Source: Sphingobacterium sp. R2
GTDB lineage: Bacteria; Bacteroidota; Bacteroidia; Sphingobacteriales; Sphingobacteriaceae
DNA length: 64,000 bases
Reading direction: 5' to 3'
NCBI RefSeq assembly: GCF_040760075.1
Contig: NZ_CP142884.1
Span: 2,542,001 to 2,606,000 of the forward strand
Position 1 is the stretch's first letter. Each line of letters starts with the position of its first letter. Below are positions 1 through 64,000 of this stretch, piece after piece. The notes under the pieces are model-generated. The model worked only from the letters and a program-made list of their open reading frames with translations, was not told the DNA's origin and made no database searches. Position numbers and translations under genes: made by a program.

Positions 1-1965
1 GATCAAGAAGGTGTAGTGTATAATTCCAAGTTGTCACGTTTAAATATAACCACAAATGTGGATCAGACTTTTAATAAATGGCTAACAACTGGTATAGGGT
101 TGCAATATACCCGAAAAAGTGACGGTGGCGTTACACCAAATTTGGAGCATGCCATTAAGCAAAGTCCTTATGGTAGTTATAAGGACGAATCTGGTAAGTA
201 TGTTCCTGAACCTATGGAGTACTCATTGATCGTCAATCCGATGCGTAACGTCAATGCGATTCAGGATAGATATAATAACAATTTCTTTCTTTCGGGATAT
301 GCCAATATTTTGTTGCCTATAGAAGGTCTTTCCTTACGATCAAATTTTGGCTATAATTATCGGAATGGATTTACAGGAACTTATTACGGGCGCAACACCT
401 TTGAAGGCAGGGATCAGGGTACACAAGCCGGAGGAAGCGCTTCCATCAACAATTCTAATTATAACGATTATACCTGGGAGAACTTGCTTAAATATGAGCG
501 GCAGATCGGCGATCATCGTTTTGATGTAACCGGCTTATTCAGTATGCAAAAAACAAAAAGCTGGTCGACGGGACAAAGCGGAGCTGGTTTTGTAACCGAT
601 GACACCGAATACTTTATGATCGGTTCGGCCAGCCGTCTTGTTTCCAACAGTGCTTCGTTGTCGGAGTCGGCCATGCTGTCGTATATGGGTCGGATAAATT
701 ACGCCTACAAAGGGAAGTATTTATTAACCTTGACCGGACGTACAGACGGAGCCTCGGTATTTGGTATCAACAATAAATATGCATTCTTTCCTGTGGCAGC
801 AGCGGCATGGCAAATTGGGGAAGAACGTTTTCTGAAAGATAATGTCAAATGGCTGGACATGCTGAAAATCCGCCTTTCTTATGGGGCCAACGGTAACCAG
901 GCGATTACACCCTATCGCACTTTAGACCGCCTATATTCCAATGTAAAATATATCTGGGGCGATGATGGCGCTGCGGTGACTACAGCATATTTGGCTGGTG
1001 ATGGTGTGGGGAACCCTAATCTGAAATGGGAAACGACCTATTCGACAAATCTTGGGCTGGACTTTCAACTGTTTAACAACAGGTTTGGCGGAACTATTGA
1101 TGCCTATCTTTCTAAAACGAAAGATCTGTTGATGACCCGTACCGTACCTATTATGAATGGGTACAATCGAATTTGGGACAATATTGGTGCAACTCAAAAT
1201 AAAGGGATTGAGGTCACTTTAAATTCGGCGAATGTTAAAGGCGAAAATTTCCAATGGAATACGACTGCTGTATTTTCTCTAAATCGAGACAAAATCGTGG
1301 AGTTAAGAGGGGATGGTATAGATGATATTGCTAATAATTGGTTTATTGGTCAACCCTTGCGAGTATTCTACGATTATAAAATGATCGGTGTATGGCAAAA
1401 TGGAGAAACCATTACTGTTGACGGGGCAGCTCCTGGGGCCGCCAAGCTATATGATCGCGATGGTAACGGCAAGATAGAGACCAGCGACAGAGTGGTCATC
1501 GGGTCTAAAAATCCACGCTACACAGCTTCTCTGGCCAACCGATTCTCTTACAATAATTTTTATGCATCTGCTTTAATCACTGGTGTCTTTGGTGTTTGGC
1601 GTGACGATCACATGGCCAATTTGGGGGCCTGGACTTTCGGAATTACTAACTATGTACACGATGCAAATTATTGGACACCTGAGAATTCTAATGCGACGAT
1701 TGTTTCACCGGGCTATCTCAATCCATTGGGGCACGGGTACTATAAAAAGGTGAGCTATGTGCAGGTGAAAAATATCACCTTCGGCTATAAATTACCGCAA
1801 AAAATTGCTAAAAAGGTAGGAGTAAGTGGTATTGATATAAACGCCAGTATCAACAATCTGAATACGATTTCAAATATCAGAGAGGTGCTCAATTATGACA
1901 ATAGCTGGATGGCCTCTTATCCAACGGCACGTTCTTATATGTTTGGCTTAAATATAAATTTCTAA
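1..1965 (+). CDS. SusC/RagA TonB-dependent outer-membrane receptor, C-terminal part (5' end outside window)
   Basis: The frame is open from the first base of the window, so this is the 3' part of a longer gene; the first GTG at base 16 is internal. The 649 visible residues are rich in alternating aromatic/polar beta-strand sequence (GRTDGASVFG, WQIGEERFL, RLSYGANGNQ, a DRDGNGKI calcium-loop-like motif, and a terminal SYMFGLNINF strand), as in the barrel of SusC-family receptors. The family imports oligosaccharides across the outer membrane with a SusD lid. A SusD gene follows 11 bp downstream. The substrate cannot be read from the sequence. Confidence 0.93.
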   Translation, partial: DQEGVVYNSKLSRLNITTNVDQTFNKWLTTGIGLQYTRKSDGGVTPNLEHAIKQSPYGSYKDESGKYVPEPMEYSLIVNPMRNVNAIQDRYNNNFFLSGYANILLPIEGLSLRSNFGYNYRNGFTGTYYGRNTFEGRDQGTQAGGSASINNSNYNDYTWENLLKYERQIGDHRFDVTGLFSMQKTKSWSTGQSGAGFVTDDTEYFMIGSASRLVSNSASLSESAMLSYMGRINYAYKGKYLLTLTGRTDGASVFGINNKYAFFPVAAAAWQIGEERFLKDNVKWLDMLKIRLSYGANGNQAITPYRTLDRLYSNVKYIWGDDGAAVTTAYLAGDGVGNPNLKWETTYSTNLGLDFQLFNNRFGGTIDAYLSKTKDLLMTRTVPIMNGYNRIWDNIGATQNKGIEVTLNSANVKGENFQWNTTAVFSLNRDKIVELRGDGIDDIANNWFIGQPLRVFYDYKMIGVWQNGETITVDGAAPGAAKLYDRDGNGKIETSDRVVIGSKNPRYTASLANRFSYNNFYASALITGVFGVWRDDHMANLGAWTFGITNYVHDANYWTPENSNATIVSPGYLNPLGHGYYKKVSYVQVKNITFGYKLPQKIAKKVGVSGIDINASINNLNTISNIREVLNYDNSWMASYPTARSYMFGLNINF

Positions 1966-1976
1966 TCGAATAGGAC

Positions 1977-3623
1977 ATGAAAATAAAAAATATTATCACA
2001 ACAAGTTTAGGGCTTATCGTATTGTTCACTTTAGGAGGCTGTAAAAAGTTCCTGGAAGAAGAGCTAAAAACTGAACTGGCACCATCCAATACGTATACCA
2101 GTACCTACGGTTTCGAAGTGGGAAGTGCAGGTTTATACGCACTCACGCGTTCTGAATACAATACCTATGGTGAAGGTGGGGCCTTTATTCACAATGGCGC
2201 CTGTCCATACGAAGCCTTACAAGTATCAACAGATATCGCCGACGCAATTAATAGTGATGGTTCTTTGATGGCTTTTGCTAACCTCACGCTTACCGCGTCA
2301 GAGCGGTTTGTGGGTACTTACTGGAATTGGGCATATAACCTTATTTCATCTGCTAACTTAATGCTGGTTTATTCCGAGAAAAACACCAATTGGGATACAC
2401 CGGAAGATAAAGCACGTTTCCAAGCCGAAGCTCGCTTCTTTCGGGCTTATGCTTATCGTACCTTGATTTACCTTTATGGTGATGTACCTTATGTAGAAAC
2501 CATTCTATATGATTTTCAGCTTAATTTTACCCGTACACCCAAAGCTGAAGTCATCGGACATATGATAGACGACCTAAAATTTGCGGTGGATAATCTGCCT
2601 ACGAATCCGGACGGTGTTAAAGAAGGTAAGCTGACCAAATGGGCCGCAAGCCATTTGCTAAGCGAAATTTATCTGTTGCAGGGCAATCATTCCGAAGCGG
2701 AAAAGGCAGCGTTGGCTGTTATCAATAGTGGTTATTATAACCTTATGAAAAGTAGATATGGGGTGAATAGCGGTAAACCGGGTGATGTATTCAGCGATTT
2801 ATTTTTGGAAAATAATCAAAATAGAAAAAGTGGTAACAAAGAAAGTATCTGGGTATTGCAATTTCAATTCAATACAATCGGTGGTGGAACCAACTCAGAT
2901 GACTGGACCCGTAGGGCTTGGATACCAAATTACTCGACCATTACAGGATTTGTTTTGGCAGATACCTTGGGCGGTCGTGGTATCGCACAACTGGTTCCGA
3001 TGAAATGGTGGGTTGGCACCACGGGTACTAATGCGACAGGCAACGTGGCCGGTATTTTTGAAGCAAATGATATCCGCAATTCAGGCCATAATATAAAACG
3101 CAACTGGTATTATAACAACGCAAACGAGACCTCACTTTATGGCAAAAAGGCCAATATTACTGAGCAAACTTGGTTTACGACAAAAAGCTTATTTCCGGCA
3201 ATTACAAAATTCTTTTATGGACGGCCAGAAAATCTAAGTCTATCGGGTAGTTATAAAGACCGTATGAAATTTCGTTTGGCTGAAACCTATCTGTTGCTTG
3301 CCGAATCCTATTTGGGGCAAAATATGCCTGATAAAGCTGCGCAAGCTGTTAATGAGGTCCGGAAAAGGGCGGGAGCATCTGAAATTACGGGCGCTGAGAT
3401 GAATATGGATTTCCTACTCGATGAGCGTATTCGTGAATTAGTCGGGGAAGAAAGCAGACGCTTTACTTTGGTGCGTACCAATAGCCTAGTGGAGCGTGTT
3501 AAAAAATATAATAATGCGATAAAGGATAAAATAACGGATAACAATATCCTGTGGCCAATTCCGCAGGTGATTAGGGATGCTAATACAGGAGCGCCATTCC
3601 CTCAGAACCCGGGTTATAATTAA
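1977..3623 (+). CDS. SusD/RagB family nutrient-binding outer-membrane lipoprotein
   Basis: 548 residues, the usual size for SusD. It begins with a lipoprotein signal ending in LGGCKKFLEEEL, the classic SusD N-terminus. TPR-like helices follow (KARFQAEARFFRAYAYRTLIYLYGDVP is the conserved SusD_RagB helix region; only its character is cited), and the C-terminal part has the RLAETYLLLAESYL and RIRELVGEESRR signatures. It should sit on the extracellular face and cap the preceding SusC barrel. The 11-bp gap to SusC supports one operon. Confidence 0.93.
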   Translation: MKIKNIITTSLGLIVLFTLGGCKKFLEEELKTELAPSNTYTSTYGFEVGSAGLYALTRSEYNTYGEGGAFIHNGACPYEALQVSTDIADAINSDGSLMAFANLTLTASERFVGTYWNWAYNLISSANLMLVYSEKNTNWDTPEDKARFQAEARFFRAYAYRTLIYLYGDVPYVETILYDFQLNFTRTPKAEVIGHMIDDLKFAVDNLPTNPDGVKEGKLTKWAASHLLSEIYLLQGNHSEAEKAALAVINSGYYNLMKSRYGVNSGKPGDVFSDLFLENNQNRKSGNKESIWVLQFQFNTIGGGTNSDDWTRRAWIPNYSTITGFVLADTLGGRGIAQLVPMKWWVGTTGTNATGNVAGIFEANDIRNSGHNIKRNWYYNNANETSLYGKKANITEQTWFTTKSLFPAITKFFYGRPENLSLSGSYKDRMKFRLAETYLLLAESYLGQNMPDKAAQAVNEVRKRAGASEITGAEMNMDFLLDERIRELVGEESRRFTLVRTNSLVERVKKYNNAIKDKITDNNILWPIPQVIRDANTGAPFPQNPGYN

Positions 3624-3743
3624 TGTTTATGGGAGGCTGTCCGAATCCTAATCGTATTTTCGGTAGCTTTCCATCTGATGAAAAAAGTATTTGCGCGAGT
3701 CAAGCGCATGATTCTATCCGAATGTTAGCAAAAATATAAATCA

Positions 3744-4958
3744 ATGAAAATTATCAATTATTTATACAAAACCTTATTTCTCTTATGCATGGTGCTTTGC
3801 CAGTTATCCTGCAAACAGGAAATACAGGATATACCCAAAGTCAATGAGACAATGGAACTTCAGCCTTCTGCTGAGATTATTACGCTTGACGAGGTCAATA
3901 TGACCAAAGATATTGTCGCATTCAATTGGAAACCCGCCAGAGTACAGTCAGATGATCATTTGGTCAGCTACAGCACTATGTTGGATGTGGTGGGAAACAA
4001 TTTCGGTACGGGTACGGCCATATTTAACTATGAAGACGACAATGTATTTAGCAGAAGCTTTACTTCCGAACAATTGCAAAATTGGGCCAATGAAAAGTGG
4101 GGTATACCAACAAACAAGAGCTTTACGCTGGAGTTTAGGGTAGTTGCTCAATGGGAGGGCGGCGGTACTTTTGAAGCACCTGAGGTGAGGACGGCAAGAA
4201 TTACAGTAAATCCAATCAAGACGGTTGTTTTTGATGCCGATAAAGTGTTCTTGAGCGGTAGCGCCGTTGGCGGAACTAAGGTGGAGCTGCCAAAAACATT
4301 GGAAAATTTAGATCAATATGCTTATGTATTGAATTTGCAGCCGGGCGAACTTGAAATTCCGGTCGAATTTAATGGAGAGACGAATTATGTGGTTACTGCC
4401 GATGGGAGCGCAGCAATAAACGATGGTAATGCGGTCGGGATAAAGATGAGAGAAACAGTATTCTCCTGGAAAATAGAAACTGCTGGTGAGTACCGTGTCG
4501 TGGTCAATATGCAGAAAGCTACCGCTACGATCTATTCGCCGGCGAAAGCACTTTCCGCAAAAACGGTGATATGGACAGGAGATCAACCTTATACGACCAC
4601 CGTGACGGATTTATGGATGCATGGGAGTATTAATGGTTGGGGAACGCCTGTTAAAATGAATTGTCAGGTAAGTTTGGCCGATCCGCAAATTTTGGTCTAT
4701 ACTGGTGGTAAAGTTGGTACTACTAAGTTTATTGTGACCGGAGATAACAGTAACAACAAAAATCTGGCCTACGCATTTAGTGCTCCGCCTACGTCCGACG
4801 GCGTCGCGCAAACTTTGTCTCTCACTTTGGGAAAAGTAACCGAAATGGGAGGGGGGACGGTAAAAGGTAATCGCGATTCATATTTCACCATTCCCGCCAC
4901 CACAAATGTGTTGATCCTAGATTTAAGAAATATGACTATTGTGGCACTAAAACGATAA
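3744..4958 (+). CDS. SusE/SusF-like carbohydrate-binding outer-membrane lipoprotein
   Basis: 404 residues with a lipobox (LCQLSC, Cys23). The N-terminal part resembles the SusE domain (AFNWKPARVQSDDHLVSYSTML region around residues 54-75). The rest is beta-sandwich-like with Trp/Gly-rich loops (MHGSINGWGTPVKMN, residues about 292-306) typical of surface glycan-binding modules of the SusE/F class. It lies 120 bp behind SusD and ahead of a TIM-barrel protein, so it is probably the surface glycan-binding protein of this locus. Assignment rests on motif style and position; the glycan is unknown. Confidence 0.72.
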   Translation: MKIINYLYKTLFLLCMVLCQLSCKQEIQDIPKVNETMELQPSAEIITLDEVNMTKDIVAFNWKPARVQSDDHLVSYSTMLDVVGNNFGTGTAIFNYEDDNVFSRSFTSEQLQNWANEKWGIPTNKSFTLEFRVVAQWEGGGTFEAPEVRTARITVNPIKTVVFDADKVFLSGSAVGGTKVELPKTLENLDQYAYVLNLQPGELEIPVEFNGETNYVVTADGSAAINDGNAVGIKMRETVFSWKIETAGEYRVVVNMQKATATIYSPAKALSAKTVIWTGDQPYTTTVTDLWMHGSINGWGTPVKMNCQVSLADPQILVYTGGKVGTTKFIVTGDNSNNKNLAYAFSAPPTSDGVAQTLSLTLGKVTEMGGGTVKGNRDSYFTIPATTNVLILDLRNMTIVALKR

Positions 4959-5001
4959 GAGATCGGGTAAAAAATACAAGTTAACCTCAACATTTCTAAA
5001 A

Positions 5002-6564
5002 GTGAAAAATATAACCTATAAAAAAGCCTATCTCAAAGCATGTCTTGTCATGCTTTGCTTTCTAGCATTTTCATGCAAGAAAAATGATGCTGATATCGAA
5101 AAAGATATATCCGGAACCTTGGTAAAACCCAGTTACAACAGGAGCTCTATGTTTCGTAATCCATTAAACGGTTGGGTGATGTACGCTTCGGCTTCGGGAA
5201 ACCCTTCTTATTGGGATACCCAATTTTATGTGCCCGATTTGGGTAAAACGGTCAAAGCGATTGATTATGCATCTGCCTGTTATATCCGTACCAGCTGGCG
5301 AACCTTTAATCCTGCAGATGGCGTGTATGCCTGGAGAGATCCTAGCACAGCAATCTACAAAATGATCAAAGGAGCACAAGATAAAGGATTACCCATCGCG
5401 TTTCGTATCGTTGTCGACGGTCGCGACCAAGGTGCAAATACGCCGCAGTTTGTTTTCGATGCAGGCGCTAAGTATTATTTGGCTAATCCTTCTTTTCCCG
5501 ATAGAAAAACACCAGTACTGCAAGATCCTATTTTTAGGAAATATTATAGCAAGGTGATTGAAGAACTAGCGAAGGATTTTAACGATTTAAATAAAACCTC
5601 TTTTGTCGATGCCTATGGACTCGGTTTGTGGGGGGAAGGGCATAGTGTAATTTATGAAGATCCTAATAAGCCATCTGGTCAAAATATTGAAGTCATTAAA
5701 GAAGAAGTTGTTGACTGGATTTCTGATGTGTATTCCAAGAATTTTACAAAAGTACCCTTACTGATTAATTATCATCGTCTGGTTGGTGACCCGTCGGGTA
5801 GTGGAGCTGCGAACCCCAATTCGGAGAAGTTATTGAATAAAATGATCAATAAAGGCTACAGTCTGCGTCAAGATGCCTTTGGAATGACAGACTATTACCA
5901 AAGCTGGGAGAAGAATTTTGCTAAGGTGTGGAATTTTAAACGTCCCGTTATTATGGAGGGCGGTTGGATAACCACAGGTACCCACCGTTATTGGACTGAT
6001 CCCAGCGGTAAATTTAGGCAAGACCATCCCGAAGATGTTCGGCAGGGCGAATTTGACAGTTCCTTGGAAGCTGCGGTAAACATGATGGATTTCCGGATCG
6101 GTGAAATTGAAAGCTGGTTCACCAAATCTTTTACCTTATGCCAGCGTTTTATTTCTGAAGGTGGCTATCGTTTATATCCTGATCGTGTTTACTTACCGGA
6201 GAAAGTCAATTCGGGGACAGAAATGACAATTAACCACCGCTGGCGGAATATGGGCTGGGGATATTTCCCTAATAATATTCCCCAGTGGAATTATAAATAT
6301 AAAGTTGCTTTTGCACTCCTGGATGAAGAAAACAGGGTGAAAAAAGTTTTTGTAGATGATCAAGGAGAACCTTCGACCTGGCTTAAAAATAACCCGATGA
6401 CCTACGAATTGAAAGCTATTGTTGATCTTCCAACGGGGAACTATACCTGGGCTGTCGCTATCGTAGATACCACAAATGATAATCAGCCTGGGATACGGCT
6501 TGCGGTGAACGGTGATATGACCAGCACTGGATGGTTAAAGCTATTGGAGGTACAGATATTGTAA
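5002..6564 (+). CDS. DUF4832/DUF4874-type TIM-barrel lipoprotein, putative glycoside hydrolase-like
   Basis: 520 residues from a GTG start, chosen because it gives a complete lipoprotein signal (CFLAFSCKKND, Cys25). The N-terminal half (RNPLNGWVMY, ACYIRTSWRTFNPADGVYAW, GLPIAFRIVVDG) has the strand/helix rhythm and substrate-cleft phrases of GH42/GH5-like barrels. An Asp/Glu pair is suggested by GLGLWGEGHS (residues about 208-217) and by VIMEGGW. The C-terminal part after about residue 400 looks like the beta-sandwich of DUF4832. As the last gene of the Sus operon it probably acts on the imported glycan. Catalysis is inferred, not shown. Confidence 0.62.
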   Translation: MKNITYKKAYLKACLVMLCFLAFSCKKNDADIEKDISGTLVKPSYNRSSMFRNPLNGWVMYASASGNPSYWDTQFYVPDLGKTVKAIDYASACYIRTSWRTFNPADGVYAWRDPSTAIYKMIKGAQDKGLPIAFRIVVDGRDQGANTPQFVFDAGAKYYLANPSFPDRKTPVLQDPIFRKYYSKVIEELAKDFNDLNKTSFVDAYGLGLWGEGHSVIYEDPNKPSGQNIEVIKEEVVDWISDVYSKNFTKVPLLINYHRLVGDPSGSGAANPNSEKLLNKMINKGYSLRQDAFGMTDYYQSWEKNFAKVWNFKRPVIMEGGWITTGTHRYWTDPSGKFRQDHPEDVRQGEFDSSLEAAVNMMDFRIGEIESWFTKSFTLCQRFISEGGYRLYPDRVYLPEKVNSGTEMTINHRWRNMGWGYFPNNIPQWNYKYKVAFALLDEENRVKKVFVDDQGEPSTWLKNNPMTYELKAIVDLPTGNYTWAVAIVDTTNDNQPGIRLAVNGDMTSTGWLKLLEVQIL

Positions 6565-6614
6565 TAGTTTGCATAAAGGTTAGAATGCAAAACTGTTAGA
6601 TGTTTTTTAGTTAA

Positions 6615-6662
6615 AAAGGGGGCTGTCCTGAAGGACTGCCCCTTTCTGATGTGGTTTTTTAT
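6615..6662 (+). terminator. Rho-independent terminator of the first Sus operon
   Basis: A GC-rich stem (AAAGGGGGCTGTCC paired with GGACTGCCCCTTT around a TGAA loop, one bulge) is followed after a few bases by a run of six T. It lies 50 bp after the stop of the TIM-barrel gene. Confidence 0.75.
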
Positions 6663-6752
6663 TTACATTGCCGGGGCACAGCCCATTTGACATCCCATAA
6701 CGGATTCTAAGGTTAGATAAAATCTTATAATCCGAACGAAATAATTCTCAGA

Positions 6753-7085
6753 CTATAGTTCGCCATTGGCTAGCATATGCCTGTAGATCGTTTTGCAATT
6801 TCCGAAGAATCCTGAACATGAGTTTTCTACATACGTTTCTGAAGTATGCGTAGCTACCACTTCGCCACTACTATTGTATACGTTTAATACGTAGACACAT
6901 CTAATCAACCTCGAATTGTCATCTTTTGTTTTGGCAGTGGTTTTAGCATCTACATTGGTTTTGGCTACCTTGTAAGCAGTTCTTTTTACATTGACGTTTT
7001 CTTTGGGTGCGTTTGCATCTGTGCTGGCGAAAGCTGCAGTTGATAGCGTAGCTATGGCTATCACACTCATCACTAACTTTTTCAT
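6753..7085 (-). CDS. Small secreted protein, unknown function
   Basis: 110 residues with a signal peptide (MKKLVMSVIAIATLSTAAFA, cleavage likely near residue 20). A low-complexity Lys/Ala/Thr stretch follows, then a short domain with RCVYVLNVYNSSGEVVATH and a Cys-rich end (NSCSGFFGNCKTIY). The Cys residues suggest a disulfide in the periplasm or outside the cell. The gene is monocistronic and converges on the preceding operon. No family was recognised. Confidence 0.6.
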   Translation of the reverse strand: MKKLVMSVIAIATLSTAAFASTDANAPKENVNVKRTAYKVAKTNVDAKTTAKTKDDNSRLIRCVYVLNVYNSSGEVVATHTSETYVENSCSGFFGNCKTIYRHMLANGEL

Positions 7086-7213
7086 TGTTTTTAAGTTTTT
7101 TTGTTAAATAATGTATGCCCTTTGAGCATATTTTAATTCTCTCCTAATAAAAGTAAGAACAAGAAAATTGCGTGAGGTGAACGATCAGTATTCGCGAGAG
7201 ACGATCTATTATT

Positions 7214-7339
7214 CGCAGCGACTCAGTCGATATTTATTTTTCTCAGGAAGTTAATGCGATTGTCAGCAAAAATCAGGCTTACCATAGCTACAGTCAAAGC
7301 CGTAGCGAAGTTGTTAAGTCCTTAAAAAAAATGGGATAA
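7214..7339 (+). pseudogene. Remnant of the NTF2-like secreted protein family found at 48 and 51 kb
   Basis: A 41-codon open stretch ending in TAA reads SVDIYFSQEVN..., then SQSRSEVVKSLKKMG. It aligns with residues of the 148-aa paralogue at 51569 (SSVERLFAADFN..., NHSRSEVVKLLKKQKG). There is no signal peptide, start codon or conserved leader upstream, and the frame stops right after the LKK segment. I read this as a decayed copy. The rest of 7086-7485 holds only the promoter region of the minus-strand 110-aa gene, with a small TATGC/GCATA hairpin at about 7112-7130. Confidence 0.6.
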
Positions 7340-7485
7340 ACTAACCTTTGCATTGCGTACAGGCATCCTCTAATCATCAGAAAATTATACGGTTATTAAA
7401 TTGATGTTGAAATTGAAGAACTTCATGAATACTAAACTCGTTAATTTGGGGCATTTACCGGCCCATGAAGCTTATGCCATTTGCA

Positions 7486-8721
7486 TTATTTGCGCAATTG
7501 GGTTCGCATTATCCTGTAGAGGCTTACAACAATAACAACAGCTGCGAATGCTAGCACATGATGTGTTCCAGCGATAGGATAATGCAGAAATCCACCTATC
7601 CCCTGTAACATTAATACAAATTCATTCAAAAATATTCCAATAAGTAGACCGTAAATACCGTAGTGAACGCCTTTTTCGATTTTTAGCAGACAAATCTGAA
7701 AAGCATAACCAATTAAAAAGAGGGTAATGATCACCAAAAGAACGAGGTGCAGATAAGCAATGACAATTGGCCGAAAGCCATAAGCTTGTTGACTCAGCGC
7801 AGGTATGACGGACAGACCCTGTAATAACAGCTTGAGGAAAATAGCCGCTAGGACACATAACCAAATCTTTGCTGTGTCTTGGTTTAAGCGAAGTGAAGCA
7901 TTGTTTCGGATCAGTCTGACGACTCTTTTTGCTAAGGTTACCCAAAGAACAAATTGCAATCCGACTGTCATAACGATAATGATATACAACCAAAGAGGTA
8001 GATTCTTCCACCATAGCACGGATAGGAAATAGGTAGGTATAACAGTCATGGCATAGGTGAGCGAGAAACGCGGGCTCATGGGTATTTTACCACCATGTTT
8101 ATACAGCCAGCCAGCAAGTAGGGCGACACAAGCGAAGAAAAACCAGCCATTGTACTGAAAATGAAGATAGAAATAGACCGATGCAAGTTGTTTTAATGGA
8201 TCCATTTGGTGGGTCGCTTTGAGATAGGCGAGAAAATAGGTTCCAAATGAACTAAATATATTGAAAAATAGGGCCGCCTTTATTAAAATCGAAAGAGCTG
8301 GAGGAAGCATAGATGATTTAAGATCCCTGAATAATTGAGCGCAAAACCAATAAGAGACAAGGATTGATAAGAATGACCATATAATTGAATATATACTATA
8401 ACCAGTATATAAAAAGGAAATAAGCATACCTGCAGAAACTGAGCAATTGGCCAATAGGATATGCTGATATTTTCTACATAAAATTTGATTGACTTTTATT
8501 TCCAGAACGGCCATCACGAGAAAGATCATCAGCGCTTGGGATACCCAGCCTGAAAATGCAAAATGCGAATGTGCGTGCATGATGTTTTTCTGGTCGATCC
8601 AGGGAATGGGAAATAAAAATTTTAAACGCATAATCAATCCCAAAATACCGACGATAAGCAAATTGAATAGGGTAATGACAATCCATTTCTTAATACTTAA
8701 ATAGTTCATTATTTTATTCAT
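7486..8721 (-). CDS. Polytopic membrane protein with haem-copper-oxidase/NnrS-like histidine motifs
   Basis: 411 residues, almost entirely hydrophobic, with about 12 predicted membrane helices. His residues sit in motifs such as IMHAHSHFAFSGW (residues about 47-60), YFYLHFQYNGWFFF (about 184-197) and AGTHHVLAF near the end, reminiscent of subunit I of haem-copper oxidases and of NnrS. It follows the Crp/Fnr gene by 40 bp on the same strand, so the two are probably co-transcribed. The setting implies a haem- or copper-linked role in N-oxide respiration or NO resistance. The exact family is uncertain. Confidence 0.62.
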   Translation of the reverse strand: MNKIMNYLSIKKWIVITLFNLLIVGILGLIMRLKFLFPIPWIDQKNIMHAHSHFAFSGWVSQALMIFLVMAVLEIKVNQILCRKYQHILLANCSVSAGMLISFLYTGYSIYSIIWSFLSILVSYWFCAQLFRDLKSSMLPPALSILIKAALFFNIFSSFGTYFLAYLKATHQMDPLKQLASVYFYLHFQYNGWFFFACVALLAGWLYKHGGKIPMSPRFSLTYAMTVIPTYFLSVLWWKNLPLWLYIIIVMTVGLQFVLWVTLAKRVVRLIRNNASLRLNQDTAKIWLCVLAAIFLKLLLQGLSVIPALSQQAYGFRPIVIAYLHLVLLVIITLFLIGYAFQICLLKIEKGVHYGIYGLLIGIFLNEFVLMLQGIGGFLHYPIAGTHHVLAFAAVVIVVSLYRIMRTQLRK

Positions 8722-8761
8722 ATGTTGATTTTTTCAGAACGCGGTATGGTTGTTTCAGCGT

Positions 8762-9373
8762 TCAATCTATGCCATCGGCGGGAACAAAGACTTTTCCGCG
8801 GACAATGTTTAATTTATCATCCTTTTCCATTTGCTTCATTGTCCGGATGATTGTTTCTACTCGTAGTCCAGTCATATTAGCCAATTGTTGGCGCGTAAGC
8901 ATAAGTCGGTTGCATTCCTGACAAACGAGTCTTTTGCTTTCATTTAATTTGTGAATCAGATTGGACAGGATTTCTTCAGGTGAGCGATTGTAAATTAATT
9001 TGATCATGAATAGTTTAAAGTGCAGCTCACGGGCGATCTTTTGTGAAATTACATGATGTAGATGACCGTATTCATGCATGATTTCGAAGAATCTTTTTGA
9101 ACTGATCTTCAACAAAGTACATGAACTGTCTGCAATTGCTGTTACTGTATTCAGTCCGTTGTCTAATATGGCCACTTCACCAAATCCCTCGTTGGCGCAG
9201 ATCACGTTATGGAGGACTTCTCGGCCGTCGGACAAGAAATTAGAAAGACGAACTCGTCCATTTAATACCTGATAATAAAATAACGCCATGCTGTCCTCGC
9301 GGAAAAGTATTTCACCAACATCGGCATGTATGCTGCTCGCTCCCTTTTCGAGAAGTATTACGCTTGGAATCAT
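8762..9373 (-). CDS. Crp/Fnr family transcriptional regulator
   Basis: 203 residues: an N-terminal cyclic-nucleotide-binding-like beta barrel (residues about 10-125, with ALFYYQVLNGRVRLSNFLSDGRE) and a C-terminal winged helix with RLMLTRQQLANMTGLRVETI as the recognition region. No N-terminal Cys cluster is seen, so it is not a classic 4Fe-4S FNR; a haem- or NO-responsive DNR/NNR type is possible. It is divergent from the nos genes and presumably controls them through the FNR-like box at 9459-9472. A perfect inverted repeat just upstream of its start suggests autoregulation. Confidence 0.9.
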   Translation of the reverse strand: MIPSVILLEKGASSIHADVGEILFREDSMALFYYQVLNGRVRLSNFLSDGREVLHNVICANEGFGEVAILDNGLNTVTAIADSSCTLLKISSKRFFEIMHEYGHLHHVISQKIARELHFKLFMIKLIYNRSPEEILSNLIHKLNESKRLVCQECNRLMLTRQQLANMTGLRVETIIRTMKQMEKDDKLNIVRGKVFVPADGID

Positions 9374-9383
9374 CGTTCGACAT

Positions 9384-9399
9384 TAGTTAAAATTAACTA
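9384..9399. promoter_or_regulatory. Inverted repeat at the Crp/Fnr gene start, possible autoregulatory operator
   Basis: TAGTTAA-AA-TTAACTA is a perfect 7-bp inverted repeat ending 10 bp before the minus-strand start codon of the regulator. Operator function is inferred from position only. Confidence 0.35.
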
Positions 9400-9458
9400 T
9401 ACGGAATAAAGATATAGCAACATCGAAAAATAGATGTTGATGTTGGTCACAGGAATGA

Positions 9459-9472
9459 GTGATTAAAATCAA
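9459..9472. promoter_or_regulatory. FNR/NNR-type box upstream of the nos operon
   Basis: GTGATTAAAATCAA matches the consensus TTGAT-N4-ATCAA at all fixed positions but the first. It lies between the divergent regulator and the cytochrome c/nosZ operon, 164 bp before the first start codon. Confidence 0.65.
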
Positions 9473-9635
9473 TTTCGCTTTAATGGCTTTATATATAGTG
9501 TTTTATGTCTTTTTATCGGTGGTTTTTTTGAAACTGAAGCACTTTATGATTTGCCTCATAAAATAGCTACAACCTTCCCCTATACCTTTGGATTACGTAA
9601 AACACAATCAAGTTTGAACACAAAACCAAAATAAG

Positions 9636-10112
9636 ATGAGAAAGCTAATTGTATGCTGTTTGATGGGATTATTTATCTACTCCTGTTCATCAAACAATGG
9701 CGAGAAAAAAACAGTTGCCAACAGTGCGAACGAAACTGGAGCTACGGCAAATGACGCCAGTGGATATGATCCACACCGAGGTGAGGGAAAATTTGACCAG
9801 GTTGAAATCGGCGAACATTTGGATGCGCCAATGGCCGCAGCCGGAAAAATGATTGTTGATTTAAAATGTGCTTCCTGTCATAAGCTTACCGACGAAAAGC
9901 TGGTAGGCCCCGGGTGGAAAGGCGTGACACAACGGAGAAAGCCACAGTGGATCATGAATTTTATCACGAACCCTGATCCGATGATCGATAAGGATCCTGA
10001 ATTACAGGCACAACTTGAATTATGTATGGTCCGAATGCCCAACCAGAATCTAACGGATGAGGAAGCCCGAAAGGTATTGGAGTTTATGCGACAAAATGAT
10101 GGCGTAAAATAA
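9636..10112 (+). CDS. Monohaem cytochrome c lipoprotein of the nos cluster
   Basis: 158 residues with a lipoprotein signal (LFIYSCSSN, Cys17), a polar linker, and one haem-binding CASCH motif (residues 78-82). VGPGWKGV is typical of class I cytochromes, and the sixth-ligand Met is probably in MVRMPNQNL (Met134). It is the first gene after the FNR-like box and precedes nosZ, so it is the likely electron donor to the periplasmic N2O reductase. The family is certain; the donor role is inferred from position. Confidence 0.88.
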   Translation: MRKLIVCCLMGLFIYSCSSNNGEKKTVANSANETGATANDASGYDPHRGEGKFDQVEIGEHLDAPMAAAGKMIVDLKCASCHKLTDEKLVGPGWKGVTQRRKPQWIMNFITNPDPMIDKDPELQAQLELCMVRMPNQNLTDEEARKVLEFMRQNDGVK

Positions 10113-10170
10113 TAGAGCTGAATAAGAATCAACAAAGCTGCATAGGTATTAACCTTAAAATAAGAATAGA

Positions 10171-12159
10171 ATGACTTTTACAAAATACATATTGACGAGC
10201 TTAATGGCGAGCGCAATGTTGTCGACTTTCCATGCCTGTAAACCCAAAGGAGCGGGATCCGCCGTGAGTGGCGATGCCGCGGAGAAGGTGTATGTTGCCC
10301 CAGGGAAATACGATGAATTTTACAATTTTGTATCTGGGGGATTTAGTGGACAGCTCTCCGTTTACGGGCTTCCATCCGGCAGATTACTGCGTGTAATCCC
10401 CGTTTTTTCACTAGACCCTGAAAAGGGCTGGGGCTTTAGTGAAGAGACTAAACCGATGCTCGAAACGTCCCATGGCAATGTACCCTGGGATGATTTACAC
10501 CATGTGCAGCTTTCCAAAACAGATGGAAACTACGACGGTCGTTGGGTATTTGTCAATGCTAACAATACCCCCCGTATTGCTCGGATCGATCTGACAACTT
10601 TTCGTACGGCAGAAGTCCTCGAGCTCCCGAATAGCGGTGGAAACCACTCCTCACCTTATATAACTGAAAACACCGAATATGTTGTCGCAGGAACCCGATT
10701 TTCGGTACCGCTTGACGGCGAGTCTGGCGATGTACCTATCAATACCTTCAAAAAGAATTTTCGCGGAACATTGAGTTTTGTCAGCGTAAGCAAGGATAAT
10801 GGCAACATGGAATTAGCTTTTCAGATTGAGACACCCGGTGTAAACTATGACCTGAGCCGAGCCGGTAAAGGGACTTCTCATGGCTGGTTTTTCTTCTCCA
10901 CCTACAATACTGAACAGGCAAATACATTGCTGGAAGTTAATGCCTCCAAAAATGATAAGGACTTTATATTAGCCGTCAACTGGAAAAAAGCCGAAGAATA
11001 TTTGAAAGCCGGAAGGGGGAGAAAGGTAACTGGTTTGAAGTATGCCCATAACACTTACGACGAGAAGTCCCATACTGCGAAGACAACATTCAACACAGAA
11101 ACTGTCGTATTGAAGGCGGAGGAACTGGAGGGGCTATGCTACTATATTCCTTGTCCTAAATCTCCGCATGGTGTCGATGTTGATCCTACCGGAGAATACA
11201 TCGTAGGATCGGGTAAATTGGCTGCTGTCATACCTGTATTTTCATTTGCTAAAATGCAGAAAGCAATCCAGGAAAAACAATTTGAAGGTAAATTCGGTGG
11301 GATCCCAATTATAAAATACGAATCTGCACTGTATGGTGAAGTACAAAAGCCTGGTTTAGGCCCACTACATACGGAATTCGATGGTAAAGGAAATGCAATT
11401 ACCTCATTCTTTGTGTCCTCCGAATTGGTCAAATGGAATATTAAAGATTTAAAGGTGCTAGACCGAACACCAACATTTTACTCAACAGGTCATTTGATGA
11501 TACCGGGAGGAGATACCAAAAATCCAGACGGCAAATATGTTATTGCGTATAATAAAATCACGAAAGACCGCTTTCTTCCTACTGGACCTGAGTTGGCGCA
11601 GAGCGCCCAATTGTTTGATATCTCGGGAGACAAAATGCAGTTGTTGTTAGACTTTCCGACGATTGGGGAACCGCATTATGCGCAAGCCATTAAGGCTGAG
11701 AAGGTAAAAGATAAAAGTGTGAAAATCTTTAAAATTGAAGAAAACACCAGCCCATATGTCGCCAAAGGAGATAAAGATGCACGCGTCGAGCGTAAAGGTA
11801 ATCAGATACATGTATACCTGACATCCATCCGTTCACACTTCATGCCGGATAATATTGAGGGCGTACAGCTTGGCGATGAAGTCTATTTCCATGTGACCAA
11901 CATTGAACAGGACTGGGATATGCCACATGGTTTTGCTGTCAAAGGTGCAAAGAATGGTGAATTGCTCATTATGCCAGGAGAGACACAGACGTTGAAATGG
12001 ATTCCGGATAGAGTAGGTGTGTTTCCTTTCTACTGTACTGATTTTTGTAGTGCGCTACATCAAGAGATGCAGGGTTATATCCGCATATCAAAAAAAGAAA
12101 ACAACGTTCCGCTGATTTATAGTTTAGGAACTAACCAACCGCAAGAGAAAACCAATTAA
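10171..12159 (+). CDS. nosZ: Nitrous oxide reductase, clade II (Sec-type)
   Basis: 662 residues. It carries an N-terminal Sec/lipoprotein-like signal (STFHACKPKG) and no twin-arginine motif, as in clade II enzymes. A seven-bladed propeller follows with CuZ-type histidines (WDDLHHVQL, GGNHSSPYI, GTSHGWFF, CPKSPHGVDVDP, GPLHTEFD, GEPHYAQA). The C-terminal cupredoxin domain has the CuA site YCTDFCSALHQEMQ (Cys622, Cys626, His630, Met633) and the additional His in DMPHGF. It reduces N2O to N2 in the periplasm. Its stop overlaps the next start (TAATG), indicating translational coupling. Confidence 0.97.
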   Translation: MTFTKYILTSLMASAMLSTFHACKPKGAGSAVSGDAAEKVYVAPGKYDEFYNFVSGGFSGQLSVYGLPSGRLLRVIPVFSLDPEKGWGFSEETKPMLETSHGNVPWDDLHHVQLSKTDGNYDGRWVFVNANNTPRIARIDLTTFRTAEVLELPNSGGNHSSPYITENTEYVVAGTRFSVPLDGESGDVPINTFKKNFRGTLSFVSVSKDNGNMELAFQIETPGVNYDLSRAGKGTSHGWFFFSTYNTEQANTLLEVNASKNDKDFILAVNWKKAEEYLKAGRGRKVTGLKYAHNTYDEKSHTAKTTFNTETVVLKAEELEGLCYYIPCPKSPHGVDVDPTGEYIVGSGKLAAVIPVFSFAKMQKAIQEKQFEGKFGGIPIIKYESALYGEVQKPGLGPLHTEFDGKGNAITSFFVSSELVKWNIKDLKVLDRTPTFYSTGHLMIPGGDTKNPDGKYVIAYNKITKDRFLPTGPELAQSAQLFDISGDKMQLLLDFPTIGEPHYAQAIKAEKVKDKSVKIFKIEENTSPYVAKGDKDARVERKGNQIHVYLTSIRSHFMPDNIEGVQLGDEVYFHVTNIEQDWDMPHGFAVKGAKNGELLIMPGETQTLKWIPDRVGVFPFYCTDFCSALHQEMQGYIRISKKENNVPLIYSLGTNQPQEKTN

Positions 12160-12785
12160 TGCAACCTATGATGATGAAAACTACAAGTCACATGTCAGCA
12201 GTACATCGGATTCTATTGATCCTAAGTGGTCTGGCCCTGGTAGCGGTCATCTTCCTGCCTATCTGGCGTATTGAGCTTGACGCAGCGCAATACCCAGAAG
12301 GCTTAGAGTTACAGATCTATAGCAACAAATTGGCGGGACAGGTCGACATTATCAACGGGCTCAACCATTACATCGGGATGAAAACGCTGCATGCGGAAGA
12401 TTTTATAGAATTTACGGTTTTACCTTATATCATCTTATTTTTTGCACTGGCGTTTTTATTCATAGGGTTGTTGCGGAATAGAAAACTGCTGTATGGCTTA
12501 TTCTTTTGTTTTCTGCTTTTTGGAATTGCGGCCTTGGTTGACTTTTATATCTGGGAATATAACTATGGTCATCAGCTCGATCCAAATGCACCGATAAAAG
12601 TTCCGGGAATGTCTTACCAACCCCCACTGATCGGATACAAACAGCTTTTAAATTTTGGTGCCTATTCAATCCCGGATATTGGGGGATGGATCTTTATACT
12701 CTGTGGAATTATCTTGGCCTATTGTACCGTGAGAGAATGGCAAAACAATAAAACCCTAAAACTAAAATCATATGAGAAACTATAA
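12159..12785 (+). CDS. Nos-cluster integral membrane protein (NosB-like position)
   Basis: 208 residues with about four to five membrane helices (HRILLILSGLALVAVIFLP near residue 15; PYIILFFALAFLFIGLL near 88; a pair around 110-130; WIFILCGIILAYC near 175). A soluble loop after helix 1 contains the stretch NGLNHYIGMKTLHAEDF. It overlaps nosZ by one base and nosL by 14 bases. Clade II nos clusters commonly carry a membrane gene right after nosZ (nosB in Wolinella); equivalence here is by position, not by motif. Confidence 0.7.
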   Translation: MQPMMMKTTSHMSAVHRILLILSGLALVAVIFLPIWRIELDAAQYPEGLELQIYSNKLAGQVDIINGLNHYIGMKTLHAEDFIEFTVLPYIILFFALAFLFIGLLRNRKLLYGLFFCFLLFGIAALVDFYIWEYNYGHQLDPNAPIKVPGMSYQPPLIGYKQLLNFGAYSIPDIGGWIFILCGIILAYCTVREWQNNKTLKLKSYEKL

Positions 12786-13221
12786 ACTATTCGCGTTGAT
12801 CTGCAGCAGTATATTGCTGGTTCTATTTAGTTTGCAGGCCTGTCAGGGCAACAATAAACCCAAGCCTATTAAATACGGCAGCGAGCAATGTGCCCACTGT
12901 AAGATGACAATAACGGACGTGCGTTTTGGCACGCAGCTACAGACAAAGAAGGGTCGGGTCTTCAATTTTGATGACGTTCAATGTATGATTGCCTTTGTCA
13001 ATGGGAACTCGGTCAAAAAAGAAGAGATTGCGGTTTATTATCTGTCTGATTATGTTAGCCATAATCTCATACCGGCAGCAGACGCCTATTATCTCAAAAG
13101 TGAGTCCTTGAAAAGTCCGATGCGCGGCAATATTGCTGTATTTGAAAAACGAGGTGAGCTGGATAAGGTCAAAGCCGAGATTGGTGGCACCGTGATGACT
13201 TGGAATGATCTGTGGAAATAA
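12772..13221 (+). CDS. nosL: NosL copper chaperone lipoprotein
   Basis: 149 residues with a lipobox (LQAC, Cys24) and the NosL copper-binding motif QCAHCKM (Cys40, Cys43, Met45), followed by the conserved FNFDDVQCMIAF and MRGNIAVF segments. NosL is an outer- or inner-membrane-anchored Cu(I) chaperone needed to load the CuZ centre. Its start overlaps the preceding membrane gene by 14 bp. Confidence 0.94.
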   Translation: MRNYKLFALICSSILLVLFSLQACQGNNKPKPIKYGSEQCAHCKMTITDVRFGTQLQTKKGRVFNFDDVQCMIAFVNGNSVKKEEIAVYYLSDYVSHNLIPAADAYYLKSESLKSPMRGNIAVFEKRGELDKVKAEIGGTVMTWNDLWK

Positions 13222-13228
13222 ATAAATA

Positions 13229-14482
13229 ATGATGAAGAATCTAGCTTTAGCGCTTTGGTATGCAATTACCTGTCTTTGGATCGTAAGTTCGCCCATTTCG
13301 GCGAATACCATTAAGATAGGAAAGGGGCAGCCTTTCAGCACAATTCAGGCTGGCTTGGCACAGGCGCAATCTGGTGATACCATTTTAGTGTCGGCGGGCG
13401 TCTACAAGGAGGGAAATATCGTTATTGATAAGGCCATCTACCTAAAAGGATTGGGAAAGCCTGTGCTTGACGGGGAGAAAAAATATGAACCGCTCTCGAT
13501 TAAATCGCCAGGTGTTACAGTTCAGGGTTTTTCGATTCAGCATTCCGGACATTCATCTATGAATGATATTGCCGGGATTAAGATTTATAATACAGAACAG
13601 ATTAAAATACTTGATAATGAGCTCGTGGATAATTTTTTTGGGATCTATGCCCAAAATGCGAAAAATGTCGAAATACGGGGCAATACTCTCAAAGCTTTTG
13701 GTACAGCGGAGCAGCTGATCGGTAACGGTATTCATGCTTGGAAATCGGATAGTCTAAGTATTGAAAATAATAAAGTGTCTGGACACAGGGACGGTATTTA
13801 TCTTGAGTTTGTGACGCATACTCGGGTAGAGGGCAATCTTTCTGAAAAAAATCTGCGCTATGGTCTCCATTTTATGTTTTCCCATGAGAACAGCTACATC
13901 TCAAACACCTTTCGCAGCAATGGTGCTGGTGTAGCTGTTATGTATACCAAACATGTCCATATGGAAAACAATAATTTCGAAGAAAATTGGGGCGATGCCG
14001 CCTATGGATTGTTGCTCAAAGATATTTCCGATAGTCAGATCATCAACAATCAGTTTAGCCGCAATACCACCGGTATTTTTATGGAAGGATCGAACCGAAT
14101 CCATATTGAACATAACAATTTTAAGAGCAACGGATGGGGGCTCAAGATCCAGTCGAGCTGTATGGACAATGTGCTTAAAGACAATAATTTTTTTCAGAAT
14201 ACCTTTGATGTTGCTACCAATGGCACGCTTACACTCAATAGTTTTGTGCATAACTATTGGGACAAATATGAGGGATATGATCTGGACCGAGACGGATTTG
14301 GGGATATTCCTTTTCGCCCCGTAAGCCTATTCTCGATGATGGTTGAGCGCTATCCTTCGGCGATGTTACTTTTTCGAAGTTTTATGGCTATGCTGTTTGA
14401 CCGGACTGAAAAGCTATTACCAAGTCTAACACCCGAGGGGCTTAAAGATGATAAGCCTCGCATGAAATCAATAAAAGTATGA
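13229..14482 (+). CDS. nosD: NosD periplasmic copper-maturation beta-helix protein
   Basis: 417 residues with a signal peptide (cleavage after about residue 25) and many right-handed beta-helix turns (repeated NxF/NxI rungs such as NNNFEENWGDAAYGLLLKDI and NNQFSRNTTGIFMEGSNRI). The typical NosD end follows: NYWDKYEGYDLDRDGFGDIPF. NosD works with the NosFY transporter in CuZ assembly. Its last four bases overlap nosF (ATGA). Confidence 0.95.
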   Translation: MMKNLALALWYAITCLWIVSSPISANTIKIGKGQPFSTIQAGLAQAQSGDTILVSAGVYKEGNIVIDKAIYLKGLGKPVLDGEKKYEPLSIKSPGVTVQGFSIQHSGHSSMNDIAGIKIYNTEQIKILDNELVDNFFGIYAQNAKNVEIRGNTLKAFGTAEQLIGNGIHAWKSDSLSIENNKVSGHRDGIYLEFVTHTRVEGNLSEKNLRYGLHFMFSHENSYISNTFRSNGAGVAVMYTKHVHMENNNFEENWGDAAYGLLLKDISDSQIINNQFSRNTTGIFMEGSNRIHIEHNNFKSNGWGLKIQSSCMDNVLKDNNFFQNTFDVATNGTLTLNSFVHNYWDKYEGYDLDRDGFGDIPFRPVSLFSMMVERYPSAMLLFRSFMAMLFDRTEKLLPSLTPEGLKDDKPRMKSIKV

Positions 14483-15192
14483 TTAGTATCCAACAGTTAA
14501 CGAAAAGCTTTGGCAAATTCAAGGCATTAAAAGGCATCGATCTGACGTTGAACGGTGGCGAATGCGTCGCCCTAATAGGCCCCAATGGCAGTGGTAAGAC
14601 CACCTTGATCAAGTCTATCCTGGGGATGGTGATGCCGAGTGCCGGACGGATCACGTTTGAAGGACAAGACATTGGACAGCAATGGGTTTATCGGAACCAT
14701 ATCGGCTATATGCCGCAGATAGGTCAATATCCTGAGAACATGTCCATCAAGCAGGTATTGGATATGATCAAAGATATCCGCAAACAGCCCCAGACGGATT
14801 CGGATCTTTATCAGGCTTTCGGCGTGGACAAGCTATTGGAAAAACGTATGGCGACACTTTCCGGTGGTACAAGACAAAAAGTAAGTGCCTGTATCGCATT
14901 TATGTTTGACCCCAAAGTACTCATCCTGGATGAACCCACGGCGGGGTTAGATCCTCTGTCTACCGAAATTCTCAAGGGTAAAATCAAGAAAGAAATCGGA
15001 CGCGGTAAACTGATCATCATCAGTTCCCATGTACTTAGTGATCTCGATGAGTTTGTCTCACAGATTGTCTTTTTGCAGGAAGGAGAGCTGAAGTTTCATA
15101 AGAGCCTGCAGCAATTAAAAGAAGATACAGGTACTGAAAAACTATCCAAAGCAATCGCTTATTTGATGCAGAACCGTGACCTGCCTAATTAA
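14479..15192 (+). CDS. nosF: NosF ABC transporter ATPase
   Basis: 237 residues, a complete ABC ATPase: Walker A GPNGSGKTT (residues 34-42), Q-loop at MPQIGQ, signature LSGGTRQK (127-134), Walker B VLILDEPTAGLDP (147-159) and H-loop in ISSHVLSD. It overlaps nosD and is followed after 6 bp by the permease, giving the standard NosDFY unit that supports sulfur and copper-site maturation of NosZ. Confidence 0.96.
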   Translation: MISIQQLTKSFGKFKALKGIDLTLNGGECVALIGPNGSGKTTLIKSILGMVMPSAGRITFEGQDIGQQWVYRNHIGYMPQIGQYPENMSIKQVLDMIKDIRKQPQTDSDLYQAFGVDKLLEKRMATLSGGTRQKVSACIAFMFDPKVLILDEPTAGLDPLSTEILKGKIKKEIGRGKLIIISSHVLSDLDEFVSQIVFLQEGELKFHKSLQQLKEDTGTEKLSKAIAYLMQNRDLPN

Positions 15193-15198
15193 AAAAAG

Positions 15199-15966
15199 AT
15201 GAATAAAATTATACGATATGTTTTTGTGGATCTCTTGTGTAATAAGACCATTTTATGCTACACCATATTACTCTTTGTGCTTTCCATGACGGTCTACACC
15301 ATGGAGAACAATTATGAAAAGGGATTACTCAGTCTACTGAATATTGTTTTGTTTGTAGTTCCGTTGATGAGCATCGTTTTTTCTGGCATCTATATCTACC
15401 AGAGTTCCGAGTTTATTAATTGCCTTGTCAGTCAGCCTTTACAGCGAAAAAGCATTTGGGGCAGCCTGTATGTGGGTCTGGCAGGTGCACTTAGTTTAGC
15501 TTTTTTTATCGGCGTCGGCATACCAACTTTTATCTATGCATTTAGCTATTCGGGTATTACTTTGGTTGGTTGCGGGCTGGTACTTTCCTTAATTTTCGTT
15601 TCCATAGCGATGTGGACATCTGTATTGATCAGGGATAAATCGAAGGGGATAGGATTATCAATTTTGCTTTGGCTTTATTTTACGCTGCTTTTTGACGCAT
15701 TGGTACTATTCATCTTATTTCAGTTTGCAGATTATCCCATCGAACATGGAATGGTTGCTCTGTCCATGCTCAATCCCATCGATATCAGTCGCATCCTTAT
15801 TTTATTACAGGTAGATCTCTCCGCGATGATGGGCTATACAGGAGCGATATTTCGAGATTTTTTCGGCAATTCAATTGGAATTACGGTCACGCTGCTGGTC
15901 ATGTTGCTTTGGTGCATCATTCCCTTATGGCTATCTATTCGCTATTTTAAGAAAAAGGATTTATAA
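15199..15966 (+). CDS. nosY: NosY ABC transporter permease
   Basis: 255 residues with six predicted membrane helices, including LLFVLSMTVYTM, LLNIVLFVVPLMSIVFSGIYIY and a C-terminal VTLLVMLLWCIIPLWLSI, ending in the basic tail RYFKKKDL. It lies directly after nosF. The conserved PLMSIVFSGIYIY and MLNPIDISRILI segments fit the NosY family. Confidence 0.93.
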   Translation: MNKIIRYVFVDLLCNKTILCYTILLFVLSMTVYTMENNYEKGLLSLLNIVLFVVPLMSIVFSGIYIYQSSEFINCLVSQPLQRKSIWGSLYVGLAGALSLAFFIGVGIPTFIYAFSYSGITLVGCGLVLSLIFVSIAMWTSVLIRDKSKGIGLSILLWLYFTLLFDALVLFILFQFADYPIEHGMVALSMLNPIDISRILILLQVDLSAMMGYTGAIFRDFFGNSIGITVTLLVMLLWCIIPLWLSIRYFKKKDL

Positions 15967-15995
15967 TAATTTATTTACCATTTAATACTATCATC

Positions 15996-16922
15996 ATGAT
16001 TAAATCACCCTTATTGGAGGTTTTCAATATTGAACCTCGACTCAAACACCCGACCATATTTGATCATTTCGATGCCCTGGATTCAGGTGAGTCATTTATT
16101 ATCAAAAACGATCATGATCCCAAGCCGCTCTATTATCAGTTGCTGGGTGAACGTGGAAAGGATATCATTTGGAATTATCTGGAATCGGGCCCTGAATACT
16201 GGCAGGTTCGCCTTGGCAAACCGCTGGAAAGCGAAACACTAGAAACCGTTGGCAATATTGCGGCCACGGATATCCGCAAGGCCCAAGTTTTAAAACAGCT
16301 CGGAGTAGATTTCTGTTGCGGTGGCAAGCAGACGCTTAAGGAGGCTGCTCACAGTATCGGTCTTGATGAAATCGAATTGCGCAGACGGCTTAATCAATCC
16401 GAAGATCTTCCTATATCCGGCCCGTCGTTAAATTTTAAAGATTGGGATATCGATTTTTTAAGTGATTACATTAAGAATGTCCACCATCGGTATGTCCGAG
16501 AGAAAGGACCGATTATCCAAGAACTCGCACATAAAGTGGCCGATGTGCATGCACAGCAACATCCCGAGCTGATCAGCTTGTCCAAAGAACTCGATGCTTT
16601 TCTTGATGAACTCTATCATCATTTGGATAAAGAGGAGAAGCTACTCTTTCCGGCAATCAAGAATGAACAAGAATTGACCAGCAAACAGGTGGATCAGCTC
16701 ATTCAATTTTTGATTTCAGAACACGAGGATTCAGGAAAGGAACTTCAGCAGCTGCGCAAAATTACCGAAAACTATACATTGCCAGCCAATGCCTGTAATT
16801 CTTACACGTCATTATTTTCACAGATTGAATCATTTGAATCCGATCTTCTGCAGCATATCCATCTGGAGAATAATATTTTATTTCCAAAGTTGCTCGCGAG
16901 CTACGGTGTTCAAGTGAATTAA
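15996..16922 (+). CDS. DUF2249-Ric fusion: iron-sulfur cluster repair di-iron protein (ScdA/YtfE type)
   Basis: 308 residues in three parts. Residues about 8-75 form a DUF2249 domain (IFDHFDALDSGESFIIKNDHDP). Residues about 85-145 form the ScdA_N/DUF542 domain with the Cys pair in GVDFCCGGKQTL (Cys107/108). The rest is a hemerythrin-like domain with metal-ligand His/Glu (VHHRYV, HLDKEEKLLFP, SEHEDSGKEL, HIHLENNILFP). Ric proteins repair Fe-S clusters after NO damage. Placement behind the nos genes suggests protection during denitrification. The N-terminal fusion is notable. Confidence 0.9.
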   Translation: MIKSPLLEVFNIEPRLKHPTIFDHFDALDSGESFIIKNDHDPKPLYYQLLGERGKDIIWNYLESGPEYWQVRLGKPLESETLETVGNIAATDIRKAQVLKQLGVDFCCGGKQTLKEAAHSIGLDEIELRRRLNQSEDLPISGPSLNFKDWDIDFLSDYIKNVHHRYVREKGPIIQELAHKVADVHAQQHPELISLSKELDAFLDELYHHLDKEEKLLFPAIKNEQELTSKQVDQLIQFLISEHEDSGKELQQLRKITENYTLPANACNSYTSLFSQIESFESDLLQHIHLENNILFPKLLASYGVQVN

Positions 16923-16936
16923 AAACTAGAAAAGCC

Positions 16937-17764
16937 ATGCGGATAAACCAGCATACCAAAATTTCAGAACTCATCAGCTATAATGTCTTGAGCATTGAAG
17001 CCATTGCCGCTATTGCCAAACCCTTGCGCAAGATCCGGATTCCGGTCTTGCGTCGAATATTGGCCCCTCGGGTCTCCATAGGCGAAGCAGCAAAAATTGG
17101 CGGATGTTCGGTTGCAGATTTTCGAGCTGCGCTGGTACCGCTCGGCTTTGTTTGGATGTCAGATGAAGCCGAGAAAACCATAAATTTATTCGATGCAGTA
17201 GAAAGGCCAAGTTGGATGGATGAAGCAGCAGTGACGGTTATATTAGATGTGAGACCCCTCTTGGAAGTGGGTCAAGATCCGTTAAAAGATATTTTTCAGT
17301 TGTATCGCTCACTCGCCGCAGGCGGGATTCTTTGCATCAGCAATTCATTTGTCCCCACTCCATTGATCAGGCGAATGGAAGATCGCAAGGTACCAAGCTA
17401 TACCCACGAATGGGCGGAAGGCGAATTCAGAAGTTACTTTTATAAAAATGATACAGCTCTGTCCGTTCAGCCTGCTGAGGACGATTATATTTCATTTGTG
17501 CCGAAGGAACTTTTTGAGCAGAAATTAGCGAGCCTTTCTCCGCTTCATCTGGTTACATTGGATGTCAGCGAACTTCCTATGCCACAGCCGATGGAATTAA
17601 TTCTTGAGGCCCTTACCCAACTGAAAGCCGATGATGTGGCTTATATAAAACACCGCAAGATTCCGCTCCATCTGCTGGAAGAACTTGATCATTTATCTTA
17701 TCGTATTTTCATCTATGATCGACACCCTGGAGAGGTCCATCTGTTAATTTATCCCGTAAAATAA
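16937..17764 (+). CDS. Tandem DUF2249 protein with an N-terminal DUF1858-like domain
   Basis: 275 residues. Residues about 5-75 resemble DUF1858 (ISELISYNVLSIEAIAAIA, then SIGEAAKIGGCSVADFRAAL). Two DUF2249-like modules follow: LDVRPLLEVGQDPLKDIFQL (from residue about 98) and LDVSELPMPQPMELILEAL (from about 206). DUF2249 is a TusA-like fold of uncertain function that often occurs beside NO and N2O genes. The gene is 14 bp after the Ric fusion and 1 bp before an NnrS-like gene. Confidence 0.8.
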   Translation: MRINQHTKISELISYNVLSIEAIAAIAKPLRKIRIPVLRRILAPRVSIGEAAKIGGCSVADFRAALVPLGFVWMSDEAEKTINLFDAVERPSWMDEAAVTVILDVRPLLEVGQDPLKDIFQLYRSLAAGGILCISNSFVPTPLIRRMEDRKVPSYTHEWAEGEFRSYFYKNDTALSVQPAEDDYISFVPKELFEQKLASLSPLHLVTLDVSELPMPQPMELILEALTQLKADDVAYIKHRKIPLHLLEELDHLSYRIFIYDRHPGEVHLLIYPVK

Positions 17765-17765
17765 A

Positions 17766-19025
17766 ATGGCAAATATTTCTATTCATAAAGCACCTGAACA
17801 ATATGTCGTATTGCCATTTTTTATCACTTCAGGCATTTTTTTTCTAATTTTCACGGTCCTGATCGTCATTACCGGAAGGGGGCTCTTTGGACACCATTTT
17901 CAACCTAAAGTGCTGGCTATTGTCCACAGTCTAGCACTTGGGTGGGGGACGATGGTCATTTATGGGGCGGCTTATCAGCTGGTGCCAGTTATTTTCGAAC
18001 GTCCGCTTAGCTCTTCCCGATTGGCATTTTCCACTTATATCCTATTGACATTGGGAACCTGCTTGTTGATTTATAGTTTCTGGCATTTCAAGATCGGTTT
18101 ACTCATGTGTCTTGGAGGTTTATTGATTACCTTCAGCTCCTACCTATACTTCTATACGCTGTGGATGACTACTAAAGATGTGGAGCACCTATTTGAACTA
18201 CGCCTTTACTTTACGCTATCGGCCTTTTGGCTTTGTTTTACCACAACCTTAGGCCTTTTGCTTGCCATTAATTTATTTCATGGCTTTCTAACTAAAAGTC
18301 ACCTGGATATTCTAAAGCTACATGCCCACGTTGGTATTGTTGGCTGGTTTTTGCAACTGATCCTGGGAGCAGGGGCAAAGATGCTGCCCATGTTTCTTTT
18401 GGGGCGATCTGCCAAAACAAAGTGGCTCTATGTTTCGATCATTTTGATAAACCTTGGCTTGGTCCTTTTTTTATTGGACGGCTATACCCATCCTGTGGGA
18501 TTAAGATCTCTTATTTTTGGAGTAATTGTGTTATTGGGAGTTATATGCTGGGCTGTTTTTGTTGTAGACTGTTATATACACCGTGCACGTAACATTTTGG
18601 ATATTACAATGAAACATAGTTTCATTTCCTTTTTGAGTTTACTTTTCGCTTTCTTCACATTGCCTATGGTTGTGCAGCAGCAGTTTGGTAGTTGGGTTAA
18701 TTTATATTTCGTATGGTTATTTCTTGGATGGATAACAGGCCTTATTTTGGGAATGACTTTTAAGACCCTGCCGTTTATGATCTGGAACTGGCACTATAAA
18801 GATCTCAATGGAACCAAAAAAATACCTATGCCTAAGGAACTTTATAGTCAGCGGCTGCTTTCGATACAATATTACCTTTACCTATTGGCACTTTTTGTTA
18901 TGGCCATTGCTGTGGCCTTTAAATTAAAGTGGCTACTGTATTGTGCTGCCTGGACTTGGGTAGCACTAGCCGTTGTATATGTTCTTAATATCGTTAAAGT
19001 AGTTTTTCATCGAAGAACACTATAA
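17766..19025 (+). CDS. NnrS-like / haem-copper-oxidase-like polytopic membrane protein
   Basis: 419 residues with about 12 membrane helices and conserved His in VHSLALGWGTMVIYGAAYQL (residues about 56-77) and LHAHVGIVGWFLQLILGAGA (about 184-203). Both resemble the haem-ligand helices of NnrS and subunit I oxidases. It begins one base after the DUF2249 gene, so the two are coupled. Its layout resembles the 411-aa protein at the other end of the cluster. A role in NO response is likely from context. Confidence 0.75.
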   Translation: MANISIHKAPEQYVVLPFFITSGIFFLIFTVLIVITGRGLFGHHFQPKVLAIVHSLALGWGTMVIYGAAYQLVPVIFERPLSSSRLAFSTYILLTLGTCLLIYSFWHFKIGLLMCLGGLLITFSSYLYFYTLWMTTKDVEHLFELRLYFTLSAFWLCFTTTLGLLLAINLFHGFLTKSHLDILKLHAHVGIVGWFLQLILGAGAKMLPMFLLGRSAKTKWLYVSIILINLGLVLFLLDGYTHPVGLRSLIFGVIVLLGVICWAVFVVDCYIHRARNILDITMKHSFISFLSLLFAFFTLPMVVQQQFGSWVNLYFVWLFLGWITGLILGMTFKTLPFMIWNWHYKDLNGTKKIPMPKELYSQRLLSIQYYLYLLALFVMAIAVAFKLKWLLYCAAWTWVALAVVYVLNIVKVVFHRRTL

Positions 19026-19053
19026 ATAAAGTATGCACCCGTTTGTATAATGA

Positions 19054-19395
19054 ATGAAAGATAATATGAAAATTGATCTAACAAAACCCGAGGCCTTTGA
19101 GGAGTTAAAAGCTGTTCAGGCATTGATGCTTGTGATGGATCCCGAACTGGGAATCAATATCGTAGATATGGGTTTAATTTATCATCTTGATTTAACTGAT
19201 CCGAGTTGCATTGTCGTAACCATGACATTATCTTCTGCATATTGCCCAATGGGTGACTCTATCGTTCAAGGTGTTGAAAACACATTGCAACAGCAATTTC
19301 CAAATAAAGCCATAGTTATCAATCTCGTTTGGGAGCCTATTTGGACGCCGGATCGGATCAGTGAGGAGGGAAAGATCCTATTGGATCGCGGATGA
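19054..19395 (+). CDS. MIP18/SufT (DUF59) family metal-sulfur cluster assembly factor
   Basis: 113 residues with the family core VMDPELGINIVDMGLIYHL and TMTLSSAYCPMGDSI, whose single Cys is the conserved reactive residue. It ends with LVWEPIWTPDRISEEGK. The ATG at 19066 (MKIDLTKP) is an equally good start and has GAAAG ahead of it. The protein helps deliver Fe-S clusters. It closes the nos supercluster, 28 bp after the NnrS-like gene. Confidence 0.9.
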   Translation: MKDNMKIDLTKPEAFEELKAVQALMLVMDPELGINIVDMGLIYHLDLTDPSCIVVTMTLSSAYCPMGDSIVQGVENTLQQQFPNKAIVINLVWEPIWTPDRISEEGKILLDRG

Positions 19396-19835
19396 TCTGA
19401 TTAAGAATAAATTCAACTTTCCATACACATCATTAAAGGAGTTCCCTAATCGCTGGTCTGCGGCCTGAGGTTTGTATGCTACCGTAAATATTTGTCGATG
19501 TAAATATTTAGCATTGCCTTTTTGTACGGATTAAGACCTTCGGAAACGGCTGAAGTTTCCTTCTGAAATTCTGGTTCTCTATTCAGTTTTCTGTATTCTC
19601 TTGCTAATTCCAGCCTGATTCTCATCAATTTTTAAATTTGAACAATCATCAAGACTGACCTAGTGAATTTGGAGCGCGAGGGTAATACCCCATCTACACG
19701 GTCAAATACCTGTCGGTCTCCGTATAAACCTCCCTTTGCACAATATACTTACCTGTATATTGATTTCATACCGCATGCGGCATTTTTTTTGGAGCGTATG
19801 GTCACCATTAAGGGTAAAACTGAAGATATAAAACT
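19396..19835. other. Long intergenic region before the SbnA/Y4yA cluster
   Basis: No convincing gene. It contains a perfect 9-bp inverted repeat at 19485-19510, a small GGAAAC/GTTTCC hairpin near 19555, and a TAAATTTG element at 19633-19640 that could be the -7 box for the downstream cluster. A 62-codon GTG frame overlapping the next start looks spurious. Confidence 0.5.
19485..19510. promoter_or_regulatory. Perfect 9-bp inverted repeat, candidate operator
   Basis: TAAATATTT and AAATATTTA flank an 8-bp spacer. It lies 326 bp ahead of the three-gene metabolic cluster. No regulator gene is adjacent. Confidence 0.35.
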
Positions 19836-20816
19836 ATGGGCTTACAAATAAGTGACGTAAAGGGAATAAGTACCCTGGCATTGGGAATAGGAAATACGCA
19901 ATTAACATCGCTATGTTCACTCAGCTCCAGCTTGGGTATGCAAATCTATGCGAAGATGGAAATGGGTAATCCGAGTGGTAGTGTAAAAGATAGGTCGGCT
20001 ACAAACATTTTAGTTGAAGCCATTCGAAAAGGTTATATTAATAACGAAACGACTATTATTGAATCTTCTTCTGGAAATATGGGTATTGCACTAGCGCGGC
20101 TCTGTAAGTTGCTTTGCCTCGATTCTTACATTGTTGTAGACCCGCATATTAACCAGCACGCAAGGAAACTTTTGAATGCTTTCGGTGCAAACATCGTCGA
20201 GGTAAATGAAAAAGATGAGAATCAGGGTTACCTCGGCAACCGTCTAAAAAAAGTGCAGGACCTTTTGGATAAAGTTCCCAATAGTTATTGGACGAATCAG
20301 TACGGTAATCCAAATGTGCATATTGCGCATGAAGGTATATTTCGTGAAGTAACCAGTCAACTCAATGCCGCCCCCGATTATATGCTGGTTGCCACCAGTA
20401 CATGTGGTACGATCCGTGGCATTGCCGACGCGATTGAGAAAGCATCTGCTACCACCAAGTTGATTGCCGTTGACGCAGTGGGTAGCATTCTATTTGAAAA
20501 TAAGCCGAACGCTAGAAATATTCCGGGAATGGGAGCAAGCCATCCCTCTGCATTTTTGCAAAAACATCAGATCGATCATTATACATTAGTTTCAGATCTT
20601 GAAGCTGTAAAAGGTTGTCAATTATTGCGCGAACGCGAAGGTATGCTCATCGGTGGTTCTTCTGGAGCGCTAGTAGCCGCACTCCATAAATTAAAAAAAC
20701 AGATCCCGAAAAACTCTTCAGTAGTGCTACTTTTCCCTGATAGTGGCGAGCGCTATCTCGATACCATATACAATGAGGAATGGGTACAGCAGACATTTAA
20801 AGAAGTATTGGTATGA
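19836..20816 (+). CDS. Cysteine synthase-family PLP enzyme, SbnA-like
   Basis: 326 residues of a fold-type II PLP enzyme: the PLP lysine in NPSGSVKDRSA (Lys51), the substrate loop ESSSGNMGIALA, the phosphate-binding loop in ATSTCGTIRGIA and GGSSGALVAA near residue 280. SSGNMG and the overall form are closer to SbnA-type beta-replacement enzymes of siderophore pathways (which join an amino acid to activated serine) than to housekeeping CysK/CysM. It overlaps the next gene by 4 bp (ATGA), so the three genes are one operon. Confidence 0.8.
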   Translation: MGLQISDVKGISTLALGIGNTQLTSLCSLSSSLGMQIYAKMEMGNPSGSVKDRSATNILVEAIRKGYINNETTIIESSSGNMGIALARLCKLLCLDSYIVVDPHINQHARKLLNAFGANIVEVNEKDENQGYLGNRLKKVQDLLDKVPNSYWTNQYGNPNVHIAHEGIFREVTSQLNAAPDYMLVATSTCGTIRGIADAIEKASATTKLIAVDAVGSILFENKPNARNIPGMGASHPSAFLQKHQIDHYTLVSDLEAVKGCQLLREREGMLIGGSSGALVAALHKLKKQIPKNSSVVLLFPDSGERYLDTIYNEEWVQQTFKEVLV

Positions 20817-22561
20817 TTTGGAATACGCAACACATTAATCCACAACAAGACCTATATTCCTATTATCAAGAACGAGAGCAAAAAAAATTGCAGCAACACG
20901 GGGATAATACAATTGCCATTGTTGGGGGTGGGCCGAAGGGCTTGTATGGCCTCAATCATTTCGTTAACCGTGTGCGTATAGACCGAGCTACAAAATCCTA
21001 TAAAGTGCTATGGTTCAACAACGATGAGCTATTTGGATGCGGCCCAAACTATAGCATACACCAACCTGATTACCTGTTAATTAATTACTGTATTGGCCAT
21101 TTGAATGCTTTTCATGATAAGTATAGTCAGAAAGAAGATCAACAAAGTTTTATGGAGTGGCTCAGTAAGGTGAAGTGTATAGATATAGATGTCCAGCCAA
21201 CTGACTTTGCTTCGAGAGCTTTGGTGGGCTATTATTTGCAGTGGGTAACTAAGGAGACGATGCGGCAGCTCCCCGCAAATGTCCAACTTCAGCTTATCGC
21301 AGAACCCGTTGTGGCAATAGCGGAACAGCATTCTAAGGCAAGGATTGAAACCAACACGGGTAGTTGGGATGTTGCAAGTATATTGCTCGCTACAGGACAT
21401 TGTTACAATAACACGCCGCTAATCACTGAATCTGAAGTCCCAGTGGCAAATTTTATCAGAAGTCCATATCCGGTGTCAAAATATGATGATATTACTTCTG
21501 ATGCCCAAGTAGGTATTACCGGCATGGGACTTACTTTCATCGACATTGCATTGGCTCTTACTGAAGGACGCGGCGGCACCTTTGATGATAACGGAGATTA
21601 TTGTCCTTCAGGAAAGGAACCATTGATCTATTCATTTTCAAGAACTTCCCTACCTATACTTTGTCGTGGTCCACAGTATCAAGAAAAACGTCCGCTATAT
21701 TTATTAAATGCTTCGAAGTTTAAATTATGGATGCAACAGCCTACGAAAATTGATTTTGAGAAAGATATGCTCCCAATAATCGAGCAGGAAATCCAACTCC
21801 GTTATTATGCTGTCCAATTCAACGAGAACGACCTCGAACGTCTACAAAATTTAATAAATGCGATTCCTTTACAACACCGTTTTACATTGCACAAGCTTTT
21901 AAAACCCAACTTAACGAGTGAAGAAGAAATATTGCGTTATATTGAGGAGAATATTGAGGAGGCACAACGAGGTGAACAGAATAGCCCATTAATGGCGGCT
22001 GCTTCGGTCTGGTCTGAGATATGTCCATCTATTGCTGAATTATATTCTTCCGTAGGGTTTACCGGCAATTCGCAGCAGCAGTTGGATCAGTATTATTTCG
22101 GTGCTTTCAACCGCGTAAGCTATGGTCCGCCAATTGCCAATATGGAAAAAATATTAGCCTTGGCAAGAGCGGGTATCATCCGTTTCTTGCCATTAAAAAA
22201 GCCGACCATTCGATGGCAAGAAGTGGGGAGTGTTTTCGTCGTTTGTGACGAAAATGGAAAAGCTACATCTTTTAATACCTTAATCGATGCACGCATAGGC
22301 AGACCCTCCTTACATCAGCATAATGCTGCTTTATATGATACACTTTTGAGCCAAGGGCTAATTTGTCCCCATCAAAATGAAGCTTATTTCCCTGGTACTT
22401 TGTCCATGGACAAGCGCGGCAAGTGCAATACCTTAGCCAGGGTACCCATTTACTGCTATGGCGCGAATACCGAAGGCGTATTCTTCGACAACGACAGCTT
22501 GTCACGAACAAAAAACGATACCTCCTGTTATTGGGTAGACGATACAATCCGAACATTATAG
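20813..22561 (+). CDS. FAD/NAD(P)-binding oxidoreductase-like protein
   Basis: 582 residues with an N-terminal dinucleotide-binding loop AIVGGGPKGLYGLNHF (residues about 34-49) and a second Rossmann-type loop VGITGMGLTFIDIALAL (about 232-248), the pattern of the FAD-NAD(P)-binding (PF13454-type) proteins. These are often of unknown reaction, sometimes N- or C-oxidising. It sits between two PLP enzymes and overlaps the first by 4 bp, so it probably acts on the same pathway intermediate. The reaction is unknown. Confidence 0.75.
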   Translation: MIWNTQHINPQQDLYSYYQEREQKKLQQHGDNTIAIVGGGPKGLYGLNHFVNRVRIDRATKSYKVLWFNNDELFGCGPNYSIHQPDYLLINYCIGHLNAFHDKYSQKEDQQSFMEWLSKVKCIDIDVQPTDFASRALVGYYLQWVTKETMRQLPANVQLQLIAEPVVAIAEQHSKARIETNTGSWDVASILLATGHCYNNTPLITESEVPVANFIRSPYPVSKYDDITSDAQVGITGMGLTFIDIALALTEGRGGTFDDNGDYCPSGKEPLIYSFSRTSLPILCRGPQYQEKRPLYLLNASKFKLWMQQPTKIDFEKDMLPIIEQEIQLRYYAVQFNENDLERLQNLINAIPLQHRFTLHKLLKPNLTSEEEILRYIEENIEEAQRGEQNSPLMAAASVWSEICPSIAELYSSVGFTGNSQQQLDQYYFGAFNRVSYGPPIANMEKILALARAGIIRFLPLKKPTIRWQEVGSVFVVCDENGKATSFNTLIDARIGRPSLHQHNAALYDTLLSQGLICPHQNEAYFPGTLSMDKRGKCNTLARVPIYCYGANTEGVFFDNDSLSRTKNDTSCYWVDDTIRTL

Positions 22562-22570
22562 AAATACAGC

Positions 22571-23947
22571 ATGAACACAACATTTTTTCCCTTAACACCC
22601 ATTCTGCATCCTTGGGTAAATCATCTTACCAAAGAGCCGAAAGAACTTTTTGAACGAATTGAACAATACGGATCACCAGTCAATATACATCACTTTAAGC
22701 CTCTAAATGAAAATATACATGCTTACCAGACTGTACTAAATAAGTATAATGTCATTCACAAGATATTCTTCGCCCGTAAAGCAAATAAATGCCTGCAACT
22801 TGCTCAAGCCGTGGCGGATGCCGGCCAAGGTGTGGATACCGCAAGCTTTAGGGAACTTCAGCAATGCCTTGACGCAGGAATAGCCAGTGAGCAACTCGTG
22901 CTGACTGCTGCAGTCAAAAATCGACAGCTCTTTGAATTGGCATTAAAGCATAATGTCACCGTTGTGTTGGATAACGAAGATGAGTTGGAATTAGCACAGG
23001 ATGTTGCCGCAATGTTTGGAAAAACCTTGCTAATTAACATACGTGTAGGAGGATTTCATGTCAATGGCCAACGATTACCAACACGTTTTGGCTTTGCTAT
23101 CGATAGTGTTGCAGAACGCATTGAAGGTTTGGCAGAAATCTATCCTCACCTCAAATACAACGGGCTGCATTTTCATCTTAATGGCTATTCAATTGACGAA
23201 CGTGTTGCTGCCATTGAACAGTCAGTACAGGTGATTGATGCATTGCATGACTTAGGAATACACACGCGATCGCTCGATATTGGCGGAGGTATCCTGATGA
23301 ATTATCTTAAATCGCACCAAGAATGGTTATCCTTTCATACAGCATTACGTGAAGCCGTACTCGGCAATCGACCTGAACTTACTTACCAGAATGATGCCTT
23401 AGGTATGGTCAAGATCGAGGATAAGCTTTATGGCGAACCTACTGTATATCCATATTTCAATGAGATCCATAAGGAAAAATTATTAGAGCATATTCTCACA
23501 GCCCATTCCAGCATCTATGGGCTCCCAATACACCGACTCTTTACAGATCGGAGGCTGGAATTACGCATGGAACCTGGCCGTTCATTGTTGGATCAAGTAG
23601 GTTGTACGTTGGCAAAGGTGGCCTTTCGCAAGAAAGATAGCGAGGGTCGTCTGCTTGTGGGGTTGGAAATGAACCGTACACAGTTGCGTAGTTCGAGTGC
23701 CGACTTTTTATTGGATCCTCTGCATCTACCCAAACAGCAAGTCGATGATTCAGATGAGCCCTGTTATGCATATCTTGTCGGGAGTTATTGTCTCGAACAA
23801 GAGTTGATTCTCAAACGACAAATTAAGCTGCAGAAATATCCGGAAATTGGAGATCTTATCCTTTTTCCCAACACAGCAGGTTACATGATGCATTTTTACG
23901 AATCGGAAGCACACCTCTTCGAACTTGCAAAGAATGTATTTATCTAG
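22571..23947 (+). CDS. Y4yA-type fold III PLP enzyme (Orn/DAP decarboxylase-like)
   Basis: 458 residues with the alanine-racemase-like barrel of group IV decarboxylases: PLP lysine in KIFFARKANKCLQLA, the HFHLNGYS loop, the glycine-rich phosphate loop LDIGGGILMNY, and C-terminal residues MEPGRSLLDQVG and AYLVGSYCLEQE that supply active-site groups. The combination with a cysteine-synthase-like gene resembles the y4xP/y4yA pair of Rhizobium NGR234 and SbnA/SbnH of staphyloferrin B synthesis. Decarboxylation of an amino-acid conjugate is a reasonable guess; the substrate is unknown. Confidence 0.8.
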   Translation: MNTTFFPLTPILHPWVNHLTKEPKELFERIEQYGSPVNIHHFKPLNENIHAYQTVLNKYNVIHKIFFARKANKCLQLAQAVADAGQGVDTASFRELQQCLDAGIASEQLVLTAAVKNRQLFELALKHNVTVVLDNEDELELAQDVAAMFGKTLLINIRVGGFHVNGQRLPTRFGFAIDSVAERIEGLAEIYPHLKYNGLHFHLNGYSIDERVAAIEQSVQVIDALHDLGIHTRSLDIGGGILMNYLKSHQEWLSFHTALREAVLGNRPELTYQNDALGMVKIEDKLYGEPTVYPYFNEIHKEKLLEHILTAHSSIYGLPIHRLFTDRRLELRMEPGRSLLDQVGCTLAKVAFRKKDSEGRLLVGLEMNRTQLRSSSADFLLDPLHLPKQQVDDSDEPCYAYLVGSYCLEQELILKRQIKLQKYPEIGDLILFPNTAGYMMHFYESEAHLFELAKNVFI

Positions 23948-23996
23948 CTGAATTTAAAGTTCATATTTAAGTTGATAGAAATAGCTTTATAACATG

Positions 23997-24026
23997 AAGG
24001 GCCTAATATATTCATTGGGCCCTTTG
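23997..24026. terminator. Terminator hairpin after the Y4yA-type gene
   Basis: AAGGGCC and GGGCCCTT pair across a 13-nt loop, 50 bp after the stop. Only three T follow on the plus strand. It may serve both this operon and the convergent esterase gene. Confidence 0.5.
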
Positions 24027-24133
24027 TAATGGAATTTACCTCCTAATTCTCCAAATTTTCTGATCGTGTTATAATAGCACATTATCCCTAGTTAGCCTTT
24101 CCAAAAAACATTATTCTAACCTATAATGTAAAG

Positions 24134-24880
24134 TTATTCGTTATTTATCGCTTTGCGGTGCATCAACAACCATTCATAAATCCAGGGCTCAGTTTCATAG
24201 AGGTACTGGATGCTGTGACCTTTTCCTGTAAGACGGTGGAAAATAATTTCACCATTGCATTCCTCTAGAGATTCGACTATCCTTTCTGTTTCATGTATGG
24301 AGATTTGATCATCCGCCGTTCCGTGATAGGTCAGGATGGGGATGTCTCTGAGCATGCAAATGCGAGTAGTATCGCTATCATTTACCCCTCCACACAATGG
24401 GACAATTGCCGCAATTTTTTCGGGATGATCCAATGCTGCAGCGTAGGTTCCATATCCACCCATACTTATTCCAGTCACATAAACACGACTCTTGTCGATG
24501 CGGTAGTTTGAGGTTATTTCATTGTAAAGCGAGTCGAACCAATTTTCCGTAGACCAATATCTACCCTCCGGACATTGTGGTGCAACCATTACAAAATCAA
24601 ATTCCTTTCCTTGATCTACTAAATAAGGTAAACCATAGATCTTTAATTTTTCAAGATCATCGCCCTTTTGAGATCCTCCGTGAAGATAGATAACCAATGG
24701 ATGTGTGGACGTATCTGTATGGTAATTTTTAGGGAGATAGGTTAGGTGTTTATAATTGACTTTTAGCTTTTCCTGAGCAATAGACTGTGATGTAAAGATG
24801 CCGAAAACGAATATTGAGAGCAGTTGAGGATAAAGATAGCACATCTTACTGTAAATTTTGAGGAGTTCTTGACAAGTCAT
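24134..24880 (-). CDS. Secreted prolyl-oligopeptidase-like esterase (alpha/beta hydrolase)
   Basis: 248 residues. The oxyanion region YLHGGSQKGDD, the nucleophile elbow GISMGGYG, an Asp in YHGTADDQI and the final His in GKGHSIQYLY make a complete catalytic triad. A signal peptide ends at SQSIAQ. The in-frame ATG at codon 13 (complement of 24842-24844) gives a more usual signal length, so it may be the true start. Family members are carboxylesterases/phospholipases acting on small esters. It follows the GHKL gene by 42 bp on the same strand. Confidence 0.85.
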   Translation of the reverse strand: MTCQELLKIYSKMCYLYPQLLSIFVFGIFTSQSIAQEKLKVNYKHLTYLPKNYHTDTSTHPLVIYLHGGSQKGDDLEKLKIYGLPYLVDQGKEFDFVMVAPQCPEGRYWSTENWFDSLYNEITSNYRIDKSRVYVTGISMGGYGTYAAALDHPEKIAAIVPLCGGVNDSDTTRICMLRDIPILTYHGTADDQISIHETERIVESLEECNGEIIFHRLTGKGHSIQYLYETEPWIYEWLLMHRKAINNE

Positions 24881-24922
24881 ATTGGAAGAAAATGAGAAGT
24901 TTACTACAATGTATTCATGCCG

Positions 24923-26191
24923 CTATCGTAATATCATTCCTATCCTTTCCCGTTCTTTATCCGATAGGGGGATAGCCTGCTCAATGATAGGTAATATCTG
25001 TGCTTTACGATCTGTTTGTAGCAAGAGATCCAAGAAGCCTAAGTATGTCCTAATTAAATCATCTTTGATACCGACAAAAGCACGTGGATTGGCAATATAA
25101 AGCTCTTGCACCAGCTGGAGCAAGGTGGCCTTACGACCGCTATCAGCATCAGCATGCCCGTAGTGGGGTAAAAGATTCTTCTGTGCGAGTTCTTCTAATT
25201 TGAGATCCACGGCTTTTTCGCGGACATATTTCTTCTGTTTTCTTTCCAGCATATCACGTAATTCAGCTAAGAGCTTGCGATACACTACTTGTTGTTCTTT
25301 CTCGCTGAATAAGTTTCCTTCAGTAGATAGCGTCATATCTGACATTTCGAAACTGTCAAAAAAATCAGACTCTACGTAAACCGAATGATGAAATTCAATA
25401 GCATTATTGTTAAAACTACTCAGCAGTTTCGTTACCTCCACTTTATGACTGTTCAGGAAATAATAGTAGTAACGGTCCCCAATGGAATATTTCCATCGGA
25501 TATAATTAATCTTAAATACGAACGAATTCTCTTGGGGACTATATATCGTAACTGAGGTTTCATCAGTCTCCTGAATCAGCTGCTGATAGACGATCGGATT
25601 ACCATTTATGGTGATATTGTAACCCAGATCCTTATTTAGATACAAGAACCAGCCAAATTCCTGTGCTAGAAAATCTTTAAAATCCTCCGATTCGAATGTC
25701 ATAGCATTTAGGCCAAATAATCCTTCGAGTAACACAGTGGTTCCTGTATGCTCCGACTGGGATGGCAGCAATTCGGAGCTATCGTATGTTTCTTTATTAT
25801 CTCTGTCTATGGTTATTGTGTACGCCATCAGGCCCTGATGCTGCGCTACCACAGTATGCCAAGTGGCACGGGTGGCAAAAAGGGAAAATGAGAATCGCCC
25901 TTTTCCCTTTTTGCCCCGTGTATAGGAAGTACGTTTGGGTTGCGCTTTCTTGAGTGAATCCAGAAAGTTGCCAAATGAATAGTCTAATGTATCCGGTGTT
26001 ATACCTTCTCCATTATCGCTGATACTAAACTGTTCGATATGGCCAAGTTCATTACTCTTGATTTCGATGGATACTGCTGTGGCTTTAGCATCAAATCCAT
26101 TCCATATATATTCAGCAATGGCTTGCTTAGCATCCTTTGGTAAACCCGCGGATTCTATGCTTGCATTTGTGATCTTTGTACTATTCCTCAT
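24923..26191 (-). CDS. GHKL (Bergerat-fold) ATPase-domain protein, unknown role
   Basis: 422 residues. The N-terminal third has the Bergerat ATP-binding motifs: N-box AEYIWNGFDAKA (residues about 26-37), G1 box ISDNGEGI (57-64), a flexible lid and KGKGRFSFSLFA (about 95-106). This resembles the Hsp90/MutL/MORC group, not a histidine kinase, since no phospho-acceptor domain is present. The C-terminal part is helical and charged. Similar stand-alone ATPases occur in DNA-repair and defence settings, but no partner is adjacent here besides a secreted esterase. Confidence 0.75.
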   Translation of the reverse strand: MRNSTKITNASIESAGLPKDAKQAIAEYIWNGFDAKATAVSIEIKSNELGHIEQFSISDNGEGITPDTLDYSFGNFLDSLKKAQPKRTSYTRGKKGKGRFSFSLFATRATWHTVVAQHQGLMAYTITIDRDNKETYDSSELLPSQSEHTGTTVLLEGLFGLNAMTFESEDFKDFLAQEFGWFLYLNKDLGYNITINGNPIVYQQLIQETDETSVTIYSPQENSFVFKINYIRWKYSIGDRYYYYFLNSHKVEVTKLLSSFNNNAIEFHHSVYVESDFFDSFEMSDMTLSTEGNLFSEKEQQVVYRKLLAELRDMLERKQKKYVREKAVDLKLEELAQKNLLPHYGHADADSGRKATLLQLVQELYIANPRAFVGIKDDLIRTYLGFLDLLLQTDRKAQILPIIEQAIPLSDKERERIGMILR

Positions 26192-26510
26192 GATAATTGA
26201 CCTTTAGGTCAAATCTATTAAAATTATCATTCATTTTATAGTTATACTAAAGAAAATAGTAATGTTTAAAAGATTGGTGAGAGCGTTTCTGCAGATGCAG
26301 TTACCATAAATATACGATTGAGATTGTTCAATTATGTAAGGTTCAAAATGCGGTATTTCGCAATGAGATTGTGCATTGGTAATATCAATCGAGCTGTACG
26401 ATTTATTGATTTTATAGGCAGGCAAACTCGAAATTATAGATATTAATGTTAATTTTATATGAAATTAACATCTGTTACGTTAATTTGCATCAATTAAATT
26501 TACCAAATTC
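26192..26510. other. AT-rich divergent promoter region
   Basis: No gene seen; a 64-codon minus-strand frame lacks coding character. It carries the presumed promoters of the GHKL gene and of the ECF sigma gene, plus the inverted repeat at 26446-26471. Confidence 0.5.
26446..26471. promoter_or_regulatory. Perfect 10-bp inverted repeat upstream of the ECF sigma gene
   Basis: ATGTTAATTT and AAATTAACAT flank a 6-bp spacer, 40 bp before the sigma-factor start. It is a likely operator or promoter element; the binding protein is unknown. Confidence 0.45.
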
Positions 26511-27086
26511 ATGATAGCTGGGCTGAAAAATATTTCCATATCAATGGACGATTTTGTCTTATTAAAAGCTGGAGATCAGTCAGTTTTTGGTGTCGTTTTT
26601 AATTATTATCAGCCGATTATCTATTTTAAAGTCCGGCAGCTCTGTAAAAATGATAGTGATGCAGAGGAAGTGACACAGGAAGTTTTTATCGAATTTTACT
26701 TAAAAAGAATGCAGCTTTCCGGTCCGGAAGCCATTTTTCCTTTTCTATTTGCTATTTCAAAAAGAATGGCCATATCCAATTTCCGTAAATCGCTGGTCCG
26801 GTCCAATTATCTACAGTCGCTTGAGCATACCTGGCTTGAAAATTCCTTTTCGCTGCAGGATGAACTGGAAGGCAAGGAGCTGCAGGTCATCCTGGAATCC
26901 ATTATTGAACAATTGCCGCCACAGCAACAGGCAATTTACCGAAGGAGCAAATTTGAGGATCAATCTTATCAGGAAATTGCCGATGAGGAAGGGCTCTCCA
27001 AAAATACGGTGCGCAATCACCTCAGCCTCGCCTCGAAATTTGTGCGGTTCAAGCTGGACAAAATCCTGTCTATCTTTTTTTTATAA
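26511..27086 (+). CDS. ECF RNA polymerase sigma factor (Bacteroidota type)
   Basis: 191 residues with region 2 (residues about 20-95: AEEVTQEVFIEFYLK, the -10-binding helix, then FLFAISKRMAISNFRK) and region 4 (about 125-185: IEQLPPQQQAIYRRSKFED, the HTH YQEIADEEGLSKNTVRNHLS). It precedes a FecR anti-sigma gene and a SusC with an N-terminal signalling domain, the usual cell-surface signalling arrangement for sensing an imported glycan. Confidence 0.93.
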   Translation: MIAGLKNISISMDDFVLLKAGDQSVFGVVFNYYQPIIYFKVRQLCKNDSDAEEVTQEVFIEFYLKRMQLSGPEAIFPFLFAISKRMAISNFRKSLVRSNYLQSLEHTWLENSFSLQDELEGKELQVILESIIEQLPPQQQAIYRRSKFEDQSYQEIADEEGLSKNTVRNHLSLASKFVRFKLDKILSIFFL

Positions 27087-27243
27087 GAACCTCAACTTGT
27101 GCATCGATTTTTTATTAGCCCATTTAGCAATCCCCGGGGGACTAAAAAAAAATGGCATCTATAATCCTTTTCTAAAAATAATCTTTTGCATTGGTACTTT
27201 TTTCGGGTTCGCGCGATTATGTAGGTGAAATCGATCGAAAGGA

Positions 27244-28455
27244 ATGAACCAAATTGAACAATACAGCCAATTAATACGTAAATATCTTGCTGATCAAGCC
27301 AGCAAAGAAGAACAGGATCTGCTTGTAGGATTAATGGATGATCCCGTATTTCTTCAGGCTTGGGAGAAAGTCTGGCGGGAGAATTCGTATGACGCACAGC
27401 CCGCAACGTACCCTGACCCACATCGGATGTTGGAAAATATAATGGCTGATCCCCGAATTACAACAGCGGCATCTACTCTCCAAAAGACTACAGATGGTCA
27501 TTTTAATCTCAGAAGAAGTTGGTGGCAGGTTGCGGCAGTCTTTCTTGCGTTCTGCGGTGCCGTGCTATGGGGCTACTACAACTTTTATACCGGGGATAGG
27601 CTGCCGAAAGAGCAGCTGTCTAAGGTGTCGATCGTACCGGGTTCTGATAAAGCCATAATCATCCTTGAAAATGGAAAACAGATCGACCTCAGTTTGCTCC
27701 GTGCGGATACGGTCCTTGACCACGGAGAATATTTGATTACTAAGGATAATGAAGGTCAAATCAGTTATAGTCTCAAAGACAACCTGACATCAATAAATAA
27801 TATCGTCTACAATACGATTGTAACCCCTAGAGGTGGAGAATATTCATTAAAGATGGCCGACGGAAGTCTTGTGCAGCTCAATGCAGGAAGTAAGATCAAA
27901 TATCCTGTAAAATTTGATGCAAAGTTGCGGTTGGTGCAGCTTGAAGGTGAAGCCTATTTTGAAGTGGCTAAAATGGATAACAAAGGCAAACGGGTACCTT
28001 TTATCGTGCAAAGTGGAGCACAGACACTTGAGGTTCTTGGAACACATTTTAACATTAGGAGTTTTGGGGATCACATCGTTACCACATTGGTAGAAGGAAA
28101 AGTCAAGCTTTCTTTTGCCGATGCTACCTTAAAAGAACAGTTGCTTACACCCAATGATCAGGTCATTTTCGATCAAAATAGCAAGCGTGTGAAAAAAGAG
28201 CAAGTAGATCCCTTCTATAGTCTCGCTTGGAAAAATGGAAATTTTGCTTTTGATAATGCATCCATAGAGGCGGTCATGGAAGAGGTGGCACGCTGGTATG
28301 ATGTTGAGATCAGTTACCAAGATCAGTTGCAGGGACAGCACTTCTCCGGGACAATTTCCCGCTATGAGAATATCGATAAACTATTGAAAACAATTTCTTT
28401 CGCCGGTGGTGTACATTTCGAACGTAAAGGAAGGAGGATATATGTGCTAAACTAA
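27244..28455 (+). CDS. FecR/DUF4974 anti-sigma factor
   Basis: 403 residues. An N-terminal cytoplasmic sigma-binding segment is followed by one membrane helix (QVAAVFLAFCGAVLWGYY, residues about 93-110), the FecR domain (TPRGGEYSLKMADGSLVQLN, residues about 194-213, to TTLVEGKVKLSF) and a C-terminal DUF4974 domain (ASIEAVMEEVARWYDVEISY) that contacts the SusC signalling domain. It transmits the periplasmic signal to the ECF sigma factor encoded 157 bp upstream. Confidence 0.93.
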   Translation: MNQIEQYSQLIRKYLADQASKEEQDLLVGLMDDPVFLQAWEKVWRENSYDAQPATYPDPHRMLENIMADPRITTAASTLQKTTDGHFNLRRSWWQVAAVFLAFCGAVLWGYYNFYTGDRLPKEQLSKVSIVPGSDKAIIILENGKQIDLSLLRADTVLDHGEYLITKDNEGQISYSLKDNLTSINNIVYNTIVTPRGGEYSLKMADGSLVQLNAGSKIKYPVKFDAKLRLVQLEGEAYFEVAKMDNKGKRVPFIVQSGAQTLEVLGTHFNIRSFGDHIVTTLVEGKVKLSFADATLKEQLLTPNDQVIFDQNSKRVKKEQVDPFYSLAWKNGNFAFDNASIEAVMEEVARWYDVEISYQDQLQGQHFSGTISRYENIDKLLKTISFAGGVHFERKGRRIYVLN

Positions 28456-28485
28456 CGCTAATGAGAAGGGAAGCATATATAACAA

Positions 28486-28509
28486 TCAGGAGCGCGCCAA
28501 CGCCCCTGA
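28486..28509. repeat. Hairpin between anti-sigma factor and SusC genes
   Basis: TCAGGAGCG and CGCCCCTGA form a nearly perfect stem around a 6-nt loop, 26 bp before the SusC start. It could be an attenuator or processing site that sets different levels for regulator and receptor. No T-run follows. Confidence 0.35.
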
Positions 28510-28534
28510 AAGTTCTGTCTTTTTCTCGACATGG

Positions 28535-31500
28535 ATGACTAATAAAACCGTGAAATTTTATCTCAACCGAATGCAATTTACTAAAAAAAAATTGATCGCA
28601 TTGCCGCAATTGTGGCAGGTGCGATCCCAGAAAATACCAATTTCTATGAAATTGTCTATAGCAATTCCTCTCTTATTTGCTGCCAATTTGCAGCTGCATG
28701 CATTTTCTTTTGGCCAGACCGTCCATCTGAAGCGGACCAATGTAAAGGTGAGTGCGGTCTTGAAAGAACTGCAGAAGCAAAGTGGATACAATATTTTTTA
28801 CAACGAGTCGCTTATTGCAAAAGACGACCGTATTAGTGTGAGCTACCATAATATCTCATTTGAGCAAGCACTGAATGATCTGTTGACTCAGCTTCAGTTA
28901 TCTTATGTGAAAGCAGATAATAATATAGTTCTGAACAAAAGAGTGGAACAGTCTGCTCGCCAAACATCGGTTACGGAAACTCCGCAGCGTTACCCGATCA
29001 AAGGATTTATTAAAGATGATCAGGGCCGGCCTTTGGATAATGTTACGATTAGTGAAAAAGGCAAAAAGGAGAAAAGCTTAAGTCGTGCGGATGGTAGTTT
29101 TCAAATTCAGGTAGACAGCCGTAATGGCATACTTGTCTTTACCATGGTTGGTTATGAGCCGCTTGAAATAGCGCTAGCACAGCAATCAACATTGAATGTA
29201 ACCATGAAGCCCTCAGTCAACGCAATGGAAGAAGTTGTGGTCGTGGGGTATGGCGTGCAGAAAAAGGCAAATCTGACGGGGGCTGTGTCGCAGGTCAATG
29301 CCGATGATATCGCGTTGCGTCCAAGTGCGAATATAGCAGGTACGCTTCAGGGACTTATGCCCGGTTTAAACATCCAGCTCAATAACGGCGATCCATCCAA
29401 GGCACCTGATATCAATGTGCGCGGATTTAATTCCATTAATGAGGGCGGCCCGCTGGTATTGATTGATGGGATTGAGGGGAATATTACCCGCGTTAATCCT
29501 AATGACATTGAAAGTGTTTCTGTACTGAAAGATGCCGCCTCTGCGGCTATTTATGGCGCTCGTGGTGCTTTTGGTGTCATCTTAGTAACCACCAAAAAAG
29601 GTAAGGTAGGAACAGTGAAGGTGGATTATGTTAACAATTTTGCTTGGACGACACCGGCCTCACGTACCGATTATATTTCCGATCCCTATGTTTATGGGAA
29701 AACGGTAGATGCTGCGCTATATGGGTATAATGGCAGTTCTTATACACGGTACAATCCAATGGACTGGGAAGCGATCAAAATGGTGGCTGCGGGTGAGATT
29801 GCGCCCTTTCATGAGAAACAGGCGGATGGAACTTACAAGTTTTTCTATAAAACCAATTGGTGGGATTACCTATTTAAAAAATATCAGCCTTCCAATTTCC
29901 ATAATATTGCCATTTCTGGAGGTAGCGAAAAGCTCAAAGCCTATCTTTCGGGACGTATGTTCAAAAGAGAAACAATCAATAATATCAATGACGATTCCAA
30001 TATGGACCGTCAGAATATGAAATCCAATTTGGTATTCACACCCAACAGCTGGTTGGAAATTTCGAACAATACACAGTTCATCAACGAAAAGGATAAAGAA
30101 TATGGTGGATATGCGAATGGTCTAGGGGGACTTTGGAGTACGACTACGTGGTATTATTTGATGCCTTTTTACCCCAATTTTGTAGACGGTATTCCAACAG
30201 ATATAGGTGTAGGTACTGGTGGTCAAGGTGCGAATGCAGGACTCGAATCAGGAAAGAGCTGGGAGCTGCGCAATAGTGAAGAATTTACCAATACCTTCCG
30301 TGTGCTGCTCAAGCCATTGAAAGGCCTTCAGGTAAATTTTGATTATAGCAACCGTATCGAAAACTTTTCACGGAGCACACGCCTTAACCCCTTCAGTTAT
30401 TATTCTGGCAATAAACTCAATTATGCGACTGCAGGGCTTAACCGTCTGACAGAATACCGCTGGAAAGACAAGTATAATGCGATGAACCTGTTTGCGACCT
30501 ACGAAAAAAATGTGGCGCAAAAACATCAGTTCAAAGTATTGGTAGGCTACAATCAGGAATCCTTTGACCGGGACCGTATTGCCGGGGCCATGGACGACCT
30601 GCTGATCGAAGATCTATCTAACTTGGCGCTGGGGACTTCCATGTATAGCCTGAGCGGAACAGCTGAAAATTGGGCTATTCAGGGCGTATTTGGCCGTTTT
30701 AATTATGCCTACAATAATAAGTACCTGCTGGAAATAAATTCACGGTATGATGGCTCATCACGGTTTCCAAGCGGGAGCCGATGGGGATTTTTTCCCTCCG
30801 TCTCATTGGGTTGGCAGCTGGACCGTGAGCATTTTTGGGAATCGATCAAAGGCAGTATACCCACCTTAAAGCTCAGAGCGTCGTATGGCAAACTCGGCAA
30901 CCAGACTGTAGGGGTCAATACCTTTAAGGAATTGATGACCGTGCAGCAGTTAGCTTGGCTAAATGGGGGTACCCGTCTTATCGGGGCCAGTACGCCGGCA
31001 CCTTTACCCAATGTCGTCACCTGGGAACGGACCAAAAGCATTGACTTTGGTGTTGATCTTGGGCTGATTCAGAACAAGCTCAATGTTAATTTTGACTGGT
31101 ATCAGAAGGATGTTGAAGGCATGTATCTTCCGGGCCAACCACTTCCAGCGGTATTTGGAGCTAATGAACCGCGCGAAAACTACGCGGCTTTGCGTAATAA
31201 GGGTTTTGAGGTTGGGATAACCTATCAGGATAAGTTTGACCTTGCCGGCTCAGCTTTGCGCTTCAACATTGCCGTGAATACCACTAATTTTAAAGGCATC
31301 ATCACGAAATATAATAATCCACAAGGCTTGTTGAGCTCCTATTACGAAGGACAGGTGCTGGGGCAGATCTGGGGATACCATATCGACGGACAGTTTCAGT
31401 CTGATGCGGAGGCATTGAGCTATCAGAATAGTTTCCAAGATCCGCAATTGTCCCTCTCTAAAGTATATAACGATATTCTGAGTGTATCGCAAAACAGTGA

Positions 31501-32188
31501 ATGGAATATGTTGCGCGGCGGCGATGTGAAATATGTGGATCTCAATGGTGATGGACGCATCGACAAAGGAGATAATACGCTTGCCAACCATGGTGATATT
31601 AAACCAATTGGCAATGCCATGCCGAAATTTCCATTTGGTGTCAATATGGGTGCTTCCTGGAATAATTTTGATCTTTCGGCAGCCTTTGCTGGTGTTGCCA
31701 AACAGGACTGGTACCCGACAGGAGATTTATACTGGGGATCCTATCAGCGGCCCTATCTTTCTTTTGTCCGTAAAGACTTGGTCGATAATGCATGGACGCC
31801 GGACAATAAAGGGAACAAGTATCCACAGATCTATCGGGGATATTCATCCTTACAGAGTGGAAGGTCACTTTACGAATTGAACGATTATTACCTGACCAAT
31901 GTTGGGTTCCTACGAATGAAAAATTTTACGTTGGGTTACACCTTGCCACAGCAATGGACACGGCGCTATAAAGTCGAAAAATTACGGTTTTACTTTAGCG
32001 GCGAGAATCTGTTGACCTGGAACTTTGGGAATCTGACGAAGTATATAGATCCCGAACAGGCTGGTGCAATGATCAATTATAATTCGCCCGCAAGTGCCAA
32101 TGATCCTGCAGATTCCTCAGAGCGAGGGCTACTGCGGGACTACCCCATGGGTAAAACGTATTCTTTTGGTTTAATGCTTACGCTTTAA
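28535..32188 (+). CDS. SusC/RagA TonB-dependent receptor with signalling (STN) domain
   Basis: 1217 residues: a signal peptide region up to about residue 60, an STN/secretin-like signalling domain at about 68-135, a carboxypeptidase-regulatory-like beta domain at about 154-225, a TonB box around EEVVVVGYG (232-240), plug (GFNSINEGGPLVLIDG) and barrel ending in TYSFGLMLTL. The ATG at codon 13 (MQFTKKK) is an alternative start. The STN domain fits control by the preceding ECF sigma/FecR pair. Substrate unknown. Confidence 0.95.
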   Translation: MTNKTVKFYLNRMQFTKKKLIALPQLWQVRSQKIPISMKLSIAIPLLFAANLQLHAFSFGQTVHLKRTNVKVSAVLKELQKQSGYNIFYNESLIAKDDRISVSYHNISFEQALNDLLTQLQLSYVKADNNIVLNKRVEQSARQTSVTETPQRYPIKGFIKDDQGRPLDNVTISEKGKKEKSLSRADGSFQIQVDSRNGILVFTMVGYEPLEIALAQQSTLNVTMKPSVNAMEEVVVVGYGVQKKANLTGAVSQVNADDIALRPSANIAGTLQGLMPGLNIQLNNGDPSKAPDINVRGFNSINEGGPLVLIDGIEGNITRVNPNDIESVSVLKDAASAAIYGARGAFGVILVTTKKGKVGTVKVDYVNNFAWTTPASRTDYISDPYVYGKTVDAALYGYNGSSYTRYNPMDWEAIKMVAAGEIAPFHEKQADGTYKFFYKTNWWDYLFKKYQPSNFHNIAISGGSEKLKAYLSGRMFKRETINNINDDSNMDRQNMKSNLVFTPNSWLEISNNTQFINEKDKEYGGYANGLGGLWSTTTWYYLMPFYPNFVDGIPTDIGVGTGGQGANAGLESGKSWELRNSEEFTNTFRVLLKPLKGLQVNFDYSNRIENFSRSTRLNPFSYYSGNKLNYATAGLNRLTEYRWKDKYNAMNLFATYEKNVAQKHQFKVLVGYNQESFDRDRIAGAMDDLLIEDLSNLALGTSMYSLSGTAENWAIQGVFGRFNYAYNNKYLLEINSRYDGSSRFPSGSRWGFFPSVSLGWQLDREHFWESIKGSIPTLKLRASYGKLGNQTVGVNTFKELMTVQQLAWLNGGTRLIGASTPAPLPNVVTWERTKSIDFGVDLGLIQNKLNVNFDWYQKDVEGMYLPGQPLPAVFGANEPRENYAALRNKGFEVGITYQDKFDLAGSALRFNIAVNTTNFKGIITKYNNPQGLLSSYYEGQVLGQIWGYHIDGQFQSDAEALSYQNSFQDPQLSLSKVYNDILSVSQNSEWNMLRGGDVKYVDLNGDGRIDKGDNTLANHGDIKPIGNAMPKFPFGVNMGASWNNFDLSAAFAGVAKQDWYPTGDLYWGSYQRPYLSFVRKDLVDNAWTPDNKGNKYPQIYRGYSSLQSGRSLYELNDYYLTNVGFLRMKNFTLGYTLPQQWTRRYKVEKLRFYFSGENLLTWNFGNLTKYIDPEQAGAMINYNSPASANDPADSSERGLLRDYPMGKTYSFGLMLTL

Positions 32189-32202
32189 TACTTGACATCG
32201 CA

Positions 32203-33990
32203 ATGATAATGACACTTAGAACAAATACCTATAAATTACTTGGTCTGTTGATCTTACTTTCGCTGGCAGCTTGTCAGAAAGATTATTTGGACCGTCCTTC
32301 GGAGGACCAGGTGGAAGCACCGTATTTTTTCAATACAGCAAAGGATCTGGAGGTTGCCACCAATGATTTTTACACTTTTTTGCCGAATGAATCTTGGTAT
32401 ACTAATGATGGTAGTTCGGACAATATGATCCCCCTCACGGTGGCCGATCGGATCAAGGGCAATCGAACTGTCCCCGTGGGAAGTGGTTCGGGCGGTTGGT
32501 CCTGGAGCCAGTTGCGCAAGATCAATTACTTTCTGGCCAACTACCATAAAGTTCCCGACGCTGCGGCACAAAAGAAATACGGCGGCATAGCCCGTTTTTT
32601 TAGAGCAAATTTTTATTACGATAAGGTGAAAACTTTTGGTGACGTGCCTTGGTATGGAAAGGTGCTGAGTGCCAAAGATGAAGACCTTTTCAAGGCCAGG
32701 GACTCACGGCAGCTGGTGATGGATTCCATTATGGCCGATCTGGACTATGCGATCGAAAATATACCAGCTGAAAAACAGCTTAACTTGATCACTAAATACA
32801 CGGCGCTGCTTCTGAAAGCCAGGGTGGCACTCTTTGAAGGAACGTTTAGAAAATACCATCAGATCGCGGGATATGAAAAATTCCTGAATGAGGCTGTTAG
32901 TGCATCGGCCGAACTGATGAATACCGGGGCCTATACCTTGTACAGTCAGGGCGGTGCGGATCAAGCCTATCGGAATCTGTTTGCCCGAAATAATCAGGAT
33001 CAGGTGGAGACTATCCTTGCCATTGATTTTGAACTGGGCATGCGTGTGCATGGCCTTGGCTATTCTTTTACCTCAGCAACTTCGGGGGCGTACGGTATCG
33101 CCAAAGATATGATCAATAGCTATCTGATGAAGGATGGAAGCCGCTTTACAGATAGATCGGGTTATAAGACCATGGAATTCTATCAGGAAATGCAAAATAG
33201 AGATCCAAGGCTGACACAGACAACAGCGGGGCCAGACTTCCGTGCTAACGGCGAAACAGCGAATGAGCCTGTCAACTTGACGATCACCACGACAGGCTAC
33301 CGTCTGATCAAGGCGTTGCCGGATAAATTGCAATGGGGCGTATCGGCCTCTTATTTTGATGTCATCTTATTTCGTTATGCAGAGGCACTGCTGATCAATG
33401 CCGAAGCAAAAGCCGAACTTGGGAGGATCAGTCAAAGCGACCTCGACCTGACGGTCAATAAGCTACGTAGCCGCGCGGGGATGCCGATGCTATCCCTCGC
33501 TGAAGCGAATGCTAATCCTGACCCTTATCTGCTGGCCATGTATCCCAATGTCGATGCTGGTGCATTCAGGGGAGTTCTTTTGGAAATACGACGCGAAAGA
33601 CGGATCGAATTGTTCAACGAAGGACAGCGCTGGGATGACTTAATGCGCTGGAAAGCCGGATCCAAACTGAATCAGCCTATTGTCGGGGTTTATTTCCCCG
33701 GTATCGGAGCTTATGATTTCACAGGGGATGGCAAGGCGGATGTGTATGTCCATACAGGTAACACATCGGGTGCACCGGGTACCGTGACCACATTGATCAA
33801 TATCAATCAGCGGACACTTTATGATCCAGTTTTGAATACACAGAATGCCAATAAGGGGTCACTTGATCCATTTTATCAACGGGGTAAGTTTGATGAAAAA
33901 CGTGATTACTATGCACCGATCCCAATCGAAGATATCAAGTTAAACCCAAATTTGAAACAAAATCCTGAATGGGAGAAATTATACAGATAA
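32203..33990 (+). CDS. SusD/RagB family nutrient-binding lipoprotein
   Basis: 595 residues with lipobox LAACQKDYLDRPSE (Cys24), the SusD_RagB helical region with GGIARFFRANFYYDKVKTFGD and the C-terminal FRYAEALLINAEAKAELG and EIRRERRIELFNEGQRWDDL signatures. It is 14 bp after its SusC partner. It captures the glycan at the cell surface for import by the receptor. Confidence 0.95.
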   Translation: MIMTLRTNTYKLLGLLILLSLAACQKDYLDRPSEDQVEAPYFFNTAKDLEVATNDFYTFLPNESWYTNDGSSDNMIPLTVADRIKGNRTVPVGSGSGGWSWSQLRKINYFLANYHKVPDAAAQKKYGGIARFFRANFYYDKVKTFGDVPWYGKVLSAKDEDLFKARDSRQLVMDSIMADLDYAIENIPAEKQLNLITKYTALLLKARVALFEGTFRKYHQIAGYEKFLNEAVSASAELMNTGAYTLYSQGGADQAYRNLFARNNQDQVETILAIDFELGMRVHGLGYSFTSATSGAYGIAKDMINSYLMKDGSRFTDRSGYKTMEFYQEMQNRDPRLTQTTAGPDFRANGETANEPVNLTITTTGYRLIKALPDKLQWGVSASYFDVILFRYAEALLINAEAKAELGRISQSDLDLTVNKLRSRAGMPMLSLAEANANPDPYLLAMYPNVDAGAFRGVLLEIRRERRIELFNEGQRWDDLMRWKAGSKLNQPIVGVYFPGIGAYDFTGDGKADVYVHTGNTSGAPGTVTTLININQRTLYDPVLNTQNANKGSLDPFYQRGKFDEKRDYYAPIPIEDIKLNPNLKQNPEWEKLYR

Positions 33991-33991
33991 C

Positions 33992-34918
33992 ATGAAACAA
34001 CTTATTTTTATTTCGATCTTTTGTTATCTTTTGATCCCCAGATATACCTACTGCCAAAAACAAGATCGGCCTGATTATGCCGTTGGCTACTCCCTTGATA
34101 TCCGGAAGATAACATTGGAAAAGCTAAAAGAAGACAAAGCAATTGGTATGGATTATATAGAGATAGCAGGTCTCGGAAGCTTTGTCAATGCAGATCTCAG
34201 TTTAAAAATCCCGCAGGCTGAATGGTTGCTTAAATGCGATTCGTTGGCCATTGTACTGAAAAAAGCCGCGGTGAAGGTATGGTCTATCCATATGCCCTTT
34301 TCCGCCAAAATAGATATTTCTACGCTGGACGAACAGCAGCGGCAGCAGGTGATGCGTATGCACTTGCAGCTACTGGAAGGTCTTTACCGTCTTCATCCGC
34401 AGGTGATTCTGTTTCACCCATCCTACTACCTAGAGCCGAACAGACGCGAGCCCCGCAAGGATCAGCTGGTACGTTCTGTCAATGAGTTGTACACGGCGGT
34501 ATCGGGGGCAGGGGGGCAACTTGTCATCGAAAATATGCTCGGGCCTTCGTTGACGGTAGGGGAGCGGGAACGACCCCTACTGCGGACCGTGGAAGAATGT
34601 CAGGAACTTTTCGCCCGCTTTCCTCATCAGGTCGGCATTGCCGTGGATATGAACCATATTGCGCATCCCGAGCGACTGCTTTTGGCGTTTGGACCACGCG
34701 TCAAGACGCTGCACGTCGCGGATGGGGATGGAACGAAGGAAAGTCACTACCTGCCTTGTAATGGTAAAGGGCAGAATGGCTGGAATACCATATTGGCGGC
34801 ACTTGAAAAAATTAAATATAAAGGTGTATTCATGTTTGAGTGTCATTATGAAACCACAGCCCAGCTGATGGAATGTTACCGTCAGCTGCAGCAAAATTAC
34901 AGCAATACAAAACAATAA
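33992..34918 (+). CDS. Exported sugar phosphate isomerase/epimerase-like TIM barrel
   Basis: 308 residues with a signal peptide (ending near RYTYCQ) and the xylose-isomerase-like barrel of the IolE/TIM family: WSIHMPF, VILFHPSYY, LVIENMLGP, GIAVDMNHI, KTLHVADGDG and FMFECHY supply the metal-binding Glu/Asp/His positions. It starts one base after the SusD stop. Periplasmic members of this family often process sugars or inositol-like molecules; the substrate is not predictable. Confidence 0.85.
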   Translation: MKQLIFISIFCYLLIPRYTYCQKQDRPDYAVGYSLDIRKITLEKLKEDKAIGMDYIEIAGLGSFVNADLSLKIPQAEWLLKCDSLAIVLKKAAVKVWSIHMPFSAKIDISTLDEQQRQQVMRMHLQLLEGLYRLHPQVILFHPSYYLEPNRREPRKDQLVRSVNELYTAVSGAGGQLVIENMLGPSLTVGERERPLLRTVEECQELFARFPHQVGIAVDMNHIAHPERLLLAFGPRVKTLHVADGDGTKESHYLPCNGKGQNGWNTILAALEKIKYKGVFMFECHYETTAQLMECYRQLQQNYSNTKQ

Positions 34919-34934
34919 GTAGGTTCAAAAAACA

Positions 34935-36641
34935 TTGATGATAATGAAAAAATCGTTATATATTTTTATGGTTCTTTTGTTTGCCTTAGGCATACAGAGC
35001 TGTAAAAAAGATAAAATCGAAAGTGAGCAGCTGCTCCTGGTCGATCGGGATTATATGGAGGTAGGCAGTAGAGCCGATACCTATCAGTTGGACATCTTGG
35101 CAAATGCAACGATTACCGTAAGTAGCGACAAAGATTGGATCAAACTGGATAGTACAGTGTATCCCAAGGGGAAAAATAAGATCCGGTTTTCTGTTTCGAA
35201 AAATTCGGAAGACGAACGTTCAGCGACTTTGCTGCTCAAGCTGAACGATAATCTATCGCAGGAGATCTTGGTCTTGCAAGAATCCGGAAAAGTTCCCGTT
35301 TTTTATGTTACTCCTGCGGGTAAGGGGGATGGCAGTTCGTGGAGCAGTGCTACAGATCTCGATCAGGCACTCGAAAAAGCAACGACAGGCAGTACCCTAT
35401 TCTTGGCCGAGGGAATCTATGTTCCAAGCAAAACCATTCGCAATGGCGATGTAAATGAGGAATCAGACAAAACCATAGAGATCGCAAAAAATGTAAGCCT
35501 TATCGGCGGATATGCGGCCAACGCCAAACCTGGAGATCAGCCCAATCCAGTTTTGTATAAAACCATCTTTCAAGGCAAGCTTTCCAGTGGAAAATCGGTG
35601 TTTCACACGGTCACAGTGACGGCAAACACGGATCCTGAAAATCAGGTTATGTTGGAAAATATCAGCATCAAAGGGGGGAATGCCACCGACCGTAGTGCCA
35701 GTACAACGATTGACAACGTAAAATTCAGCCGTGGCCAAGGTGGCGGTATGTTGATCGGTATGGCTAAAGTCTTGCTCAAAAATGTGGATGTGGTTGACAA
35801 TAAAGCGACTGCAGATAAGGGGACTGCTGGTTTTGCTGCTGGCATATATGCGTTTTCAGGGGCCCAGCTCAGGTTAGAAAACTGCCGTATCAACAATAAT
35901 AGCAACAGTGGAAATAACGGCGGCGGACTATGGATCGCTGACGGGTCACTGATTGCCTACGATAGTCAGTTTAATCATAATAGTGCCAAAGGCACCGCAG
36001 GGGGCTTACATGCCTATCCAAATGCGGCGATTACACTCTATAATTGTGAGGTGATCGGAAATTCAAATACATCCTATGGCGCAGGTGTTTATCTGCGTGA
36101 AAAATCAAAAGGTGTATTCGTTAATTGCCTGCTGGCTGAAAATTCGAGCACATCAGCCAACGGCGGCGGCGGACTAATGCTGTATGATAACTGTCAGGCA
36201 GATGTGATCAGTACAACCATTACCAAGAATGCCGTTGTTGGTCCCGGCGGTGGTGTCTATCGCCGCAGCAATGTCAACAACCTGACTTTGATCAATTCAA
36301 TCGTATCGGGCAATATCCAGGCGGGAAGCTCATCTGATGTTGATGCTTATTCAGATAACATCGCTGTCGTTCCATTAATCCAGCACACTGTTGTTACGAA
36401 AGCGGTGTATGGCGCTGATGGAAGCATTGATCCAAAAGTAAGTTTTGAACCTTCGACTATGCTGAATGCAGATTATCTACCTATCGGTGCCGGAAATCCC
36501 TCCATGAGTAACGGCTTAAGCTCTTCCGGATTACTGGAGCTTGCCAAGAAATACAAGCCGGCATTGGACGACAATCGTATACAAAAAGATATTAATAATA
36601 ATCCACGCTCGTCCAACTGGATGGGTGCAAAAGTGAAATAA
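34935..36641 (+). CDS. Lipoprotein with BACON-like domain and right-handed beta helix
   Basis: 568 residues; lipobox ALGIQSCKKD. Residues about 30-115 look like a BACON module (NATITVSSDKDWIKLDSTVY, then RSATLLLKLN...). Residues about 120-530 form repeating beta-helix rungs (ENCRINNNSNSGNNGGGLWI, NSQFNHNSAKGTAGGLHAY-type turns) like pectate-lyase-fold surface proteins, beginning with the Asp-Gly-Ser loop GKGDGSSWSSATDLDQAL. It is probably a surface-exposed glycan binder or lyase. No catalytic residues could be identified. Confidence 0.78.
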   Translation: MMIMKKSLYIFMVLLFALGIQSCKKDKIESEQLLLVDRDYMEVGSRADTYQLDILANATITVSSDKDWIKLDSTVYPKGKNKIRFSVSKNSEDERSATLLLKLNDNLSQEILVLQESGKVPVFYVTPAGKGDGSSWSSATDLDQALEKATTGSTLFLAEGIYVPSKTIRNGDVNEESDKTIEIAKNVSLIGGYAANAKPGDQPNPVLYKTIFQGKLSSGKSVFHTVTVTANTDPENQVMLENISIKGGNATDRSASTTIDNVKFSRGQGGGMLIGMAKVLLKNVDVVDNKATADKGTAGFAAGIYAFSGAQLRLENCRINNNSNSGNNGGGLWIADGSLIAYDSQFNHNSAKGTAGGLHAYPNAAITLYNCEVIGNSNTSYGAGVYLREKSKGVFVNCLLAENSSTSANGGGGLMLYDNCQADVISTTITKNAVVGPGGGVYRRSNVNNLTLINSIVSGNIQAGSSSDVDAYSDNIAVVPLIQHTVVTKAVYGADGSIDPKVSFEPSTMLNADYLPIGAGNPSMSNGLSSSGLLELAKKYKPALDDNRIQKDINNNPRSSNWMGAKVK

Positions 36642-36642
36642 G

Positions 36643-37791
36643 ATGAAGAAATTAAGCTGCTTATTTATTTTTATCCTTCTTTTATGGGGCAATAGCTATG
36701 GGGCAGAGCACAAGAATATCTTGCTTTTATTAGGTTCAGCCGATCCGGTAGTGCTTACCCAGCGAGTGGATGTTGCTGTTCAGCTCTACCGTATCCGGCC
36801 GATGGATGCTATCATCGTTTCGGGAGGATGTGGAGCACATGGGTCGAAGATCTGTGAAGCTTCTTCCATGGCGCTGCAGTTGGTCAGCAAAGGGGTACCT
36901 GCGGCATTGATCTTTAAGGAGGAAAACTCCAAGACGACCGTGCAGAATTATATTTTTAGCAGGCGCCTTAAAAATAACGCTGGCGAGCAAATCATTCAGC
37001 CGGGAGATACGGTAAATGTAGTTTCCAACCATTGGCATGCGATTGCTGTCGCTGCCCGCCTGCAAAAGTACGATGGGGTGACAGCGAAGTTTTTTATTGA
37101 AGGCGCTATTCAGCCCAAAAAGGAGGACCGTCTTGATTATGCCGGAATATTTAACGCATACGATGACAATCATTTTTTTACATTAAAAGGAACCTGGCTA
37201 ACACCTGAAGCCGTATGGGCAAAAAAAGACAGCACCTATTATCTTACACAGGATATCGTCTATACAACGGATGCCGCAAACAGCAGCTATAGTGTCAGTC
37301 CTGTGGAAAAGCTGTTTCCTTTTCTGAAAGGCATCTCAGAGTTTAATCCGCCAGTATATATCGATGAGTCCACCACATGGTACATTCTCTTTGATGGCTA
37401 TTGCCGTAAAGTTTCAAAAAAGAATTATCAGGTACTGGATGAACAGCCTATTCAGGAATGGTTGAAGCTGCCAGACACATTGAACTGGAGCCAAATCAAT
37501 ACTGGGTATATCCAGGGAAAATCTTTGGTACTGATCGGAAGGGACAAGATGCTATTGGCGGAGCAAAAAGGAAAGACCTTTCAGTATGTCAGGGAAACCC
37601 TGCCGCAACATTTTTTTGTCAACTGGCCCTATAGCTGGGGGGCGGGCAATGTAAGTGCTGCAAGATTGCAGCCAGGAGAAAATAAGGTCATCTTTTACCG
37701 CAATATGGAATCGGCCGTATGTACTATTGACCAGAAAACAGTTGAAAAAGCGTTTCCATTAAAATTAAAGTGGATCGGCGAAATAAAGTAG
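36643..37791 (+). CDS. DUF218 (YdcF/SanA-like) domain secreted protein with C-terminal extension
   Basis: 382 residues with a signal peptide (LLLWGNSYGA). Residues about 20-185 form a DUF218 domain: ILLLLGSADPVVLTQRVDVA, IIVSGGCGAHGS, ENSKTTVQNYIFSRR and VVSNHWHAIAVAARLQKY. The remaining 190 residues are repetitive beta-strand sequence (YIDESTTWYILFDGYC, KSLVLIGRDKMLLAE) resembling hemopexin-like or propeller blades. It begins one base after the preceding gene. DUF218 proteins act in envelope biogenesis; the fusion is unusual. Confidence 0.75.
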   Translation: MKKLSCLFIFILLLWGNSYGAEHKNILLLLGSADPVVLTQRVDVAVQLYRIRPMDAIIVSGGCGAHGSKICEASSMALQLVSKGVPAALIFKEENSKTTVQNYIFSRRLKNNAGEQIIQPGDTVNVVSNHWHAIAVAARLQKYDGVTAKFFIEGAIQPKKEDRLDYAGIFNAYDDNHFFTLKGTWLTPEAVWAKKDSTYYLTQDIVYTTDAANSSYSVSPVEKLFPFLKGISEFNPPVYIDESTTWYILFDGYCRKVSKKNYQVLDEQPIQEWLKLPDTLNWSQINTGYIQGKSLVLIGRDKMLLAEQKGKTFQYVRETLPQHFFVNWPYSWGAGNVSAARLQPGENKVIFYRNMESAVCTIDQKTVEKAFPLKLKWIGEIK

Positions 37792-37798
37792 AAAACAG

Positions 37799-38671
37799 AT
37801 GAAAAGAAATTTTATATATAGCTTAATGCTGCTTTTTCTTGTTATTTCATGCAAGAAAAATGAGGGCGGAACGCAGCTGCCCTATGATTACAGTATTCCC
37901 CAGGAACAAAACTTGGCGGATATTATCAATACGGCAACCTGGAATACAAAAACTGTTGCGGATGGTGTTGTGTGGAAGTATTACCAATTTCCGCGGATAT
38001 TTGACTCCAAACAATATGTCAATGTATTTGAGATCGATCTGAAGAAAGGCATGCAGTTGGAAATTCCCTATGTGAAGACCGGATTTCTAAAAACAAGTGC
38101 CGCCGCCACGGCTAAGGGAGCTTTGGTTGCATTTAACGGCAGTTACTTTAATACCAGTACAGGCGGATCAACCGTGTTTTTCAAATACGATGGCCAGGTG
38201 ATCAACCAGACGGTATATGGATTTAATAGCTAATGTGAAAATGGTGCATTTACCTTTACCGGGCAAAGCTATCAGATTGTGCCAAAGCCTGCGGGAGGTT
38301 GGGGTACCCTGAACGCTACAGCTGCATTGGCTGGCGGCCCACTATTGATGCAGGATGGTCAAGTACTGGAGCAGTTGAACGTAGATTTCAATACCAGTAG
38401 ACATCCCCGCACAGCAATTGGGCTTACCAAGGACAGTAAGCTTATTGTAGCAGTTATCGATGGCCGCTCATCACAATCGCAGGGACTGACGATACCCCAG
38501 CTGGGCGAGTTAATGGCCGCTTTGGGCTGTACTTCAGCGTTAAACTATGATGGCGGAGGTTCCTCCACCGCCTGGGTGAAAGGTGAAGGAGTGGTTAACT
38601 ACCCTTCTGACAATGGGAAGTTTGACCATGAAGGTGAACGCGCTGTAGCCACGGTATTTACATTAAAATAG
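37799..38671 (+). pseudogene. Phosphodiester glycosidase (NAGPA family) lipoprotein interrupted by an in-frame TAA
   Basis: One continuous reading frame is cut by TAA at 38231-38233. The first 144 codons encode a lipoprotein signal (LLFLVISCKKNEGG), the N-terminal part of the fold (VFEIDLKKGMQLEI) and AFNGSYFNTSTGG. After the stop, the same frame continues with the family core: RHPRTAIGLTKDS, VIDGRSSQSQGLTI and LNYDGGGSSTAWV. There is no frame change and no length loss, so a single nonsense mutation (or, less likely, readthrough) is the simplest reading. The family hydrolyses GlcNAc-1-phosphodiesters. Confidence 0.82.
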
Positions 38672-38871
38672 AAACCATATATTTATATAGATAGAAGGCC
38701 ATTTCACAGATAAGATGAGATGGTCACTATTTAATTTGAACAATTCTTATTGGTATTAGCTAAATGCATTTTATGTTCTTTTATCCTTTTACTGTTATTC
38801 TGGAAGTTGCGCGGCCAGTGGGCAAAGATTAGCTCAATTATCCCTAATCTTGCGTCAAGGTCGATGTGGAT
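38672..38871. other. Intergenic stretch, no gene recognised
   Basis: AT-rich, with no coding character in any frame I could support. It leads directly into the repeat copy at 38872. Confidence 0.4.
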
Positions 38872-39065
38872 TATTACGTCAAAAGGGCCTGATTCTCATC
38901 AGACCCTTTCTGTTACCGTTTTTTTGCACAGTAATTTTTATTTTTCCTGTCGTTTCCTCTTTTTTGTTTCGTGATCCAATGTTTTTAAAACCTATTGGAT
39001 TTTCACGTACGACGCCAATTTTTATGTTGAACCTTCCATTTGAAAGGTAGCTTGTAGCCGTTTCC
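38872..39065 (+). repeat. Dispersed hairpin-rich intergenic repeat, copy 1
   Basis: Starts at ACGTCAAAAGGGCCTGATTC and closely matches the copies at 45017, 48724 and 51136. Internal stems: AAAGGGcCTGAT/ATCAGaCCCTTT and CCAAT/ATTGG. The terminator hairpin at the 5' edge of the other copies is degenerate here (GTCAAGGTCGATGTGGATT). Confidence 0.8.
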
Positions 39066-39153
39066 AAATAGTTTTTTTGAAGTAAATTATTTTTTGATAA
39101 ATTGAAAAAAAAATGAATACAGTATTATATCATCAAAAGCTTTTTTATATTAA

Positions 39154-39864
39154 ATGAATACGAGATATTTTTTAGTACTACTTTTTCTCACAGTATGCCA
39201 ATCGGCCTCGGCTCAATTTGCGAAAATCATTGACAAAGACGGCTATGTAAATTTGAGGAAGCGAGCTACAGTTAATAGTGCGGTCGTTTCAAAAATTGCT
39301 GCTGATGAAATTGTATATGCATTTGCTGATGAAAAGTTCGGCGACTGGGTAATTGTAGATTATACCGACAACCATAACAAGAGCATCACTGGGTATATAC
39401 ACCATTCAAGAATTAAATATATAGCATCCTATAAGCAAATCCCTAACATATTTTTTGATGAAGGCACAACAAAATTTGTGTCAAAAGATATATCCGTGCA
39501 AATAAATTCAGATCGTTTCGATTACGAGAAAAATAAAAGTGATTTTTCATCGACTCAATATGGTGAGCAGACCGTTTTAGACAAATTTAGGGGGCAGCAA
39601 GTCTGGGGAACAGATGGCGAGATCCCTACAAGCCATTACACCTCTATTCAAGCTACTATAAAGGGAAGATTTATTCAGATCCCAGAAAAGGAAATTGAAA
39701 GCCTATTTAATGTAAACAACGAGTTTGCTACATGCTACTATGATGACTCAAATGATATTTTATACATTACTGCTGTTAATGGCGATGGCGCTGGTGGGTA
39801 TGCAGTTTTATTTGAGATTAAAAAAGGTAAATATAAAGCACGCGTGGTAACCATGCCATTTTAG
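39154..39864 (+). CDS. Secreted bacterial SH3-domain protein
   Basis: 236 residues with a signal peptide (VCQSASAQ) and an SH3b domain at about residues 23-90 (KDGYVNLRKRATVNSAVVSKI, then GDWVIVDY and GYIHHSRIKYI). The C-terminal 140 residues are beta-rich with no recognised family. SH3b domains usually bind peptidoglycan or other wall polymers. Monocistronic. Confidence 0.75.
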   Translation: MNTRYFLVLLFLTVCQSASAQFAKIIDKDGYVNLRKRATVNSAVVSKIAADEIVYAFADEKFGDWVIVDYTDNHNKSITGYIHHSRIKYIASYKQIPNIFFDEGTTKFVSKDISVQINSDRFDYEKNKSDFSSTQYGEQTVLDKFRGQQVWGTDGEIPTSHYTSIQATIKGRFIQIPEKEIESLFNVNNEFATCYYDDSNDILYITAVNGDGAGGYAVLFEIKKGKYKARVVTMPF

Positions 39865-40017
39865 CAATTGCGATAACGGCAAATTTACGTTTTTTTACTG
39901 ACCGTCTTCTAAAGTTCATGGAGGCTGCGCGATATGAGCAGTGAATAGGATTTTGATTATACTGCTGTTATCTTTATTAAGTTGAAACAGAATTGTCCTG
40001 CCATTTTGAAAAATAAC

Positions 40018-40025
40018 TAACTTTG
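40018..40025 (+). promoter_or_regulatory. TAnnTTTG promoter element of the OmpR-type two-component operon
   Basis: TAACTTTG, 37 bp before the response-regulator start, matches the Bacteroidota -7 consensus exactly; a TTG lies 22 bp upstream. Confidence 0.5.
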
Positions 40026-40062
40026 TCCAATAGTATCGATAGATACATACAAGTATGCTAGA

Positions 40063-40752
40063 ATGGTGAAAATAATGGTCGTAGAAGACAATGAACGCGT
40101 TGCTTCGAGTGTGAAAAAAGGATTAACAAGTCAGGGCTACCTGGTCAATGTTTTTGGTGATGCGGAATCAGCGATCAAAGAAGCCAAATCTGTTGACTAT
40201 GATTTACTTCTCATAGACATCATGTTACCAAGAATGAATGGCATAGCGCTCAGTAAACAGATGCGTGCGGCTTACCCCAGAATTCCGATCATCATGCTCA
40301 CGGCATTGGGCAGTATCGATGAAAAAATATCTGGTTTTGACGCGGGAGCCGATGATTATATGGTGAAACCTTTTGAAATACGCGAACTTTTTGCACGTAT
40401 CGCCGTCTTGCTTAAGCGCCATCGTGAAATCAGTGAAGAAGAGATCCGAGGGCTGCTGACTTATGATCGTATCAGTATTGATCTGCGGAGTAAGCAGGTC
40501 CGCAGTCAGGGACAGCTTATCAAGCTGACTCCCAAAGAGTTTGATCTCCTCCACTTCTTTTTGAAGCATAAGGAAACCATGCTCAGTAAGGATGAGATAG
40601 CACGTAATGTCTGGAGCAAAAACTTTGATACTGGAACGAATTATATAGACGTATATATCAATTATTTACGTAAAAAAATAGACCGCGATTTTTCACCAAA
40701 ATTGATTCATACGAAATCCGGACATGGATTTGTTTTATCGAATAAAGAATGA
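40063..40752 (+). CDS. OmpR/PhoB-family response regulator
   Basis: 229 residues. Receiver domain with acidic pocket VVEDN, phospho-acceptor Asp52 in LLLIDIMLP, Thr in MLTALG and Lys in YMVKPFEIREL. The C-terminal winged helix contains LTPKEFDLLHFFLKHKETML and a wing with HTKSGHGFVLS. Its stop overlaps the kinase start (ATGA). A direct repeat with 11-bp spacing after the kinase gene (42137-42154) looks like its binding box. Confidence 0.95.
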   Translation: MVKIMVVEDNERVASSVKKGLTSQGYLVNVFGDAESAIKEAKSVDYDLLLIDIMLPRMNGIALSKQMRAAYPRIPIIMLTALGSIDEKISGFDAGADDYMVKPFEIRELFARIAVLLKRHREISEEEIRGLLTYDRISIDLRSKQVRSQGQLIKLTPKEFDLLHFFLKHKETMLSKDEIARNVWSKNFDTGTNYIDVYINYLRKKIDRDFSPKLIHTKSGHGFVLSNKE

Positions 40753-42128
40753 AGATTGTCAATAGAACCTCCTTGGTATTTACGTTCTCGTCGGCTATCA
40801 TCTTGTTTCTATTTGCGTATGCGGTTTATTTCTTTTCTGAACTAAATCGAAAGGAAGAATTTGTGGACCGGCTGCGCTATAAGATCATCTGGCGCGCAGA
40901 ATTTATTTTTGATGCTAAAGTACAGGAAAATCAGATCAGAAAAATTCACGAACAAAACAAGAAACTGATCAATGAAGCGCAGATAACGGTTTTCGATCAG
41001 CAGGATAAGGTGGTTTTTGCCGACATCGGTGAGCAAGCGTATCCAAATGTTAGATTAGAATCGATCAAAAGGTCTAATTTTTTAACTTGGGAACAAGGTA
41101 AAGAATTGTATATGGGCTTGAACTATAAATTTGAGGGCAAGCCATTTTTCTTAATCGGACATGCGTATGATGTCACAGGCTTTGCGCATATGGAACGGCT
41201 AAAAAATATTTTGATAACGATCTATATTGTTGCCCTGTTTTTCATTTTTTTCTCCTCATTCCTATTTGCACGCTATATTCTGAAGCCAATCAATTACATT
41301 ATACATCAGATAAAGGATGTATCCGAACATAACTTGAGCACACGTGTCAGCTATAGTAATGCGAAAGACGAACTCTCAGAACTTATCGAAACATTCAACA
41401 ATACGTTCAATCGGTTGGAAAAATCTTTCAATAACCAGCGCCATTTTGTCGCCATTATTTCCCACGAGTTTAGAACACCTTTGGCTGCTATGATCGCCGA
41501 CCTGGAATTGGCGCAGCAACTGAATACCAATGTGGATGAGTATTTTACCTCTATTGATAGGGCATTGCTCGATGCGAAAGAGGCTACGGTACTTTCGACA
41601 GCCTTGCTGGATTTTGCCCGGGCAAACTACGATAGTTCGCAGGTAAATTTTGAAGAAATCAGACTCGACGAAATACTGCTGGAAGCGAAAATAGTCGTCT
41701 TAGAGAAAAATAAAGACTATCGCGTGAGCATCTCTTTTGATGCAGATGCAGCAATCGACGAAGAAGAAATCTGGGTTTCTGCAAATGCCTACCTCTTGAA
41801 AGTGGCCTTTGCTAATCTGATCGAGAATGCCTGTAAATATAGTGCCAATCATTCTGCTCAGGTATTGCTCTCCAGAAATAATACCATAGCACAGGTACAG
41901 GTAAAAGATAATGGTATCGGAATAGACAGCAAGGATATCCCGCATATCTTTGATTTGTTTTACCGTGTGGCGGGTACGCCTTCAAAAGAGGGACATGGCA
42001 TCGGCCTCTCGATTGTTCAGCGGATTATTGAGATGCATCAGGGTACCGTAGCGGTTAATTCAACGCTCCATGTAGGGACCGTATTTATAGTCGAACTTAA
42101 ACTTGCCTATCCAAAGGAGCTTGAATAA
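40749..42128 (+). CDS. Sensor histidine kinase (HAMP, HisKA, HATPase)
   Basis: 459 residues: membrane helix at about 9-30, periplasmic sensor about 35-152, second helix about 154-176, HAMP, HisKA with ISHEFRTPLAA (His239), N-box NLIENACKYS, G1 DNGIGIDSKDIPHIFDLFYR and G2 GHGIGLSIVQRI. The catalytic core is complete. It is encoded with the upstream OmpR-type regulator and probably responds to an envelope or small-molecule signal linked to the porin operon that follows. Confidence 0.95.
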   Translation: MKIVNRTSLVFTFSSAIILFLFAYAVYFFSELNRKEEFVDRLRYKIIWRAEFIFDAKVQENQIRKIHEQNKKLINEAQITVFDQQDKVVFADIGEQAYPNVRLESIKRSNFLTWEQGKELYMGLNYKFEGKPFFLIGHAYDVTGFAHMERLKNILITIYIVALFFIFFSSFLFARYILKPINYIIHQIKDVSEHNLSTRVSYSNAKDELSELIETFNNTFNRLEKSFNNQRHFVAIISHEFRTPLAAMIADLELAQQLNTNVDEYFTSIDRALLDAKEATVLSTALLDFARANYDSSQVNFEEIRLDEILLEAKIVVLEKNKDYRVSISFDADAAIDEEEIWVSANAYLLKVAFANLIENACKYSANHSAQVLLSRNNTIAQVQVKDNGIGIDSKDIPHIFDLFYRVAGTPSKEGHGIGLSIVQRIIEMHQGTVAVNSTLHVGTVFIVELKLAYPKELE

Positions 42129-42136
42129 GCTAGAAA

Positions 42137-42154
42137 TTCTAATGGTTTTCTAAT
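42137..42154 (+). promoter_or_regulatory. Direct repeat with 11-bp period, candidate OmpR-type regulator box
   Basis: TTCTAAT-N4-TTCTAAT is two identical heptamers with 11-bp spacing, the geometry of PhoB/OmpR-class boxes. It lies 22 bp upstream of the TAATTTTG element of the porin gene and directly after the kinase gene. Confidence 0.6.
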
Positions 42155-42174
42155 AATATCACCTCCATATTCAG

Positions 42175-42208
42175 CCTAATTTTGACTTATCAAAAAAACA
42201 AAATTAGG
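42175..42208 (+). promoter_or_regulatory. Porin promoter: TAATTTTG element inside a perfect 10-bp inverted repeat
   Basis: CCTAATTTTG (42175-42184) and CAAAATTAGG (42199-42208) are exact reverse complements 14 bp apart. The left arm contains the -7 element; the right arm ends 7 bp before the ATG. It may be an operator, or an mRNA hairpin in the leader. Confidence 0.55.
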
Positions 42209-42215
42209 TTGAATC

Positions 42216-43541
42216 ATGAATAGAAAACAGCTTACCTTGGCATTGTTCCTCAGTTTGGGACTCGGTAGCGCAGAGCTCACCGAGGCGCAAACCAATGATT
42301 TTGGAAATCCAAAACTTACTCATTTCTTAAATAAGGAGCATACACGTTATATCAGCTTCAGCGGGTACGCCGAGCTGTGGGCGAGATATAGTCAGCTCAA
42401 TCCGGGGAGTTTGGTAAACAATGAGTCTGTATCGAATGTATCTGATCTCTCTTTGCGGCGTATTAGGGCAAAGATGACTTACAAGCCTACTGAGAATTTA
42501 CTGTTTGTATTACAGATGGGGCCGACCAATGTAAACGTCAATAGCAAGACGAATACGTATATGGATCTATTGGATGCCTATGCCGAATATAGCTTTAACC
42601 CAAAACTTGCCATCGGTGGTGGTCGTTCCACTTGGCGCGGTCTTTCCCGATTTACAACAGGGCCACTCAATACACTGCTTTACGATTTGCCTTTGTATGC
42701 GACATCCAACACTGGAGCTACCGATATGGTCGTGCGTGAAATGAGCATTTATGCAAAAGGACAACTTGGCAAATTTGACTATAGGGTGGTGCTGGCAGAT
42801 CCATATTCCGCCGCCAGTGCTGATCCAAAATTAAATAAAGCCACCTTCAGCAAAAATGAAGCACGCAAAGATGTGTCAGGCTACTTCCGCTACGCTTTTC
42901 ACGATAAAGAGAGTAACGAAACGCCATTCAATTCGGGTACGTACCTCGGTAAAAAAGATGTGCTCAGCATAGGGGCTGGATTTGAGTATATGCACAATGC
43001 CCTTTGGCACCTGGATGAACAGCAGATGACCAAAAATGACGATATGCGCAATTTTGCGGCGGATATTATCTACGATGCGCCACTCGACAAAGAGAAAGGA
43101 ACTTCGATTAGTGCCTACGGTATGGCTATGCACAGCGATTATGGTCCCAACTATCTTCGCTTTGCAGGTACAAACAACCCTGCGACAGGTATCGATGCGG
43201 CCAATGCAAGCCTGAATGGTGCGGGAAATAGCTTGCCAAATGCTGGCACGGGAAATACATTTTACGCACAGGTCGGCGGTACACTCCCTTATTTCAATCC
43301 ATCCAAACATAATTTACAGCTGCAGCCAGCGGTTTCTGTACAAGTAGGGGAATACAAGGCATTGAAAGACAAAAGTCTAATTTATGACGCAGGTATTTCG
43401 CTACTGATGCACGGTAATAGCAGCCGGCTGACTTTTGATGCGCAAAATCGTCCGATCTATAATTTAAATGCTGCGGATCAAGCTGTGGTAACAGATCACA
43501 AGTGGGCATTTGTGCTTAAATATCGAATTGATTTTAATTAA
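42216..43541 (+). CDS. Outer-membrane porin-like beta-barrel protein
   Basis: 441 residues with a signal peptide (cleavage near ELTEAQ) and strand-rich sequence with phosphate-selective-porin style features (YISFSGYAELWARYSQL, LRRIRAKMTYKPTENLLFVLQ, AYAEYSFNPKLAIGGGR, WAFVLKYRIDF as the last strand). The substrate is not predictable. It is the first gene of a three-gene operon with a Dabb protein and a cupin, presumably induced by the upstream two-component system. Confidence 0.72.
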   Translation: MNRKQLTLALFLSLGLGSAELTEAQTNDFGNPKLTHFLNKEHTRYISFSGYAELWARYSQLNPGSLVNNESVSNVSDLSLRRIRAKMTYKPTENLLFVLQMGPTNVNVNSKTNTYMDLLDAYAEYSFNPKLAIGGGRSTWRGLSRFTTGPLNTLLYDLPLYATSNTGATDMVVREMSIYAKGQLGKFDYRVVLADPYSAASADPKLNKATFSKNEARKDVSGYFRYAFHDKESNETPFNSGTYLGKKDVLSIGAGFEYMHNALWHLDEQQMTKNDDMRNFAADIIYDAPLDKEKGTSISAYGMAMHSDYGPNYLRFAGTNNPATGIDAANASLNGAGNSLPNAGTGNTFYAQVGGTLPYFNPSKHNLQLQPAVSVQVGEYKALKDKSLIYDAGISLLMHGNSSRLTFDAQNRPIYNLNAADQAVVTDHKWAFVLKYRIDFN

Positions 43542-43552
43542 ATAGCAATAAC

Positions 43553-43963
43553 ATGAAAAGAAAAGATTTTATCCTTACACTAGGTACCGCCGGTGTCATG
43601 AGCTTTGCGGCAACCTCTTTGATAGCAAAAGAGAAAAAAGCGAAAACAAAAAAAGTGTATTTCCACTATTTGCTTTTTTGGCTAAAACCTGACTTGTCTG
43701 CTGAACAGGTAGAAGAGTTTAAACAGTTTTTTGAAGGTCTTAAAAAGCTTCCTTATGTCAAAAATGTACGTTATGGTAAGCCAGCTGCTTCTTCCCCAAG
43801 AGCGGTATTGGACAACTCGTTTACCTACAATGCATCCATGGAATTTGCGACATTGGAGGAACTAGAGGCTTATGGTAAACTACCGGGACACCTCGCCCTT
43901 GTCGCTAAATACAAACCCTATTTTGAACGGATGGTGGTGCACGATACGGTTTATGAATTCTAA
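43553..43963 (+). CDS. Exported Dabb (stress-responsive A/B barrel) domain protein
   Basis: 136 residues. The N-terminal MKRKDFILTLGTAGVMSFAATSL looks like a secretion signal of the kind found on Bacteroidota substrate-binding oxidoreductases (a Tat-like KRKDF start). The rest is a Dabb domain: VYFHYLLFWLKPDLSAEQ, VRYGKPA, YNASMEFATLEELEAYG. Dabb domains form dimeric ferredoxin-like folds. It is 11 bp after the porin. Function in this operon unknown. Confidence 0.8.
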   Translation: MKRKDFILTLGTAGVMSFAATSLIAKEKKAKTKKVYFHYLLFWLKPDLSAEQVEEFKQFFEGLKKLPYVKNVRYGKPAASSPRAVLDNSFTYNASMEFATLEELEAYGKLPGHLALVAKYKPYFERMVVHDTVYEF

Positions 43964-44001
43964 AATTAAAACAACAAAATAATAATTTCAACCATTACAA
44001 A

Positions 44002-44481
44002 ATGAAAATGATATCCAAATTAGCTATTGCTTGCGTATTGGCAGCATCAAGCTTAACCGCCGTGAAAGCACAAGAAGGCCGTGGAAAAATTAAAGAGGTC
44101 AAAGTGGAAGCCGAAGGTGAAATGCCTGCGGTACGGTTAATCAACAACCCGGATGGAACCTGCTCGTTTCAAAAAGGCTTTATTCCAACACTGAAACACG
44201 CCAATACGAGTACATTTTGGACGAGCAATAAGACAGAAGAATGGGAAAAAAATGCTCATCCAGCTCCAAGAAGACAATATGTGGTTACGCTGAAAGGTAA
44301 AATCAGATTTAAAGTCAGCGATGGCTCAACTTTTTTAATCAAACCCGGAACAATTCTTTTGGCTGAAGATTTGAAAGGTACTGGGCATAGCTGGCAAATG
44401 GTTCATTCAAAAAGCTGGGAAAGATTGTATATCCCTATCAATGAGGGGGCTGATGATCTTTTCGTAGCAAAAAATGACTAA
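44002..44481 (+). CDS. Secreted cupin-domain protein
   Basis: 159 residues with a signal peptide (SLTAVKAQ) and a single cupin fold at about residues 85-145: RRQYVVTLKGKIRFKVSDGSTFLIKPGTILLAEDLKGTGHSW. Only the second cupin motif has a clear His, so metal binding is doubtful. It is the last gene of the porin operon and is followed by a perfect hairpin. Confidence 0.75.
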   Translation: MKMISKLAIACVLAASSLTAVKAQEGRGKIKEVKVEAEGEMPAVRLINNPDGTCSFQKGFIPTLKHANTSTFWTSNKTEEWEKNAHPAPRRQYVVTLKGKIRFKVSDGSTFLIKPGTILLAEDLKGTGHSWQMVHSKSWERLYIPINEGADDLFVAKND

Positions 44482-44486
44482 CATTT

Positions 44487-44520
44487 ATGTTGTGCCGCAG
44501 TCTGACCTGTGGCACAACAT
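44487..44520 (+). terminator. Hairpin after the cupin gene
   Basis: ATGTTGTGCC and GGCACAACAT pair perfectly across a 14-nt loop six bases after the stop. No strong T-run follows, so it may act as a processing or stabilising 3' stem as much as a terminator. Confidence 0.55.
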
Positions 44521-44659
44521 TGGCAGTAATTTTCCTTTGTATTTATGAGGACTTATTTTGAAGAGATTCCAAAGGAATAAAGCTATATAGCCCAATTTCA
44601 GAAAACTTTTCTGCAAAGCGGAGATTAAAATAGTTTAGAAAAATTACTTATTATTGCCA

Positions 44660-44676
44660 TTGTATATAGTATACAA
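44660..44676. promoter_or_regulatory. Inverted repeat upstream of the 97-aa lipoprotein gene
   Basis: TTGTATA-TAG-TATACAA, a perfect 7-bp repeat 12 bp before the start codon; operator role inferred. Confidence 0.3.
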
Positions 44677-44688
44677 AGTAGTTTTACG

Positions 44689-44982
44689 ATGAAACTAAAA
44701 TCTCTCCTTGTTATTTTGGGCTTAAGCGTTTTTCTTTATTCTTGTAAAAACAAGAGTTTAATAAATTCCATTTGGAAAAATTGTGGAGATAATAGCGGGT
44801 TACAAGATATTCTTGTTTTTAACGATACGCATAATTTTGTGCGGAATGATACTGTCTATCTGAGGATGGCTATTGATTCCCCAATCGCTGTAATTAATCG
44901 GATTGATACCTATTATGGCGAAAGAAGATTATATCTAAAAAGGCTCTCTGATCAAAAAAACTATAGATTCTGTGAGCAGTAA
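44689..44982 (+). CDS. Small lipoprotein, unknown function
   Basis: 97 residues with a clear lipobox (FLYSCKNKS, Cys19). The mature part is about 78 residues, beta-rich, with three Cys (NCGDNSG, RFCEQ and the lipid Cys). No family recognised. A repeat copy follows 34 bp downstream. Confidence 0.65.
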   Translation: MKLKSLLVILGLSVFLYSCKNKSLINSIWKNCGDNSGLQDILVFNDTHNFVRNDTVYLRMAIDSPIAVINRIDTYYGERRLYLKRLSDQKNYRFCEQ

Positions 44983-45016
44983 TAAAAAATAGAGCAGCCT
45001 AATGGTCACTTTATTT

Positions 45017-45250
45017 TGTAAAGCTATATCGAGAGATGTGGCTTTTTTACGTCAAAAGGGCCTGATTCTCATCAGACCCTTTCTCTTAGCGTTTATTTGT
45101 ACAGTAATTTTTATGTTTCCTATCGTTTCCTCTTTTTTGTTTCGTCATCCAATGTTTTTAAAGACTATTGGATTTTCACTGTACGACGCCAATTTTTATG
45201 TTGGACCTTTCTTTCGAAAGGCTGCTTGTAGCCGCTTTGTATTGGAAGAA
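45017..45250 (+). repeat. Dispersed hairpin-rich intergenic repeat, copy 2
   Basis: The fullest copy. It starts with a terminator-like stem (AAGCTATATC...GATGTGGCTTTTTT, 45021-45047), then AAAGGGcCTGAT/ATCAGaCCCTTT (45054-45082), a T-rich segment and CCAAT/ATTGG, ending near GCTTTGTATTGGAAGAA. An 84-codon frame runs through it, but the pattern of differences between copies is not codon-like. Confidence 0.85.
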
Positions 45251-45410
45251 CAATAGCCAGCTTAAAATAGTTTTATTATTTTTAATAATTGTAGTTTTAA
45301 TTTAAGAAACTTATGCTGTTCGTGAAGTACAGGTGGGTCTAGTAAACATTCGCAGCATCCTTTGCTGTTCTCTTTTACGGATACCCGAAACGGCTGGTTT
45401 AACTTTACTG

Positions 45411-45782
45411 TTAAATGGGGCTTTCACTTACTAGAACTTTATGTTTTGCTCCCCATTTACTCAATTTTGCCCATATAGGAACCAGTTCTTTGGCAATTTC
45501 TGTCAACTCATAATCCACTCTTGGAGGTACTTCTGCATAAACGGTACGTTTTACCAAGCCATCCTTTTCCATTTCACGTAATTGGAGTGTAAGCATTCGT
45601 TCAGTAATTCCATTAATCTGATTGCGTAATTCGCTGAAACGCAATTTCCCATTTTCTAATTTGCAAAGAATAAGCAGTTTCCAACGACCACCAATTTTGC
45701 AAATGGCATAAGTCAGATCACAGCTTTCCATGATATAACTCTCATTCATCAAATTAGTCGAATTTTCTTTTCTTTTTCCCAT
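45411..45782 (-). CDS. HxlR-family winged-helix transcriptional regulator
   Basis: 123 residues with the HxlR signature: CDLTYAICKIGGRWKLLILC (Cys pair near residues 16 and 23), LRFSELRNQINGITERMLTLQLREMEKDGLV and PPRVDYELTEIAKEL. HxlR proteins often sense electrophiles or redox stress through Cys. It is divergent from the esterase/MFS pair and probably controls it through the inverted repeat at 45798-45824. Confidence 0.93.
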   Translation of the reverse strand: MGKRKENSTNLMNESYIMESCDLTYAICKIGGRWKLLILCKLENGKLRFSELRNQINGITERMLTLQLREMEKDGLVKRTVYAEVPPRVDYELTEIAKELVPIWAKLSKWGAKHKVLVSESPI

Positions 45783-45797
45783 TACTTACAAATTTGT

Positions 45798-45824
45798 TAG
45801 TACCATACAATTAGCTGTATACTA
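45798..45824. promoter_or_regulatory. Candidate HxlR operator
   Basis: Nested inverted repeat: TAGT...ACTA outside and ATACA-N6-TGTAT inside, between the divergent HxlR and esterase genes. A separate perfect palindrome ACAAATTTGT lies at 45788-45797. Confidence 0.5.
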
Positions 45825-45873
45825 TGCAAATTTATTGTTTCAAATTAATTTTGTTCCATCAAAATCAATAAAC

Positions 45874-46878
45874 ATGAGAAAAATTTTATTATCGATACTA
45901 ATTCTGGGAACTATTTCATGTAAGACCACTAGCACAATCAAAAAGGAAACGATTATGCAACTGACACCAAAAATTAAAGAAATCTTAAGTCATTTAGAAA
46001 AAATACAGGTATTTCAAGGCAAAAACCCTTTAGATATAAGCCGGAAAAGTTATGATGCGATGGCTCAACAATTAAGTGGACCGAAAGAAGCTGTTTTCAG
46101 CATTGAGGAATTTAATATCCCTTCAAAAAATCACCAAATTCCTGTGAGATTATACCGCCCTAAAGGCAAAACATCAAATTCTTCTGCCATTATCTACATT
46201 CATGGAGGATGGTTTATTTCTGGTGGTTATGAAACTCATGATGCAATCGCTCGAAAATTGAGTAATGAAACGGAAGCAATCCTCCTTTTTGTCGATTACC
46301 GTCTCGCACCTGAAAATCCTTTTCCTGCAGGACTAAACGATTGTAAAGATGCTACAGCATGGTTAATCAATAATGCAAAAAATCTTGGAATTGATGTTCA
46401 AAAAATCGGTGTCATTGGCGACAGTGCGGGCGGAGCGTTGGCAACAGCCTTATCTCTCGAATTAGGAAGTCAATTAAAATTTCAGGTTTTAATTTATCCT
46501 GCCTCTGATAACTCATTAAGTACAGCTTCCTGGATAAATTATAAAAATGGTCCAATCTTAACTAGAGCGTGGGGATTACAGGCCTGGAATTGGTATTTAA
46601 AATCCAAAGAAGACAAGACCAATCCTTTAGCTGTTCCAGTTTTAATCAAAGATTTCAAAGAAACTCCAGAAACTCTGGTCATTTTAGCGCAACATGATCC
46701 ATTAAGAGATGAGGGCGAGAAATTAGCCCAAAATATGAAAAATTCAGAAGTATCCGTTGAAAAAAGTTTATATAAAGACATGGTTCATGGCTTTATGCAT
46801 ATGGGAATTCTTTTGCCTGAAACACAATTAGCAACGAAAGAAATTGCTGAATTTATAACCAAAAGTTTAGAAAAATAA
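45874..46878 (+). CDS. HSL-family alpha/beta hydrolase (carboxylesterase) lipoprotein
   Basis: 334 residues from the ATG at 45874, preferred to an upstream in-frame codon at 45835 because it begins a clean lipoprotein signal (LGTISCKTT). Hormone-sensitive-lipase motifs: oxyanion IYIHGGWFISGG, nucleophile VIGDSAGGALA, an acid in AQHDPLRDEGE and the His in DMVHGFMHMG. It hydrolyses small esters; with the MFS gene 9 bp downstream it may form a detoxification unit. Confidence 0.9.
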   Translation: MRKILLSILILGTISCKTTSTIKKETIMQLTPKIKEILSHLEKIQVFQGKNPLDISRKSYDAMAQQLSGPKEAVFSIEEFNIPSKNHQIPVRLYRPKGKTSNSSAIIYIHGGWFISGGYETHDAIARKLSNETEAILLFVDYRLAPENPFPAGLNDCKDATAWLINNAKNLGIDVQKIGVIGDSAGGALATALSLELGSQLKFQVLIYPASDNSLSTASWINYKNGPILTRAWGLQAWNWYLKSKEDKTNPLAVPVLIKDFKETPETLVILAQHDPLRDEGEKLAQNMKNSEVSVEKSLYKDMVHGFMHMGILLPETQLATKEIAEFITKSLEK

Positions 46879-46887
46879 TATTTTAAG

Positions 46888-48033
46888 ATGAAGAAGTACG
46901 CATACACAGGAGCATTAGGCTTTTTAGCTATTATAACAACTGAATTTGGTATCATTGGTATTTTTCCGCAAATAGCGGAGCATTACCAAATCGGCATTGA
47001 TAAGGCTGGCTATCTGTTGGGAGGATTTGCGTTAGCGATTGCGCTTACTGGACCTTTTATGACCTTGTTGTTATCAGGATTTGACCGAAAGAAAGTGATG
47101 ATGATAGCAATTTTTATTTTTCTGTTAACAGGAATTGTATCGTCATTTTCACCACCATTTTGGCTATTAATGCTTTTAAGGATATTACCAGCATTTTTAC
47201 AGCCTATTTATATCGCTACAGCTTTATCCGTAGCGGTTTCGCAGGGTAATAAACGGAACGAAAATGAATTGATGACTATCGTGTTCAGCGGTGTTGCCAT
47301 TGCAATGGTAACAACTGTTCCGTTCGCTACTTATATTGCCAACATTTTTTCTTGGGAATATTCGTTTATAGTACAGGCTATCATCAGCATTGTGGCATTA
47401 TTGGCTATTCACTTTGTATTGCCGGCAATGCCTGTGAGAGCAAAAAAATCTTATGGAAGTCAATTAAAAATATTGAAAAAACCGATGTTCATTGTAAGTA
47501 CATTAATGAATTTCTTTATGATTGCGGCTTGGTTTTCCACTTATAGTTACTTTGCCGATTATCTAAATAAAGCCAAAGATATGGGCGGAACCATGGTCAG
47601 CTATATGCTGTTTGTATTCGGTATTATCGGTGTATTTGCTAATTGGACAGCCGGTAAACTATTAAACAAGAACATAACACACACAACTGTTTTTTTTCTT
47701 TCGGGGACTATAATAGTTCCTATACTCCTGCATTTTTCGGGAGGCAATACTATGGCTACAATTCTGGTAATCGTATTATGGGGTTTTCTATATTCTCCAA
47801 GTTTCTTAAATGCCTCTACTTATATGATTTCATCTGCACCAGAGGCGATGGAATTTGCCAATAGTTTGGCTACATCATTTGGCAACTTAGGCGTAACGCT
47901 AGGAACCACCGTAGGTGGTTTGATCATTGTGTCGAAGGGCGTACAGTTTACGCCCTGGATAACCGTTTTATTTGGTATGTTGGCTTTTTTTATGATCGGT
48001 CTAAGATCCCGATTGGAAAAGAAGCCAGCATAA
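46888..48033 (+). CDS. MFS transporter, AraJ/sugar-efflux-like
   Basis: 381 residues with about 12 membrane helices and the MFS loop 2-3 motif GFDRKKVMMIAIFIFLLTG. The N-terminal TTEFGIIGIFPQIAEHYQI and GYLLGGFALAIALTGPF resemble DHA1/AraJ efflux carriers. It probably exports the compound sensed by HxlR or released by the esterase. Confidence 0.9.
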   Translation: MKKYAYTGALGFLAIITTEFGIIGIFPQIAEHYQIGIDKAGYLLGGFALAIALTGPFMTLLLSGFDRKKVMMIAIFIFLLTGIVSSFSPPFWLLMLLRILPAFLQPIYIATALSVAVSQGNKRNENELMTIVFSGVAIAMVTTVPFATYIANIFSWEYSFIVQAIISIVALLAIHFVLPAMPVRAKKSYGSQLKILKKPMFIVSTLMNFFMIAAWFSTYSYFADYLNKAKDMGGTMVSYMLFVFGIIGVFANWTAGKLLNKNITHTTVFFLSGTIIVPILLHFSGGNTMATILVIVLWGFLYSPSFLNASTYMISSAPEAMEFANSLATSFGNLGVTLGTTVGGLIIVSKGVQFTPWITVLFGMLAFFMIGLRSRLEKKPA

Positions 48034-48035
48034 TC

Positions 48036-48052
48036 CAGACCTTAAAGGTCTG
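48036..48052 (+). terminator. Short hairpin after the MFS gene
   Basis: CAGACCT-TAA-AGGTCTG begins three bases after the stop; no T-run, so termination is uncertain. Confidence 0.35.
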
Positions 48053-48119
48053 TGATACTGTTGATGCTGAAGTATGGTACAATCAGAACTGTTCTATATT
48101 CGTAAACTTTCACCTCCCC

Positions 48120-48249
48120 ATTCCCGCCATTCACCGAGTTTTCCTGGTCATTAGTCTAAAGCCGATAGGTTAGGGGCCTATTGCATTGTAGTTTTGAATC
48201 AACAAATAAGAAAAGATAAAAAAAACTAACACAATAAAATAACTACATT
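48120..48249 (+). promoter_or_regulatory. Conserved leader, copy A (upstream of NTF2-like paralogue A)
   Basis: About 130 bp that are nearly identical to 51444-51568 and 63841-63964. Landmarks: CATTCACCGAGTTTTCC, the small inverted repeat ATAGG-N7-CCTAT, TTGTAGTTTTGAATCAACAA (with an exact TAnnTTTG box, TAGTTTTG) and ACTAACACAA just before the ATG. It probably combines promoter, regulator site and 5' UTR. Confidence 0.8.
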
Positions 48250-48696
48250 ATGAAAGCATCAGTAAAAATATTCGCAGCAGCAGCTTTAATCGCCGTATCC
48301 ACTTTCGCTATGGCAGCTGAAGGACCTGGAGCAAAAGCAACAAAAACAAATGTTAACCTTTCTACAGCAGACTTCGCTTTAGCGCACTATGTTGCGGTAA
48401 CTACGGCGGGCGAATCAGCAGGGGTAGAGCAGTTATTCGCTGAAGATTTTAATCAAAAGATCCAAGCTTCCAATACACAATCTAACAGCCGTATCGGAGT
48501 TGTCAAACTATTGAAAAAGCAAAAAGGAGAGAAGTTGAATTGTGCAGTAAGCACAGATATCCTCGAGGAATCGGCAGACTATATGGTGGCTAAAGTAACG
48601 TTGAAATTTGAGAACTTCACCAAAACAGATTTAGTTACCTTTGAGCGTGCGGGGAATGACTGGAAAGTATCCAAATCGATCAATTCGTATAAATAA
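48250..48696 (+). CDS. Secreted NTF2-like (lumazine-binding-type) protein, paralogue A
   Basis: 148 residues with a signal peptide (STFAMAA, cleavage near residue 22). The mature domain has the NTF2-like pattern: DFALAHYVAVTTAGESAGVEQ, FAEDFNQKIQ, VVKLLKKQKG, then strands VAKVTLKFENF, TDLVTFERAGNDWKVSKSIN. It is close to paralogue B at 51569, with the same length and leader. Such proteins form cone-shaped dimers that bind small ligands or act as secreted stress factors. Function unknown. Confidence 0.78.
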   Translation: MKASVKIFAAAALIAVSTFAMAAEGPGAKATKTNVNLSTADFALAHYVAVTTAGESAGVEQLFAEDFNQKIQASNTQSNSRIGVVKLLKKQKGEKLNCAVSTDILEESADYMVAKVTLKFENFTKTDLVTFERAGNDWKVSKSINSYK

Positions 48697-48723
48697 GAGC
48701 CATCCCTTACAAGTATATAAATG

Positions 48724-48900
48724 TTGTAAAGCCACGTCGAGAGATGTGGCTTTTTTACGTCAAAAGGGCCTGATTCTCATCAGGTCCTTTCACTTATCGT
48801 TTATTTTGTACATTAATTTTTATATTTCCTAACGGTTCTTCTTTTTGTTTCGTCATCCAATGCTTTAAAAGACAATTGAATTTCCAAGGTGTACGTCAAT
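48724..48900 (+). repeat. Dispersed hairpin-rich intergenic repeat, copy 3
   Basis: It begins with the best terminator stem of the family (AAAGCCACGTC/GATGTGGCTTT plus T-run), then the AAAGGGCCTGATTCTCATCAG stem. The 3' part is more divergent and shorter than in copies 2 and 4. Confidence 0.8.
48728..48756 (+). terminator. Terminator of paralogue A, inside repeat copy 3
   Basis: An 11-bp stem with one G-U pair followed by six T, 31 bp after the stop codon. Confidence 0.8.
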
Positions 48901-48919
48901 GAAAAATTGGTATTGCTAG

Positions 48920-49963
48920 CTATAATATCGATTTCAAATTTGTGTTGTTCAAACCTTTGTCTTCAAAAAATGCTTCGAATGGTATCCCATTAATTTTCTT
49001 TGTTTTATACCAAAGGTTCAGTTTTGTATTGAGCTGTTTATCGGGCATATAATTTAACTTGGCTTTTTTAAAATAGTCCAAAAAATTGCCGTTTAATATA
49101 CCATTGTCCCAATGGAACTCAAAATCTCCAATTCCTTCTACTGCATACCAATCATTACCTTTATTTAAACCGGCACTTTTTGTAAAAGGAATGTAAGGTT
49201 CATTTATCCAAAATCTATCTATAGCTATAGTTCGGCCTTGATTATTTAAATTTATGGTAGTATCTTTTATTATTCCCCCTTTTATCGTATTTAACTTTTC
49301 AGTAGAGAGATAATTTTGTTTTGAAAAATTCTTACTCTGCGGATATATTCCCGCTGCATTGGTTCTATAAGGCTCCATATAGCCATTACCAATAAAATAG
49401 GATTCAGTTAAGGTCTCGTTGTCAACTAGAAAATATTCATTTTTTTGCTTTATCACGATTTTATAATCCGTTCTTTTCAAGTTGAGTGATGGCGTCTCTG
49501 AAAAAATACCTAAAGGTGCATAAGTTGCATAAAATATATCTTTTGCTGTGGTTCGCAACAGGCTATCCAAAGTAATTATGTTTATCTCGTTGTTAGCGAC
49601 GGCTTTCGAGATATTTTTTAGCTCAAATTTAGCCCTAGTTAGCGGCGTTATTGTAACTAAGATATCAACGGGCAAATTTTTCCCTTCACGCTCAAAGCTT
49701 ATAAAATTCTGAAATACTTTTTGATTTGAACCATCAGTAATTATGTTTTTTTTGAACAGAAAATTATAAATAGTCAAATCTGGGAAATTGGTACTGTCGG
49801 ATCCGATTTCTGCATATGTTCTTTTGCAGAATAAATGCCCATTCAATGAATCGGTTAGTTTGTCTTGATTAAATACAACATATTTGATTTGAGCAAAGCA
49901 GGTAGCAATAAGCTGAAAGGCTGATACGGCTAAGAAAATAAATAAGATCATTATTTTGCGCAT
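48920..49963 (-). CDS. Secreted protein of unknown function
   Basis: 347 residues with a signal peptide (ATCFAQ, cleavage near residue 25). The mature chain is beta-rich, with many Asn/Tyr/Lys and lower-GC codons than the nos region. GLM-like or transport motifs were not found. Divergent from the TraB-like gene and converging on repeat copy 3. No family recognised. Confidence 0.65.
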   Translation of the reverse strand: MRKIMILFIFLAVSAFQLIATCFAQIKYVVFNQDKLTDSLNGHLFCKRTYAEIGSDSTNFPDLTIYNFLFKKNIITDGSNQKVFQNFISFEREGKNLPVDILVTITPLTRAKFELKNISKAVANNEINIITLDSLLRTTAKDIFYATYAPLGIFSETPSLNLKRTDYKIVIKQKNEYFLVDNETLTESYFIGNGYMEPYRTNAAGIYPQSKNFSKQNYLSTEKLNTIKGGIIKDTTINLNNQGRTIAIDRFWINEPYIPFTKSAGLNKGNDWYAVEGIGDFEFHWDNGILNGNFLDYFKKAKLNYMPDKQLNTKLNLWYKTKKINGIPFEAFFEDKGLNNTNLKSIL

Positions 49964-50309
49964 GATATATTTTAATTATTTAAGAATCCATTGCGTCCTA
50001 TGACACAGTTGTTATTAAACTCCATTTTTTATTAGAATTTCGTTTTTATACAACATACAAGGTTTATATATGTCTTTAAAAGTAATTATATTTTTAAGAT
50101 TGTTCAAAAAATTCTCCACACGAGCATAACTTTTGAATTTGAATTTGACCGTGTATGAAGAAGTGCTCGAAGTTCCGCCGGCCACCTGTCGGAGAGGGAA
50201 TATTTGGATAATCTCTCTGTTCGTTGAATGGATGCGAATTTTCTCCCGTATACTGATTTTCTTATATTTGGAGTATCACTTTTAACAACGCCTAAATATC
50301 AATTTTATA
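49964..50309. other. Divergent promoter region
   Basis: Holds the start region of the 347-aa secreted protein gene and an exact TATATTTG box at 50264-50271 for the plus-strand gene. No other structure was found apart from TCCG/CGGA around 50170-50200. Confidence 0.5.
50264..50271 (+). promoter_or_regulatory. TAnnTTTG promoter element of the TraB-like gene
   Basis: TATATTTG, 38 bp before the start codon, matches the Bacteroidota -7 consensus; the -33 region is T-rich. Confidence 0.5.
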
Positions 50310-51122
50310 ATGAAATATCTTTTTGCAAGTCTATCAGTTTTGTTTTTAAACTTTGCACAAGCTCAAACCTCGATTAAGACAGAACTCTATATCATTGGAA
50401 CTGTGCATGATTCCTCGGCTATTTTGAACCCGGGTATGCTATTTGAAATTATAGATAAGATCAGACCAGATATACTTTTGCAAGAAAATGATAGCGAACA
50501 AATGAAAGATTACGCAAAGGAAATCCGTCTAACTTCCAACGAGCAGACTGCTACATTAAGATATCTTAAAAAATATCCTGAGACACGCAATTTGCCATTC
50601 GAATTTGAGGGTAGAAATCAGTACCGAATAGATAGGGGGATGGTGCCGGCTGATTACCTTACCGTAAAGCTTATCGATAGCTTGTATCTTGTCGGTAAGT
50701 TAAGTGACAAAAATAAAGCCATCTATGAGAAATATAAAGAAGCGAATAATGCGCTGTTAAACTTTTCAAAAACAGATATAAAGACATTGAATTCAGTCGC
50801 TTTTGAAACTTTAAACAGATATAGACAAACTCTTCAACATCATGAGATTCCCAAAATAGCTAATTCCGAAGTAATTTTTGAAGAGAAATATGTAGTAAAG
50901 CCAAATGGTCAAAAGATTTCTTACCGAGATGGTTATCAGCTTTGGTGTAATTTTTGGGATTTAAGAAATAATACAATGGCTATTAATATCATCAAACACG
51001 CTAATCAGTATAGTGGAAAAAAAATAGTTGTCTTGACTGGAGTACAGCACAAGTATTATTTAAAAGAACTGCTCGATAAATATCAAGATGGTAGTTATCG
51101 TGTTATTGAATACTTTCAATAA
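50310..51122 (+). CDS. Secreted TraB/TIKI-like domain protein
   Basis: 270 residues with a signal peptide (LNFAQAQ). ELYIIGTVHDSS (residues about 25-36) and RPDILLQEND (about 50-59) match the GTVH and acidic motifs of the TraB/PrgY/TIKI (EreA-like) fold, and the C-terminal VVLTGVQHKYYLKELL matches the GxxH-type motif. The fold includes metal-dependent proteases and esterases. Monocistronic, followed by repeat copy 4. Confidence 0.65.
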   Translation: MKYLFASLSVLFLNFAQAQTSIKTELYIIGTVHDSSAILNPGMLFEIIDKIRPDILLQENDSEQMKDYAKEIRLTSNEQTATLRYLKKYPETRNLPFEFEGRNQYRIDRGMVPADYLTVKLIDSLYLVGKLSDKNKAIYEKYKEANNALLNFSKTDIKTLNSVAFETLNRYRQTLQHHEIPKIANSEVIFEEKYVVKPNGQKISYRDGYQLWCNFWDLRNNTMAINIIKHANQYSGKKIVVLTGVQHKYYLKELLDKYQDGSYRVIEYFQ

Positions 51123-51135
51123 CACGATATATATG

Positions 51136-51370
51136 TTGTGAAGCCATATCGCGAGATGTGGCTTTTTTACGTGAAAAGGGCCTGATGCTAATCAGACCCC
51201 GTTCTCTTAGCGTTTATTTGTACAGTAATTTTTATGTTTCCTTTCGTTTCCTCTTTTTTGTTTCGTCATCCAATGATTATAAAGATTATTGGATTTTTAC
51301 TGTACGACGCCAATTTTTATGTTGAACTTTCTTTCGAAATTTAGCATGTAGCCGCTTTGTATTGTAAGAA
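51136..51370 (+). repeat. Dispersed hairpin-rich intergenic repeat, copy 4
   Basis: Nearly full length and close to copy 2. The terminator stem AAGCCATATC/GATGTGGCTT (51141-51167) directly follows the TraB-like gene. The second stem is weakened (CTGATGCTAATCAG, CCCCG), then come the T-rich core, CCAAT/ATTGG and the GTACGACGCCAATTTTTATG segment. Confidence 0.85.
51141..51167 (+). terminator. Terminator of the TraB-like gene, inside repeat copy 4
   Basis: AAGCCATATC and GATGTGGCTT form a stem with a short loop, followed by six T, 18 bp after the stop. Confidence 0.7.
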
Positions 51371-51443
51371 GATTCAATACCATCGATCGGATTTACTCTA
51401 AAATGGAGTATACGAAATAATCTATTTGTATATTCACCTCTAC

Positions 51444-51568
51444 ATTCCCGTCATTCACCGAGTTTTCCCGATCGTTGGTCTAATGACCATAGGCTAGGGG
51501 CGTATTGTGTTGTAGTTTTGAATCAACAAATAAGAACAACAGAACTAACACAACAAAATAAAGACATT
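51444..51568 (+). promoter_or_regulatory. Conserved leader, copy B (upstream of NTF2-like paralogue B)
   Basis: 125 bp matching copy A from ATTCCCG to the ATG. It includes the exact TAGTTTTG box (51513-51520) and the ATAGG-N7 element, whose right arm is altered here (CGTAT instead of CCTAT). Confidence 0.8.
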
Positions 51569-52015
51569 ATGAAAACTCTAGCAAAAACATTCGCAGCAGC
51601 AGCTTTAATCGCCGTATCAACTTTTGCAATGGCAGCTGAAGGACCTGGCGCAAAAGCAACAAAAGTAAACATTAACCTTTCTACTGCAGATTTCGCTTTA
51701 GAGCACTATGTTGCAGTAACTACAGAGGGCGAATCTTCAAGTGTAGAACGATTATTTGCAGCTGATTTCAATCAAAAGATCCAAGCATTCAACGCGCAAA
51801 ATCATAGCCGTAGCGAAGTGGTCAAGCTATTGAAAAAGCAAAAAGGAGAGCACTTGAACTGTGCAGTAAGCACAGCTATCATCGAGGAATCGGCAGACTA
51901 TATAGTCGCTAAAGTGACTTTGAAATTTGAGAACTTCACCAAGACTGATCTGGTTACTTTGGAGCGTGTGGGCAATGACTGGAAAGTATCCAAATCGATC
52001 AATTCGTATAAGTAG
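51569..52015 (+). CDS. Secreted NTF2-like (lumazine-binding-type) protein, paralogue B
   Basis: 148 residues from the ATG at 51569, chosen because it aligns exactly with paralogue A and begins the signal peptide (KTFAAAALIAVSTFAMAA); an earlier in-frame codon at 51518 lies inside the conserved leader. The mature domain is nearly the same as in A (ESSSVERLFAADFNQKIQAF, NHSRSEVVKLLKKQKG, TDLVTLERVGNDWKVS). The pseudogene fragment at 7214 is nearest to this copy. Confidence 0.8.
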   Translation: MKTLAKTFAAAALIAVSTFAMAAEGPGAKATKVNINLSTADFALEHYVAVTTEGESSSVERLFAADFNQKIQAFNAQNHSRSEVVKLLKKQKGEHLNCAVSTAIIEESADYIVAKVTLKFENFTKTDLVTLERVGNDWKVSKSINSYK

Positions 52016-52089
52016 TATCCAATAACTAGTGGTTTGTCAGCTCAGGCAGACTACAAACCATTAGTGAATCATATGTTTAAGTTTATTTT

Positions 52090-52121
52090 AAAGGCCAGTT
52101 CGCGAGATCTGGCCTTTTTTT
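52090..52121 (+). terminator. Terminator of paralogue B
   Basis: AAAGGCCAG and CTGGCCTTT pair across a 10-nt loop with a following run of T and then TACG. It is related in sequence to the 5' stem of the dispersed repeat (GCGAGAT loop, TTTTTTACG tail) but the rest of the repeat is absent. Confidence 0.85.
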
Positions 52122-52154
52122 ACGTTTGGAAATTTGGATTTAAATAACGAAAGG

Positions 52155-53219
52155 TTATTGTTTTTGTATAATACCATATTTCTTGTTTTGATCGCCTTTG
52201 GCGTTTGCTCCTGCATAGCTATCTAAAATCCGCATGGTGGCCGCTTTTAGGGAACGTCCGAATTCTGTGGGATGATAACCCGGTCCAGTAAAAAATTCCA
52301 CCTCATGATTGATTTTTGAATACCATACTCTTCCTACATCCTTGGGACCTAGGGTATCTGGTCTTGTTATTTTCACAAATCCCTCAAGTTTGTTTTTATC
52401 TAAGCCTATTACTTGATAAGGCTGTGACTTACTCTGACAATCTATCTCAATATATTTTTCTCCATTCCAGCACATGCACTCTTCAGGCGTCAGAAAACGC
52501 ACGATAGTTAATATTGCCAATACCAAAAGTGCTACACCTGAAAACCTCAATATAAGTTTGTTTTTTTTGAAAAATGGTCGGGGATATTTAAATCTGTCAA
52601 TAATTTCCCGATTTTGCCCCATTTCATTTGAGTTGTTTTGAACGTCTAGATCGTCTATTAATTCTTCAGCTTTTTCTTCTTCCGGCTTATCCTGAAGTTC
52701 TTTTTTTTCATCCGTCAATGTAGAACTCATTTGTGAACCTTCCGGTGTTGGATCTTTATCGGTGATAGGGATTGAGGGGGCATCTAGTTTATCAGTCATT
52801 GATGAGCTTTTATCTTCATCTATTGGCGATGTATCTTTAGGCTCATGTAATGTTGAGTTATCATAGCTGTATCGGAATGGCCTCGGCTGGTAGTCTACGA
52901 GTATTGCGAGTAGTTTCACAACTCGGTCTTCAGGATCTTGCGTAATGTTAAGGGCAAATTTCTGCAATGCCTTTAATGACCCAGTATTATATTTCGCTAT
53001 TGCTTCTTCCAAGTTCTTTTCTTTTTTATATGGATCAAAGAACTTTTGTAAAATTTCGATATCCTCGGGCGGTAAACCTTCGGATAATCTAACTAAGCAA
53101 TAATCTCTTAGCTTGGCGGGAGAAGGATTAACTAATAAATCATCCAGCTCATGGTTGTTTTTCTTTGCCTCATATAGGGCAAGAACCTCTTCTTTAAATT
53201 TGGCAAATGTCGTTGGCAT
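52155..53219 (-). CDS. Single-pass membrane protein of unknown function, putative TTACGG-box regulon member
   Basis: 354 residues. An N-terminal cytoplasmic helical domain (about 1-110) is followed by an acidic, Asp/Glu/Pro-rich linker (about 115-205), one membrane helix (LRFSGVALLVLAILTIVRFL, about 223-242) and a C-terminal domain with CMCWNGEKYIEIDCQ (three Cys) and YHPTEFGRSL. No family recognised. A TTACGG-N4-CCGTAA palindrome and a TAATTTTG box lie immediately upstream; the box is so close to the ATG that the mRNA would be nearly leaderless. Confidence 0.7.
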   Translation of the reverse strand: MPTTFAKFKEEVLALYEAKKNNHELDDLLVNPSPAKLRDYCLVRLSEGLPPEDIEILQKFFDPYKKEKNLEEAIAKYNTGSLKALQKFALNITQDPEDRVVKLLAILVDYQPRPFRYSYDNSTLHEPKDTSPIDEDKSSSMTDKLDAPSIPITDKDPTPEGSQMSSTLTDEKKELQDKPEEEKAEELIDDLDVQNNSNEMGQNREIIDRFKYPRPFFKKNKLILRFSGVALLVLAILTIVRFLTPEECMCWNGEKYIEIDCQSKSQPYQVIGLDKNKLEGFVKITRPDTLGPKDVGRVWYSKINHEVEFFTGPGYHPTEFGRSLKAATMRILDSYAGANAKGDQNKKYGIIQKQ

Positions 53220-53224
53220 GGCAT

Positions 53225-53268
53225 CAAAATTAAGCTAATTCTACAACGGAATTTACGGAATCCCGTAA
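53225..53268 (-). promoter_or_regulatory. TTACGG-box promoter 1 (upstream of the 354-aa membrane protein)
   Basis: TTACGG-N4-CCGTAA at 53253-53268 (perfect 6-bp arms). On the minus strand, 20 bp then separate it from TAATTTTG (complement of 53225-53232). The arrangement is the same as in promoters 2 and 3. Confidence 0.6.
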
Positions 53269-53315
53269 GTCAATCCATTCTTTATACATCGGAATTCATA
53301 GAATCTTTAGCATTT

Positions 53316-53342
53316 TATCGGACCTTTCGGACCTATCGGAAT
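53316..53342 (+). repeat. Three tandem 9-bp repeats upstream of the peptide transcript
   Basis: TATCGGACC, TTTCGGACC and TATCGGAAT follow each other without a gap, ending 29 bp before the TAACTTTG box at 53371. They look like activator half-sites and share CGG with the TTACGG palindrome. Confidence 0.5.
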
Positions 53343-53370
53343 CATTTGATAAAAAGGGTTTTAACGGACA

Positions 53371-53378
53371 TAACTTTG
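53371..53378 (+). promoter_or_regulatory. TAnnTTTG element of the structured-leader/peptide transcript
   Basis: TAACTTTG matches the consensus exactly. The predicted transcript would run to the terminator at 53788, about 430 nt. Confidence 0.45.
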
Positions 53379-53439
53379 TTCTCGAAGTCAGATGATGGAT
53401 CGATTAAAATATAAACTAAGATACTAATCTGATTTCACA

Positions 53440-53466
53440 ATGAGAAGATCTCGCGGTAGTCTTTAG
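53440..53466 (+). CDS. Possible 8-codon leader peptide
   Basis: ATG-initiated frame encoding MRRSRGSL and then TAG, five bases before the first strong stem of the leader. Arg-rich leader peptides can couple translation to folding of a downstream RNA. There is no independent evidence of translation. Confidence 0.25.
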   Translation: MRRSRGSL

Positions 53467-53470
53467 CCGG

Positions 53471-53575
53471 TTTGGGAAGCAGCTTCTGCCTCCCGCGATT
53501 GACACTCTTACTTCCCAAAAAATTCAGAAGGCCTTCTGAAAACATTTGTAGCAATCCCGTGCATGGTGCACGGGA
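53471..53575 (+). ncRNA. Strongly structured leader RNA or small RNA
   Basis: Three perfect stems in 105 bases: TTTGGGAAG (53471-53479) with CTTCCCAAA (53511-53519); the 18-bp palindrome TTCAGAAGGCCTTCTGAA (53523-53540); and TCCCGTGCA with TGCACGGGA around a TGG loop (53555-53575). They lie between a predicted promoter and a 53-codon gene. It does not match any riboswitch I can name. Confidence 0.5.
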
Positions 53576-53609
53576 CCTACCAAGTTTTTGACTTTTAATT
53601 TTTTGAGTT

Positions 53610-53771
53610 ATGTGGAGTTTAATATTATATTTTTTATTTGGAATCGGTCAACCTTCTAATTCACAACCGAACACTGGCGCACCAACAGTGCAAACAGCAG
53701 ACGCAACGCCGCCTGTAGATCCAGGAGATAACGGGGGAGATGGCGGCACAGTTCGCCCCCCTAGAAAATAA
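53610..53771 (+). CDS. 53-residue secreted peptide, Pro/Gly/Asp-rich
   Basis: Starts MWSLILYFLFGIGQPSNSQP, a short hydrophobic N-terminus that could be a signal or anchor. A low-complexity tail follows with TPPVDPGDNGGDGG and a basic end (VRPPRK). It is bounded by the structured leader and an excellent terminator and sits 102 bp before the histidine-kinase gene. No family recognised. It could be a signal peptide for the neighbouring kinase, or the translated end of a regulatory RNA. Confidence 0.5.
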   Translation: MWSLILYFLFGIGQPSNSQPNTGAPTVQTADATPPVDPGDNGGDGGTVRPPRK

Positions 53772-53787
53772 TTAATTTAAATATTGA

Positions 53788-53816
53788 AAAGGCAGCATCT
53801 CGCTGCCTTTTTTATG
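53788..53816 (+). terminator. Terminator of the 53-aa peptide transcript
   Basis: AAAGGCAGC and GCTGCCTTT pair around a 5-nt loop, followed by a T-run, 16 bp after the stop. Confidence 0.9.
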
Positions 53817-53873
53817 ATTAATCTGTTGCTTAATGATTAGATTTTTAATATTTTCGAATAAATTTAGCCTGAT

Positions 53874-55556
53874 GTGAAGTATCTATATCTCCTAATAGCG
53901 TTTTCATTTTTTTCTTGTGTTCGTACCGAACAAAACGCTAGTATGAAAAAAGTTAATTCTTATTATGAATTAGCTTATGACCTTCTTGATGCTGGAAAAT
54001 CGGACTCTTCATTTTATCTATTCGAAAAAGCAAAGCAAACCTTTTTAGACAATAAAGATAGCTTGGGCGTTGCAAAATGCTTGGTAAATATGGCGATCAC
54101 ACAACGAGAAAAAGGAGATTTATTCGGTGCACAAGAAACATCATTGGAAGCACTTAAATATTTGGACAAAAACAAACCTAATAACCGTATTTATCTTAGT
54201 ACTAATTATAATAATCTAGCTATGTCATCTCATAGTTTGCAGGACTACAAAAGTGCATTAGAATTTTTTGATCTTGCAATAATCTTTTCAGACGACTCAT
54301 TAAACACTAACATTTTTTTAAATAATTTGGCATTAAGTTACATGCAGTTAGATGATTTTGATTCTGCAGTAAAAATCTATCAAAAAGTTATTCAAAAGGT
54401 CAAGAGTGATCCCAAATCATACGCCCGAGTATTATCTAATTTAGCTATTGCCAAATGGAAAAGATCAAAAGATTATAATCCCGTACCTGAACTCCGAAAA
54501 GCACTGCTTATAAGAGAAAAAGAATCGGATTTGTGGGGGGAAAACTCGAGTTATGCATGGCTTTCTGATTATTACCAAGATAGGAAGCTAGATTCCTCTC
54601 TATATTACGCTAGAAAGCAATTCTCGATTGCAAAACAAATTAATAGTGGTGATGATCAGATTAAAGCTATAGAACGATTAATTAAAGTCATTAGTCCAGA
54701 TTCCGTGACATTGTATTTTAATCAGTATAAACTTATCTCTGACAGCATCCAACAGGCCCGAGCAGCCGCCAAAAACCAATTTGCGCTGATCCGTTATGAA
54801 GTTGAAAAAAATAAAGCCGATAACCTGCGGCTGGAAAAAGAAAATGCCGAAAAGCAGAACCGCCTAGTTAGACAGCGCGCCATTACCGGCGCAAGTATCT
54901 TTTTACTCCTACTAGCTGTTGGTGGAGGGGCGCTTTGGTACAAACGACGCAAGCAACGTCTTGAACTGGAAGCACAGAATCGGGTTAAAGAAACGCAGCT
55001 TCATCTTTCAAAGAAGGTACATGATGTTGTAGCAAACGACATTTATCATGTGATGACGGAAGTTGAATATCGAGATGATCTGGATCGTGAAGTGCTGCTT
55101 GATAAATTAGAAATTATTTACAACCAATCGCGGGATATCTCACATAACGTTGAGCAACGGCCTACCGTTGAAGTTCCATATAATGAGCAAATTTCTACAT
55201 TACTTAAGCCCTATGGCTCGAACAGTCGTCGTATATCGATCGTTGGAATTGATGCTGAGCAATGGTCCGATGTCAGTAAGCGCATTAGAGAAGAAATAAA
55301 ACATATACTACAAGAGTTTATGGTCAATATGAAAAAGCATAGTGGGGCCGAGCGGGTCGTCGTGCGCATTGAAAAATCTGACCAACAGCTTAAAATTTTT
55401 TATAAAGATAATGGTGTTGGCCTACCAGCAGAAAGACCTCAGGGAAAAGGTATGGCGAATACGGTTTCCCGTATTGAAAGTCTAGGTGGCGGAGTTATCT
55501 TTGTCAGTGAACCGGGAGAAGGGCTCAGCATTACTGTCAATATCCCATTAATATAA
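53874..55556 (+). CDS. TPR-containing sensor histidine kinase
   Basis: 560 residues from a GTG start that gives a lipoprotein-like signal (SFFSCVRTE). Residues about 25-265 are TPR repeats; a coiled coil (about 280-330), a membrane helix (AITGASIFLLLLAVGGGALWY, about 333-353) and the kinase core follow. The core has a phospho-acceptor His383 in SKKVHDVVANDIYH, N-box FMVNMKKHSGAERV and G1 DNGVGLPAERPQGKGMANTV (from 512). This is the LiaS/NarX-like (HisKA_3-type) layout common in Bacteroidota. It is followed after 13 bp by its LuxR-type response regulator. The signal is unknown. Confidence 0.9.
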   Translation: MKYLYLLIAFSFFSCVRTEQNASMKKVNSYYELAYDLLDAGKSDSSFYLFEKAKQTFLDNKDSLGVAKCLVNMAITQREKGDLFGAQETSLEALKYLDKNKPNNRIYLSTNYNNLAMSSHSLQDYKSALEFFDLAIIFSDDSLNTNIFLNNLALSYMQLDDFDSAVKIYQKVIQKVKSDPKSYARVLSNLAIAKWKRSKDYNPVPELRKALLIREKESDLWGENSSYAWLSDYYQDRKLDSSLYYARKQFSIAKQINSGDDQIKAIERLIKVISPDSVTLYFNQYKLISDSIQQARAAAKNQFALIRYEVEKNKADNLRLEKENAEKQNRLVRQRAITGASIFLLLLAVGGGALWYKRRKQRLELEAQNRVKETQLHLSKKVHDVVANDIYHVMTEVEYRDDLDREVLLDKLEIIYNQSRDISHNVEQRPTVEVPYNEQISTLLKPYGSNSRRISIVGIDAEQWSDVSKRIREEIKHILQEFMVNMKKHSGAERVVVRIEKSDQQLKIFYKDNGVGLPAERPQGKGMANTVSRIESLGGGVIFVSEPGEGLSITVNIPLI

Positions 55557-55569
55557 AGATGATTGTTGT

Positions 55570-56235
55570 ATGTTTAAAAAAGTACTTATTGCCGAAGACC
55601 ACGATACAGAAAATTTTGCAGTACAAGTAACACTGCGAGACTTGGGAGTAGTTGATCCCGAATATGTTTATTATTGTGATCATGCCTTCGCTTGGATTAA
55701 GAATGCTATCCGTGCCGGAGAACCATATGACCTACTTATTACCGACATTAATTTTAAGGATGATGGTTCTGATCAGGAGATTCAGGATGGACTTTCGCTG
55801 ATTAAAGCAGTTAAAGCTATTCAGCAGGATATTAAAGTTGTTGTAATGACCGTGCAAGAAATCACGACAGTAATCCATGAAATGTTCAAGGAAAAACAAA
55901 TTGATGGTTATGTTTTGAAGGCACGCCGCGGAAGAGAGCATCTAAAAGAAGCCCTCCAGATGGTGTATCAAGGTAGAACATATCAATCTGCAGATAATAA
56001 GAAGGCTGTCCAAGATCTAAATGCATTTGAATTCTCCCAGCTTGACTTACAGATTGTTAATTTATTATATCAAGGTATTCCACAATATCAGATGCCTGAA
56101 ATACTCAAACAGTTAGGTGCTAAAGCTTCCAGCCTGAGCACAATCGAGAAGCGCCTTAATCTGATGAAAGAATCTTATGGTTTCACCAACAATGCCCAGC
56201 TAATTGCACACTGTAGAGATGCTGAGCTGATATAA
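55570..56235 (+). CDS. LuxR/NarL-type response regulator
   Basis: 221 residues: receiver with acidic pocket AEDHD (residues 8-12), phospho-acceptor Asp59 in DLLITDINF, Thr in VVMTVQE and Lys in YVLKARRG. The C-terminal helix-turn-helix (FSQLDLQIVNLLYQGIPQYQ, then LSTIEKRLNLMKESYGFTNN) is a divergent LuxR type. NarL-class regulators bind short inverted repeats, which fits the TTACGG-N4-CCGTAA palindrome; the nearest copy begins 9 bp after its stop codon. Confidence 0.88.
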   Translation: MFKKVLIAEDHDTENFAVQVTLRDLGVVDPEYVYYCDHAFAWIKNAIRAGEPYDLLITDINFKDDGSDQEIQDGLSLIKAVKAIQQDIKVVVMTVQEITTVIHEMFKEKQIDGYVLKARRGREHLKEALQMVYQGRTYQSADNKKAVQDLNAFEFSQLDLQIVNLLYQGIPQYQMPEILKQLGAKASSLSTIEKRLNLMKESYGFTNNAQLIAHCRDAELI

Positions 56236-56244
56236 CTTTTTCCA

Positions 56245-56289
56245 TTACGGTTTTCCGTAAAGACTCTTGAGGGTATCGTGCTACCTTTG
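56245..56289 (+). promoter_or_regulatory. TTACGG-box promoter 2 (possible small RNA)
   Basis: TTACGGTTTTCCGTAA at 56245-56260, then 21 bp, then TACCTTTG (56282-56289). No gene of useful size follows before the terminator at 56390. Confidence 0.6.
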
Positions 56290-56295
56290 TGAAAG

Positions 56296-56420
56296 CAAGA
56301 TAAATAAAGAGGTAGGAATATTTGCTGAAAACGATATCTACTGCATTCAAGATATTTAATGCCATATTTTAACCAATAAGATGATGAGAAAAGGCTATCG
56401 TAGGATAGCCTTTATTTGTT
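56296..56420 (+). ncRNA. Candidate small RNA between the response regulator gene and its downstream hairpin
   Basis: About 120 nt from the predicted start of promoter 2 to the terminator. The stretch has only frames under 21 codons. Its 5' and 3' ends are inferred; expression is unproven. Confidence 0.4.
56390..56420 (+). terminator. Terminator hairpin downstream of the response regulator
   Basis: AAAGGCTAT and ATAGCCTTT pair around a 6-nt loop, followed by ATTTGTTT. Confidence 0.75.
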
Positions 56421-56475
56421 TCATGATTATATGTGAAGGCTAGGCTTATAAGCGGCCTATCTGAATGCAATACTT

Positions 56476-56964
56476 TTAATCAGCCGGATTTGAAAAGGTA
56501 TTTATTGAGTTTAGTGCATAGTAAGCGATCCCATTGTCAGGATATTGTTTCAGAATTTCTTCGTAGAGCGCTTTTGCTTTTTCGGCTTGCCCGACCTGCA
56601 CATAACAGAATGCGATATTACAAAGTGCCATTTCCCGATAACACATTTTTGAGGCACTCAACATCGTCAATGCACGATACTTGTCTACCCATGCGTTTCT
56701 AGTAAAAAAATCAAGACTCAGCTCAAAATGTTCTAAAGCCGCTTTGAAATCCTTCTGTTTGATAGCCTTCATTCCTTTGTTATGGCTTGAGGGAATAAGC
56801 TGTTGCAACAAAATAAATAACCCAGAAAATAAAACCACACCTATGAAAATTCCATGTTTTTGGAATAGAATTGTAAAAAATGCTATAAAAACAGCCCACA
56901 CCAAGATGATGATTAGTATAGCAGACTGGGATACTTGCCGAACAATAGGAACATTTGCGCTCAT
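56476..56964 (-). CDS. Two-helix membrane protein with TPR repeats
   Basis: 162 residues. Two adjacent membrane helices (AILIIILVWAVFIAFFTILF, about 15-34; IFIGVVLFSGLFILLQQLI, about 39-57) precede two to three TPR-like repeats (KGMKAIKQKDFKAALEHFEL, then ALCNIAFCYVQVGQAEKAKA). It lies on the opposite strand between the two-component genes and the PLD operon. TPR domains make protein contacts, so it may be part of the same envelope system; that is inference. Confidence 0.7.
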   Translation of the reverse strand: MSANVPIVRQVSQSAILIIILVWAVFIAFFTILFQKHGIFIGVVLFSGLFILLQQLIPSSHNKGMKAIKQKDFKAALEHFELSLDFFTRNAWVDKYRALTMLSASKMCYREMALCNIAFCYVQVGQAEKAKALYEEILKQYPDNGIAYYALNSINTFSNPAD

Positions 56965-57092
56965 ACCGATGAATATATTGTTGGTTTTTATTTTTCTAAA
57001 GGTATCAAAATTCTCAAGAAATTCTCTCCTTCTTATCTGGATTACCTTAGGTTTTAAAGATTTTTTTATCTGATGTACCTCCTGAGGCGTCT

Positions 57093-57137
57093 TTACGGGA
57101 AACCGTAGAATCTCGGTTACGGTTTTTGATAGTTTTG
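57093..57137 (+). promoter_or_regulatory. TTACGG-box promoter 3 (PLD/vWA/nuclease operon)
   Basis: TTACGG-GAAA-CCGTAG at 57093-57108 (11 of 12 arm bases match), then 21 bp that include a further TTACGG half-site (57117-57122), then TAGTTTTG (57130-57137), 59 bp before the first start codon. Confidence 0.6.
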
Positions 57138-57196
57138 AATCGATAAAGCAACAAATAGCAGAAAAGTCAATTAACCGTATTTAACTGAAAAACACT

Positions 57197-59317
57197 ATGA
57201 ACACAGATCAACTGATCCAAGATACACTCTCCGATAGCAGAGTCATCTACGAACGTGTTAGGCAAGAACTTTCTAAAGCTCGATCCGAAGTTCTGATAGC
57301 AATGGCCTGGTTTACCGATAATGAATTGTTTGCCACAGTTCAGGGATGCCTTGATCGTCACGTTAAAGTTTCTATTATTATCTCCGATCAGCCCGATAAT
57401 GAAAAGCTTGATTTTTCACTTTTAGAAAAGCAGGGGGCTGAAGTAACCAAGGTCAAGAATGTCGGCTGGAGAATTATGAATCAAAAGTTCTGCGTGATCG
57501 ATCAGAGCGTAGCCATAACAGGATCCTATAATTGGAGCAACAACTCCAAAAGTAACAACCATGTTAGCGTCATCGTGACCAATTACCCGAAGACCATTTC
57601 GGAGCTTACAGAAACTTTTCATGGAATCCGCACGAGGGCCATACGAATCAATAATGGTGAATCTTTGGAAGATATCATCTCATCTGAAAAACTAGAAATA
57701 CCCATGCAGACGAAATTAGAAAATCAAACCTCGAGATACAAGGTGTCATCGGACAGAGATCTTAATTTTCAGCAGCAGTCCTTAAAAGAGTTTAAAGACG
57801 TGCTGGATAATATTATAGCTTCGGAGGTCGGCGCTTTTGATAAAGATTTAGTCAAACAGAGCGGGTATAATCGGGCCAAAGAAAACAATGGGGATCATCA
57901 GATACTTCACCAGGCGATGGACAGTCTTTACTCCAATTTTATCAATGAAATTGAAGTCATTGCCGAGAAGAAGGAGCGCTTGAAAGTCCGTATTGACGAA
58001 CAGCAAAAGGTGAGTACGACCAATATGGAATTTAAGACCGAACAGGTAGTCGAAAAGATCAAAACCAATACAACCTTCGATCAGCAGAACCTGGATTCGG
58101 ATATCAACATCTTGACAACAAAAATTGAAGAGAAGCGTCTGCAGATCAGCTCCAGCAATAATACCAAGATACCATTTTTAGAAAGCAAGATCGTAGCACT
58201 GAAGCAAAAGATTAGGGAGCTTGAAGTGGAGTTTGTAAAACCCAGTGTCAATAAACCTGTGATGGCCATACTGATAGCAACTACATTGCTGCTTGCCCTC
58301 TATATCTTTGTATTCTATTCTTCGGTAGCCTACATCTTTGTTTTTTCGAAAGAAGATATCAATAAAATGATTTTGATGGGAGCTGCCAATATTGAATCAC
58401 CTGAAGTATTCAATCCACATGCGATCTCCAAAATAGGGCAGAAGGGATTGGGTGGTATACTATTCCTTTTTCTTTTTGTCGCCATTCCCTTGGCATTAGG
58501 GATGTATAAAGTGTTTAAAGACCTATTTGATTCAAAAGAAAAAGTAGAAACATCCAATAGGAGTATCTGGCAGAAAATTAAAGGTGGCTTTATTGACAAC
58601 TTGGGAATTATTCTCATCGTCGTTGTCGATATTTTTATTGCTTTTAAGGTATCAAAAAACATCAATGACATCGAGCTGTTGACCAATCAGACAGACCAGC
58701 ATCTTACCTTGTCAACCGTATTCCGGGACAGTAATTTTTGGCTGGTATTTATACTCGGAGCTTTGGGCGTTTTTCTATTTGGTTTCTTCTTTGAAAAACT
58801 ATTGGCTCAGATCAACGAGCGTAATCTGTCCTTCCAACAACAGAAAACCAAACATATCGTACAGAGCCATCAGGCTGAAATCGAAGAATACCAAGAGCAG
58901 ATCAATACGATCCAGCTCGATAACGATGCATTGCAGTCAGAACTCTTTGCATTGCAGGTCAACAAAGAAGAGAAGATAACACAGGTGCAGCAGCTGCCCA
59001 TTCAACAGAACGAGCGAGTAGGAAGCTTACAGCATCAATTATTGACCTTCAAAGAGCGCATTAGCAATATCGGACAGATTTATAAGAGCCAGATTGACAA
59101 TGATAAGTTGCCTATTTCCAAAGCCGAGATGGAAAATAGGGTCAATATCTATATGGAAGGATGGAGCAAATATTTATATGAAGTATACGCCATTCTTAAA
59201 GCCGAAAATAAAACCCGTGAAGCCGTAGGGGAATGTGAGGCTTGGTTGTCGAATCTAGGATTGCAATCTGATATCAAACATGAACTTTTAGAAGACCTTA
59301 CAGCTTTTAACAACTAA
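57197..59317 (+). CDS. Degenerate phospholipase-D-like domain fused to a coiled-coil, four-helix membrane protein
   Basis: 706 residues. Residues about 10-150 form one PLD-like domain, but the HKD motif reads MNQKFCVIDQSVAITGSYNW: Lys97, Asp102, Ser110 and Asn112 are kept and the catalytic His is replaced by Asn95. Residues about 240-350 are coiled coil. Four membrane helices lie at about 356-380, 415-433, 472-489 and 513-533, and a second long coiled coil occupies about 540-650. An enzyme role is therefore doubtful; a binding or scaffold role is more likely. First gene of a three-gene operon. Confidence 0.82.
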   Translation: MNTDQLIQDTLSDSRVIYERVRQELSKARSEVLIAMAWFTDNELFATVQGCLDRHVKVSIIISDQPDNEKLDFSLLEKQGAEVTKVKNVGWRIMNQKFCVIDQSVAITGSYNWSNNSKSNNHVSVIVTNYPKTISELTETFHGIRTRAIRINNGESLEDIISSEKLEIPMQTKLENQTSRYKVSSDRDLNFQQQSLKEFKDVLDNIIASEVGAFDKDLVKQSGYNRAKENNGDHQILHQAMDSLYSNFINEIEVIAEKKERLKVRIDEQQKVSTTNMEFKTEQVVEKIKTNTTFDQQNLDSDINILTTKIEEKRLQISSSNNTKIPFLESKIVALKQKIRELEVEFVKPSVNKPVMAILIATTLLLALYIFVFYSSVAYIFVFSKEDINKMILMGAANIESPEVFNPHAISKIGQKGLGGILFLFLFVAIPLALGMYKVFKDLFDSKEKVETSNRSIWQKIKGGFIDNLGIILIVVVDIFIAFKVSKNINDIELLTNQTDQHLTLSTVFRDSNFWLVFILGALGVFLFGFFFEKLLAQINERNLSFQQQKTKHIVQSHQAEIEEYQEQINTIQLDNDALQSELFALQVNKEEKITQVQQLPIQQNERVGSLQHQLLTFKERISNIGQIYKSQIDNDKLPISKAEMENRVNIYMEGWSKYLYEVYAILKAENKTREAVGECEAWLSNLGLQSDIKHELLEDLTAFNN

Positions 59318-59328
59318 TCCATCACCCA

Positions 59329-60300
59329 ATGAAAGTAACTAACATCTTGCCATTAGCCATTTTACCATTTTTTGTTGCTTGTATGAATGACGGTTCCTCC
59401 AAAGAGGAGGAGCTGCCCAATAATCAAGTGACGCTCAAAGACTATAATATTATTATTGCTCCAGATCTCTCCAACCGGATCAATATGGCGCTTTATCCCA
59501 AACCGATCCATGACACGGTTCTGATCAGCAGTTTAATTGGCCATAGCAGTGATCTGCTGACTTTGAATACCCGTCGTTCAGGGCAAGCCGATATTTATAA
59601 AATTGACTTTATCAACCGAGGGATATTGAACGGAACATCATTTGAGCCTAAGAAAATGACCATTGATTTTAATCGATTTGAAAACAACCAAATGGATCGG
59701 GTCAAATACATTCGCCAAGGATTGAAAGCTGACGAACAGCAGTTTTCTGACGAAGTGAAACGGGTATACGACTATTCCTTAAAAAATCAGACGGGCGCCG
59801 ATGTCTGGAATTACTTCAATGAAACAGTAAAAGTCTCCCTGGTAGATGCTTCCCCAAAGCGCATACAAAGTGATAACAATATACTTGTTGACAAAAAAAA
59901 CAACAATGTCGTTTTGCTTTTGACTGATGGTTACCTTGAGAATGCCAATAAGGGAAAGGGCTATCGCTTAGACCCTGCATTAATTGCTAAGATCCGCCAG
60001 GACTTTAAAGCAAGTAGAAAATCTGATCTGGCTGCATTTATTAAAGCTGATTCGGCCTATGCGCTTAATAAGACAGATTTCAACTTAAAAGATGTCAATA
60101 TATTTATTGCTGAGTTAGTTGATCGATCTCTGGATAAATATGGTGTTGCAAAGGAACAGCCGACAGATTTTCAGATTATTAAGGTTGTTTGGGAAAAATG
60201 GCTGAAAGATAGCGGTTCGCCCAATGTCAAAGTTGTTCAGGCTGTCAATACCAAACAGGAGTTTTACCAAGAGTTTGAACAGTTTCTTAAAACACTATAG
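59329..60300 (+). CDS. vWA-like lipoprotein, unknown function
   Basis: 323 residues with a lipobox (FVACMNDGS, Cys18). YNIIIAPDLSNRINMAL (Asp46, Ser48) resembles the start of a von Willebrand A fold with a shortened MIDAS (DxS), and VVLLLTDGYLEN near residue 200 supplies the matching TDG strand. The region between is helical. It sits 11 bp after the PLD-like gene and 5 bp before the nuclease gene, so all three are probably translated from one mRNA. It presumably faces the periplasm and binds a protein partner. Confidence 0.7.
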   Translation: MKVTNILPLAILPFFVACMNDGSSKEEELPNNQVTLKDYNIIIAPDLSNRINMALYPKPIHDTVLISSLIGHSSDLLTLNTRRSGQADIYKIDFINRGILNGTSFEPKKMTIDFNRFENNQMDRVKYIRQGLKADEQQFSDEVKRVYDYSLKNQTGADVWNYFNETVKVSLVDASPKRIQSDNNILVDKKNNNVVLLLTDGYLENANKGKGYRLDPALIAKIRQDFKASRKSDLAAFIKADSAYALNKTDFNLKDVNIFIAELVDRSLDKYGVAKEQPTDFQIIKVVWEKWLKDSGSPNVKVVQAVNTKQEFYQEFEQFLKTL

Positions 60301-60305
60301 GCCAC

Positions 60306-60866
60306 ATGAAAAAATGGGTAAATATAATGATCAAACTGGGCGTAATTGCCCTGTTCTTTCTAATTGTGTTTTTGATGAGCTGTTCACATGCCGAACGCAC
60401 GTTTAGATCGGTAGGTTTTTTGGAGAAGACCAATCTTCCGTATATTGAGGAGGTCAGGGTTTACAAAGTTGTAGACGGCGACACATTTTGGGTTAGGAAC
60501 CGTCAGGGGAATAAAGTGAAAATTAGACTGATCGGTATAGATGCACCTGAGGATAGAAACGCCTTCCATAAAAAGAAACATCCATTTGGAATCGTCTCCA
60601 AAAGGTATCTAGACAGTTTGATTCTCGATAAGAATATTCGGTTGGAATATGATGTGGATTCACTTGATCGTTACGGGAGGACTTTGGCTTATGCTTATCT
60701 TCATGATGTTTTTGTCAACGAGAATATGATCAAGAATGGCTATGCTTTATTGATGACAGTACCACCCAATGTAAGGTATGCTTCACAGCTTGTAGAAGGA
60801 CAAAACCATGCAAGATTAAATCGATTAGGACTTTGGAATTCAGACGCTGTACATAACTTGTATTAA
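60306..60866 (+). CDS. Secreted thermonuclease-like (SNase) lipoprotein
   Basis: 186 residues with a hydrophobic N-terminus and lipobox (FLMSCSHAE, Cys26). The staphylococcal-nuclease fold is complete: KVVDGDTFWV (Asp58-Thr60), VKIRLIGIDAPEDR (Arg74, Asp79, Glu82) and DRYGRTLAYAYL (Arg125), the residues that bind calcium and catalyse phosphodiester cleavage. It should cut DNA or RNA in the periplasm or at the surface. The conserved active site contrasts with the degenerate PLD domain two genes upstream. Confidence 0.92.
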   Translation: MKKWVNIMIKLGVIALFFLIVFLMSCSHAERTFRSVGFLEKTNLPYIEEVRVYKVVDGDTFWVRNRQGNKVKIRLIGIDAPEDRNAFHKKKHPFGIVSKRYLDSLILDKNIRLEYDVDSLDRYGRTLAYAYLHDVFVNENMIKNGYALLMTVPPNVRYASQLVEGQNHARLNRLGLWNSDAVHNLY

Positions 60867-61447
60867 TACACTTCGACTGAAGATATAATTTAAACGCCTG
60901 TTCTCATATTGGATAGGCGTTAATATAAATCTTAAGTGATTGTATTTTTTGATGACTCAAGATCCTATCTGACATTTTAATTTTTTAATCATAATGCAGG
61001 GGCTTTCTATTTGAGCTCTAAAAGTTTTGTTAACCTCTATCGATGCTTTTAATAAAATTGTGCAAATAGGATAGGATGTTTGTTTTGCCTACAGGGTTTT
61101 GCGAGTGAGATAATACCTGAGGCAAAACCGGATGTTCCTGCAATAATTAAATCAAAAATATACTTCACAGCATCCTAACCCGACTACGCTTCTGTGCTGT
61201 CAACATTTAATCCCAGATCATGATCAAAAGAGATGATTGACAGAATCCCGTTTTTTGATATGTAAGCCACAAAATCTTGATAATTACGAATAACGATTCA
61301 ATTAGTTAGTCAATATGGGACTATTCTTCCTTCGGCATATAGTAAGTCAGATCCGATGGTATTCTGATATCATCCAAAAATACATCTTTAACTTACACAC
61401 TTTACGATACAGTGTTTATTTTGATAAAAGAGACTTCAATGCATAAT
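60867..61447. other. AT-rich intergenic region
   Basis: No gene recognised. A weak terminator-like hairpin for the nuclease operon (AACGCCT/AGGCGTT, 60893-60921) lies at the start. The rest shows no clear structure and may be eroded DNA of the island that follows. Confidence 0.4.
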
Positions 61448-61792
61448 CTATACTATTATTTTATAATATATCATACTTAATGTTACTGAAATGAAATTCC
61501 CTAGTAAATAATAGTCATTATAGTCTTTCTCTTCCTTTCTTCCTTCCTCCGTTTTTTCATTGTCAGGACTTTTTAATCTCGTGCCGAGTTTTAGGGCGCC
61601 GAATAAAGTTAGACTATGTGGAAATCCGGCGATTAGGCTATAGGTGAGGAATGCCCTTTCCAATAGACCTTTTAAGATAGATTTTATATCAATTAGATTG
61701 TTTTTTTTATTTTTGGGAGCAATAACCCAAAATATAAAGGTTATGAAAATTTCGATGGTGATTATTAGTAATATTTTACAAACAGTATTCAT
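61448..61792 (-). CDS. Small membrane protein linked to SatD
   Basis: 114 residues with about three hydrophobic helices (LLIITIEIFITFIFWVIA, AFLTYSLIAGFPHSLTLFGAL, LLGNFISVTLSMIYY) around a charged loop KLGTRLKSPDNEKTEEGRKE. Its start overlaps the satD-like stop by 17 bp, so it is translationally coupled. No function known; the codon use is as AT-rich as its partner. Confidence 0.65.
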   Translation of the reverse strand: MNTVCKILLIITIEIFITFIFWVIAPKNKKNNLIDIKSILKGLLERAFLTYSLIAGFPHSLTLFGALKLGTRLKSPDNEKTEEGRKEEKDYNDYYLLGNFISVTLSMIYYKIIV

Positions 61793-62423
61793 AATTTAAG
61801 TTTTTAGCTACATTTAATATTTCTTTAACGGCGAAGTATGATGATATATTTAATGTTTTCTCTCTTTTCCATATTAATGATCTATTTTTATTAAGATGTT
61901 CAGCCACTATCTTATAATCATAATTTTTCAAAAAGCTTGATATTAGCTGATAATCTTTCTCTAATTTCCATTTATCAACGATGTTTTGATAAATTTCAAA
62001 TGAATTGTTGATTATTGTATTACAATTTGCATTATCTATGTCTATGTAAAACCTTTCTTCTTTTGATTTATTATTGTTTAATAGTTTCCTGGCTTTTGTT
62101 AAACCTTTACCAAGCATTTCGAACGCTATGTGATTATTTATATTTGTTTCTATCTCACCATATATCAATACATAGCGTAGTTTTAGTGAAAAATTATTAT
62201 TTATAATAAATTCTTCGAGATCAATAATAACATCGATAGAACTTTTTAAATTTGCTATAATGCCTTGAAACTCATCTCCCAATGTTATTGTTAAAGGCGA
62301 AATCAAATGATCAATATATTTTTTATTAATGTAAGAAGTACATTGTTTGAATCGCTCAATTAGAAGTTCCTGATTATGATTGCTACTTCCAATAATATCA
62401 CTCATTAAAATAAACTGTTTCAT
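61776..62423 (-). CDS. SatD-family protein with C-terminal helix-turn-helix
   Basis: 215 residues. MSDIIGSSNHNQ near the start and SPLTITLGDEFQGI (residues about 42-55) are the hallmark phrases of the SatD family, followed by a mostly helical middle. Residues about 168-205 (YKIVAEHLNKNRSLIWKREK) look like a helix-turn-helix. Two copies of a 22-bp palindrome flank its TATATTTG promoter, so autorepression is likely. Strongly AT-rich, consistent with horizontal origin. Confidence 0.8.
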   Translation of the reverse strand: MKQFILMSDIIGSSNHNQELLIERFKQCTSYINKKYIDHLISPLTITLGDEFQGIIANLKSSIDVIIDLEEFIINNNFSLKLRYVLIYGEIETNINNHIAFEMLGKGLTKARKLLNNNKSKEERFYIDIDNANCNTIINNSFEIYQNIVDKWKLEKDYQLISSFLKNYDYKIVAEHLNKNRSLIWKREKTLNISSYFAVKEILNVAKNLNYEYCL

Positions 62424-62429
62424 TATTTG

Positions 62430-62480
62430 TGAAATAAATATGTTTGTTTCAAATATAATGAAATAAATGTGTTTGTTTCA
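62430..62480 (-). promoter_or_regulatory. Tandem palindromic operators flanking the satD-like promoter
   Basis: Two 22-bp palindromes with arms TGAAAtAAAtA and TRTTTGTTTCA lie at 62430-62451 and 62459-62480; they differ at one base. The minus-strand -7 box TATATTTG (complement of 62450-62457) is placed between them. Copy 1 ends 6 bp from the start codon. Confidence 0.7.
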
Positions 62481-62519
62481 TATTTTAGAGGATAAATAAT
62501 AATGCACAATTTACTTTTG

Positions 62520-62819
62520 TCAAGTTCCCGTTATCCCATTCACAAAAGTATCCACAAACCCAAGAATCTTATTTAAGATACGATCACCAATCGCTTTGGA
62601 TTTTAGAACGCTAGGTCTTCGGTCGTCACGAAGAGAAAGAACTTCTTTACGAAGTGACTCACGCTCTGTGAAAAGGTAGTTCTCAATTAGCCTTTCGGTA
62701 TCTTCTTTTAAGAGTTTCTCAGTTTTGATTAAGTTTTGCAATGCGCTTTCTTGTTCTATATTCCAGAATTTTTTAAACTCATCCGGAATAGTGTCGCTAT
62801 CCTCTATATGCGGTAGGTT
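62520..62819 (-). pseudogene. C-terminal fragment of a type I restriction HsdR-like subunit
   Basis: An open frame of 99 codons with no ATG, bounded upstream by TAA. It reads DEFKKFWNIEQESALQ..., then ERLIENYLFTERESLRKEVL and GDRILNKILGFVDTFVNG, closely resembling the helical end of HsdR (LI-x-YLFTERxPLRDEV, RI-x-ILxFVxxF). The ATPase and nuclease parts are absent from the window, so this is a leftover of a lost or rearranged restriction system. Confidence 0.6.
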
Positions 62820-62894
62820 TTATTTAAACGCAAAATGGCACTAACAAATAGATGGTATAATTAGCTTAGTTATAGATATGAACTTAATAATCTT

Positions 62895-63499
62895 TTATTT
62901 CTGTGCTATAGCTTCAATACATTGCTCCCTTATTTCCCAAAGCTCATCTAAAGTGTATGGAATCTTATTGATCTCGATCCAGCGTAGTAAGTAATTTCTG
63001 TGATATTGCACTTTAAATTCATTAATTTGGTCAGGGGTGATTTCGATTTCCTCTAAAAGATCCAGCTCAAATTCGTGTACATTTACACCAATTCCAGTAA
63101 AGTCCAAGATGTGATTATTATTTCTCAGATAATTGTGAGCTTCTGGAATATATTTTAAATCATAGTTGGATAGAAGGCCTTTTATCGCAGGAGTATTTTT
63201 ACTATTTATGGTAAAAATGCCTAATACAAGCCTCAGGCTGCTTTCCCCATTTTCATCGGCTAATCTTTTCAATAGCGCATGTTTTGTACTGCAAGTTCCG
63301 CATAACTCATCAAACACGATCAGTTCATTGCTTTTATTATTACGTCTATAATCGAGTTTTTCCACCCATTTACAAGCTTCAGCAAAGTTGCTTATAGCTA
63401 AATTGATGAATGATCTCGAATCATTCCATTCATGCCTAAAATTTCAAAATAAGGTGCTCCCATTCGTTTATCGATTGATATATGTTGATGATCTTTCAT
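62895..63499 (-). pseudogene. Frameshifted gene of unknown function (GTCSTKHALL motif)
   Basis: An ATG at the complement of 63497-63499 begins MKDHQHISIDKRMGAPYFEIL, then the frame runs into a stop. The neighbouring frame, open from about 63443, continues HEWNDSRSFINLAISNFAEA and runs into a 156-codon GTG frame with FDELCGTCSTKHALLKRLA. One missing base near 63435 would join them into a protein of about 200 residues. The CGTC-x-x-KHALL motif suggests a conserved family that I cannot name. Confidence 0.6.
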
Positions 63500-63840
63500 G
63501 ATTGGTGACATTAAATTGATAGCCTAATTTAAATAAATTTGCGGCAAAATATCGTCTGTCGGTAATTGCTCTAGCGCAAACTCACGTATTTCCGTACTGC
63601 TTCAGGCATTAATTAATAAAAACTGCTCATTAGGGATGAGTTTAACATCATTTTTAGGGGTTGTATTCGTACCTGCTTTGTAAAGCCTTCGGATTTCGAA
63701 AGATAGGATTCGATTGTTGACTATTCTCTGAACAGTTTTTTCCCGTTAAGAGACTGAACATGTTAAGCTGGGTGTCTGTACATTAGCTATTGATGATTCG
63801 AACGTGGTTCGAATCTGATACGAATCAGACTTACCTTCCT
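63500..63840. other. Intergenic region with hairpins, no gene recognised
   Basis: An AACTGCTCAT/ATGAGTTT imperfect stem lies at about 63617-63643. Two perfect hairpins lie close together at 63795-63829: GATTCGAAC-GTG-GTTCGAATC and TCTGAT-ACGA-ATCAGA. They precede the third conserved leader. Confidence 0.4.
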
Positions 63841-63964
63841 ATTCCCGCCATTCACCGAGTTTTCCTGATCGTTGGTCTAAAGCAAGTAGGCTAGGGGCCT
63901 ATTGTGTTGTAGTTTTGAGTCAACAAATAAGAATAACAGAACTAACACAATAAATAAAGACATT
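63841..63964 (+). promoter_or_regulatory. Conserved leader, copy C
   Basis: Matches leaders A and B from ATTCCCG to ACATT before an ATG, with TAGG-N7-CCTA and an exact TAGTTTTG box (63910-63917). Confidence 0.8.
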
Positions 63965-64000
63965 ATGAACCATCATGAGTGCTTAAATATGGCACTTATG
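63965..64000 (+). CDS. Possible gene start running off the right edge
   Basis: ATG at the position of the NTF2-like paralogue starts, but the 12 visible codons (MNHHECLNMALM) share nothing with the paralogues' signal peptide. It is either another gene under the same leader or foreign DNA inserted at the start codon. Confidence 0.25.
   Translation, partial: MNHHECLNMALM

What the first reader, a model, noticed from the sequence alone, without database searches (positions are those of the whole stretch)
57197..60866. Three-gene operon: degenerate PLD/coiled-coil membrane protein, vWA-like lipoprotein, active-site-intact thermonuclease lipoprotein
The gaps are 11 and 5 bp, so the three products are made together. 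They combine a cytoplasmic or membrane scaffold, a lipid-anchored binding protein and a secreted nuclease with all catalytic residues. I know of no described system with this set. Possible roles are degradation of incoming DNA at the envelope (defence), nucleic-acid scavenging, or a damage-responsive cell-surface machine.
Basis: partly seen in the sequence, partly recalled or inferred. Interest (0 to 1): 0.72.

Follow-up and report, generated by a model that had tools for sequence, protein, structure and literature searches.

The report
Two-component-controlled envelope nuclease cassette
Three adjacent genes for a membrane scaffold, a surface-type binding protein and a DNA-cutting enzyme turn out to be one swappable output of a conserved bacterial sensor-switch locus that also carries an undescribed structured RNA, a tiny peptide and a shared DNA switch sequence, and that may control protection against foreign DNA.

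Summary
The operon is real at the stated coordinates (gaps 11 and 5 bp). G1 carries a PLD domain whose catalytic His is Asn; G2 is an exported vWA-like protein with a degenerate metal site; G3 is a SNase lipoprotein with its catalytic R/E/R intact. The triplet is not the conserved unit: G1-G2 travel together, SNase adjoins about half of them and mostly occurs without them. A palindrome, TTACGG(GAAA)CCGTAA, ties them together: 141 copies in 60 of 62 related loci (control palindromes 1-3), upstream of UP2 and of the cassettes, and inside the kinase gene, where 56 of 56 kinases keep one codon pair. All four window copies lie in this locus. In the same genome another copy lies upstream of a RADAR/UG39 anti-phage operon. 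Best reading: a two-component regulon of interchangeable, defence-like cassettes. The regulon is well supported by sequence; the anti-foreign-DNA function is inferred.

The parts
52155..53219 (-). UP2: 354-aa protein, cytosolic N-part, one TM, exported C-domain (CMCWNGEKY...WYSKI...FFT)
   Evidence: family in 47 of 62 loci; alignment; TM; no Pfam family
53254..53267 (.). operator TACGGAATCCCGTA, 35 bp from UP2
53442..53581 (+). structured RNA: P0/P1, candidate pseudoknot TTTGGGAAG/CTTCCCAAA, hairpins P3 and P4
   Evidence: alignment A1; 137 cells with compensatory changes vs 38.7 shuffled, slid controls at most 43; no Rfam family
53610..53771 (+). 53-aa peptide ORF, hydrophobic N-terminus and GGDGGTVRPPRK end
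   Evidence: conserved peptide family right after the RNA
53787..53812 (+). terminator-like hairpin between peptide ORF and kinase
   Evidence: sequence
53874..55556 (+). TPR-containing lipoprotein-type histidine kinase (TPR + HATPase_c)
   Evidence: Pfam; family in 58 loci
55460..55473 (.). operator embedded in the kinase coding sequence, 110 bp before the regulator
   Evidence: 56/56 kinases use ACG (Thr) and CGT (Arg) here; background 20% and 21%
55570..56235 (+). response regulator with receiver domain (C-terminal HTH inferred)
   Evidence: Pfam Response_reg 1.8e-7; found in 55 of 151 family genomes
56246..56259 (.). operator TACGGTTTTCCGTA just after the regulator
56390..56413 (+). terminator-like hairpin between the regulator and a convergent TPR gene
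57094..57107 (.). operator TACGGGAAACCGTA, 103 bp upstream of gene 1
57197..59317 (+). G1: degenerate PLD (His to Asn95), coiled coils, four TMs
59329..60300 (+). G2: exported lipoprotein, vWA-like fold, degenerate MIDAS (DLSxR...TDG)
60306..60866 (+). G3: SNase/thermonuclease lipoprotein with intact catalytic residues

Best explanation
The operon is a variable output cassette of a conserved Bacteroidota two-component locus. Shown by comparison: a TPR histidine kinase and response regulator sit beside a UP2-RNA-peptide unit, and one palindromic operator (TTACGG-N4-CCGTAA) marks UP2, the kinase/regulator genes and the first gene of the downstream cassettes, including G1. Inferred: the response regulator binds this operator when the kinase senses an envelope signal (possibly UP2 state or the small peptide) and switches on G1-G2-SNase. 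Inferred: G1 is an inner-membrane scaffold whose cytosolic, catalytically doubtful PLD domain (replaced by a separate TerB-like gene in relatives) binds nucleic acid or lipid, G2 is its periplasmic vWA adaptor, and the lipid-anchored SNase cuts DNA in the periplasm or at the surface, so the cassette acts as an inducible envelope barrier against incoming phage or other foreign DNA.
For: G1-G2 always adjacent. 15 of 18 G2-bearing family genomes have G2 within 7 kb of the regulator; two more have the two on different contigs. SNase: 19 of 38 hits in regulator-positive genomes lie within 10 kb of it, 0.17 expected, 17 of them downstream on the same strand. Operator: 141 copies in 60 of 62 loci against 1-3 for four control palindromes, 123 of them in four fixed positions; 4 in the window vs 0.02 expected; T(-1) 74/85 and A(+14) 72/85 conserved outside the searched core; 17 of 19 G1-bearing loci have one before G1 or before the first gene of its operon. 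In-kinase site: 56/56 codon conservation. Defence link: own-genome operator upstream of RdrA-RdrB-VirE/PriCT2-RT UG39; distant operators in other genomes near type I RM, TIR, HKD-Snf2 and candidate defence genes.
Against: No binding, expression or phage data. Distant operators lie in defence-rich regions, but their adjacent genes were not clearly richer in defence hits (9 of 27 rule-picked) than control genes in the same regions (6 of 20). The regulator's DNA-binding domain is inferred only; another protein could bind the palindrome. The own genome has 10 core hits but also 9 backward-control hits, so single distant sites can be chance. SNase is often absent from the cassette. G2's vWA fold rests on a low-confidence model.
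Confidence: 0.55

Rival explanations
1. The operon scavenges or remodels extracellular or periplasmic DNA (nutrient or biofilm DNA), with the two-component system sensing envelope or nutrient state.
For: Exported lipid-anchored SNase with intact residues; small Cys/His proteins (KYHxxxCRGL) recur nearby.
Against: Frequent partners are HsdR_N, TerB-like, DUF1508 and tubulin/vWA cassettes, not transporters or phosphatases, and the same operator precedes a RADAR/DRT operon.
Confidence: 0.2
2. The region downstream of the kinase/regulator is only a hot spot where defence-like genes insert; the two-component system does not control them and the palindrome serves another role (for example autoregulation or an integration mark).
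For: Downstream content varies widely between genomes; palindromes also occur in the kinase gene and after the regulator.
Against: Palindromes sit at short, promoter-like distances upstream of cassette first genes and of divergent UP2 (43-103 bp for six G1 genes), and cassettes run in the regulator's direction (17 of 19 SNases).
Confidence: 0.2
3. The palindrome is bound by an unlinked repressor (for example a stress or SOS-like regulator), so the cassette is damage-responsive but not controlled by this two-component system.
For: The palindrome is repressor-like, and 8 of the 44 genomes with a perfect site lack the regulator in our search.
Against: 36 of 55 regulator-positive but only 8 of 96 regulator-negative genomes have a perfect site; sites cluster at the regulator locus (only 4 of 141 lie more than 8 kb from it, in 235 kb).
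Confidence: 0.15

Closest known systems
Staphylococcal nuclease / thermonuclease (NucI-like) lipoproteins, PF00565
   Same: Fold and R35/E43/R87-equivalent residues; export
   Different: Here sits behind G1-G2 and the shared operator; NCBIfam NucI score 106 is below its 250-bit cut-off
NucT-type and FAM83/SACK1 PLD domains
   Same: Single PLD domain at the N-terminus of G1 (PLDc_2, SACK1)
   Different: Catalytic His replaced by Asn in 7 of 11 G1s; fused to coiled coils and 4 TMs; a scaffold role as in FAM83 is an analogy only
Ter-type (TerB/vWA) predicted stress systems
   Same: TerB-like small proteins plus vWA plus nuclease domains in the relatives' cassettes
   Different: TerB match below cut-off (E 0.037); no TerC, TerD or TerZ genes seen; G2's MIDAS is degenerate
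DISARM DrmC and other PLD defence proteins (PADLOC)
   Same: Weak PLD similarity (DrmC 1.1e-7)
   Different: No DISARM core genes seen in the neighbourhood
RADAR (RdrA/RdrB) and UG39 DRT
   Same: Operator-associated operon elsewhere in this genome
   Different: A separate system; only the shared operator links it to this locus

Membership tests
SNase family | PF00565 match above cut-off | tested here: met
   77.8 bits vs cut-off 21
SNase family | catalytic Arg/Glu/Arg and acidic Ca-site residues | tested here: met
   alignment to 1syb; invariant columns
Active PLD/HKD nuclease | HxKxxxxD motif | tested here: not met
   NQKFCVID, His to Asn95; Asn in 7 of 11 G1s, His in 4
PLD superfamily | PLD domain by profile | tested here: met
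   PLDc_2 9.4e-18; NucT 4.6e-20
vWA domain | fold | tested here: inconclusive
   pLDDT 47 model; top Foldseek hits vWA, E 5e-4; no Pfam match
vWA domain | MIDAS DxSxS | tested here: not met
   DLSxR invariant in 23 sequences; TDG kept
Known anti-phage defence system (PADLOC) | match to a described system beyond single domains | tested here: not met
   only PLD- and SNase-domain matches; kinase, UP2 and a relative's G2 unmatched
Rfam RNA family | covariance-model match | tested here: not met
   no match over the RNA even at E<=1 in the window or two related loci
Two-component regulon | kinase ATPase and receiver domains | tested here: met
   HATPase_c 3.1e-8, Response_reg 1.8e-7
Two-component regulon | regulator binds the operator | not testable with these tools
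   inferred from position and co-occurrence only

The most novel reading that the evidence does not exclude
The locus is a previously undescribed master switch of Bacteroidota immunity: a TPR kinase that reads an envelope cue (perhaps its neighbouring RNA-controlled secreted micropeptide), and a response regulator that, through one operator, turns on interchangeable envelope/nuclease cassettes and distant anti-phage operons such as RADAR/DRT.
Probability: 0.3. Interest if true: 0.92.

Novelty: new variant of a known kind. Interest (0 to 1): 0.74.

Why it matters
It turns an orphan operon into part of a regulon that can be tested with one purified protein and one oligonucleotide. If right, it shows how Bacteroidota may couple envelope sensing to swappable defence-like modules; how bacteria regulate their defence genes is poorly known. 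It also adds a structured RNA and a micropeptide family that are not in the libraries searched.

Tried and rejected
Plasmid and phage origin: no plasmid match for G1 or G2, one weak PLD match in a phage contig. Rfam assignment of the RNA: none. PDB profile search for G2: only weak Retron Ec67 and coiled-coil matches (E 0.05-0.3), judged chance. Fold of UP2: pLDDT 40, unusable. Structure jobs used only the window and the three loci from the search for related loci, so alignments were shallow. PADLOC test of distant operators: adjacent genes 9/27 vs same-region controls 6/20, so direct control of those genes is not shown; in that test I swapped in later genes of the same run for L199 and L217 and added a second gene for L206, none of which is counted in the 9/27. 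An alignment of vWA control proteins failed on reading frame. DISARM and TerB-system assignments were considered and not adopted.

Full report
Observation. The three ORFs exist exactly as described, with gaps of 11 and 5 bp. G1 has an N-terminal PLD domain whose catalytic His is Asn95; Lys97 and Asp102 remain. Across 11 PLD-bearing sequences the residue is Asn in 7 and His in 4. G1 has four TM segments, so by topology its PLD and both coiled-coil parts face the cytosol (inference). G2 and SNase carry lipoboxes FVAC and LMSC. SNase residues matching R35/E43/R87 are present and invariant. G2 has no Pfam family; its motifs DLSxR and TDG are invariant, and even a low-confidence model retrieves nearly only vWA domains from the PDB. 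Calling it vWA-like is fair; calling it metal-binding is not.

Conservation. In 151 genomes of the family, G2 is found in 18 and SNase in 70. G1 is directly next to G2 in all relatives read. SNase follows G2 in 10 of the 18. In other relatives the PLD part of G1 is missing, and a separate TerB-like gene or a DUF6804-type gene lies just upstream of a short 422-446 aa G1: the cytosolic module is exchangeable while the membrane part and G2 are constant. G031 has G1/G2 relatives in a genome where the regulator was not found, next to what by inspection are type I restriction genes.

The larger locus. Upstream of the operon are a TPR histidine kinase and a response regulator. The regulator occurs in 55 of 151 family genomes. 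Among 62 loci read, 59 hold the regulator, 58 the kinase, 47 UP2, 24 SNase, and 20 each G1, G2 and HsdR_N (some loci were brought in by G1 or G2). Other cassettes include a vWA-like lipoprotein with a tubulin-like protein, DUF4236, DUF1508, or SNase alone directly after the regulator. SNase is linked to the regulator far beyond chance: 19 of 38 within 10 kb, 0.17 expected.

RNA and peptide. Between UP2 and the kinase lies a conserved element. In a 42-sequence alignment the proposed helices pair in 91.5% of cells, 23 of 35 pairs show changes on both sides, and 137 compensatory cells compare with 38.7 in shuffles and at most 43 in slid controls. The TTGGGAAG/CTTCCCAA helix is nearly invariant and would cross P1 as a pseudoknot; in L145 and L146 it reads GGAATT/AATTCC, which keeps pairing (by inspection). 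No Rfam family matches it. The RNA is usually single-copy, in 49 of 151 family genomes, 46 of 50 copies about 2 kb upstream of the regulator. A phylum scan found it in three further families, beside UP2 and the kinase pair in the loci read (part of that listing was cut). Right after it is a ~53-aa ORF with a hydrophobic N-terminus and a G/D-rich, PP-rich end, then a terminator-like hairpin. In G127, G096 and G142 the UP2-RNA-peptide unit is separate from the kinase pair.

The operator. A search for words shared by the intergenic regions gave TTACGG-N4-CCGTAA. The core TACGG-N4-CCGTA occurs 141 times in 60 of 62 loci (1.17 Mb); four control palindromes give 1-3. Of these, 56 are inside the kinase gene, 36 within 350 bp upstream of a cassette gene, 18 just after the regulator and 13 upstream of UP2. 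Bases outside the searched core are conserved, and the spacer is mostly GAAA/TTTC. The in-kinase copy overlaps an N-T-x-x-R motif: all 56 kinases with the motif use ACG and CGT, against 20% and 21% usage in the same genes overall. Protein constraint does not explain that codon choice, although the sequences are related and not independent. The window has four copies, 0.02 expected, all in this locus, one 103 bp before G1. Seventeen of 19 G1-bearing loci (one truncated locus left out) have one before G1 or before the first gene of its operon.

Link to defence. The own genome has ten core sites, four here; the backward control has nine, so scattered sites can be chance. Three others share the GAAA spacer, and one of them lies upstream (143 bp from the nearest small ORF, 593 bp from RdrA) of RdrA-RdrB-VirE/PriCT2-RT UG39 (PADLOC E 1.7e-26 to 1.8e-180). 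The 15-base form occurs 71 times in 44 of 151 genomes, 36 of them regulator-positive (backward control about 3). Distant copies often lie near restriction, TIR, helicase-PLD and candidate defence genes, but genes farther off in the same regions score similarly (6/20 vs 9/27). These sites therefore sit in defence-rich regions; direct control is not shown.

Mechanism. Shown: gene linkage, operator, RNA conservation, catalytic residues. Inferred: regulator-operator binding, envelope sensing, periplasmic DNA cleavage, scaffold roles. Anti-foreign-DNA action is the most economical reading because the interchangeable partners are nuclease- and conflict-type domains, but DNA scavenging is not excluded.

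Literature. Searches for the operator sequence and for combinations of these parts found no description of this locus; only titles and abstracts of hits were looked at, and the library holds only open-licence papers, so novelty is provisional.

Noticed in passing
L188:1130-9382 (G000:C1, about 4361130-4369382): RADAR (RdrA/RdrB) plus VirE-PriCT2 and RT UG39 in one minus-strand run, with the same operator upstream.
   Followed up: partly
L086, L087, L091, L100: Alternative cassettes: vWA-like lipoprotein, small membrane protein, tubulin-like protein and a 700-1190 aa ATPase-like protein behind the same regulator.
   Followed up: partly
L048:12514-12756, L055:5930-6160, L221:6987-7226: Small exported proteins with a KYHxxxCRGLxxC motif (possible metal-binding) recurring next to HsdR_N.
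   Followed up: no
L065: Contig of a 'Clostridia' MAG carries this operon with G2 72% identical to the window's; probably Sphingobacterium contamination.
   Followed up: no
L133:9291-11047: Two response regulators of this family in tandem after one kinase in a genome of another family.
   Followed up: no
window 61776-62423 (-): SatD-family gene (PF16264) downstream of the operon.
   Followed up: no
window 56476-56964 (-): Convergent TPR membrane protein between regulator and G1; a similar gene lies at the same place in L064 and one of this kind near UP2 in L147.
   Followed up: no
L084:3678-3779 (-): Flavo-1 sRNA match above its gathering score, about 2.5 kb from the new RNA.
   Followed up: no
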